This document shows positions 1 through 38,250 of a DNA stretch of 38,250 bases, piece by piece (position 1 is the first letter of the stretch; each line of letters starts with the position of its first letter). The DNA is taken from contig JASBRS010000016.1 of assembly GCA_030149325.1 (NCBI GenBank), positions 1 to 38,250 of the forward strand, read 5' to 3'. Position numbers and translations under genes: made by a program. Source of the DNA: Deinococci bacterium. Its GTDB lineage: Bacteria > Deinococcota > Deinococci > Deinococcales > Trueperaceae. Under the pieces are notes generated by a model that was given only the letters and a program-made list of their open reading frames with translations, was not told the origin of the DNA and made no database searches.

Positions 1-134
1 GCCGGGATCCGGACGACGCGATCTAGTCGACGAGGCAACCCGAAGGCCCCACAGCGGCCGCTCGTTCCGCCGGAATCCCGACCAGGCGACCCTACCAACC
101 CACAACCAGGCCCGCAGGGCCTAACCGGAACTTA
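1..134. other. Non-coding edge of window downstream of gluQ
   Basis: I see no convincing coding sequence here. The only structure is a perfect 6-bp inverted repeat, AGGCCC-GCA-GGGCCT, at 108-122, lying 13 nt past the gluQ stop on the minus strand. The minus-strand sequence beyond it is G/T-rich but has no uninterrupted T run, so a role as the gluQ terminator is possible but weak. Confidence 0.4.
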
Positions 135-1118
135 CTAGCGGCCGCCGGCCCGCAGCTCGTCGAGGTCGGCCGCGGTCAAGCGGACGGGACCAGGCCGTAC
201 GGCGGCGAGATCGAAGTCCGCCACCAGCTCCCGGGGCGCCACCGGACGCGGCTCCGGCAGCAGCCCCAGGCCGTGCGCCAGCAGCCCCACCACGCGCTCG
301 GGCGCCACGCCCGCGGCGCGCAGCCCGCGCAGCGTCAGCGAACCGCGGCGCTTGGCCAGGCGCTCCCCGCTCTCGTCGAGGAGCAGCGGCAGGTGCAGGA
401 AGGCGGGGGCGTCGAGGCCCAGCGCCCGGTAGAGGAGCAGTTGGCTGCCCGTCGACGGCAGCAGGTCGTCGCCGCGCACCACCTCGGTGATGCCCATGGC
501 GGCGTCGTCGACGACGGTGGCGAGCTGGTAGGCCCACAGGCCGTCGGCGCGCCTCACGATCACGTCGCCGAGGTCGACCCCCACCTCGAAGCGTTGCGGT
601 CCGGCCACGAGGTCGTCGAAGGCGAGGACGCCGGGGCCGGCTCGGACGCGCAGGCTCGGCACCTTGCCGGCGCCGCGCCTGGCGGCCGCCACGCGCTCGT
701 TGGCGCGGCGCTGCGCCGCGCCGTACACCGGGGTCGCGCCGTGCGGCGCGCTGGCGACGTCGTGGAGCTCGCGGCGCGAGAGGTAGCAGGCGAACACCAG
801 GCCCTGGCGCTCGAGCTCCGCCAGGGCTGCGGCGTAGCGGGGGCCGCGCTGGCTCTGGCGGTAGGGCCCGTGGGGACCGCCGACGTCGGGTCCCTCGTCC
901 CAATCGAGCCCCAACCAGGCGAGCTCCTCGAGGTTGCCGTGCACGGCGGCCTCGACCGTCCGCGGGCCGTCGAGGTCGTCGACGCGCAGCACCAACCGAC
1001 CGCCCTGCCGGCGGGCTCGCAGCCACGCCAGCAGGGCGGTCCGGGCGTTCCCCAGGTGGAGGTCGCCGGTGGGGGAGGGGGCGTAGCGCCCCCGGTAGGC
1101 GGGGTCGGGGACCGTCAT
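135..1118 (-). CDS. gluQ: Glutamyl-Q tRNA(Asp) synthetase (GluQRS)
   Basis: The 327-residue product is a short glutamyl-tRNA synthetase paralogue. It has the class I catalytic core but no anticodon-binding domain, which is the GluQ layout. The family activates glutamate without tRNA and attaches it to queuosine at position 34 of tRNA-Asp. HIGH-type motif HLGN is at residues 21-24 in a PSPTGDLHLGN context, and the KMSKS-like motif KRRGS is at 256-260. The zinc site is degraded: of the CxC...YxxxC set seen in E. coli YadB, only Cys111 remains (CYL for CxC, and the later Cys is lost in YGAAQRR). It lies 31 nt after sucD on the same strand, probably as the last gene of that transcript. No clear ribosome-binding site precedes the ATG, so the exact start is less sure than the identity. 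Confidence 0.9.
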   Translation of the reverse strand: MTVPDPAYRGRYAPSPTGDLHLGNARTALLAWLRARRQGGRLVLRVDDLDGPRTVEAAVHGNLEELAWLGLDWDEGPDVGGPHGPYRQSQRGPRYAAALAELERQGLVFACYLSRRELHDVASAPHGATPVYGAAQRRANERVAAARRGAGKVPSLRVRAGPGVLAFDDLVAGPQRFEVGVDLGDVIVRRADGLWAYQLATVVDDAAMGITEVVRGDDLLPSTGSQLLLYRALGLDAPAFLHLPLLLDESGERLAKRRGSLTLRGLRAAGVAPERVVGLLAHGLGLLPEPRPVAPRELVADFDLAAVRPGPVRLTAADLDELRAGGR

Positions 1119-1149
1119 CGACGGCTGCCCACGGACCGTGCCCGCCGGC

Positions 1150-2084
1150 TCAGGCCTTGCCGGCCTTGGCCATCGCCTCCAGCATGGCCGTTCCCATGTC
1201 GCTGGGGGTCGAGGCCACCACCACGCCGGCGGCCTCGAGCGCGGCGATCTTGTCCTTGGCCGTGCCCTTGCCCCCGGAGATGATGGCGCCGGCGTGCCCC
1301 ATGCGCTTGCCGGGAGGCGCGGTGGTGCCGGCGATGAAGGCGGCCACCGGCTTGGTCATGTTGTCGCGGATCCAGGCCGCCGCTTCCTCCTCGGCCGAGC
1401 CGCCGATCTCGCCGATCATGATGACGCCCTCGGTGGCGGGGTCGGCGTTGTAGAGCTCGAGCACGTCGACGAAGTTGGTGCCGTTGACGGGGTCGCCGCC
1501 GATGCCGACGGCGCTGGTCTGACCGAGGCCGTTGTCGGTGAGCTGCTTGACGGCCTCGTAGGTCAGGGTGCCCGAGCGGCTGACCACGCCGATGCGGCCC
1601 CCCTGGTGGATGTAGCCGGGCATGATGCCGATCTTGCACTGGTGCGGGGTGATCACCCCGGGGCAGTTGGGGCCCACCAGGCGGGTGGCCGAGCCCTGCA
1701 GCGCGCGCTTGACGCGCACCATGTCCATGATCGGGATGCCTTCGGTGATGGTCACCACCAGCCCGAGGCCGGCGTCGGCCGCCTCGAGGATGGCGTCGGC
1801 GGCGAACGGCGGCGGCACGAAGACCACGCTGGCCGTCGCGCCCGTGGCGGCGACGGCGTCGGCCACGGTGTCGAAGATGGGCACGTCGACCTGGTAGCGG
1901 TCGGGACGCCCGGGGACGCCGGAGTGGTCGGTCTCGCCCTCGAAGCGCTCGGTCTCGCCCCCGCGCCCGGGGTGGACGGCGGCGACCATCTGGGTCCCAT
2001 AGGCGATGGCCTTGTCGGTGTGGAAGCGCCCGGCGCTGCCGAGCCCCTGCACCAGGACCTTGGTGGTGTCGTCGACGAGGATGC

Positions 2085-2088
<4 letters not shown>
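1150..2088 (-). CDS. sucD: Succinyl-CoA ligase [ADP-forming], alpha subunit
   Basis: SucD forms the CoA-binding and phosphohistidine-bearing half of succinyl-CoA synthetase, the TCA enzyme that converts succinyl-CoA, ADP and phosphate to succinate, ATP and CoA. The 312-residue protein has the phosphohistidine motif MGHAGAI (His265), the GNCPG-type motif as GPNCPG (139-144), SRSGTLTYE (170-178) and the GIGGDP loop (195-200). The start ATG overlaps the sucC stop as ATGA (2085-2088), so translation is probably coupled. Two oddities stand out. The N-terminal CoA-binding loop, normally GITGxxG, reads GLGSAG, about one residue shorter. About 20 extra residues (roughly 44-67, ETERFEG...QVD) sit between the PGRGG and VPIFDTV blocks, where Thermus-type SucD has only about four. 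Confidence 0.95.
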
Positions 2089-3308
<1,220 letters not shown>

Positions 3309-3340
3309 GGCGAACCTCCAGCTAGCGTCGTCAAACCGCC

Positions 3341-3359
3341 CCAGGGTAACGCCCCCTGG
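3341..3359. promoter_or_regulatory. Inverted repeat and candidate -10 upstream of sucC
   Basis: A perfect inverted repeat CCAGGG-N7-CCCTGG lies 33 nt upstream of the sucC TTG. Its left arm overlaps a minus-strand TACCCT (3343-3348), which fits the TANNNT -10 pattern common in this window and would give a leader of about 28 nt carrying the GGAGG. An operator overlapping the promoter is a plausible reading; it is inferred from position only. Confidence 0.35.
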
Positions 3360-3492
3360 CGCGCCGCACCAAGCGCTCGCCCTACGGAGGCGACACATCG
3401 GAACCGGCCGCGAGGGCCGCTGGGCGGGGGTGACGCGCCGGCGGAGGCGGGCTCGTGTGGAACCCTTCAAGGCGACCCCGGCCACGGCTCGC

Positions 3493-3498
3493 TAGCAT
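3493..3498 (+). promoter_or_regulatory. -10 element for a leaderless mogA-like gene
   Basis: TAGCAT lies 6 nt before the ATG at 3505, with no Shine-Dalgarno between and no recognisable -35. Transcription would begin at or next to the start codon. The same spacing recurs before many genes in this window. Confidence 0.55.
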
Positions 3499-3504
3499 GA
3501 CGGC

Positions 3505-4005
3505 ATGGTGCGTACCGCCATCCTCACCGTGAGCGATCGAGGCGCGGCCGGTCAGCGCGAGGACACCTCGGTCCAGGAGATCCGCCGGCTGCTGCAGTCG
3601 GGCCCCTTCGTGGAGGTCGACTACCAGGTCGTCCCGGACGAGCAGGCCATGATCCGCGCCAAGATCCGCCTGTGGTGCGATCAGGACACCGTCGACCTGG
3701 TCCTCACCACCGGCGGGACGGGGCTGGCGATGCGCGATCGCACGCCCGAGGCGACCCGAGAGGTGATCGAGCGCGAGGTCCCCGGGCTGGCCGAGCTGAT
3801 GCGTGCCCACGGCGTCGCCTCCAACCCGCTGGCGGCGCTGTCGCGCGGGCTGGTGGGCGTGCGCCGCAAGACCCTGGTGGTGAACCTGCCGGGGAGCCCC
3901 GCGGGCGCGCGCGAGTCGCTGGAGGCGATCGTCAAGGTCCTCCCGCACGCCGTCGACACCATCCTCGGTGAGCAGCGCAGTGCCAGCGAGGCCTGGCACA
4001 ACTGA
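3505..4005 (+). CDS. MogA/MoaB family molybdenum cofactor biosynthesis protein
   Basis: The 166-residue protein has the molybdopterin-binding fold of MogA/MoaB. It begins with VRTAILTVSDRG, has the substrate-binding TTGGTG at 68-73 followed by RDRTPEAT (77-84, with the conserved Asp78 and Glu82), and ends with the NLPGSPAG loop (127-134). The family adenylylates molybdopterin before molybdenum insertion, or is a close paralogue of that enzyme; sequence alone does not separate MogA from MoaB use. The ATG at 3505 follows a TAGCAT by 6 nt and lacks a ribosome-binding site, suggesting a leaderless message. No other molybdenum cofactor gene lies nearby. Confidence 0.88.
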   Translation: MVRTAILTVSDRGAAGQREDTSVQEIRRLLQSGPFVEVDYQVVPDEQAMIRAKIRLWCDQDTVDLVLTTGGTGLAMRDRTPEATREVIEREVPGLAELMRAHGVASNPLAALSRGLVGVRRKTLVVNLPGSPAGARESLEAIVKVLPHAVDTILGEQRSASEAWHN

Positions 4006-4030
4006 CGCGCCACCCGGTCGCGACGCCGTG

Positions 4031-4036
4031 TAGCAT
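4031..4036 (+). promoter_or_regulatory. -10 element for the DUF456 gene
   Basis: TAGCAT, the same hexamer as before the mogA-like gene, lies 6 nt before the GTG at 4043. It sits in the 37-nt gap after the mogA-like stop, so the DUF456 gene probably has its own promoter and a leaderless start. Confidence 0.5.
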
Positions 4037-4042
4037 GGCGTG

Positions 4043-4522
4043 GTGACGATCCTGGCGTGGCTGGTCCTGTTGGTAGGGCTGCTGGTGGGCCTGGTGGGGG
4101 TGGTGCTGCCGGTGCTCCCCGGCGTGCCGGTGGCGGCGCTGGGGGCGGTGCTGGCCGCCTGGATGGTGGGCTTCCAACGCTTCGGCTGGCAGCCCCTGGC
4201 GTTCATCCTGGCGCTTGCCGTGCTCGCGCAGATCATCGACCTGGCCGGCAACTGGGTCGGTGCCCGGGTCTACGGGGCGCGGCGTGCCGGGTTGTGGGGC
4301 GGGGTGGTGGGCTCGCTGGTCGGCCTGCTGCTGTTCCCGCCCTTCGGCTTCCTGATCGGCGCCCTGGTCGGCGCGGTCGTGTTCGAGCTGCTCAGCGGAC
4401 GGCCCTTCGACGAGGCGTTGCGGGCGGGGCTGGGCGCCTTCGTGGGCGCGCTGGGCGGCACGGTCGCCAAGCTGCTGATCGTGGTGGCCATGGCGGTGGT
4501 GGCGATCCCGCGCCTGCTGTGA
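4043..4522 (+). CDS. DUF456 family membrane protein
   Basis: A 159-residue, very hydrophobic protein with about four or five membrane segments. The LPVLPGVPV motif near the N-terminus, the GARRAGLWGGVVGSLVGLL glycine-rich segment mid-protein and the FPPFG turn match the DUF456 family, small integral membrane proteins of unknown function. Two GTG codons stand in tandem (4040 and 4043). I chose the second because it keeps the 6-nt distance to TAGCAT seen before other genes here. It has no obvious functional partner: lgt, 100 nt on, appears to have its own promoter. Confidence 0.85.
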   Translation: MTILAWLVLLVGLLVGLVGVVLPVLPGVPVAALGAVLAAWMVGFQRFGWQPLAFILALAVLAQIIDLAGNWVGARVYGARRAGLWGGVVGSLVGLLLFPPFGFLIGALVGAVVFELLSGRPFDEALRAGLGAFVGALGGTVAKLLIVVAMAVVAIPRLL

Positions 4523-4548
4523 CGGACGCCACCGGGGGCACGCTGGGG

Positions 4549-4563
4549 GAGCTTGGTAAGCTC
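4549..4563 (+). promoter_or_regulatory. Inverted repeat over a candidate lgt -10
   Basis: GAGCTT-GGT-AAGCTC is a perfect 6-bp inverted repeat containing TAAGCT (4557-4562), a TANNNT -10 candidate for lgt. It would give a leader of about 55 nt. The symmetry may be an operator, or a small hairpin ending the DUF456 transcript, which stops at 4522. Confidence 0.35.
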
Positions 4564-4623
4564 GGTCCCTGGTTCGGGGGCGGGCGGTGCCGGCACTTCC
4601 GGCCCACCTGAGAGGACGATTGC

Positions 4624-5526
4624 ATGGATCCGATACTCGTTCACATCGGGCCGCTGGCGATCCGCTGGTACGGCTTCCTCATCGCGCTCGCGGTCCTGAT
4701 CGGCGCTCTCTGGGGGCTGCGCATCGCCGAGCGCCGCGGCCTGGATCCCGACAAGCTGCTGGACGCTGCGGTGTGGTTGGTCCTGGCCGGCATCATCGGG
4801 GCGCGCCTGGTGTACGTGGTGACCAGCCCGGCGGCGTTCTTCGGGCCCGGCGGGCATCCGCTCGATGCCTTCAAGATCTGGCAGGGGGGCATCAGCATTC
4901 ACGGCGGCATCCTCGGGGTACTCGTCGCCATGGCCATCTACAGCCGCATCCAGGGCATCAACATGTGGGCCTACATGGACGTGCTGACGCCGCTCGGCGC
5001 GCTCGGCATCATGGGCGGTCGGATCGGCAACATCATGAACGGCACCGACACCGGCGGCCGTCTCACCGACCTCGCCATCGGCATCAACTGGCCCAAGCCC
5101 GGCACGCCCTTCCTCGGCGGCTTCGGCCGCTTCCTGTTCGGCAGCGACCTGTGGCAGTTCGCGCCGCCGGTGTGCCGCACGGTGCCGGCCGGCCAGCCCT
5201 GCCACGTGCACTTCGCCCAGGCCTACGGCTTCCTGGTGGGGTTCATCCTGCTCTTCATCGTGCTGTGGGCGTTGCGGCACAGCCGCAAGCCCGGCTACGC
5301 CTTCTGGCAGTTCGCGCTGTGGTACTCGGTGCTCCGTAGCCTGTTGGAGGAGCCCTTCCGCGACAACCCGCTGTTCTGGAAGGTCTTCGACAACGTCCAG
5401 GCGGGGATCGGCTTCTTCACCCTGACGCAGCTCGTGAGCATCCCCATCATCCTGGTGTCGATCTACATGCTGTACACCCTGCACGACGCGGACGCACCGG
5501 CGTCCGCCCAGCCCACGCGACGATGA
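4624..5526 (+). CDS. lgt: Prolipoprotein diacylglyceryl transferase
   Basis: Lgt is the polytopic inner-membrane enzyme that moves diacylglycerol from phosphatidylglycerol to the lipobox cysteine of prolipoproteins. The 300-residue protein has seven or so membrane segments. It carries the HGGILG motif (His93), the signature GGRIGNIMNG (131-140, with Arg133, Asn136 and Asn139) and a C-terminal LRSLLEEPFR block (Arg238) matching the essential Arg239 region of E. coli Lgt. The residue after the signature, Glu151 in E. coli (NGE), is Thr141 here (NGTDTGGR). GAGAGGA precedes the ATG by about 7 nt. Its stop overlaps the glmU start as ATGA, so the two genes are co-translated. Confidence 0.93.
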   Translation: MDPILVHIGPLAIRWYGFLIALAVLIGALWGLRIAERRGLDPDKLLDAAVWLVLAGIIGARLVYVVTSPAAFFGPGGHPLDAFKIWQGGISIHGGILGVLVAMAIYSRIQGINMWAYMDVLTPLGALGIMGGRIGNIMNGTDTGGRLTDLAIGINWPKPGTPFLGGFGRFLFGSDLWQFAPPVCRTVPAGQPCHVHFAQAYGFLVGFILLFIVLWALRHSRKPGYAFWQFALWYSVLRSLLEEPFRDNPLFWKVFDNVQAGIGFFTLTQLVSIPIILVSIYMLYTLHDADAPASAQPTRR

Positions 5527-6509
5527 CGGCGACCGCCGCCGGCGTGAGCGTGGTGGTACTGGCCGCCGGGCAGGGGACGCGCATGCGTTCGGCGCTGCCC
5601 AAGGTGCTGCACGAGGCCGCCGGGCGCCCGTTGCTCGATCACGTGCTGAGGGCGGTCGAGGCCATCGCGCCCGAGCGCGTGCTGGTGGTCGTGGGCCACC
5701 AGGCCGACGCCGTACGGAGCCGCTTCGCCGGGCGCGGCGTGGGCTTCGTGGAGCAGCGCGAGCAACGCGGCACCGGACACGCCCTGCTGGCCACCCGCGG
5801 CGAGCTGGAGCGCGACGGGGGACGCGTGCTGGTCGTCTACGGCGATCAGCCGCTGGTCGATCCCGCCACCCTGCGCGGGCTGGTGCAGACGCAGGCGCGC
5901 CTCGGCGGCGCCGTGATGCTGACCTACGAGATCGACGATCCCTTCGGGATGGGCCGCGTGGTGCGCGGCGCCGACGGCGCCATCGAGCGCGTGGTGGAGG
6001 AGAAGGACGCCACCGCCGAGGAGCGCGCCATCCGCGAGGTCTACCCCGGGGTGTTCCTCTTCGACGAGGCCGTGTTCGAGCTGGCCGAGGGTCTCACCGA
6101 CGACAACGCCGCCGGCGAGTACTACCTGACCGACATGGTCGAGCTCTACCGCCAGAGCGGTCGCGGCATCCACGCCTTCCGGGGCGAGGACGCCATGCGC
6201 CTGCTGATCGGTGTCAACACGCGGGCCGAACTTGCGCGTGCCGAGGGCCTGCTGCGCGACCGTACGCGGCAGCACTGGCTCGCCGCCGGCGTGACCATGC
6301 ACCATCCCGCTGCTACCTTCCTCGACGACGACGTCGAACTGGGGCCCGACACCGTGCTCGAGCCCGGCGTGATGCTGCGCGCCGGCACGCGCGTGGGCGA
6401 GGGCGCACGGATCGGGGCCTACGCCGTGCTCGACGGCTGCACCGTCGCCGCGGGCGCGTACGTCGCGCCCCACACGGTAGCCCGTGGCCGCACCTTCAGC
6501 GCCGACTGA
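5523..6509 (+). CDS. glmU: UDP-N-acetylglucosamine pyrophosphorylase, GlmU-like and C-terminally short
   Basis: The 328-residue protein carries the complete uridyltransferase half of GlmU: LAAGQGTRMRSALPKVLH at 13-30, QRGTGHALL (81-89), YGDQP (106-110, metal-ligand Asp108), EEKDA (159-163), the EYYLTDM block (199-205) and GVNTRAELARAE (230-241). A left-handed beta-helix follows from about residue 255 but stops after four or five hexapeptide turns. The acetyltransferase active site (Lys351/His363 region of E. coli GlmU, usual length about 450) is absent. It should make UDP-GlcNAc from GlcNAc-1-phosphate and UTP, with GlcN-1-phosphate acetylation done by another protein. No frameshift explains the short end: the convergent GH32-like gene ends only 5 nt beyond. 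It overlaps lgt by 4 nt. Confidence 0.88.
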   Translation: MTATAAGVSVVVLAAGQGTRMRSALPKVLHEAAGRPLLDHVLRAVEAIAPERVLVVVGHQADAVRSRFAGRGVGFVEQREQRGTGHALLATRGELERDGGRVLVVYGDQPLVDPATLRGLVQTQARLGGAVMLTYEIDDPFGMGRVVRGADGAIERVVEEKDATAEERAIREVYPGVFLFDEAVFELAEGLTDDNAAGEYYLTDMVELYRQSGRGIHAFRGEDAMRLLIGVNTRAELARAEGLLRDRTRQHWLAAGVTMHHPAATFLDDDVELGPDTVLEPGVMLRAGTRVGEGARIGAYAVLDGCTVAAGAYVAPHTVARGRTFSAD

Positions 6510-6514
6510 GCCGC

Positions 6515-8020
6515 TCAGCCACCTGCCTGTGGGGTGCCGGCGCCCCTGCCGAGGGGGCCACGGCCGGGCCGATCGACCGGCGCCTCCAGCGTCTCCAGCG
6601 TGAGGTCGTGCAGGCGCAGGCGGGCGCTCTCGGCGTAGAAGCCGACGCGCCCCTCGCGGTAGTGCTCGTCGGCCAGCGTCAGGAGCACCGCACCGTCGAG
6701 CGAGAACTCCAGGTACGAGCCGTAGGCAACCAGCTCGAAGGGGTGCGGGTCGCCGTGCGCCAGGTAGTAGTTGGCCTGCAGGGGCAGGTAGTCGAACGAC
6801 GCCTCGACGTCGCCGCCGGGACGGGCGCCCCAGGCCCGGAGCTGCGCCAACCCCTTGGGGAGGTCGAGGCTCAGGTAGTAGCCGTCGCCCTCGTCGCTGA
6901 GGCGGAAGGCCAGCCCGATCTTGCCCTCGCCGTCCATGTGCAGCTCGCCGCGGAGCCGGAAGTCGCGGGCGCGGCCGGGCAGCACGAAGGTCTCGAAGCC
7001 GCTGTCGCAGCCGAAGAGGGCGACGCCGTCGGCGGCCTCACTGACCGCGCCGGTCAGTCCGTGGAGGGGCTCGAGCGGGAGCAGCGCCTCCGACGTGGCG
7101 ACGTCGACCACGTGCCGGTCGAAGCCGTGGAAGCTCGCCAGGAAGAGCTGACCGTCGTCGGCGACGCGCAGCTCCTTGGGGGGCGGGAGCAGGTGACGGC
7201 CGTCGCCGACCCGCCCCTTGAAGTAGAAGTTCCACACCAGCCAGCGCTCGCCGTCGCGAGCCACGCGCGCCGCGTAGTTGCCCTGCGGCAGCAGCACGTT
7301 GTCGGAGTAGTTGAGGTAGGGCCCCTCGAAGGCGTCGGCGTGCCAGTAGTGGACCTTGACGTCCTCGCGGACGGAGCCGAGCAGGTACCAGCGGTCCCGC
7401 AAGGCGACCGGCACCGGGACCTCGATGTCGTCGTAGCGGCTGGGGTGGAACAGCGGCGAGCGGACCTCGAAGCGATCGGGAGCGGTCTCCTCGAACAGGG
7501 CCACGGCGCCGCGCCGGATGACCGGCCCACGGTCGATGCGGGCGGCCGCCAGCAGGAAGCCGCGCTCGCCGATGCGCACGTAGTAGGGGTCGCGGAGCGA
7601 CACCCAGTGACGACCCTGGTCGAGCCGGTACTCGTACGGGGGGGAGGCGAGCTCGAGCGGGAAGTCGCCGCTCTCGTCCTTCTCCCAGTGGTGGAGGTCG
7701 CCCGAGCGCGCCAGGCCGATGCGCTGTACCCGACCGCGTTCCGACATGCTGAGCCCGGTGTAGAACATGCGCCAGCCGCCCGCCCGGTGGGGGTCGGGGG
7801 AGACGCTCATGGTCCACAGCATGTCGTCGTCCCAGCTCCCGGGGTCGCCGATGAACAGCGCGTTCTCGACCCGCTCCCAGCTCAGGCCGTCGTCGGAGAC
7901 GGCATGCGCGATGTAGTCGTGGTTGGGCAGCACCAGGTGGAAGAGGTGGAAGCGGCCCTCGTGGACCACGACCTCGACGTCGCCGATCTCGCTGGTGCGG
8001 AACCCGAAGCCCGCGTACAC
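6515..8020 (-). CDS. GH32/GH43-like (clan GH-J type) five-bladed propeller protein
   Basis: The predicted 501-residue protein resembles GH32 fructosidases in pattern but is divergent. A block GRFHLFHLVLP...YIAHAVSDDGLSWERV (22-51) matches the family blade after the nucleophile, RDPYYVR (143-149) the conserved RDP transition-state motif, and DIEVP (198-202, Glu200) the position of the acid/base. The usual NDPNG is not recognisable; Asp14 in EIGDVEVVV is the best nucleophile candidate. Residues about 345-480 look like a beta-sandwich of the GH32 C-terminal or CBM66 kind. I chose the GTG at 8020, 10 nt after the SPS stop and behind GAGGGGGCGGGC; a longer reading would run into the SPS gene. No signal peptide is seen, so it is probably cytoplasmic. 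Its place after SPS-SPP suggests sucrose or a related fructoside as substrate. Confidence 0.72.
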   Translation of the reverse strand: MYAGFGFRTSEIGDVEVVVHEGRFHLFHLVLPNHDYIAHAVSDDGLSWERVENALFIGDPGSWDDDMLWTMSVSPDPHRAGGWRMFYTGLSMSERGRVQRIGLARSGDLHHWEKDESGDFPLELASPPYEYRLDQGRHWVSLRDPYYVRIGERGFLLAAARIDRGPVIRRGAVALFEETAPDRFEVRSPLFHPSRYDDIEVPVPVALRDRWYLLGSVREDVKVHYWHADAFEGPYLNYSDNVLLPQGNYAARVARDGERWLVWNFYFKGRVGDGRHLLPPPKELRVADDGQLFLASFHGFDRHVVDVATSEALLPLEPLHGLTGAVSEAADGVALFGCDSGFETFVLPGRARDFRLRGELHMDGEGKIGLAFRLSDEGDGYYLSLDLPKGLAQLRAWGARPGGDVEASFDYLPLQANYYLAHGDPHPFELVAYGSYLEFSLDGAVLLTLADEHYREGRVGFYAESARLRLHDLTLETLEAPVDRPGRGPLGRGAGTPQAGG

Positions 8021-8030
8021 GCCCGCCCCC

Positions 8031-10274
8031 TCAGGTCCCTTCGCCGGGAGCGTCCGGCGCCTTGGTGAAGCCGTAGTGCCGGAGTCCCTCGAGCACGCCA
8101 TCGGCCAGCTCGCCGCGCGCGAAGTAGATGCCGCGTCGCCCCCGCAGCTCCGCCACCTCGGGAGCATGGTTGCCGACCACCACGGCGGGGTAGCGCCCGG
8201 TCAGCATCTCGGTGTCGTTGCCGGAGTCGCCGGCCACCACGACATCGGCGCTGGCGACCCCCCACTTGCGGGTGAGGTAGCGGATGGCCTTGCCCTTCGA
8301 CGCCCGCGAGGGCAGGACGTCGAGGAAGGCACCGCCCGAGTGGGCCACGGTGACGTGGAGGCCCGCTTCGGCCAGCGCATGGTGCACGGTCTCGAGGTGA
8401 CGCGCGGCGTCGTCCCCCTGGGCGTGCAGGTAGTAGCTGATCTTGAAGCGACGCTGGGCCTCCGGCGGCTGCGGCTCCAGGAAGGGCAGCGGGTCGAGTG
8501 CGGCGCGAACGCCGTCGGGCCTCCAGCCGTGGGACAGGTAGTGGGCGTAGCCGCGGTCGGGCACCGCCTCGGAGCCGTAGTAGATCTCGCTGCCGACGGC
8601 GCAGATCAGGACCTGCGGCGACGGGATGGGGTGCTCGGCCAGCGCCTGCTTCATCTGCTCGAGGCTGCGCCCCGAAGCCAGCGCGAAGGCGAGGTCGTGG
8701 TCGTCGATGGCGCGGGCGAGCCTGGCCAGGGCCTTGCCGTGGTCGGGCGCGTCGCCGATGAGGGTGCCGTCGATGTCGCTCACCAGCAGCCGGCGGCCGG
8801 GGCGGAGGTCGTCGCCGGCCCCGGTGCGCCAGGGCGCGGCCCGCAGCTCCGGCAGGCGCCGGCGGAGCTGCTCCAGCTCCTCCAGGTAGCTGTCGGCGTG
8901 GGCGTCCCAGGCGTAGTGCCGCCTGACTCCGTCGATGCCGTTGCCGGAGAAGCGGTCCCAGGTCTCGCGGTCGACCAGGATGCGCTTGAGCGCCTGCTGG
9001 ATGGCCTGCGTGTCGCGGGCATCCACCAGCAGCCCGCTCTCGCAGGTCCCGATGATGTCCTGCGGTCCGCCGTGGTCGGTCGACACCACCGGCAGTCCCG
9101 ACGAGCTCGCCTCGATCAGGGTGATGCCGAAGTTCTCGACCAGCGCCGGGTTGACGAACACCCCGCGGGTGGCGGCGGCGATGCGGTAGAGCACCGGGAT
9201 GTCGGTGTCGGGATCGTGCTTCTTGGGCAGCGCCAGGCGGCCGTAGAGGTCGTAGCGGTCCATCAGCATGAGCATGCGCGTGAGCACCTCCTGCTCGTTG
9301 TCGTCCATCTGTTCGATGTCCTTGCGCACGCCCGCGAAGATCGCCAGGTTGGCGATCTGCTGCAGCTCCTTGTCCTCGCCGTAGGCGGTCAGCAGGCCGT
9401 CGATGTTCTTGCGCCGATCGGGGCGGCTGATGGCGAGGATGAGGGGCTTGTCCGGCTGATGGAGGAAGCGGTGGATCTCCTGCCGCATGCGCACGCGCGC
9501 CCGCACCACCTCCTCGCCGGGATCGAAGGCGTCGTCGAGGTCGTAGTAGAAGGGGTAGAAGGTGTCGACCTCGATGCCGGGCGGGATCACCCGGTAGCGC
9601 GCCTGCGGACTCGACTCGTAGAGCTCGTAGCCGCGCTGCACCTCGTGCTGGGTGCTGGCGATGACCACGTCGGCCTTGCGCAGCATCTCCTCCTCGACGG
9701 CGATGCGGTGGCGGATGTGGTAGTGGCGGTCGATGTCGTCCGGGGCCATGCCGGCCCCCTCGAGGGCGCGCAGCTTGTTGCGGCCGAGCGAGTGGCCGGT
9801 GAACACCAGCGGTGCCCCCAGCACGCTGGCGAGCTGCAGCGCGACGTAGCCGGCGTCGGCGTAGTGGCCGTGCACCACGTCGGGGTCGATGCCGTGGGCG
9901 CGGTCGTAGCGCAGCACCCCCTCGACGAACTCGTCGAGCATCGGCCACAGCAGCTCCTTGCGCCGGTAGCGGCTGCCGCCGGCCTTGATGCGGATCAGGC
10001 GGGAGCGCTCGCCGAGGATCTCTTCGGGTCGGGCGTAGTCGTCGGAGACGCGTGGGTCGTCGATCAGACGCGTGAACAGGTCGACGCGGCGGACGCCTTC
10101 GTGGCGCCCGAGCGCTCGGGCCAGTTCGACCACGTACTTGGTCTGGCCCCCCGTGTCGGCGTCCCGGCCGAGCTCCGGATCGTGGCCCCGGATCAGGCCG
10201 TGGACGCTGAACATCTGGATGACGAGGCCGTCTCCGCCGTCGCGGTTCGTGTCGCGGTTCGTGCGGTCGGACAT
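8031..10274 (-). CDS. Sucrose-phosphate synthase fused to sucrose-phosphate phosphatase
   Basis: A 747-residue two-domain enzyme. Residues 1-475 are a GT4 sucrose-phosphate synthase: the plant-like SVHGLIRG...ELGRDADTGGQTKYVVELA block (23-52), HGHYADAG (135-142), SRPDRRKN (283-290) and the retaining GT4 motif ENFGITLIEAS (380-390, Glu380 and Glu388). Residues about 490-740 are a HAD sucrose-phosphatase with DIDGT (500-504, nucleophile Asp500), SGR (534-536) and GDSGND (682-687). Together they convert UDP-glucose (or ADP-glucose) and fructose-6-phosphate to sucrose. The ATG at 10274 has GGAGG nine nt upstream. The next gene on the same strand is GH32-like, 10 nt away, so the pair probably shares a transcript. 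Sucrose could serve as compatible solute or glucan precursor. Confidence 0.93.
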   Translation of the reverse strand: MSDRTNRDTNRDGGDGLVIQMFSVHGLIRGHDPELGRDADTGGQTKYVVELARALGRHEGVRRVDLFTRLIDDPRVSDDYARPEEILGERSRLIRIKAGGSRYRRKELLWPMLDEFVEGVLRYDRAHGIDPDVVHGHYADAGYVALQLASVLGAPLVFTGHSLGRNKLRALEGAGMAPDDIDRHYHIRHRIAVEEEMLRKADVVIASTQHEVQRGYELYESSPQARYRVIPPGIEVDTFYPFYYDLDDAFDPGEEVVRARVRMRQEIHRFLHQPDKPLILAISRPDRRKNIDGLLTAYGEDKELQQIANLAIFAGVRKDIEQMDDNEQEVLTRMLMLMDRYDLYGRLALPKKHDPDTDIPVLYRIAAATRGVFVNPALVENFGITLIEASSSGLPVVSTDHGGPQDIIGTCESGLLVDARDTQAIQQALKRILVDRETWDRFSGNGIDGVRRHYAWDAHADSYLEELEQLRRRLPELRAAPWRTGAGDDLRPGRRLLVSDIDGTLIGDAPDHGKALARLARAIDDHDLAFALASGRSLEQMKQALAEHPIPSPQVLICAVGSEIYYGSEAVPDRGYAHYLSHGWRPDGVRAALDPLPFLEPQPPEAQRRFKISYYLHAQGDDAARHLETVHHALAEAGLHVTVAHSGGAFLDVLPSRASKGKAIRYLTRKWGVASADVVVAGDSGNDTEMLTGRYPAVVVGNHAPEVAELRGRRGIYFARGELADGVLEGLRHYGFTKAPDAPGEGT

Positions 10275-10294
10275 GGTCCGTAGCCTCCGTCCCG

Positions 10295-10375
10295 ACCCTA
10301 CCAGACGAGCCGCCTCGACTCCGTAGGGGAGCGTAGGCCAGGGCGGTCACGCGCGAGGAGCGCGGGTGCTATCCT
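10295..10375. promoter_or_regulatory. Divergent promoter region of SPS-SPP and carA
   Basis: On the minus strand TAGGGT (10295-10300) is a -10 candidate for the SPS gene; on the plus strand TATCCT (10370-10375) is one for carA. Neither has a clear -35. Both genes have a Shine-Dalgarno (GGAGG and GGAGGAG), unlike the leaderless genes elsewhere in the window. Confidence 0.4.
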
Positions 10376-10393
10376 GCGCCCGGAGGAGCGACG

Positions 10394-11551
10394 ATGCTGT
10401 TCAGCAAGCCCCCTGCAGTCCTGGCCCTGGAAGACGGCACCGTCTACTACGGCTACGCCTTCGGCTTCCCCGGTCGCACCATCGGCGAGGTGGTCTTCAA
10501 CACCTCCATGACGGGCTACCAGGAGATCCTGACCGACCCCAGCTACAAGGGGCAGATCGTCACCATGACGTACCCTCACATCGGCAACTACGGCGTGAGC
10601 GTGTACGACATGGAGTCCAACCGCCCCTACGCCCAGGGCTTCATCGTGCGCGAGTTCAGCCGCACCGCCTCCAACCACCGCGCCAACCAGGACCTGCAGA
10701 GCTTCATGGAGCAGCACCGCATCGTCGGCATCGAGGGGATCGACACGCGCGCGCTGACGCGCCGCCTTCGCACCGGCGGGGTGGTGAAGGGCGTCATCCA
10801 CCACGGCGAGGTCGACGACGACCTCGAGGCCGAGCTGGTGCGGCTCGCCCGCGAGCACCCCGACATCGACGGGCGCGACATGACGCCCGAGGTCACCACC
10901 CCGTTGCCCTACGCGCGGCCGTCGTTCAACGAGCACCCGCGCGTGGTGGTGATGGACTTCGGCATCAAGCATTCGATCGTCTACAAGCTCGAGCAGGCGG
11001 GGGCCGAGGTCATCGTGGTGCCGGCCCAGACCACGCCCGCGCAGATCATGGCGCTCGACCCCTACGGCCTGGTGCTGTCCAACGGCCCCGGCGACCCCGA
11101 CGGCCCCAAGTACGCCCACGACACCGTGTGGCAGCTCCTCGGGCTGCTGCCGACCTACGGCATCTGCCTCGGCCACCAGTTGCTCGGACTGGCCGTCGGC
11201 GGGCGCACCTTCAAGCTGCGCTACGGCCATCACGGCGCCAACACCCCGGTCAAGAACGTCGTCACCGGCGCCGTCGAGATCACCAGCCAGAACCACAACT
11301 ACGCCGTCGACATCGACTCCATCCCGGGCCGCCAGTTCGTGGCCACGCACATCAACCTCAACGACGGCACCCTGGAGGGCATGGCCCACCAGCGCTACCC
11401 GGTGTTCAGCGTGCAGTACCATCCCGAGGCCAGCCCCGGACCGCACGATGCCGACTACCTGTTCCGCCGCTTCATCGAGGAGGTCAACGCCTTCGAGGGC
11501 GCGACCGCCCTGCCGGCGGCCGGCACGGGTTCGCTGATCGGCACGCTGTGA
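10394..11551 (+). CDS. carA: Carbamoyl-phosphate synthase, small (glutaminase) subunit
   Basis: CarA hydrolyses glutamine and passes ammonia to CarB for carbamoyl phosphate, the precursor of pyrimidines and arginine. The 385-residue protein has the N-terminal CarA-specific domain ([20 protein letters not shown] at 35-54, and SNHRANQDL) and a C-terminal class I glutamine amidotransferase. The triad is visible: Cys258 in [12 protein letters not shown], and His343 and Glu345 in [10 protein letters not shown]. The oxyanion block SNGPGDP is at 229-235. GGAGGAG lies 5 nt before the ATG. carB is not in this window. It diverges from the SPS gene and converges on the ABA4-like gene, which ends 7 nt after it. 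Confidence 0.96.
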
Positions 11552-11558
11552 GCCGGCG

Positions 11559-11981
11559 TCAGTTGACCACGCGCACCGGCCCCTGCCGGTTCTTGCGCCA
11601 GCGCACCACCAGGTAGGCGGCCAACCCCAGCGGTCCCAGCAGCAGCGTGGCGATGACGAAGGGGGCCGCCGGGAGCGCCCAGTAACGGGCGTCGCGGAAG
11701 ATCCACACCCCCGCGAAGAGCGTCAGCGTGACGCCATCGGCCACCGCCAGCAGCGCCCCCCACGGCGACCCGAGCAGAGCGGCGACGCCCGCGAGCGTCA
11801 GCCCCGGCAGCCCCGACGCGGTCAGCGCTCCGATCAGGGGCAGCGCCGTGGCCGCTCCCAGCACGATGAACGGCCACGGCGACTGCACCAGGTGCACCGT
11901 GAAGCTGCGCCGCGGGAACAGCAGCATGGCGCCCCAGACCAGCAGCGGCGCGATCACGAAGAGGTTGAAGAGCCCATCCAT
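11559..11981 (-). CDS. ABA4-like (DUF4281) integral membrane protein
   Basis: A 140-residue membrane protein with four predicted helices. The start FNLFVIAPLLVWGAMLLFP, the mid-protein FAGVWIFRDARYW (about 93-105) and the C-terminal LLLGPLGLAAYLVVRW match DUF4281, the family of plant ABA4, which is needed for neoxanthin formation. The bacterial members have no settled function. The ATG at 11981 is preceded by a perfectly spaced TACACT, and the upstream extension of the frame runs antisense through the response regulator, so it is rejected. A link to carotenoid chemistry would fit pigmented Deinococcota but is only inference; no carotenoid gene lies nearby. Confidence 0.75.
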   Translation of the reverse strand: MDGLFNLFVIAPLLVWGAMLLFPRRSFTVHLVQSPWPFIVLGAATALPLIGALTASGLPGLTLAGVAALLGSPWGALLAVADGVTLTLFAGVWIFRDARYWALPAAPFVIATLLLGPLGLAAYLVVRWRKNRQGPVRVVN

Positions 11982-11987
11982 GCCGCG

Positions 11988-11993
11988 AGTGTA
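11988..11993 (-). promoter_or_regulatory. -10 element for the ABA4-like gene
   Basis: Minus-strand TACACT lies 6 nt before the ATG at 11981, with no Shine-Dalgarno between. It is another leaderless-type start and supports the short gene model. Confidence 0.5.
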
Positions 11994-12065
11994 CCGTCGC
12001 CGTCGGCATCGCAGCGCTCGACGCGGGATACAACCGTGAGGGTCGCGTGCCACACTGGGGTCAAC

Positions 12066-12770
12066 ATGGCGGCCGAACCGCTGCTGGTGGTCGAGGACGA
12101 TCGCGATATCGCGCGGGTGGTGGAGCTCAACCTCACCGACCTGGGGCACGAGGTGGTGTGGACGCCCTCGGGGGAGGAGGGGCTGGAGCTGGCGCTGTCC
12201 GGGCGCTTCGCGCTGGTGGTGCTCGACCTCATGCTCCCCGACCTCGACGGGCTCGAGCTGTGCCGGGCGCTGCGCTCGCGCCGGCCCGAGGTGCTGGTGC
12301 TGATGCTCACCGCGCGCTCGTCGGAGGTCGACCGCGTGGTCGGGCTCGAGCTCGGTGCCGACGACTACCTCGGCAAGCCCTTCGGGGTGCGCGAGCTGCA
12401 GGCGCGGGTCAAGGCCCTGCTGCGCCGCCGGCGCGACGCCGCCACCGCCGAGCGCTCGCCGGAGACCCTGACCAAGGGCGAGCTCGACATCGACGTCCGC
12501 GCCCGCGAGGTGCGCTTGGCCGGCGAGATCGTCCACCTGACGGCACGCGAGTTCGACCTGCTGGTGCAGTTCGCCCGCAACCCCGGCCGCGTCTACAGCC
12601 GCGCCCAGCTCCTCGACCTGGTGTGGGGGCAAGGTTTCGACGGCTTCGAGCACACCGTGAACTCGCACATCAACCGGCTGCGTGGCAAGATCGAGCCCGA
12701 CCCGGCGCAGCCTCGCTACATCCACACCGTCTGGGGCGTGGGCTACAAGTTCGTGGACCCCGGAGCGTGA
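12066..12770 (+). CDS. OmpR-family response regulator
   Basis: A 234-residue two-component response regulator. The receiver domain (about 5-120) has the acidic pair Asp11/Asp12, phospho-acceptor Asp54 in VVLDLMLPD, Thr82 and Lys104 in YLGKPF. The C-terminal winged helix (about 135-232) has the OmpR/PhoB landmarks LTAREFDLLVQFARNPGRVYSR and HTVNSHINRLRGKIE, ending in IHTVWGVGYKF. The histidine kinase begins 7 nt after the stop, so the two form a standard pair. The start ATG follows ACACTGGGGTCAAC; no firm Shine-Dalgarno is present and CACACT (12051-12056) is only a weak -10. The signal and target genes are unknown; the spondin gene downstream is the natural candidate. Confidence 0.94.
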   Translation: MAAEPLLVVEDDRDIARVVELNLTDLGHEVVWTPSGEEGLELALSGRFALVVLDLMLPDLDGLELCRALRSRRPEVLVLMLTARSSEVDRVVGLELGADDYLGKPFGVRELQARVKALLRRRRDAATAERSPETLTKGELDIDVRAREVRLAGEIVHLTAREFDLLVQFARNPGRVYSRAQLLDLVWGQGFDGFEHTVNSHINRLRGKIEPDPAQPRYIHTVWGVGYKFVDPGA

Positions 12771-12777
12771 TGCTCCG

Positions 12778-14286
12778 GTGAGGACGCTGCACGCGCGCCT
12801 GATGCTGGTGCTCGCGCTGGTGCTGGTGCCGGCCGGGGCGGCGCTGCTGGCGCTGACGGTGCGCAGCGCCCGCGCCTACTACCAGGAGGTGACGCAACGC
12901 CAGAACGCCGACGTGGCCGCCAACCTGGTCGCCCAGCACGACCTGATGATCGGCCACGACGTCGACCTGGCCAAGCTCGCCGACGTCGCCAAGAACCTCG
13001 CCATGACCAACCCCGGCGTCGAGGTGTACGTGCTCGACCCCGCCGGAAGGGTGCTGGCCGGCAGCGTCCCGAGCGAACGGCTGATGGCGTCGACGGTGGC
13101 GCTGGCGCCGCTGCGCGCGTTCCTCGAAGCCGAACGGCGCCTCCCGCTCCTCGACACCGACCCCCGCCGGGGCGGGCGAGCGGTGTTCTCGGTCGCACCG
13201 CTCGCCGGCGGCGGCTACCTCTACGTGGTGCTCACCGACGAGATGCGCGCCGGCATCGCCCGCGAAGTGCAGGGCAGCACAGCGCTGCGCGTCGCCCTCT
13301 ACGGCAGCCTCGCGGTGCTGGCGCTGGTGCTGCTGGGAGGGGCGCTCGCCTTCTTCCTGCTGACCCGTCGACTGCGGCGCCTGCAGCGCGCCATGACGGC
13401 GTTCCGCGGCGCCGGCTCGCAGGTGCCCGGTACCCAGCTCACGGCGGTGCCCCGCCCCCGCGACGAGATCGACGCCTTGCGCAACGACTTCGTCGCGCTC
13501 ACGCGGCGCATCGGCGAGCAGGTGGACGCGCTACGGCGGTCGGACCGCGTGCGGCAGGAGCTCGTCACCAACGTCTCGCACGACCTGCGAACGCCGCTCG
13601 CGGCGCTGCGCGGCTCCCTGGAGACGCTGATGCTCAAGGGCGACGAGCTCGCCGACGCCCAGCGCGCCGAGTTCCTGGCGACCGCCCAGGCCCAGAGCGA
13701 GCGCCTGGGGCGGCTGATCGACCAGCTCTTCGAGCTCTCCCTGCTCGACGGCGACGCCGTGCCGCCGTCGAGCGAGGACTTCCCGCTGGCCGAGCTGGTG
13801 TCGGACGCGCTGCTCGAGGAGCGCCCGCGGGCCGAACGCGCCGGGGTCCGCCTGGACCTCGACGCCCCCGAGGGCCTGCCCTTCGTGCGCGCCAACCTGG
13901 GCCTGGTGGAGCGGGCCTTCCACAACCTCCTCGACAACGCCCTGCGGCACACCCCGGCCGGCGGCGCGGTGCGGGTGACCCTCCGCAGCGACGATGCCGG
14001 GCGCGTCCACCTGGAGGTCCGGGACACCGGGGAGGGCATCGCGCCCGAGCACCAGGCGCGCATCTTCGAGCGGTTCTACCGCGTCGGCGGCGGCGCCCGC
14101 CCAGGCTCGAGCGGGGCCGGGCTCGGGCTGGCCATCGCCGCCCGCGTGGTGGAGGTGCACGGCGGTCGACTACGAGTGGAGAGCTCGCCGGGCGAGGGCA
14201 GCGCCTTCGCCTTCGATCTGCCGGCCGCGCCGCGTCGTGACGCTTCGGTGAAGGGTCGTGACGGGGGCGTCAGGACTGCCTCCTAG
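12778..14286 (+). CDS. Membrane sensor histidine kinase
   Basis: A 502-residue sensor kinase. A membrane helix at about 8-28 is followed by an extracytoplasmic domain of about 140 residues with a Cache/PAS-like strand (NPGVEVYVLDPAGRVLAGS, 78-96), and a second helix at about 172-195. Next come a HAMP-like linker, the phospho-acceptor His268 in NVSHDLRTPLAALRG, and the HATPase domain with NLLDNALRH (N box), DTGEGIAPEHQARIFERFYR (G1/F boxes) and GAGLGLAIA (G2). I took the GTG at 12778, 7 nt after the regulator stop; the longer frame upstream lies inside the regulator gene. It partners the preceding OmpR-type regulator and probably shares its transcript, with the spondin gene 26 nt downstream. 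Confidence 0.93.
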   Translation: MRTLHARLMLVLALVLVPAGAALLALTVRSARAYYQEVTQRQNADVAANLVAQHDLMIGHDVDLAKLADVAKNLAMTNPGVEVYVLDPAGRVLAGSVPSERLMASTVALAPLRAFLEAERRLPLLDTDPRRGGRAVFSVAPLAGGGYLYVVLTDEMRAGIAREVQGSTALRVALYGSLAVLALVLLGGALAFFLLTRRLRRLQRAMTAFRGAGSQVPGTQLTAVPRPRDEIDALRNDFVALTRRIGEQVDALRRSDRVRQELVTNVSHDLRTPLAALRGSLETLMLKGDELADAQRAEFLATAQAQSERLGRLIDQLFELSLLDGDAVPPSSEDFPLAELVSDALLEERPRAERAGVRLDLDAPEGLPFVRANLGLVERAFHNLLDNALRHTPAGGAVRVTLRSDDAGRVHLEVRDTGEGIAPEHQARIFERFYRVGGGARPGSSGAGLGLAIAARVVEVHGGRLRVESSPGEGSAFAFDLPAAPRRDASVKGRDGGVRTAS

Positions 14287-14312
14287 GCTCGAACTCGAAA
14301 GGGGTGAGAGCC

Positions 14313-15104
14313 TTGAGGAGGATCCTCGTAGGGTGGATCGCGGGCATGATGATGGCGACGGTCGCGACGGCCGCCGCCCAGGGCAGCATGGGGATGGGCG
14401 ACCGCACGGTCGCCGTCACCATCACCAACCTCACGTCGCACCAGACCTTCGCGCCGCCGGTGCTGGTGTCGCACGGCGACGGCTACCTGCCGTTCGAGCT
14501 CGGGGTGCCGGTGCTGCCGGAGCTGGTGCCGCTGGCGGAGGACGGCATGACCCAGGACTTCGTGACGGTAGCCAAGGTGGAGAGCGCCATCCTCGACTTT
14601 GCCATCGCCGACGCCCCGCTGCCGCCGGGGCGGAGCGTCACGCTGCAGGTGCACGTCGACGATGCGCACCCGCTTCTGTCGGCGTTCGGGATGCTGGTGA
14701 CGACCAACGACACCGTCTTCTACTACGGCGCGGACCTGGCGATGAGCGGGCAGGGCATGGGCTCGTCCGACACGATGGGTTCCTCCGACAGCATGGGCTC
14801 GTCGGACACGATGGGTTCCTCCGGCAGCATGGGCTCGTCCGCCGGCATGGGCGGCGACGCCATGGCGATGCACGTCGACCTCTACGACGGCACGGTCCGC
14901 GCCCTCGACGCCGGCAGCGAGGCCAACACCGAACGCTGCCACTCGATCCCCGGGCCGCCCTGCGGCAACGTCGGCAACAGGCACACCGACATGGCCGAAG
15001 GCGTCGTCACGCTGTCGAAGGGCATCCTCGGGACGGGCGACCTCGACCCCGCCGTCTACGGCTGGACCGATCCGGTGGCGAAGGTGGAGATCGCCTCGCC
15101 GTGA
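14313..15104 (+). CDS. Secreted spondin-domain protein with Met-Gly-Ser-Ser repeats
   Basis: A secreted protein of 263 residues, with signal peptide RRILVGWIAGMMMATVATAAAQ. The region after it (VAVTITNLTSHQTFAPPVLVSH...LPFELG, then LAEDG) matches the N-terminal spondin domain, which occurs in many bacterial secreted proteins of unknown role. A linker of five 6-residue MGSS-type repeats (DNA 14757-14846) separates it from a C-terminal part with CHSIPGPPCGN and a DPAVYGWTDPVA end, which resembles a second spondin segment. Start choice: TTG at 14313 has AAAGGGGTGA at good spacing; a GTG at 14304 lies within that ribosome site and would add three residues. It follows the histidine kinase by 26 nt with no terminator, so it may be the output of, or input to, that two-component system. 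Confidence 0.75.
   Translation: MRRILVGWIAGMMMATVATAAAQGSMGMGDRTVAVTITNLTSHQTFAPPVLVSHGDGYLPFELGVPVLPELVPLAEDGMTQDFVTVAKVESAILDFAIADAPLPPGRSVTLQVHVDDAHPLLSAFGMLVTTNDTVFYYGADLAMSGQGMGSSDTMGSSDSMGSSDTMGSSGSMGSSAGMGGDAMAMHVDLYDGTVRALDAGSEANTERCHSIPGPPCGNVGNRHTDMAEGVVTLSKGILGTGDLDPAVYGWTDPVAKVEIASP
14757..14846 (+). repeat. Five 18-bp tandem repeats encoding MGSS[D/G/A][T/S/G]
   Basis: Five in-frame 18-bp units, each beginning ATGGG and encoding Met-Gly-Ser-Ser-x-x. Alternate units use gctcgtc and ttcctcc for Gly-Ser-Ser, giving a 36-bp higher-order period that points to recent duplication of a two-unit block. A partial MGG unit follows at 14847. Confidence 0.9.
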
Positions 15105-15110
15105 CGCCGG

Positions 15111-15129
15111 CCGCCCCCGGACGGGGCGG
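15111..15129. terminator. Hairpin after the spondin gene
   Basis: CCGCCCC-CGGAC-GGGGCGG, a perfect 7-bp stem 6 nt after the spondin stop. There is no T run. It probably acts with the longer hairpin at 15146-15173 to end the two-component/spondin transcript. Confidence 0.5.
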
Positions 15130-15145
15130 CACCACCGACCGCAAC

Positions 15146-15173
15146 CGGGCCCGGAGCGCACGCTCCGGGCCCG
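15146..15173. terminator. Strong GC hairpin between convergent spondin and dtd genes
   Basis: A perfect 12-bp inverted repeat (CGGGCCCGGAGC and its complement) with loop GCAC, between the spondin stop (15104) and the dtd stop (15183). It can serve both strands. No T run follows, as usual for hairpins in this GC-rich sequence. Confidence 0.65.
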
Positions 15174-15182
15174 AACGCCGTC

Positions 15183-15641
15183 TCAGCGTTGGGGGAAGAG
15201 CGTGGCGCTGTCGAGCCACAACGTAACGGGGCCGCGGTTGAGCAGCTCGACCTGCATCTCCTCGCCGAACCGCCCCGTGGCCACCGGCACGCCCGCGCCT
15301 TCGAGCGCCGCGACGAAGGCGCGGTACAGGGCGTCGGCCTGCTCGGGCGGCGCGGCCTCGGTGAAGCCGGGCCGGTTGCCGCTGCGGGCGTCGGCGTAGA
15401 GCGTGAACTGACTGACCACCAGGCAGCCGCCGCCCACGTCCTGGAGCGAGCGGTTCATGCGTCCGCGGTCGTCCTCGAAGACGCGCAGCTTGCGGACCTT
15501 GTCGGCCATGCGCTCCGCCGTGCCGGCGTCGTCGCCGGGGGCCACGCCCAGCAGAACCAGGAAGCCATTGCCGGTTGCGCCGACGGTCTCGCCGTCGACC
15601 TCCACGCTCGCCCGACTCACGCGCTGCACCAGGGCCCTCAC
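15183..15641 (-). CDS. dtd: D-aminoacyl-tRNA deacylase
   Basis: DTD removes D-amino acids (and glycine wrongly attached to tRNA-Ala) from tRNA. The 152-residue protein has the family N-terminus RALVQRVSRASVEV, the first active-site motif SQFTLYAD (about 93-100) and the second, NRGPVTLWLDS, of the NxGPVT type near the C-terminus. The start GTG overlaps the stop of the preceding DUF1844 gene as GTGA and has GGAGG four nt upstream, which fixes it; the longer frame upstream is antisense-like arginine-rich sequence. It is the third gene of the UDG-DUF1844-dtd group. Confidence 0.95.
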   Translation of the reverse strand: MRALVQRVSRASVEVDGETVGATGNGFLVLLGVAPGDDAGTAERMADKVRKLRVFEDDRGRMNRSLQDVGGGCLVVSQFTLYADARSGNRPGFTEAAPPEQADALYRAFVAALEGAGVPVATGRFGEEMQVELLNRGPVTLWLDSATLFPQR

Positions 15642-15943
15642 GAGACCTCCTCGGGCGGCTCGGGGACGGTGGGGAGCTCGACGCCGGAGGGGAGCTCGGC
15701 GCTCCCGGCGCGCGCGGCCTCGAGGCGCGCGCGCACGCTCCGCAGGGCCGACCACAGGGCGTCGCGTTCGCTCTCGCTGAGGTTGCCCGCCGTCTTCTCG
15801 TGGAGCATCTCCAACAGGTCCAGGCTGCGCCGTGCCGCGGCCTCGCCGCGCACGCCGTCGCGCGCCGCGCGAACGCGCAACGGACCGTCGTCGTCGCCCA
15901 GCGCCGCCTCGGCCGACGAGCGCAGGGCGTGGATCAGCCCCAT
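15638..15943 (-). CDS. DUF1844 family protein
   Basis: A short protein (101 residues from the ATG at 15943) matching DUF1844 in its central helix pair, ARRSLDLLEMLHEKTAGNLSESERDALWSALRSVRARLE. The family is widespread in bacteria and has no assigned function. The start is uncertain. The ATG at 15943 has no ribosome-binding site, whereas a CTG at 15970-15968, overlapping the UDG stop, has GGGAGG six nt upstream and would add SADTDPRL and give 110 residues. Its stop overlaps the dtd start, so the three genes are probably translated together. Confidence 0.8.
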   Translation of the reverse strand: MGLIHALRSSAEAALGDDDGPLRVRAARDGVRGEAAARRSLDLLEMLHEKTAGNLSESERDALWSALRSVRARLEAARAGSAELPSGVELPTVPEPPEEVS

Positions 15944-15966
15944 CAGACGGGGGTCGGTGTCGGCGC

Positions 15967-16581
15967 TCAGAACAGGCCTCCCTGGCGGGCGGTGTCGATC
16001 GGCACCGGGGGGCCCTTGGGCGGGAGCTCGGCGAGCACACGGACGAGCTCCTGCATGTCCTGCCAGGTCTGCCACTTGGGGCCGCCGCGGTCCCGGCTCG
16101 GGTTCCGGAGCAGGTAGGCGGGGTGGTACAGCGGGAAGACGCGGATGCCGTGCCACTCGTACCACTTGCCGTGCGTCCGGGTGATGCCCTCCTTGGTGTC
16201 CAGGAAGTACTGGGTGGGCACGTTGCCGAGGGTGGCGATGACCTGCGGCCGGATCAGCCGGATCTGCTCGAGCAGCAGCGGCTCGCTGGCGGCGATCTCC
16301 TCGGGCCGCGGGTTGCGGTTGCCCGGCGGCCGGAACTTGACCATGTTGGTGATGTAGACGGCGTCGCGGTCGAGATCGACCGAGGCCAGCACGCGATCGA
16401 GGAGCTGCCCGGCGCGCCCCACGAAGGGTCGGCCGGAGAGATCCTCCTCCTCGCCGGGGGCCTCGCCGACCAGCATCAGCCGGGCGTCGGGGTCGCCTTC
16501 GCCGAAGACCAGGTTGGTCGACAGGTCGTGCAGCGCCTCGGGGCGTCGGGCCGCGTCGCGCTCGAGCTCTTGCAGCGTCAC
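15967..16581 (-). CDS. Family 4 uracil-DNA glycosylase lacking the Fe-S cysteines
   Basis: Removes uracil from DNA to start base-excision repair. The 204-residue protein is close to Thermus UDGa across its length: NLVFGEGDPDARLMLVGEAPGEEED (catalytic motif I, GEAPG), SGRPFVGRAGQLL, YITNMVKFRPP, GKWYEWHGIRVFPLYHPAYLLRNPSR (motif II, HPAYLL). The unusual point is that it has no cysteine at all. The N-terminal CxxC is missing, the VKCRPP cysteine is Phe and the fourth position is Ser/Ala. The family's 4Fe-4S cluster therefore cannot form in the usual way. The GTG at 16581 lies 6 nt after a TATGAC, giving a leaderless-type start. DUF1844 and dtd follow. Confidence 0.93.
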   Translation of the reverse strand: MTLQELERDAARRPEALHDLSTNLVFGEGDPDARLMLVGEAPGEEEDLSGRPFVGRAGQLLDRVLASVDLDRDAVYITNMVKFRPPGNRNPRPEEIAASEPLLLEQIRLIRPQVIATLGNVPTQYFLDTKEGITRTHGKWYEWHGIRVFPLYHPAYLLRNPSRDRGGPKWQTWQDMQELVRVLAELPPKGPPVPIDTARQGGLF

Positions 16582-16587
16582 GGCCTA

Positions 16588-16593
16588 GTCATA
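16588..16593 (-). promoter_or_regulatory. -10 element for the uracil-DNA glycosylase gene
   Basis: Minus-strand TATGAC, within TTATGACT, sits 6 nt before the GTG start at 16581. No Shine-Dalgarno lies between. It fits the leaderless pattern of the window though the last base departs from TANNNT. Confidence 0.4.
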
Positions 16594-16638
16594 ACATGCT
16601 CCGCAGACGCCTCGGGGACGCGCCCGTGGGCCCCCGGG

Positions 16639-17019
16639 TCAGGGTGCGGGAGCGTCCAGCGGCGGCCGCTGGCTGCGCACCTCGCGGCGCACCTTGGGCT
16701 CGAGCCCGATCATCAGGAAGAAGTTCTCGAGGGCGTTCTCCTCGCCCTTGATCTCGGTGAAGGCGGCGTCGTCGGTGCCCGTCACGAAGGGGAGTTCCTG
16801 GTAGCGGCGGAGGGCTTCGCGCACGACGTCGGCGGGGCTCTGCGTCTGGGCGATCTCGGTCAGGCGCGCGTACACGTTGCGGCGGGCCTCGGCATGACGA
16901 CGGAAGGCATCGGGGTTGTCCGTCTCGGCCGAGCGCAGCAGGTCCTGCTTGGCGATCCGACGGTAGTGCTTCAGACCGCGGATGATCTCGTCCGAGCTGA
17001 GAACCACGTTGACGTCCAT
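16639..17019 (-). CDS. Conserved-looking protein of unknown function, 126 residues
   Basis: I do not recognise this family. The soluble, mostly helical, charged protein begins MDVNVVLSSDEIIRGLKHYRR, has a central Arg/Glu-rich helical stretch (FRRHAEARRNVYARLTEIAQ) and ends in a Pro-rich tail. It has no cysteine, no signal peptide and no membrane segment. Coding is supported by a good ribosome site (GGAAGGAG, 5 nt before the ATG at 17019), by codons ending in G/C, and by a compact fit between its neighbours. The longer upstream reading lacks support. It lies 57 nt upstream of the UDG start on the same strand, but the UDG appears to have its own -10. Confidence 0.7.
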   Translation of the reverse strand: MDVNVVLSSDEIIRGLKHYRRIAKQDLLRSAETDNPDAFRRHAEARRNVYARLTEIAQTQSPADVVREALRRYQELPFVTGTDDAAFTEIKGEENALENFFLMIGLEPKVRREVRSQRPPLDAPAP

Positions 17020-17161
17020 AGCCACTCCTTCCGGGCGCCCTAGCGCCCCACCCCGAAGCCTCGCAGCCCTTCGGGCCGCGCAGACAGCCTTCCTCGCGTG
17101 TCGTGGTCGCGTCCGCCCGCCGCCTGCACCGTGGGCCACCGTCGTGGCCGGCGCAGGACTG

Positions 17162-17176
17162 GGACGGCCGCCGTCC
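17162..17176. terminator. Hairpin after the zinc-ribbon gene
   Basis: GGACGG-CCG-CCGTCC, a 6-bp stem that abuts the stop of the minus-strand zinc-ribbon gene (17177). No T run follows. The rest of 17020-17161 holds no gene that I can support. Confidence 0.35.
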
Positions 17177-17401
17177 TCATGCCTTCATCGCCCTCATCGG
17201 GACCGGGGGAAGATCGTCCCCCGAGCGCTCGAGCACCTCGCCCGAGAAGCGTTGGAGCGCGCTCAGCTCGTCCGCGTCCGAGCGGTACCCGCAGGCGCGG
17301 CACTCGACCTCGGTGAACCCCTCCACGTAGTGGTAGGTGATGGTGTCGCGACTCCCGCACTCGGGGCAGGGAGCCTCTTCGCGTCGACCTTCTGCGTCCA
17401 C
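17177..17401 (-). CDS. Small zinc-ribbon protein
   Basis: A 74-residue protein with two knuckles, CPEC at 12-15 and CRAC at 34-37, 18 residues apart, in a CPECGSRDTITYHYVEGFTEVECRACGYRS layout typical of a rubredoxin-like zinc ribbon. The C-terminal half is helical and charged. The function is unknown; such proteins bind nucleic acid or a partner protein. The GTG at 17401 has AAGGAG eight nt upstream, and a TAGACT -10 at 17421-17426 sits just before that. An ATG further upstream (17458) would begin before the promoter and is rejected. Confidence 0.75.
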   Translation of the reverse strand: MDAEGRREEAPCPECGSRDTITYHYVEGFTEVECRACGYRSDADELSALQRFSGEVLERSGDDLPPVPMRAMKA

Positions 17402-17420
17402 CTGGCTCGCTCCTTGGGCC

Positions 17421-17426
17421 AGTCTA
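17421..17426 (-). promoter_or_regulatory. -10 element for the zinc-ribbon gene
   Basis: Minus-strand TAGACT lies just upstream of the AAGGAG ribosome site (17410-17415) of the zinc-ribbon gene. The leader would be only about 12-14 nt. It lies in the 96-nt gap after recN, showing that the gene need not be read from the recN promoter. Confidence 0.4.
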
Positions 17427-17497
17427 TCGCACTCCCCGGGCCGCGCGTGCCGACGCACCCTACCTCACGAGCGATGGCGTTCAGGACGCCGTTCGTG

Positions 17498-19120
<1,623 letters not shown>

Positions 19121-19127
19121 GGCGTCC

Positions 19128-19133
19128 AGTATA
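19128..19133 (-). promoter_or_regulatory. -10 element for recN
   Basis: Minus-strand TATACT, a near-consensus -10, lies 7 nt before the recN GTG with no Shine-Dalgarno. This gives a leaderless-type start. Confidence 0.55.
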
Positions 19134-19200
19134 GGACCGGTGCGGCGGGCGCCGAGGGCGGCAGCGGCACGCGCCCGGTCCCGCGGTGGCGGCGCCGCGC

Positions 19201-19206
19201 TAGACT
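19201..19206 (+). promoter_or_regulatory. -10 element for the HMG-CoA lyase-like gene
   Basis: TAGACT lies 6 nt before the ATG at 19213, with CCGGGC between and no ribosome-binding site. It diverges from the recN -10, 67 nt away. Confidence 0.55.
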
Positions 19207-19212
19207 CCGGGC

Positions 19213-20088
19213 ATGACCGAGCCGTACGACGGCCGCACCGTGACCTGGGTCGAGTGTCCGCGCGACGCCTGGCAGGGGCTCGGCGCGCTGGTGCCGGAGG
19301 AGCGCAAGCGTGCGCACCTGCGGAGCCTGCTGCGCGCGGGCTTCCGGCACCTCGACCTCGGCTCCTTCGTATCGCCCCGGGCGGTGCCCCAGATGGCCGA
19401 CACCGAGGCGGTCTTGGCCGGGCTCGAGCGCCCGGCCGGCGCCGACTTCCTGTGCATCGTGGGCAACGAGCGTGGGCTCGAGCGCGCACGAGCGGCGCGC
19501 GGCGTGACCAGCGTGGGCTTCCCGTTGTCGATCGACGAGACCTTCCAGCAGCGCAACCTGGGGAGGTCGCTGGCCGAGTCGTGGGAGCTGGTCGCGAGGC
19601 TGCGGCGCTCGGCGGAGGCGGCGGGGATCGAGCTGGTCGTCTACCTGTCGATGGGGTTCGGCAACCCCTACGGCGATCCCTGGGCGCCGCAGGACACGGC
19701 GGATGCGGTGGAGCGACTGCGTGCGCTGGGGATCCGGCGCGTCGCCCTGGCCGATACCGTCGGAAGGGCCGATGCCGCGACCGTCACGGCGGTGCTCACG
19801 CGCGTCGCCCAGCCCGAGCGGCTCGGGCTCCACCTGCACGCCCGCCCCGACGGCTGGCCGGCGCTGCTCGAAGCGGGGCTCGCCGCCGGCGTCCGCTGGT
19901 ACGAAGGGGCGCTGTCGGGCATCGGCGGCTGTCCCTTCGCCGGCGATGCCCTGGTCGGCAACCTCCCGACCGAACGGGTGCTGCCGTGGCTGGCCGAGCG
20001 CGGCTACCGCACCGGCATCGACGAGGCGTTGCTCCCCGACCTCGCCGCCGACGCGGCCGACATCGCGGGGCGCTTCGCCACGCCCTGA
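19213..20088 (+). CDS. HMG-CoA lyase-like DRE-TIM metallolyase
   Basis: A 291-residue TIM-barrel protein of the HMG-CoA lyase branch. HMG-CoA lyase cleaves 3-hydroxy-3-methylglutaryl-CoA to acetyl-CoA and acetoacetate in leucine breakdown. Visible landmarks are PRDAWQG (Arg17, Asp18, in place of the usual PRDGLQ), the metal-binding HLHARPD (His207, His209), and GIGGCPFAG (Cys240, the position of the catalytic cysteine) followed by Asn250 in VGNLPTERV. The metal site, cysteine and asparagine are kept, so lyase chemistry is likely. The PRDAWQ change could alter specificity, and a related acyl-CoA aldol lyase is possible. It is alone on its strand between recN and nrnA; the acyl-CoA dehydrogenase 5 kb away might belong to the same pathway. 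Confidence 0.78.
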   Translation: MTEPYDGRTVTWVECPRDAWQGLGALVPEERKRAHLRSLLRAGFRHLDLGSFVSPRAVPQMADTEAVLAGLERPAGADFLCIVGNERGLERARAARGVTSVGFPLSIDETFQQRNLGRSLAESWELVARLRRSAEAAGIELVVYLSMGFGNPYGDPWAPQDTADAVERLRALGIRRVALADTVGRADAATVTAVLTRVAQPERLGLHLHARPDGWPALLEAGLAAGVRWYEGALSGIGGCPFAGDALVGNLPTERVLPWLAERGYRTGIDEALLPDLAADAADIAGRFATP

Positions 20089-20110
20089 CCCTGCACCGCA
20101 GCGGACGGCT

Positions 20111-21124
20111 TCAGCTCCCGGCCGGCACCGCGGCCAGGCGATCGAGCTCGCGTCGCGTGGCCTCCTCGAGGAGCTGCGCGGTGCGCTCCAGGTCGGCGTG
20201 CACGGTGGCGCCGGCCGCCACCCGGTGCCCGCCGCCCCCGAGCTCCGTGCAGATGGCCTGGGCCGAGGCGCCGTCGCGGCTCCGCACGCTGATCTTCACG
20301 GCGTCCTCGCGCTCCTTGAGCAGCGCGGCGACCTTGACGCCCTCGGCGTAGCGGATCAGCCCCACGAAATCGTCGGAGTCGTCGTCGCTCTGGCCGATGC
20401 GCTCGCGCATGGCGCGGGTGAGGCGCGCCGTGACCAGCTGCCCGCCGAGCCGGAACTCGACGGTGGCCATGACCTCGCCGAGCATCTTGAAGTAGTCGGG
20501 GTGGCGGAGCTGCAGCTGGTCGGTCAGCTCGGCGTAGGGCACGCCCACCTCGATGAGCTCGCCCGCCGCGTCCAGCACCGTGCGATCGGTGTTGGCGTGC
20601 CGGAAGTTGCCGGTGTCGGTGAGCATGCCGGTGAGGCACGGGGTCGCCACCGCGACCGTCCACGCGAACCCCATGGTGTCGAGGAGGTCCTTCACGAGGA
20701 CGGCGGTCGCCGCCTTGTCCGGGGCGACCACGGCCACGTCGCCGAAGCGATCGTTGGTGGGGTGGTGGTCGAGGTTGAGCGTCTTGACAGCGCCCTCGAG
20801 CGGCGCCCCCACCGCTCGGTCCTTGTCGGCCGCGTCGAGCACCGCCAGCAGGCAACCCGCGGGCAGCGCCTCCAGCGGCGCGCTGAGCTCGCCCGGCTCG
20901 GCGAGGAACGCCAGGAAGCGGGGCGGCTCGATCGGCAGGGTGACGTCCTTGCCGAGCGACCTCAGCGCTCGCGTGAGGGCCAGCGTGCTCCCCACGGCGT
21001 CGCCGTCGGGATCGACGTGGCTGACGACGACGATGGGTCCCTGCCAGCCCCTCAGGATGTCGGCGACCTCGGCCAGGCCGCGGCGGTAGGCGGCCTCGGA
21101 GGTGGGGTTCTCGGTGGTCTCCAT
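20111..21124 (-). CDS. nrnA: DHH/DHHA1 phosphoesterase, NrnA type
   Basis: A 337-residue nanoRNase/pAp phosphatase-like enzyme. The DHH domain shows SHVDPDGDAVGS (metal-binding Asp residues), LDAAD, the DHH motif in NLDHHPTNDRFGD, and LTDTGNFRHANT. The DHHA1 domain ends with GGGGHRVAAGATV, which binds substrate. NrnA-type enzymes degrade short oligoribonucleotides of 2-5 nt and pAp to mononucleotides. I chose the ATG at 21124: TATCAT lies 7 nt upstream, while the other in-frame ATG, three codons earlier, overlaps that element. It converges on the HMG-CoA lyase-like gene and diverges from the HtrA-like gene. Confidence 0.9.
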   Translation of the reverse strand: METTENPTSEAAYRRGLAEVADILRGWQGPIVVVSHVDPDGDAVGSTLALTRALRSLGKDVTLPIEPPRFLAFLAEPGELSAPLEALPAGCLLAVLDAADKDRAVGAPLEGAVKTLNLDHHPTNDRFGDVAVVAPDKAATAVLVKDLLDTMGFAWTVAVATPCLTGMLTDTGNFRHANTDRTVLDAAGELIEVGVPYAELTDQLQLRHPDYFKMLGEVMATVEFRLGGQLVTARLTRAMRERIGQSDDDSDDFVGLIRYAEGVKVAALLKEREDAVKISVRSRDGASAQAICTELGGGGHRVAAGATVHADLERTAQLLEEATRRELDRLAAVPAGS

Positions 21125-21131
21125 GCCGGCC

Positions 21132-21137
21132 ATGATA
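21132..21137 (-). promoter_or_regulatory. -10 element for nrnA
   Basis: Minus-strand TATCAT lies 7 nt before the ATG at 21124 with no Shine-Dalgarno between. It decides the start codon. Confidence 0.5.
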
Positions 21138-21240
21138 CCGCCGGCCCCACGAGCTCCCTTTCCAGGGTCGCTCCCCGCGTCCGCCGCCGGGAGCGCTGCC
21201 GGGTGTCGCACGTTCGGCGTCCGCGACCGCCGCACACGCG

Positions 21241-21246
21241 CATAAT
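21241..21246 (+). promoter_or_regulatory. -10 element for the HtrA-like gene
   Basis: CATAAT, one mismatch from the consensus -10, lies 6 nt before the ATG at 21253. No Shine-Dalgarno is present. The 94 nt between it and the nrnA -10 holds nothing else that I can identify. Confidence 0.5.
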
Positions 21247-21252
21247 GGCGAC

Positions 21253-22671
21253 ATGCACGAGGACGGCCGCTGGCCTCCGGAGCCGGACGACGGGGTCGAC
21301 ACGGGCGCCGACGCTCCGGTCGGGGCCGAGGGCGACGGCAGCCCAACGTCGTCGCTCGGAGGCGCGCCCTCCGGCGAGGGCGCGCCCTTCGCCGACGGCG
21401 CGCCCGAGGCACCCCGGCTCGGCGACGAGGCCTGGCCAGGCGCCGCCGCCGAGGGCTCGTGGCCGCCGCAGCGGTCGGGACGGCGCCCGGGGGTGCGCGT
21501 CCTCACGCTGGTCCTCATGGGCGTGCTGCTGCTGGTGGCGGTGCTGGGCGGGTTGGAATCGCGTCCCCGCCAGGTCCGGCAGGTGGCGCAGACGCTCCCG
21601 CCGGTCGAGCAACCCACCGGTCAGCTGGCCCGGGCCTACGCCAGCGCCCGCGAGGCGACGGTGCGCATCGAGGCGCGCTGCGGCGGACGCTACGGCGACG
21701 AGCCCATCGGCCTCGGCACCGGCTTCTTCATCCGTTCCGACGGCCGGGTCCTGACCGCCTACCACGTGGTCGATCCCGCGGAGCAGGGGGCGCCCTGCAG
21801 CGTGAGCTACGTCGCGGTCACGCCGGAGCGACTGGAGTACCCGCTGACGCTGGTCGGGTTCGATGCCTACCACGACCTGGCGGTGCTGCAGGCCGCGGTC
21901 GACCGCGCCGTGCCGACCCTCGCCCTGGCCCCGGCCCTGCCGCGCGCGGGGACGGCGGTGGTGGCCATCGGCAACAGTCGCAACCAGTTCCTGCAGGCGC
22001 GTGCCGGCGAGGTCACGCGGTTGGGGGTGCATGCCGGCCGCCCCGACTTCGCCGACAACACCATCGAGCTCACCAACTCCCTCGCCCCCGGCGACTCCGG
22101 CGGACCGGTCGTCAACGCCGCAGGGCAGGCCGTGGGGGTGGTGAGTTACATCAGCTTCGATCCCTCCGCGATGACCTCGAACACCTTCGTTCCGCCGTTC
22201 CTGCGAGGCGTGCCGCTTCCCCAGGGCTACGCCTCCTACGCCGTGCCGGTCGCCGGCAGCGATCTGGTGGCGCGGCTCGAGGCGGGGGAGAAGCGCGACG
22301 TCCCCGTGGTGGGGTTCACGTGGCGCCCCGGCTTCGACTACGATCCCGCGCGCAGCGACGCCTACCTCGGCCCGCGCCCCGGCGTCATCGTGTGGCAGGT
22401 GCAGCCCGGCGGTCCCGCCGACCGTGCGGGCCTGCGCAGCTATCGCGAGGGCCGCACCGTGGGCGCCGACGGGAGCGTCACGGGCAGGCCCGAGGCCGAC
22501 GTCATCACCGCCATCGACGGCACCGCCACCCCGACGTTCTACGACCTGCTGGCGCTGGTGCGCCAGAAGGCGATCGGTCAGACGGTGGTCCTGAGCGTGG
22601 AGCGCGGCAACGCCATCTTCCACGTGCCGCTGACGCTGGGTGCACAGCGCTCGGTGTTCGCGCCGCCCTGA
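21253..22671 (+). CDS. Membrane-anchored HtrA/DegP-like serine protease
   Basis: A 472-residue protein. Residues 1-79 are acidic, Gly/Pro/Ala-rich and probably disordered in the cytoplasm. A membrane helix follows at about 82-100, then an extracytoplasmic trypsin-like domain with His171 (TAYHVVDP), Asp208 (YHDLAVLQ) and Ser282 (PGDSGGPVV). The C-terminal region (about 374-462) has a PDZ fold, with GVIVWQVQPGGPADRAGLR and DVITAIDGT. HtrA proteases handle misfolded envelope proteins. The part between the catalytic domain and the PDZ (about 300-370) is longer than usual and has Pro/Phe-rich loops. The gene stands alone, with its own promoter and a strong terminator. Confidence 0.9.
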   Translation: MHEDGRWPPEPDDGVDTGADAPVGAEGDGSPTSSLGGAPSGEGAPFADGAPEAPRLGDEAWPGAAAEGSWPPQRSGRRPGVRVLTLVLMGVLLLVAVLGGLESRPRQVRQVAQTLPPVEQPTGQLARAYASAREATVRIEARCGGRYGDEPIGLGTGFFIRSDGRVLTAYHVVDPAEQGAPCSVSYVAVTPERLEYPLTLVGFDAYHDLAVLQAAVDRAVPTLALAPALPRAGTAVVAIGNSRNQFLQARAGEVTRLGVHAGRPDFADNTIELTNSLAPGDSGGPVVNAAGQAVGVVSYISFDPSAMTSNTFVPPFLRGVPLPQGYASYAVPVAGSDLVARLEAGEKRDVPVVGFTWRPGFDYDPARSDAYLGPRPGVIVWQVQPGGPADRAGLRSYREGRTVGADGSVTGRPEADVITAIDGTATPTFYDLLALVRQKAIGQTVVLSVERGNAIFHVPLTLGAQRSVFAPP

Positions 22672-22687
22672 ACCCGGGCCCGACGAC

Positions 22688-22713
22688 GGCGCCCCCTCGC
22701 AGGAGGGGGCGCC
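22688..22713. terminator. Perfect bidirectional hairpin terminator
   Basis: GGCGCCCCCTC-GCAG-GAGGGGGCGCC, a perfect 11-bp stem between the HtrA-like stop (22671) and the 3' end of the convergent tRNA-Ile (22720). No T run follows on either side, but position and strength make a terminator for both the likely reading. Confidence 0.75.
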
Positions 22714-22719
22714 GTGGCG

Positions 22720-22796
22720 TGGTGGGCGATGGTGGACTCGAACCACCGACCTCGTCGTTATCAGCGACGCGCTCTAACCGACTGAGCTAATCGCCC
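22720..22796 (-). tRNA. tRNA-Ile (anticodon GAU)
   Basis: The minus strand folds as a complete tRNA. The acceptor stem is GGGCGAT/ATCGCCC, the D stem GCTC/GAGC, the anticodon stem CGTCG/CGACG with loop CTGATAA, and the T stem GGTGG/CCACC with loop TTCGAGT. The discriminator is A and the terminal CCA is encoded (22720-22722). Anticodon GAT (22760-22762) reads AUC and AUU. It stands alone, not in an rRNA spacer. Confidence 0.97.
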
Positions 22797-22826
22797 GTGC
22801 TGGCCGCCGAGCGGCGAGCGACCCCG

Positions 22827-22856
22827 ATGCTATCACGGCCTCCGAGACAGGGTCAA
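22827..22856 (-). promoter_or_regulatory. Promoter of tRNA-Ile
   Basis: On the minus strand TTGACC (22851-22856) and TAGCAT (22827-22832) are separated by 18 nt, about 30 nt upstream of the tRNA 5' end. This is one of the two promoters in the window with a recognisable -35. The start would fall near 22820, leaving a 5' leader of about 24 nt for RNase P to remove. Confidence 0.65.
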
Positions 22857-22937
22857 GGCACATCCAGGAGGCGTTTCGTGCGTAGGGGACGGGGGGAACT
22901 GCCCTGCCAGCCTACCCGGCGGGAGACGAGGGGCCTG

Positions 22938-22943
22938 TACAAT
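22938..22943 (+). promoter_or_regulatory. -10 element for ispH
   Basis: TACAAT lies 8 nt before the ATG at 22952. An AGGA falls between, but too close to the start codon to act as a normal ribosome site. Confidence 0.5.
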
Positions 22944-22951
22944 CGCAGGAC

Positions 22952-23950
22952 ATGGTCGAGCGGCTCTACCTCGCCAAACCCCGCGGCTTCTGCGCCGGTG
23001 TCGTCATGGCCATCGACGCGGTGCGCACCGCCGCGCGCCGCCACGCCGCCGAGGCGCGGCCGGGCGTCACCGTCTACCACTCCATCGTGCACAACCGGAC
23101 CGTGGTCGAGCGGCTCCAGCACGAGGAGGGCGTGGCCTTCGTGGAGTCGATCGACGAGGTGGGTGCGGGCGGTAGCGCCTCCGACACGGTGATCTTCAGC
23201 GCCCACGGCGTGGCCCCCGAGGTGCGCCGGCAGGCCGACCGAGCGGGCCTCACCACCATCGACGCCACCTGCCCGCTGGTGACGAAGGTGCACAACGAGG
23301 CCAGGAAGTACGCCCAGCGCGGCTACCACATCCTGCTCATCGGCGACTCCATGCACCACCAGGAGGTCGTCGGTACGCGCGGCGAGGCCCCCGAGCACAC
23401 CACCGTGGTGGCGGTGCTCGGGGACCGCGACGGCGATCCCGAGCTCGCCGACCCCGAGACGGTGGAGGTGCCCGATCCGTCGAGGGTCGTGGTGCTCACC
23501 CAGACCACGCTGTCGGTCGACGACACCCAGCGGACGGTGGCGCTGCTCCAGCGCCGCTTCCCCGAGCTGGTGGTGCCGCCCGCCGACGACCTGTGCTACG
23601 CGACCAAGAACCGCCAGGACGCGGTCCGCGCCATCGCACCGCGGGTCGAGCTGTTCCTGGTGGTGACCAGCCCCACCAGCTCCAACGGCATGCGCCTGCT
23701 GGAGCTGGCGCAGCAGCTCTCGGGCAACGCTCGGCGGATCGACGGCGTCGGCGACATCGAGGAGGGCTGGCTTCACGGCGTGCGCAACGTCGGTGTGACC
23801 TCGGCGGCGTCGACGCCGGAGGACCTGGTGCAGGCGGTCGTCGCACGCTTCCGCGACGCCAACCCGGCGCTCGAGGTGGTGGAGGAGGGGGAGTGGGAGG
23901 AAATCGAGTTCCGCGCCCCCCGGCCGCGCCCGCCCGGAGGCGGAGCGTGA
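22952..23950 (+). CDS. ispH: 4-hydroxy-3-methylbut-2-enyl diphosphate reductase
   Basis: IspH carries out the last step of the methylerythritol phosphate pathway, reducing HMBPP to IPP and DMAPP with an Fe-S cluster. The 332-residue protein has the three cluster cysteines: Cys14 in KPRGFCAGV, Cys107 in [11 protein letters not shown] and Cys215 in [11 protein letters not shown]. Substrate-binding [21 protein letters not shown] and [11 protein letters not shown] are also present. The C-terminal tail after about residue 310 is Glu-rich and then Arg/Pro-rich, beyond the usual end. The stop overlaps the dusA start as GTGA. The isoprenoid product would feed quinones and carotenoids. Confidence 0.95.
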
Positions 23951-24987
23951 GGTCGCGCCGCACCTCCCCCCAGCCGCTGTCGGTCGCACCGATGATGGAC
24001 CGCACCGACCGCCACTTCCGCTACCTGCTCCGCGCGATCACGCGCGAGACCCTGCTCTACACCGAGATGGTGACGGCCAAGGCGGTGCTCCACGGCGACC
24101 GCGGGCGTCTGCTCGGGTTCCACCCCGAGGAGCGGCCCCTGGCCTTGCAGCTCGGCGGCGACGATCCGCGCGAGCTGGCGGAGGCGGCCCGGCTGGGGGA
24201 GGCGTGGGGGTACGACGAGGTGAACCTGAACGTGGGTTGCCCCAGCCCGCGGGTGGCCGCCGCCGATTTCGGCGCCGTTCTGATGGGCCGGCCCGAGACC
24301 GTGGCGCGCGCCGTCGAAGCGATGCGTGCGGCGGTCGGCATCCCGGTCACGGTGAAGCATCGCATCGGCATCGACGAGCTCGACCAGTACGCCGACCTCG
24401 AGCGCTTCGTGCGCATCGTGGCGATGGCGGGCGCCGACGCCTTCACCGTGCACGCCCGCAAGGCCTGGTTGTCGGGGCTGAGCCCCAAGGAGAACCGCGA
24501 GGTCCCGCCCCTGCGTTACCCCGAGGTCTACCGTCTCAAGCGTGAACGACCCGACCTGGTGATCGAGCTCAACGGCGGCGTGCGCGACCTCGACGCCGCC
24601 GAGGAGCACCTCCGTCACGTCGACGGCGTGATGATCGGACGTGCCGCCTACGACGATCCCATGCTGCTGGCGGGGGCCGACGCACGCCTCTACGCGTCCG
24701 GGGCGCCCACGGCCGATCGCCGCGCGGTGGTCGAGCACATGGTCCCCTACGTCGAGGAGCGGCTGGCCGACGGTGCGCCCTTGCACGCGCTCACACGCCA
24801 CCTGCTCAACCTCTACCGGGGCCGCCCCGGCGGACGCCGGTGGCGGCGCCACCTCAGCGAAGGGGTGCTGCGGCCGGGAGCGGGCCCGGAGCTGCTGCTC
24901 GAGGGGCTGCGCCTGGTCGAGGACGGCACCTACGACGGTGCCCGCCACGCGGCCGACGCGGCCGCACCCCTGGCCGGGGCTACCTGA
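23947..24987 (+). CDS. dusA: tRNA-dihydrouridine synthase, DusA type
   Basis: An FMN enzyme that reduces uridines in the tRNA D-loop, typically U20/U20a for DusA. The 346-residue protein has [18 protein letters not shown] at the N-terminus, YTEMVTA, QLGG, catalytic Cys98 in [40 protein letters not shown] (a DusA hallmark) and the FMN phosphate site ELNGGVRD...[12 protein letters not shown]. The GTG at 23947 overlaps the ispH stop and follows GGAGG at 6 nt, which settles the start against longer in-frame readings inside ispH. It is the second gene of the ispH-dusA pair. Confidence 0.94.
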
Positions 24988-24996
24988 CCGAGGGGT

Positions 24997-25025
24997 GCCG
25001 AGCGCGGACGCGCGCCGCGCGCGGC
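24997..25025. terminator. Hairpin between convergent dusA and acyl-CoA dehydrogenase genes
   Basis: GCCGAGCGCG and CGCGCGCGGC pair over 10 bp with one mismatch around a 9-nt loop, filling most of the 39-nt gap between the two stops. It could serve both transcripts. Confidence 0.45.
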
Positions 25026-25026
25026 G

Positions 25027-26220
25027 TCAGCCGGCCAGCGCGGCCAGGACCTCCCGGGCGATGACCAGGTGCTGGACCTCGTCGGTGCCCTCGCCGATGC
25101 GGGTGAGTCGCGCGTCGCGCCACATCCGCTCCACCTGGTACTCCCGCACGTAGCCGTAGCCGCCGAGGATCTGGATGGCCGCGTCGCAGGCGTTCACGCC
25201 GGCCACGCTGCCCTTGAGCTTCGCCATGGACGCCGCCAGGGTGATGTCGCGACCGGCGTCCCGGAGGGCGGCCGCCTTCATCACCAACAGGCGCGCGGCC
25301 TCGAGCTCCGTCGCCATCTCGGCGATCTTGAAGGCGATGGCCTGATGGCGCGCGATGGGCTTGCCGAACTGCACGCGCTCGAGGGCGTACCGCGCGGCCG
25401 TCTCCAGCGCGGCCCGTCCCAGTCCGACGCCCATCGCGCCGATGCCGATGCGTCCGCCGTCGAGCACGGCCTTGACGTCGCGGAAGCCCTCCCCGCGCTC
25501 GCCCAGCAGGTTGCTTGCCGGTACCGCCAGCCGTTCGAAGGTGAGCGGCGTGGTGTCGGAGCTGTGCAGCCCGAGCTTCTCCTCGGGCGTGCCCCGGATC
25601 AGCCCGGGGGCGTCGCCGTCGACCACGAAGGCGCTGATACCGTGGGCCTTGGAGCGATCCTCGGCGGGAGGATCGGTGCGGGCGATGACGACGTACGTGC
25701 CCGCCACCGTGCCCTGCGTGATGAAGACCTTGGAGCCGTCGAGCACGAAGCCGTCGTCGCTGGGCTCGGCGCGCGTGCGCAACGCCGCGGCATCGGACCC
25801 CGAACCGGGCTCCGTGAGGCACCAGGCGCCGAGCTTGCGCCCGGCGGCGAGGTCGGGGAGGTAGCGCTCGCGTTGCTCGGCGTCGGCCGCCTGCAGCAGG
25901 TGGCCCGTGCACAGCGAGTTGTGCGACGCCACGGTGAGCGCCAGCGAGCCGTCGACGGCGGCGATCTCCTCGATGATGAGGGCGGCGGTGGCGGTGTCGA
26001 GCGCCGCCCCGCCGTAGCGTTCCGGAACCTGGAGCCCGAACGCCCCCAGGGCGCCGAGGCCGGCCACCAGATCGTGCGGGAAGGCACCGCTGCGGTCGCG
26101 CTCGACCGCGCCGGGCGCGACCTCGGTGCGCAGGAAGTCGCGCAGCGGCCCGAGCAGGGCGCGCTGGTCGTCGGTCAGATCGAACCAGAGGGGCTCACCG
26201 GGGCGAACGGAAGCGTTCAT
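25027..26220 (-). CDS. Acyl-CoA dehydrogenase
   Basis: A 397-residue FAD flavoprotein that oxidises acyl-CoA to trans-2-enoyl-CoA and passes electrons to ETF. The three domains are visible. The N-terminal helices include [20 protein letters not shown]. The middle beta domain has [24 protein letters not shown] and [21 protein letters not shown]. The C-terminal helices have [43 protein letters not shown] and [19 protein letters not shown], where Glu377 stands at the position of the catalytic base. Chain-length or branched-chain preference cannot be read from this. The ATG at 26220 follows TAGCTT by 6 nt, a leaderless-type start. It diverges from aroH. Confidence 0.94.
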
Positions 26221-26226
26221 GGCGCC

Positions 26227-26232
26227 AAGCTA
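26227..26232 (-). promoter_or_regulatory. -10 element for the acyl-CoA dehydrogenase gene
   Basis: Minus-strand TAGCTT lies 6 nt before the ATG at 26220, with no Shine-Dalgarno between. Confidence 0.55.
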
Positions 26233-26288
26233 GCAGGCCCAGGCGGGCCTCCGGGCGTTGTACGGGCCGGGCCGTCGAGGTCGTCTGG

Positions 26289-26294
26289 TAGACT
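26289..26294 (+). promoter_or_regulatory. -10 element for aroH
   Basis: TAGACT lies 7 nt before the ATG at 26302, with no Shine-Dalgarno between. Confidence 0.55.
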
Positions 26295-26301
26295 TCGCGC
26301 C

Positions 26302-26685
26302 ATGGAGCGCGCGTACTGGGTGAGGGGGATCCGCGGGGCGACCACGGTCGAGGCCGACGAGCCCGAGCAGATCCTCGACGCCACCCGCGAACTGCTCGAG
26401 GTGATGCTCGAAGAGAACGGCATCGAGGAGTTCGGGGCCATCGCCGCCATCTTCTTCACCACCACCCAGGACCTGCGCTCGACCTTCCCGGCCGAGGCCG
26501 CACGGGCCCTCGGCATGACCATGGTGCCGCTCCTGTGCAACCAGGAGATCCCGGTGCCCGGACGGTTGCCGCGCTGCGTGCGGGTCATGCTGCAGCTCAA
26601 CACCCTCAAGGGCCAGGACGAGATGCGCCACATCTACCTGCGCGAGGCGCGCCGCCTGCGGCCCGACCTCGTCAGCGCCCAGTAG
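26302..26685 (+). CDS. aroH: Chorismate mutase, AroH type
   Basis: Converts chorismate to prephenate for phenylalanine and tyrosine synthesis. The 127-residue protein is of the trimeric pseudo-alpha/beta-barrel class of B. subtilis AroH, not the helical AroQ class. It has VRGIRGATTVEAD (Arg11, matching B. subtilis Arg7), LLCNQEIPV (Cys79 and Glu82, matching Cys75 and Glu78), RCVRVML (Arg94, matching Arg90) and RHIYL (Tyr112, matching Tyr108). All active-site residues are therefore present. The start is leaderless-type. It stands alone between divergent and convergent neighbours, with a weak GCGCC-CCGGA-GGCGC hairpin (26688-26702) after the stop. Confidence 0.95.
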   Translation: MERAYWVRGIRGATTVEADEPEQILDATRELLEVMLEENGIEEFGAIAAIFFTTTQDLRSTFPAEAARALGMTMVPLLCNQEIPVPGRLPRCVRVMLQLNTLKGQDEMRHIYLREARRLRPDLVSAQ

Positions 26686-26739
26686 CAGCGCCCCGGAGGC
26701 GCGCCCACCAGCCACGCCCGACGGGCGGCGGCGCCGGAC

Positions 26740-27024
26740 CTAGCCCTGCCACTGGCGCACGGGCACCAGCTCGCCACCGTCGACGATGGCGCGGGTGACC
26801 TTGTGCGCGCGGTTGGTGGTGACCTCCAGCACGGCCTGGTCGAGGGAGTCCGGGCCCACCAGCACCTTGCGGACGAAGTAGCCGGCCCCCTGAGCGCTCA
26901 TCTCGCTGGTCTTGGAGAGCCTCACGTGGATCACCTCCTCGTGCTTCGAGGTGCGCACGCGTGCCAGCAAGAAGTTGCCGTCGTCCCGAAACCGCGGGTC
27001 CTGCCTGCGGAACATGCCGAACAT
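26740..27024 (-). CDS. Protein of unknown function, 94 residues
   Basis: I do not recognise the family. The basic, soluble protein starts MFGMFRRQDPRFRDDGNFLLARVRT and has alternating hydrophobic stretches that look like beta strands (EEVIHVRLS, GAGYFVRKVLVG, QAVLEVTTN). It has no cysteine, no signal and no membrane helix. Coding is supported by a precise TAGAAT 6 nt before the ATG at 27024 and by GC-ending codons. It converges on aroH and diverges from the glycerate kinase gene, sharing the same 8-bp promoter core. Confidence 0.65.
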   Translation of the reverse strand: MFGMFRRQDPRFRDDGNFLLARVRTSKHEEVIHVRLSKTSEMSAQGAGYFVRKVLVGPDSLDQAVLEVTTNRAHKVTRAIVDGGELVPVRQWQG

Positions 27025-27029
27025 GCCTG

Positions 27030-27036
27030 TATTCTA
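27030..27036. promoter_or_regulatory. Two-way -10 core between the 94-residue protein gene and glycerate kinase
   Basis: TATTCTA reads TATTCT on the plus strand (27030-27035) and TAGAAT on the minus strand (27031-27036). The minus-strand copy is 6 nt from the ATG of the 94-residue protein gene. The plus-strand copy is 67 nt upstream of the glycerate kinase GTG, with no better candidate in the gap. Confidence 0.45.
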
Positions 27037-27102
27037 AGCCTGGAGCGCGTCCCGGGGCCGCTTCGACGACGGTCCGCCCCGGCGCACGACGGAGGAGCCA
27101 CG

Positions 27103-28368
27103 GTGGGTGACCCCAGCAGCGATCTCAGGCGAGCGTTCCAGGCGGCGCTCGACGCCACCGATCCGGAGCGTTCCATCGTGCCCTTCCTGCCGGCGCTGCC
27201 CGACGGTCGGTTGCTGGTGGTCGGCGCAGGCAAGGCCGCCGCCGCCATGGCGCGTGCCGTGGAGACCCACTACCCGGCGTCGAGCCGCCTCGAGGGGGTG
27301 GTGATCACCCGCTACGGGCACGGCCTGCCGACCTCGCGCATCGAGGTGCTGGAGGCGTCGCACCCGGTGCCCGACGAGGCCGGTGTGCGGGCCACCGAGC
27401 GGGTGCTCGAGCTGGTCGCGAGCGCCGGCCCCGACGATCACGTGCTGTGCCTCATCTCGGGCGGGGGCTCGGCGCTGCTGACCGCGCCCGACGGGCTGTC
27501 GCTCGGCGAGCTGCGCGAGCTCACCACCGCCCTGCTGCGGTCGGGCGCCGACATCCACGAGATGAACTGTGTCCGCAAGCACCTCTCGCTCGTCAAGGGC
27601 GGACGGCTCGCGCTCGCGGCCGCGCCCGCAGCGGTCACCGCCCTGCTGCTCTCCGACGTGGTGGGGGACGACCCGGCGGTGATCGCCAGCGGACCCACCG
27701 CGGCCGACGCCAGCAGCTACGCCGACGCGCTGGAGGTCCTGGAGCGCTACCGCATCGACGCCCCGGCGGCGCGTTCGGTGTTGGCGGCCGGGGCGCGCGG
27801 CGAGCGCGAGGAGACGCCCCGACCCGGCGACCCCCTGCTGGCGCGCGTCCGCAACCACGTGGTGGCCTCCAACCAGACCGCACTGGAGGCGGCGGCCAGG
27901 GTCCTCGCCGAGGCCGGGTGGAGGCCGCACGTGCTGTCGAGCACGGTGACCGGCGAGGCCCGCGAGGCAGCGAGCGTGCACGCGGCGCTGGTGCGGCAGG
28001 TGGTGGAGCACGGCCAGCCCTTCGAGCGCCCGTGCGCGCTGCTCTCCGGCGGCGAGACGACGGTGACCGTGCGCGGGGACGGCCGAGGCGGCCGCAACGG
28101 CGAGTTCGGGCTGGCGCTGGCACTGGCGCTGCCGCCGGACGCTCCGGTGTGGCTGTTGGTGGCCGACTCCGACGGCATCGACGGTAGCGAGGACAACGCC
28201 GGTGCACTGCTCGATCCGGAGCGGCTGGCGCGCCTCGATCGCCCGGCCGCGCGCGCCGCCCTCGAACGCAACGACAGCTACGGCGTGCTGGCCGCCGTGG
28301 ACGGCCTCCTCGTCACCGGACCGACCCGGACCAACGTCAACGACGTTCGCATCGTGCTCGTCGGCTGA
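27103..28368 (+). CDS. Glycerate 2-kinase (DUF4147/MOFRL family)
   Basis: Phosphorylates D-glycerate to 2-phosphoglycerate using ATP, feeding glycerate from serine or glyoxylate metabolism into glycolysis. The 421-residue protein shows the family blocks: [18 protein letters not shown] (about 37-54), [46 protein letters not shown], and in the MOFRL domain [28 protein letters not shown] and [15 protein letters not shown]. The GTG at 27103 has GGAGGAG five nt upstream; the frame is open for 300 nt before that, but the sequence there lies antisense to the 94-residue protein gene and has no family similarity. Sua5 follows after 32 nt with its own -10. Confidence 0.92.
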
Positions 28369-28385
28369 GCGCGTGCCGCCTCGGG

Positions 28386-28391
28386 TATGCT
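28386..28391 (+). promoter_or_regulatory. -10 element for the sua5-purE-purK group
   Basis: TATGCT lies 9 nt before the ATG at 28401, in the gap after glycerate kinase. A TTG at 28392 directly abuts it and is a less likely start. Confidence 0.4.
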
Positions 28392-28400
28392 TTGGCCTGC

Positions 28401-29456
28401 ATGGCCCGGATCGTCGCCCCCAGCGAGACGAACGTCGAGAACGCCGCGCGCACGCTGCGCGACGGCGGCCTGGTGGCGTTCCCCACGGAGACCGTCTACG
28501 GCCTCGGCGCGGCGGCGCGCGACCCGCGGGCGCTGGCCCGGCTGTACGCGGCCAAGGGGCGCCCTTCGGACCATCCCGTGATCGTGCACCTGGCATCGGC
28601 CTCGGCGCTGGGGGGCTGGGCGCGCGAGGTGCCTTCCGCCGCCGAACGGCTGGCCGCCGCCTTCTGGCCCGGCCCGCTGACCCTGGGGCTGCGTCGTGCC
28701 GAGCACGTCCCCGACGCCGTCACCGGCGGTCAGGACACCGTGGGGCTGCGGGTCCCCGATCACCCGCTGGCGCTGGCGCTGCTGCGGGCCTTCGACGACG
28801 GCGTCGCCGCGCCATCGGCCAACCGCTTCGGACGGATCAGCCCCACCACCGCCGCGCACGTCGCCCAGGAGTTCGAGGGGATCGAGCTGACCGTGCTCGA
28901 CGGCGGCCCCTGCCGCGTCGGGGTGGAGTCCACCATCGTCGACCTCAGCGCCGGCGCCCCGCGCCTGCTGCGTCCCGGAGGCGTGACCCTGGCGCGGTTG
29001 GAGGAGGTCCTGGGCGAGCGAGTCGAGCTGGCGGGGCACCTGCGCACCGACGCGGAGGCCACATCGCGCCGGCACGCCGCCGAGACGCCCCGCGCCCCCG
29101 GGGGCCTGGCGCGGCACTACGCCCCCGCCACGCCCACCGAGCGGATCGCGCCCGAGGCGCTTCCTGGGCGCCTGGGCGGGGGAGGGGCGGGCCTCGGGGT
29201 GTTGGCCCGGCGCCCTGCCCCCGCCGGCTTCGAGGGGGTCTGGATCGCCATGCCCGAAGGGCCGACCGACTACGCCCGCGCGCTCTACGCCGCCCTGCGG
29301 CGGCTGGACGCGTCGGGCTGCCGGACCATCGTGCTGGAGGAGGTCCCGGACACCGCGGCCTGGTTGGCGGTGCGGGACCGGCTGCGGCGCGCCAGCGCCC
29401 GGCCCGAGTCGAGCGAGCGCGGCCTGGTAGGCAGCGCCGGACAGGAGGGAACATGA
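28401..29456 (+). CDS. Threonylcarbamoyl-AMP synthase (Sua5/YrdC)
   Basis: Makes threonylcarbamoyl-AMP from threonine, bicarbonate and ATP for the t6A modification of tRNAs reading ANN codons. The 351-residue protein has the YrdC domain with [12 protein letters not shown] (26-37), [13 protein letters not shown] (52-64), [32 protein letters not shown] and VESTIVDLS. An [11 protein letters not shown] linker leads into a C-terminal Sua5 domain, so this is the long Sua5 form, not short TsaC. The stop overlaps the purE ATG as ATGA. No clear ribosome site precedes the start. Confidence 0.93.
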
Positions 29457-29986
29457 GCGCTCCGACGAACGCCCGCGACCCCGATCGGCCGCTGGTGGCC
29501 GTGATCATGGGCAGTGCCAGCGACTGGGACACCATGCGCCACGCCGACGAGGTGCTGAGTGAGCTCGAGGTCCCCCACGCCTGCCTGGTGGTGTCGGCGC
29601 ACCGGACGCCCGAGCGGATGCACGCCTTCGCCCGCGACGCCGCCGGGCGGGGCTTCGAGGTGATCATCGCCGGCGCCGGGGGAGCCGCCCACCTGCCCGG
29701 CATGGTCGCAGCCCAGACCGCCTTGCCGGTGCTGGGGGTGCCGGTCGAGAGCCGCGCGCTCAAGGGTGTCGATTCGCTCCTGTCGATCGTGCAGATGCCG
29801 CGCGGGGTGCCGGTGGGCACGCTGGCCGTGGGCGCTTCCGGCGCCGTCAACGCCGCGCTGCTGGCAGCCGCCATCCTGGCGCTCGGGCGCCCCGAGCTGG
29901 CCGAACGGCTCGCCGCCTTCCGCCGGGCGCAGACCGAGCGGGCCGCGTCGAGCCGCCTCCCGACCGACCACTACCTGCCGGAGTGA
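29453..29986 (+). CDS. purE: N5-carboxyaminoimidazole ribonucleotide mutase
   Basis: Moves the carboxyl group of N5-CAIR to give CAIR in purine synthesis. The 177-residue class I PurE has IMGSASDW (18-25), [10 protein letters not shown] (47-56, with His50) and the [16 protein letters not shown] block, then [42 protein letters not shown] lies 5 nt upstream of the ATG, which overlaps the sua5 stop. The presence of PurK next to it agrees with the two-step bacterial route. Confidence 0.96.
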
Positions 29987-29988
29987 TC

Positions 29989-31128
29989 ATGAGCACGACA
30001 CCCTTGGCGCCCGGCGCCACCCTCGGCAGGTTGGGGAGCGGCCAGCTCGGCCGCATGTTCACGCAGGCGGCGCGCCGCATGGGCTACCGCGTGCACGTGC
30101 TGTCGCCGTCGGCGGGTTCGCCGACCGGCCAGCTGGCCGACCGCGAGGTGGTGGCCGCCTACGCCGACGCCGACGCCGTGGGGCGCTTCGCGGCCGAGGT
30201 CGACGTGGTGACGTTGGAGTTCGAGAACATCCCCAGCGCGTCGCTGGAGGCGGCCGCCGCCCACGCGCCGGTCCGACCCGGGGTGCGCGCGCTCCACCTC
30301 ACCCAGCATCGGGCGCGCGAGAAGCGCTTCCTGGCCGAGCTCGGCGTGCCGCACGTGCACTTCGCCGAGGTGGCGGCCGGCGGCGACATCGACGCCGCCA
30401 TCGCCGAGGTGGGGACGCCGTGCGTCGTCAAGACCGCGGGCTTCGGGTACGACGGCAAGGGCCAGGTGCGCGTCGACGCCGACGCGGGTCACGCCGAGGC
30501 GCGCGCCCTGGCGCACGAGCAGGCCGTGGTGGTCGAGCGCTTCGTGGAGCTGGCCGCCGAGCTGTCGGTGGTCGCGGCGCGCGGGCTCGACGGTCGCGTG
30601 GTCAGCTACGCGCCCGCGCACAACCGGCACGTCGACCACATCCTCGACCTGTCTTCGGCACCGATGGCGCTCGACCCCGGGCAGGCGCGGCAGGCCACCG
30701 AGGTGACGGCGGCGGTCCTGGAGGGACTGGAGCTGGTGGGCGTCGCGTGCGTCGAGTTCTTCCTGGACGCGGCCGGCCGCCTGCTGGTCAACGAGATCGC
30801 CCCACGGCCGCACAACTCCGGCCACCTCACGATCGAGGGCGCCGAGACCGGCCAGTTCGAGCAGCAGTTGCGCGCGGTGACGGGCTTGCCGCTCGGCTCG
30901 ACGGCGGTTCGCGCGCCGGCCGCCATGGCCAACCTGCTCGGCGACCTGTGGGCGAACGGCGAGCCGGCCTGGCCGCGGGCGTTGGCGGTCCCGGGCGTGG
31001 CGCTGCACCTCTACGGCAAGGGCGAGGCCCGCCCCGGGCGCAAGATGGGCCACCTCACCGCTACCGCTCCCGAGATCGAGGAGGCCGAGCGCAGGGTGAC
31101 GCAGGCGCGCGCGCGGGCGGCCGGCTGA
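29989..31128 (+). CDS. purK: N5-carboxyaminoimidazole ribonucleotide synthase
   Basis: An ATP-grasp enzyme that carboxylates AIR to N5-CAIR with ATP and bicarbonate. The 379-residue protein has LGRLGSGQLGRMFTQAARRMGY at the N-terminus, VDVVTLEFENIPSASLE, VVKTAGFGYDGKGQ (nucleotide loop), VERFVELAAELSVVAAR, and NEIAPRPHNSGHLTIEG (metal-binding and active-site block). Starts: the GTG at 29983 overlaps the purE stop, but the ATG at 29989 has GGAG five nt upstream and is preferred; the difference is two residues. It is the last gene of sua5-purE-purK. Confidence 0.95.
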   Translation: MSTTPLAPGATLGRLGSGQLGRMFTQAARRMGYRVHVLSPSAGSPTGQLADREVVAAYADADAVGRFAAEVDVVTLEFENIPSASLEAAAAHAPVRPGVRALHLTQHRAREKRFLAELGVPHVHFAEVAAGGDIDAAIAEVGTPCVVKTAGFGYDGKGQVRVDADAGHAEARALAHEQAVVVERFVELAAELSVVAARGLDGRVVSYAPAHNRHVDHILDLSSAPMALDPGQARQATEVTAAVLEGLELVGVACVEFFLDAAGRLLVNEIAPRPHNSGHLTIEGAETGQFEQQLRAVTGLPLGSTAVRAPAAMANLLGDLWANGEPAWPRALAVPGVALHLYGKGEARPGRKMGHLTATAPEIEEAERRVTQARARAAG

Positions 31129-31160
31129 ACCCCGACGGGGACGGCCTACCTCGGGGTGGC

Positions 31161-31178
31161 GCGCCCCTTCGGGGACGC
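31161..31178. terminator. Candidate hairpin after purK
   Basis: GCG-CCCC-TTC-GGGG-A-CGC forms a short stem with one bulged A, 32 nt after the purK stop and just before the amylosucrase -10. A smaller CCCC-GAC-GGGG lies immediately after purK. Either could end the sua5-purE-purK transcript. Confidence 0.35.
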
Positions 31179-31181
31179 TGG

Positions 31182-31187
31182 TATAAC
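31182..31187 (+). promoter_or_regulatory. -10 element for the amylosucrase gene
   Basis: TATAAC lies 6 nt before the GTG at 31194 with no Shine-Dalgarno between. It decides the start of amylosucrase. Confidence 0.5.
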
Positions 31188-31193
31188 GGTGGC

Positions 31194-33149
31194 GTGCACA
31201 ACGCCGCCCTCCTCGCCCCGGAGGCGCGCCGCCGCCTGGAGCTGTGCCTCGCGGCCGCCGCCCCCGAGCTCGCCCCCCTGCCGCCACGTGACCGCCAGCT
31301 GTTCGAGCTGCGCCTGGAACGCTTCTTCCAGAACCTGGACGACGGCCTGGCGCCGGTCTACGGCCGGCGCCCGGACTTCGACGCCTTCCTCGAGCGGCTC
31401 GCCGTCACCATGGCGCGCCACTACCGCGAGCGACCCGAACCGCTGAAGCTGCTCGACATCGAGCGCGACCTCACGCCCGACTGGTTCCAGCACGAGAGCA
31501 TGCTCGGCTACGTCTTCTACGTCGAGCGCTTCGCCGGAGACCTGCGGGGCGTCATGGAGCACATCGACTACCTGGAGGAGCTGGGCGTCAACTACGTCCA
31601 CCTCATGTACACCCTGCGTCCCCGGGAGGGCGAGAACGATGGCGGCTACGCCATCCGCGACTACCGCGACGTCGACCCCCGGCTCGGCACCATCGACGAC
31701 CTGGAGGCGGTGTGCGGGGAGCTGCGGGAGCGGGGGATCAGCGCCTGCGTCGACCTGGTGCTGAACCACTGCGCCGACGATCACGACTGGGCGATGCGGG
31801 CCAAGGCCGGCGAGGAACGCTACCAGGACTACTTCTACATGTACGGTGACCGCGCCGTCCCCGACGAGTACGAGCGCACGTTGCCGGAGGTGTTCCCCGA
31901 TTTCGCGCCCGGCAACTTCACCTACTACCCGGAGATGGGGAAGTGGGTGTGGACGACGTTCAACGCCTACCAGTGGGACCTGAACTGGACGAACCCCGAG
32001 GTCTTCCTGGAGGTCGTCGACATCATGCTCTACCTCGCGAACCGCGGGGTGGAGGTGTTCCGACTCGATGCCGTCGCCTTCCTGTGGAAGCGACTCGGCA
32101 CCGACTGCCAGAACCAGCCCGAGGTGCACGACGTGCTGCAGGCGCTCCGAGCCTGCTCACGCGTCGCCACCCCGGCGGTGGCGCACAAGGCCGAGGCGAT
32201 CGTGTCGCCCGACGACCTGGTGCACTACTTCGGGACCGGCCGCCACTACGGCAAGGTCAGCAACATCGCCTACCACAACACCCTGATGGTCCAGTTCTGG
32301 TCGTCGCTGGCGAGCCGGGACACGCGTCTGATGGTGCACACGCTGCGCGAGTTCCCCCGGACCCCGGCGTCGATCGCCTGGGGCACCTACGTGCGCTGCC
32401 ACGACGACATCGGCTGGGCGGTGACCGACGAAGACGCCGGCGCCGTGGGGCTGTCGGGCGCCGACCACCGCAGCTTCCTGTCCGACTACTACTCCGGCCA
32501 GTTCCCCGGCTCGCCCGCACGGGGAGCGGTGTTCCAGCACAACCAGCGTACCGGCGACCGGCGGATCTCGGGCAGCCTCGCCAGCCTGGCGGGCCTGGAG
32601 TTCGCCCGCGAGCTCGGCGACGACCGGCTGGTGGCGCTCAGCATCGAGCGGATCCTGCTGGGGCACGCCCTCATCTGCGGCTTCGGGGGCATCCCGCTGA
32701 TCTACATGGGCGACGAGATCGGCATGACCAACGACTACCGCTACACCAGCCTCACCGAGCAGGCGGGCGACAACCGCTGGCTGCACCGCCCCTACATGGA
32801 CTGGCAGAAGGCGCAGCTCCGCAGCGACGAGGGCAGTGTGGAGGGCCGCATCTTCCACGGCATCCGGCACATCGTGCGCGCCCGTCGCCACACCCCGCAG
32901 CTCAACTCGGCGTACAGCACCGAGGTGCTCGACGTCGACCACCCGCACCTGGTGGTGCTGGCGCGCCCGCATCCCTTGGGCGAGCTGGTGGAGATCTTCA
33001 ACTTCAGCGAGGACCACCAGCGGCTCGACACCGCGGTGCTCGGCGCTCGCGGCCTGGCGCAGCCGTTCGACCAGCTCTCGCAGAGCTTCGTCGATGTCTC
33101 GCGCGGCTCGCTCTCGGTGCCGCCGTACGGGCGCTACTGGCTGGTCTGA
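31194..33149 (+). CDS. Amylosucrase (GH13)
   Basis: Uses sucrose to extend alpha-1,4-glucans, releasing fructose. The 651-residue protein has an N-terminal helical domain (about 1-90) and a GH13 barrel. The catalytic residues lie in VEVFRLDAVAF (nucleophile Asp292), AHKAEAIVSPDD (acid/base Glu334) and RCHDDIGWAV (Asp404). DLVLNH (187-192), the long B-prime-type insertion and YMGDEIGMTNDYRY are typical of amylosucrases and close sucrose hydrolases. No signal peptide is seen, so it should act in the cytoplasm. The GTG at 31194 is preceded by a well-spaced TATAAC; the frame is open far upstream only because purE and purK lie in other frames. With SPS-SPP in the same window, stored sucrose could be turned into glucan. 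Confidence 0.92.
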   Translation: MHNAALLAPEARRRLELCLAAAAPELAPLPPRDRQLFELRLERFFQNLDDGLAPVYGRRPDFDAFLERLAVTMARHYRERPEPLKLLDIERDLTPDWFQHESMLGYVFYVERFAGDLRGVMEHIDYLEELGVNYVHLMYTLRPREGENDGGYAIRDYRDVDPRLGTIDDLEAVCGELRERGISACVDLVLNHCADDHDWAMRAKAGEERYQDYFYMYGDRAVPDEYERTLPEVFPDFAPGNFTYYPEMGKWVWTTFNAYQWDLNWTNPEVFLEVVDIMLYLANRGVEVFRLDAVAFLWKRLGTDCQNQPEVHDVLQALRACSRVATPAVAHKAEAIVSPDDLVHYFGTGRHYGKVSNIAYHNTLMVQFWSSLASRDTRLMVHTLREFPRTPASIAWGTYVRCHDDIGWAVTDEDAGAVGLSGADHRSFLSDYYSGQFPGSPARGAVFQHNQRTGDRRISGSLASLAGLEFARELGDDRLVALSIERILLGHALICGFGGIPLIYMGDEIGMTNDYRYTSLTEQAGDNRWLHRPYMDWQKAQLRSDEGSVEGRIFHGIRHIVRARRHTPQLNSAYSTEVLDVDHPHLVVLARPHPLGELVEIFNFSEDHQRLDTAVLGARGLAQPFDQLSQSFVDVSRGSLSVPPYGRYWLV

Positions 33150-33170
33150 CCGCTGCCGGCCCGCCCATGC

Positions 33171-33208
33171 GAGCGCGCCCCGGCGATGGACTTCGCCGGG
33201 GCGCGCTC
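33171..33208. terminator. Perfect 16-bp bidirectional hairpin
   Basis: A perfect 16-bp inverted repeat (33171-33186 and 33193-33208) with loop TGGACT lies between the amylosucrase stop (33149) and the convergent 5'-nucleotidase stop (33233). It is the strongest hairpin in the window and can serve both strands. Confidence 0.8.
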
Positions 33209-33232
33209 GTCGATCGAGCCAGGTAGCGAGGC

Positions 33233-34711
33233 TCAGCGCACCGTGATGCGCCCGTCGGTCTTCGGCGCGATGGTGCCGTCGGCCTTCACGGCGTTGGCCA
33301 CGACCTCGGCCAGCAGGGGGCCCTCGGAGGGCGACACCGCGGTGGGCAGGTCCTTGAACATGGTGTAGCCGTCGCCGCCGCCGTACATGTAGTCGTTGAT
33401 GGCCACGGTGTAGGTGGCGTTGGGGTCGAGCGGCTTGCCGTCGACGGTGATGTCGCTGACGCGGTGTCCGGCGCTCTGGCCGGGCTGCAGCACGAACCGC
33501 ACCCCCGAGACCTGCGGGAAGCGCCCGGCGAGCTGTTCGCGCTGCGACACGCCGTTCTCCAGAGCGGCCGCCAGCACGCTCCCCTTGGCCTTGACCACGA
33601 CCACCTTGTTGCCGAACGGCAGGATGGCGTAGACGTCCTTCTTGGTGATCGGCCCGGCAGGGTAGCTGCGGTCGGTGCGGATGCCGCCGCCGTTCATGAT
33701 GGCGACGTCGGCGTGCGTGGCGCTGCGGATGGCGTTGGCGATGAAGTCACCGAGGTTGGTCTCGACGGCGCGCACGTCCTTCTCGACGGCGTCGAGGGCC
33801 ACCACCGACTTGCCCAGCACCTCCGAGAAGCTGGCGTCGAGCTGCGCCACGTAGCGGTCGGTCATCGCCTGCATGCCGGGGTCCTTGGGGGTGTCCTGGG
33901 TCACCGGGATGTTGTCGAAGGTCATCGCCGGGTTCTTGCCCGAGAAGTCCACCTTGACGTTCCAGACGTTGCGCCAATCGCTGCTGGCCTTCACGTACGG
34001 AGCGTGACCGCACTGGGTGTCGAGCATGGCGGCGTGGTCGTGGCCGCCCACGATCAGGTCGATGCCGGACACCGCCGCCGAGAGCTGGCAGTCCTGGGCG
34101 TGCCCCTCGTGCGTCAGGGCGATGATGAACTGCGCCCCCTCCCCCTTGAGCTTCGCGACCTCGGCCTTGGCCGTGGCGATGGGGTCCTTGAACGTCACCG
34201 CGGAGGCGTTGGCGAGGATCGACGAGAAGTCGTAGGCCACACCGAACAGACCCACCTTGACGCCGCCCACCTCGACGATGGCGTCGGGCTGGGTGCCTGC
34301 GATCGGCTTGCCGGTGGAGCTGTCGAGGATGTTGGCGCTCAGCCACACGAAGTCGGATTCGGCGATGCGCTTCTTCAGCACCGACAGCCCGAAGTCGAAC
34401 TCGTGGTTGCCGAGGGTGGCGTAGTCGACGCCCAGGCGGTTGAGGGCCTCGACCATCTGCGCGCCCTGGAAGGCGTTGGACATCACCGACGGCGACAGCA
34501 GGTCGCCGGCGAACAGCACCAGCGTCTGCGGCTGGAAGGCCTTCACCTGATGGATGACGCTGGCCACGCCAGCGGCGCCACCGCGCGTACCGCCGCTGAC
34601 GCCTTGGAGCTCGTAGACGTCGTTGAAGGTGAGGAAGCTGGCCTGCTGGGCCTGGGCGAACGCCCCCAGCACGATCAGGACGACGGGGAGCCAACGGAGC
34701 TTTCGCAACAT
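33233..34711 (-). CDS. Secreted 5'-nucleotidase/metallophosphatase (UshA family)
   Basis: A 492-residue exported two-domain enzyme. Signal peptide MLRKLRWLPVVLIVLGAFAQA is probably cut before QQA. The metallophosphatase domain has FNDVYEL (Asp31), GDLLSPS (Asp70), GNHEFD (101-106), THEGH (His201) and GGHDH (222-226). The 5'-nucleotidase C-terminal domain has MNGGGIR (339-345) and later NDYMYGGGDGYTMF, the substrate-stacking region. It should release nucleosides and phosphate from external nucleotides, and 2',3'-cyclic nucleotides are possible substrates. AGAGGTGG lies about 8 nt before the ATG. A 7-bp hairpin (34739-34759) lies in its leader. It stands alone, opposite the str operon. Confidence 0.92.
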   Translation of the reverse strand: MLRKLRWLPVVLIVLGAFAQAQQASFLTFNDVYELQGVSGGTRGGAAGVASVIHQVKAFQPQTLVLFAGDLLSPSVMSNAFQGAQMVEALNRLGVDYATLGNHEFDFGLSVLKKRIAESDFVWLSANILDSSTGKPIAGTQPDAIVEVGGVKVGLFGVAYDFSSILANASAVTFKDPIATAKAEVAKLKGEGAQFIIALTHEGHAQDCQLSAAVSGIDLIVGGHDHAAMLDTQCGHAPYVKASSDWRNVWNVKVDFSGKNPAMTFDNIPVTQDTPKDPGMQAMTDRYVAQLDASFSEVLGKSVVALDAVEKDVRAVETNLGDFIANAIRSATHADVAIMNGGGIRTDRSYPAGPITKKDVYAILPFGNKVVVVKAKGSVLAAALENGVSQREQLAGRFPQVSGVRFVLQPGQSAGHRVSDITVDGKPLDPNATYTVAINDYMYGGGDGYTMFKDLPTAVSPSEGPLLAEVVANAVKADGTIAPKTDGRITVR

Positions 34712-34917
34712 GGACGGACCACCTCTCGGTTCCAGGTTCGGGTCGTGAGCCGCGACCCGGATCGGAGGGACCCGTGCGCCCCCAAAGCCTCCCCGCCCGG
34801 TCGCACGGCGACCTCAGGGCGGAGTACGCACCGATCGGGCCCATTGCACCACGGCCCCGATGAAAAGGCGATGAGCGCGCGTGGGGGCCGGGCGCCACCC
34901 GCGGCGGTCGGCAAGGC

Positions 34918-34947
34918 TTGAAATGGTCGGCCTGGAGGCTGTATACT
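34918..34947 (+). promoter_or_regulatory. Promoter of the str operon
   Basis: TTGAAA (34918-34923) and TATACT (34942-34947) are 18 nt apart, a near-consensus housekeeping promoter and the best in the window. Transcription should begin near 34954, about 150 nt before rpsL. Confidence 0.8.
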
Positions 34948-34960
34948 CACTGGGTTTGAC

Positions 34961-34992
34961 TCCCCCTGGCCCGCAGCGATGGGTCCGGGGGA
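34961..34992 (+). promoter_or_regulatory. Strong hairpin at the 5' end of the str leader
   Basis: TCCCCC-T-GGCCC pairs with GGGTC-C-GGGGGA around an 8-nt loop: 11 bp with one T-C mismatch and one G-U pair. It begins within about 10 nt of the predicted transcription start. It could stabilise the mRNA or be a binding site for feedback by a ribosomal protein; no T run follows, so a plain terminator is unlikely. Confidence 0.5.
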
Positions 34993-35105
34993 AGGTTTGT
35001 CGTGTGCACCACGGCGTTGGAATCGTAGACGACCAGACGTCTTCGCGGATCACAGGTCGAGTCCGTCCGCCGCAAGCGGGCGCCACGCTCAAGGGAGTGA
35101 TTGTT

Positions 35106-35495
<390 letters not shown>

Positions 35496-35509
35496 GGTCG
35501 AGGTAGAGG

Positions 35510-35980
35510 ATGGGACGTAGGAGACGAGCAGAGGTCCGCAAGCTCGAGCCCGACTTGGTGTACTCCGACACCACGGTCACGGCGTTCGTGAACAAGCTGA
35601 TGCGCGACGGCAAGAAGAACCTGGCCAGCCGCATCTTCTACGGCGCGTGCCGGCTGATCCAGGAGCGCAGTGGCCAGGAGCCGCTGAAGGTGTTCCGCCA
35701 GGCGCTCGACAACGTCAAGCCGCGCATCGAGGTCAAGAGCCGCCGCGTCGGCGGGGCGACGTACCAGGTCCCCGTCGAGGTGAGCCCGCGCCGCGCGCAG
35801 TCGCTGTCGTTGCGCTGGCTGGTGGCGGCCTCCGACGCCCGGCCCGAACGTACCGCCGTCGAACGCGTGGCGGGTGAGCTGCTGGACGCTTCCGCCGGTC
35901 GCGGTGGAGCCGTCAAGAAGAAGGATGATGTCGAGCGCATGGCGGAGGCGAACCGCGCCTACGCCCACTACCGCTGGTAG
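35510..35980 (+). CDS. rpsG: 30S ribosomal protein S7
   Basis: S7 starts assembly of the 30S head and contacts the E-site tRNA. The 156-residue protein has [83 protein letters not shown] and the basic C-terminal helix [14 protein letters not shown]. Its length matches Thermus S7. It begins 14 nt after rpsL with GAGGT near the ATG, and fusA starts 20 nt later. In E. coli S7 represses this operon by binding its mRNA; whether that holds here cannot be read from the short gap. Confidence 0.97.
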
Positions 35981-36000
35981 GCGCTGCGACCAGGTGGAGC

Positions 36001-38073
<2,073 letters not shown>

Positions 38074-38100
38074 GGGCCCACCGACCTAGCGAGGAGCTGA

Positions 38101-38250
<150 letters not shown>

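Follow-up and report, generated by a model that had tools for sequence, protein, structure and literature searches.

A GH32-like protein encoded beside a sucrose-phosphate synthase/phosphatase fusion, a candidate enzyme for turnover of the synthase product

The window analyzed here is a stretch of 38,250 nucleotides from a Deinococci bacterium of the Trueperaceae (contig JASBRS010000016.1, assembly GCA_030149325.1). Its minus strand carries a gene for a sucrose-phosphate synthase/phosphatase (SPS-SPP) fusion, followed by a gene for a GH32-like protein, here called the partner (Table 1). The fusion scored 582.3 bits against TIGR02472 (cut-off, 576) and 216.3 bits against TIGR02471 (cut-off, 209.75). 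Its synthase part spans about residues 18 to 467, and the best-scoring solved structures were 2r60 for this half and the SPP structure 1s2o for the phosphatase half. Because the gap between the two genes is so short, they are likely to be transcribed together. A sequence-only reading of this DNA had described the same arrangement, and its coordinates agree with ours. The CarA-like gene is a conserved neighbor on the far side of the SPS gene, and the GlmU-like gene abuts SPS directly in resolved relatives without a GH32-like partner.

Table 1. Features of the SPS-SPP/GH32-like locus, with positions in the window
Feature	Position	Strand	Basis
GlmU-like gene, convergent neighbor	5523..6509	+	name from sequence reading
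GH32-like partner gene, GTG start, 501 aa	6515..8020	-	translation, conserved start, AlphaFold model, GH32 fold matches
C-terminal beta-sandwich domain, about residues 316-480	6581..7075	-	model secondary structure; GH32 matches; hhalign
Propeller domain, about residues 8-303	7112..7999	-	model; most GH43/GH68 matches stop at 299-303
E200, predicted acid/base	7421..7423	-	aligned with E221 of endo-levanase BT1760
R143-D144-P145, predicted transition-state stabilizer motif	7586..7594	-	aligned with GH32 RDP
D14, predicted nucleophile, in IGDVEV where GH32 has NDPNG	7979..7981	-	L-INS-i alignment with NDPNG Asp
Gap between SPS-SPP and GH32-like gene, 10 nt	8021..8030	-	sequence
SPS-SPP fusion gene, 747 aa	8031..10274	-	TIGR02472 and TIGR02471 above NCBI cut-offs
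Sucrose-phosphate phosphatase domain of fusion	8067..8795	-	Pfam S6PP, residues 494-736, 238.3 bits
CarA-like gene, divergent neighbor	10394..11551	+	name from sequence reading

The partner gene has its GTG start at 8020 and its stop codon at 6515 to 6517. Relatives share this start (MYASHGF.. and MYSGLGF..), which supports it. A mechanical list of open reading frames opens the frame at 8167. An opposite-strand frame (6608 to 8068, plus strand) was preferred by a crude ORF picker on codon composition and was ruled out, since all homology lies on the minus strand. The predicted nucleophile is residue 14, which leaves no room for a leader. It is reasonable to expect this leaderless protein to be cytoplasmic, as the earlier reading had also predicted.

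The AlphaFold model of the partner (pLDDT, 84.6; pTM, 0.85) consists of a five-bladed propeller and a C-terminal beta-sandwich, the domain pair of GH32. It matched the two-domain GH32 structure 7znr with a Z score of 31.7 (434 residues; rmsd, 3.8) and the invertase 1uyp with a Z score of 29.6 (400 residues; rmsd, 3.3). Two-domain GH32 matches extended to residue 478 to 484 of the partner. The two domains together resemble, over almost the full length, BT1760 of Bacteroides thetaiotaomicron (6r3r, 6r3u, and 7znr) and the Thermotoga maritima beta-fructosidase (1uyp), to which the partner is 15 to 17% identical in structural alignments. In a Foldseek search with the model, rows 1 to 31 were fructan- or sucrose-acting enzymes, which we take to be GH32 members (several carry GH32 in their titles), and the first xylosidase appeared at row 32. 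The top-ranked folds were hydrolases. Other matches were levan fructotransferase 4ffh (Z, 29.1), plant 6-SST/6-SFT 3ugf (Z, 28.3), sucrose-6-phosphate hydrolase 6nu7 (Z, 27.2), and inulosucrase 7bj4 (Z, 26.0 over 286 residues). GH68 levansucrases and inulosucrases, as well as GH43, share the propeller, and the order of acidic residues in the partner is presumably that of GH68 and GH43. However, the GH68 and GH43 chains align over 264 to 287 residues only, mostly propeller, whereas the window protein has a GH32-type second domain.

Sequence searches gave the same ranking. Pfam GH32N matched the window protein at the edge of the model, with 23.2 bits (cut-off, 22.1) over a partial stretch of 100 residues; another run gave 25.1 bits, and a whole-genome run omitted this gene. 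Whole-genome negatives of GH32N are soft, and a search with the family's own profile is the stricter test. All 34 aligned members of the family matched GH32N at E values up to 1 (best, 3.7e-11), and hhalign of the family against 21 GH32 proteins of the window's phylum gave an E value of 2.5e-15 over 409 columns. Nine Pfam families were matched by any of the 34 members at E values up to 1, and GH32C was absent from them. The fold of the C-terminal domain agrees with GH32 despite this. At the same threshold, the window protein matched none of Pfam GH68, GH43, and GH130, and among the members 26/34 matched GH68 (best, 8e-7) and 32/34 matched GH43 (best, 1.6e-9). The GH130-type model NF052550 gave 17.9 bits on the window protein (cut-off, 450; E, 0.0016), and a profile search gave a weak match to the GH130-type chain 9fj8 (E, 0.00025). 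GH32 was the best match in the Pfam, profile, and fold searches, which bears out the earlier description of a divergent GH-J-type protein. The signature NDPNG is absent, for which reason the partner, as judged from its sequence, is a GH32-like variant and not GH32 proper. NDPNG is likewise missing from L001, a further protein of this genome that matches GH32N (it reads FGDPK), so this signature is not absolute for GH32N-positive proteins.

The sequence-only reading had reported RDP at 143 to 145, a Glu at 200, and no NDPNG. These observations stand. However, the nucleophile that it implied to be absent is kept: the Asp of NDPNG aligns with D14, and D14, D144, and E200 are invariant in 34/34 members, which are labeled with nine phyla besides the window's. 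This rules out a missing nucleophile. E221 of BT1760, the counterpart of E200, reads Ala in 6r3u, whose title names the mutant E221A. The nucleophile column depends on a one-residue gap set by MAFFT, the window protein being one residue shorter behind D14. The hhalign alignment starts at residue 17, and its ungapped extension would bring D14 opposite the Pro of NDPNG, one position off. The structural alignment pairs residue 8 with residue 35 in 6r3r and 6r3u (D14 with 41 if ungapped) and residue 7 with residue 35 in 7znr, so its accuracy is one residue only. With the RDP motif, a Glu in the E221 column, and an Asp in the nucleophile column, the partner resembles GH32 enzymes and, at the level of aligned sequence, keeps the complete predicted GH32 catalytic triad. 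Motifs near the triad are peculiar to the family (LPNHD, WDDDMLWTM, YDDxExP, GNYAAR, and LPPPKE), and the substrate may for this reason differ from plain sucrose. W69-T70 is presumably a W-S-like pair of the GH68/GH43 kind. The partner also differs from known GH32 enzymes in its low identity, its missing NDPNG and leader, its shortening behind the nucleophile, and a gene kept beside a sucrose-type synthase.

We then asked how well the gene pair is conserved. Relatives were found at 36 loci from 34 other genomes (L032 and L033 share one genome, and L024 and L035 another). Homologues include proteins of Paracoccus and Roseibium. In 34 of the 36, the partner gene lies within 7 kb of SPS (7 loci) or of a related glycosyltransferase (27 loci), and a phosphatase as well as the synthase accompanies it in 33/36. 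This linkage rules out a local accident. The loci were found via two short peptides from two linked members, an approach that may undercount divergent or unlinked members. Peptide 1 begins at D14 and is matched by only 4/34 aligned rows; peptide 2, WDDDM, is matched by 33/34, so its conservation is partly built in. The alignment and trees omit the near-duplicates L033 and L035 and the broken frame L044, and keep the incomplete L028 and L045. Labels of metagenome-assembled genomes may be wrong (L011 is labeled Acidimicrobiaceae with the isolate name "Acidobacteriota_15"), and the assemblies of many relatives are in pieces, which makes "not on the same contig" a weak statement. One annotated copy of the family is called "hypothetical protein." Among viral contigs, five stretches fitted a search pattern and none was confirmed as a relative.

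Against the TIGR02472 cut-off of 576, the SPS-type synthase of L041 passed (618.2), and those of L040 (548.1) and L045 (545.2) fell just below. The second kind of synthase, GTa, is distinct. Four tested GTa proteins scored 172.4 to 193.4 with the SPS model (cut-off, 576) and 211 to 229.6 with MshA (cut-off, 462.5), and a search of a plasmid collection gave no name for this transferase. GTa forms its own clade, 45 to 51% identical to GTb, and only GTa clusters in the sample carry the GH gene. The Rhizobiaceae GTb-phosphatase pairs probably represent the mannosylfructose pathway, reportedly described in Agrobacterium (MfpsA/MfppB) by Torres and Salerno in 2007. GTa loci resemble that pathway in joining a transferase to an SPP-like phosphatase, and differ from it in the separate, GH-linked clade. 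The sample includes 18 Rhizobiaceae genomes that encode a member of the GTa/GTb transferase superfamily; in 13 of these the transferase gene has no GH gene next to it, so clusters of this sort need not include a dedicated fructosidase.

In the window's phylum, the synthase was found in 21 of 111 genomes and a full-length partner only in the window's genome; GH68 was found in none of the 111. The synthase tree follows the host family, whereas the partner tree departs from it. The partner was thus probably acquired beside a resident synthase. At least two changes between SPS and the related transferase are needed on the partner tree. SPS-linked members do not form one clade (p-AU, 0.0067, in a test chosen after the first tree was known and involving long branches).

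We propose, with a probability of a little under 60%, that the partner is a cytoplasmic retaining beta-fructofuranosidase of the GH32 type for turnover of the neighboring synthase/phosphatase product. D14 would attack the anomeric carbon of a terminal beta-fructofuranosyl unit, E200 would protonate the leaving sugar, and D144 would hold fructose in the transition state. The natural substrate would be the dephosphorylated product of the adjacent enzymes: sucrose where SPS-SPP adjoins, as in the window, and the corresponding glycosyl-fructose where the related glycosyltransferase and phosphatase adjoin. An enzyme that serves both kinds of synthase probably recognizes something that their products have in common, and the simplest candidate is a terminal beta-fructofuranosyl group. 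The solute would be recycled to hexoses once osmotic or desiccation stress eases, and synthesis and breakdown would be balanced by regulation of enzyme activity, not by separate transcripts. We infer the substrate, the preference for hydrolysis over transfer, the regulation, and the biological role. Release of fructose fits the ScrK-like fructokinase that adjoins the partner gene in L011 (E, 1.8e-72; 244.2 bits, below the NCBI cut-off of 400) and the PfkB kinases behind the clusters of L034 and L036; such neighbors were found in only 3/37 loci (by tblastn, using the L011 kinase and one other query).

The earlier reading considered it futile to make sucrose and encode a sucrose hydrolase in the same transcript, unless the partner had another role: transfructosylation, action on another fructoside, or regulated turnover of a compatible solute. 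The coupling stands, but the proviso is weakened by Synechocystis, which makes sucrose (Sps, Spp) and hydrolyzes it intracellularly. According to PMC6753628, its sucrose level is set by the balance of synthesis and invertase breakdown, and its neutral invertase, of a family unrelated to beta-fructofuranosidases, is inhibited by salts in vitro; the passages concerned make no mention of a shared transcript. Regulated turnover therefore needs nothing exotic.

Less probably, the partner is a transfructosylase that uses sucrose or a related disaccharide as fructosyl donor for a longer fructoside, such as a fructosylated solute or a trisaccharide resembling kestose. The pair would then form one biosynthetic pathway without a futile cycle. 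The fold matches do include transferases (4ffh, 3ugf, and 7bj4). In 26/27 second-kind loci the partner directly precedes the phosphatase and transferase on the same strand, with a 4-nt overlap of its stop and the phosphatase start in L014, and in our opinion one would more often expect this order of a biosynthetic step than of a degradative enzyme. However, the highest-ranked folds are hydrolases, and the kinases just described could take free fructose. It is doubtful, too, that all members of the family act as intracellular fructosyltransferases dedicated to converting freshly made sucrose or its sister disaccharide into a fructosylated compatible solute not yet described, with SPS, SPP, and the GH32-like protein as a widespread three-step osmolyte pathway.

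It is quite unlikely that the partner hydrolyzes a phosphorylated intermediate (sucrose-6F-phosphate or an analogue) or a side product, as proofreading or overflow control. Its travel with the phosphatase and the 6nu7 match would suit this role. However, in the substrates of known GH32 sucrose-6-phosphate hydrolases the phosphate is on glucose, and fructose occupies a tight -1 site, whereas SPS puts the phosphate on fructose, and an SPS-SPP fusion would presumably leave little free intermediate. Very unlikely is a GH43- or GH130-like hydrolase or phosphorylase of another glycoside, beside SPS through history only: the NF052550, 9fj8, and Pfam GH43 matches lean that way, but GH32 ranked best, with both domains common to GH32 chains, and the synthase link recurs under many phylum labels. 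An inactive or regulatory protein whose role is to bind the disaccharide and control the synthase would fit the loss of NDPNG and the family's long branch away from GH32 in the tree, but it is most improbable, as a mere binder would not need three invariant acids.

Among the literature matches listed, no paper treats an SPS/GH32-like pairing. The family adds a third element to bacterial sucrose-type solute synthesis under many phylum labels, an uncharacterized GH32-like enzyme beside two kinds of synthase. Should it act in recycling, it would join sucrose synthase, amylosucrase, and the neutral invertases as another way to unload such solutes; should it transfer fructose, a class of solutes would have gone unnoticed so far. 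That the pairing recurs in very distant bacteria suggests an inherent means of degrading or remodeling a protective sugar.

The sequence-only reading had described a fused sucrose-phosphate synthase/phosphatase (SPS-SPP) with a partner gene close behind it, and this arrangement was borne out. Relatives confirmed the GTG start of the partner, and with numbering from this start the proposed R143-D144-P145 motif and E200 are correct.

Features of the window pair and of related loci
Feature	Position	Strand	Description
SPS-SPP fusion	8031-10274	minus	747 aa; both halves above NCBI's cut-offs
GH32-like partner gene	GTG 8020 to stop 6515	minus	501 aa; 10 nt downstream of SPS-SPP
C-terminal domain of partner	6581-7075	minus	weak Pfam 3-keto-disaccharide hydrolase match
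Second GH32N-positive protein of the window's genome (L001)	C9:22593-23465		up to about 320 residues of open frame ahead of GH32 domain; FGDPK at NDPNG position
GH-J-like protein (L004, genome G038)	1039-3290		no NDPNG; WDFW at nucleophile; directly ahead of PfkB kinase
GH gene of L037	643-2268		36-residue insertion after residue aligned with window residue 115; no synthase nearby
GH gene of L044	5002-6367		in two frames, split near residue 90; break or assembly error
Region of L041 with SPP-like phosphatase	8935-12053		free-standing, between GH gene and SPS-SPP fusion

Single-sequence searches with the window partner were almost without signal: it scored 23.2 bits against Pfam GH32N (cut-off, 22.1) and found one PDB chain (E = 0.11). 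We built a profile with 33 relatives and an AlphaFold model from the 34 sequences (pLDDT, 84.6; pTM, 0.85). The profile found GH32 chains (6r3r, E = 1.4e-6), with RDP aligned on RDP. It aligned E200 with residue 221 of the endo-levanase BT1760, which is Ala in the chain of 6r3u, an entry entitled mutant E221A. In hhalign, the family matched 21 GH32 proteins of the window's phylum over 409 columns (E = 2.5e-15). The proposed structure comparison agreed: GH32 entries matched the model across both domains (7znr, Z 31.7, rmsd 3.8, 434 residues; 1uyp, Z 29.6, rmsd 3.3, 400 residues). GH43 and GH68 chains aligned over 264 to 287 residues, for the most part the propeller. Because NDPNG is absent and no family member gave a Pfam GH32C match, we class the family as a near neighbor of GH32, a variant that falls outside GH32 itself. 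The C-terminal domain weakly matched the 3-keto-disaccharide hydrolase model in 15 of 34 family members (best E = 0.0053), which probably reflects merely a common beta-sandwich.

Ten family members were aligned by L-INS-i with 12 GH32 proteins and 2 proteins that bridge the two groups. D14 (in IGDVEV) fell in the column of the NDPNG Asp, with Asp in all 24 rows and one residue fewer behind D14. The RDP and Glu columns agreed in every row except L095, which has two inserted residues at RDP. The hhalign alignment starts at residue 17, and its agreement on D14 requires an identical one-residue gap. D14, D144, and E200, the predicted nucleophile, transition-state stabilizer, and acid/base, are invariant in 34/34 family members. 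The NDPNG motif is missing, as had been noted, but its Asp is retained. D14 lies just 13 residues from the start and leaves no room for a leader, so the family is predicted to be cytoplasmic, in line with the earlier suggestion.

L001 is positive for both GH32N and GH32C. The L004 protein is 41% identical to the window partner over about 200 residues and possibly represents a sister group. Two Paracoccus genes labelled levansucrase (plasmid hits H2 and H4; NZ_CP115776.1 and NZ_CP025431.1) are about 29% identical to the window partner.

We collected 36 family loci on genome contigs through peptides of two linked members, an approach that may miss unlinked ones. These loci and a Paracoccus plasmid locus were searched by tblastn with the window SPS and SPP. 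A synthase-like transferase was present in 34 of the 36, with a phosphatase too in 33, and the plasmid locus had both. In L028, the contig ends within the GH gene, and another contig of the genome carries a transferase. L037 is a contig of 6.4 kb whose draft genome gave no transferase at E 1e-10, and no phosphatase was seen by tblastn in L011, which has a transferase. The partner is an SPS in seven loci (Bacteroidota, Fibrobacter, Spirochaetaceae, and Holophagaceae by label), 44 to 52% identical to the window SPS. The GH gene lies behind SPS-SPP in L038, L040, and L042, diverges from SPS in L039, L044, and L045, and precedes it in L041, whose genome holds a second SPS-SPP match. The 10-nt spacing recurs in L038 if a TTG start is used. 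A second transferase, only 27 to 31% identical to the window SPS, occupies 27 loci, mostly labelled Alphaproteobacteria but also Planctomycetota, Woeseiaceae, and L011; the order is GH, phosphatase, transferase in 26 of them. Since arrangements vary while the company is constant, the conserved pairing speaks for function and not for descent of a single operon.

This second clade, GTa, scored far below the SPS cut-off (4/4 tested); among three SPS-type partners tested, one was above it and two fell just short. In both SPS and MshA, the acceptor phosphate is bound by GGQ, K, Y, and R residues, and all 33 rows, GTa and SPS alike, keep these positions. This conservation supports a phosphorylated acceptor for GTa, with fructose in particular not implied. 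Among 151 sampled genomes of the family of L014 (labelled Rhizobiaceae), 18 had a transferase (E up to 1e-100), 5 of GTa type and 13 of a second type, GTb, which shares 45 to 51% identity with GTa. GH, phosphatase, and transferase occurred together in all five GTa genomes (that of L014, two that appear to be those of L022 and L025, and two new). The 13 GTb genomes had transferase then phosphatase, presumably the mannosylfructose pair of Agrobacterium, and no GH gene within the 5 to 12 kb examined. Thus, the GH gene tracks a single synthase clade instead of accompanying all operons of this kind.

Within the window's phylum, 21 of 111 genomes carried SPS-SPP, either as the fusion or as the synthase portion (E up to 1e-60), and the full-length partner was found only in the window's own (E up to 1e-20). 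Three others matched over about 200 to 270 propeller columns only. None of the 20 other SPS genomes had a GH32N match on the SPS contig, a soft control because assemblies are fragmented and the GH32N search missed the window's own gene. In 10 relatives' regions, a GlmU-like gene and SPS abut without the partner in 4 (10 to 149 bp apart), and a CarA-like gene flanks SPS on the other side in 6; the contig ends at SPS in two, and crude ORF calling gave no GlmU in four. In the synthase tree, the window SPS groups with that of its host family (SH-aLRT, 99), while the phylogeny of the GH family, also proposed earlier, groups the window GH with that of L011 (97/96), whose partner is a GTa. Along the GH tree, there are two or more switches between the kinds of partner. 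A single clade of SPS-linked GH members was rejected (p-AU = 0.0067), in a test made post hoc after the first tree and with long branches. The simplest history is that the GH gene was gained behind a resident SPS.

The simplest feature for the products of both synthases to share would be a terminal beta-fructofuranosyl unit, and a pocket of GH32 type would cleave such a unit irrespective of the other sugar. Fructose set free would require a kinase. A ScrK-like kinase directly adjoins the GH gene in L011 (E = 1.8e-72; 244.2 bits, below NCBI's cut-off of 400), and a PfkB kinase lies behind the cluster in L034 and L036. No kinase was found beside the GH gene by tblastn in 34 of 37 loci; four ROK-family matches lie elsewhere in the genome of the window. 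From the nearest folds and these kinases, hydrolysis is more probable than transfer.

The sequence-only reading held that making and hydrolyzing sucrose from one transcript would be futile unless the partner did something else, regulated turnover being one option. Turnover is the more probable option, and the futility argument is weakened: one report describes a Synechocystis invertase that degrades sucrose and is inhibited by salts in vitro, and an invertase mutant that holds sucrose even without salt (PMC6753628). On that account, a sucrose cycle is not absurd.

The GH32-like family, apparently uncharacterized, is real and widely conserved, and it is tied to the synthesis of sucrose-type solutes.
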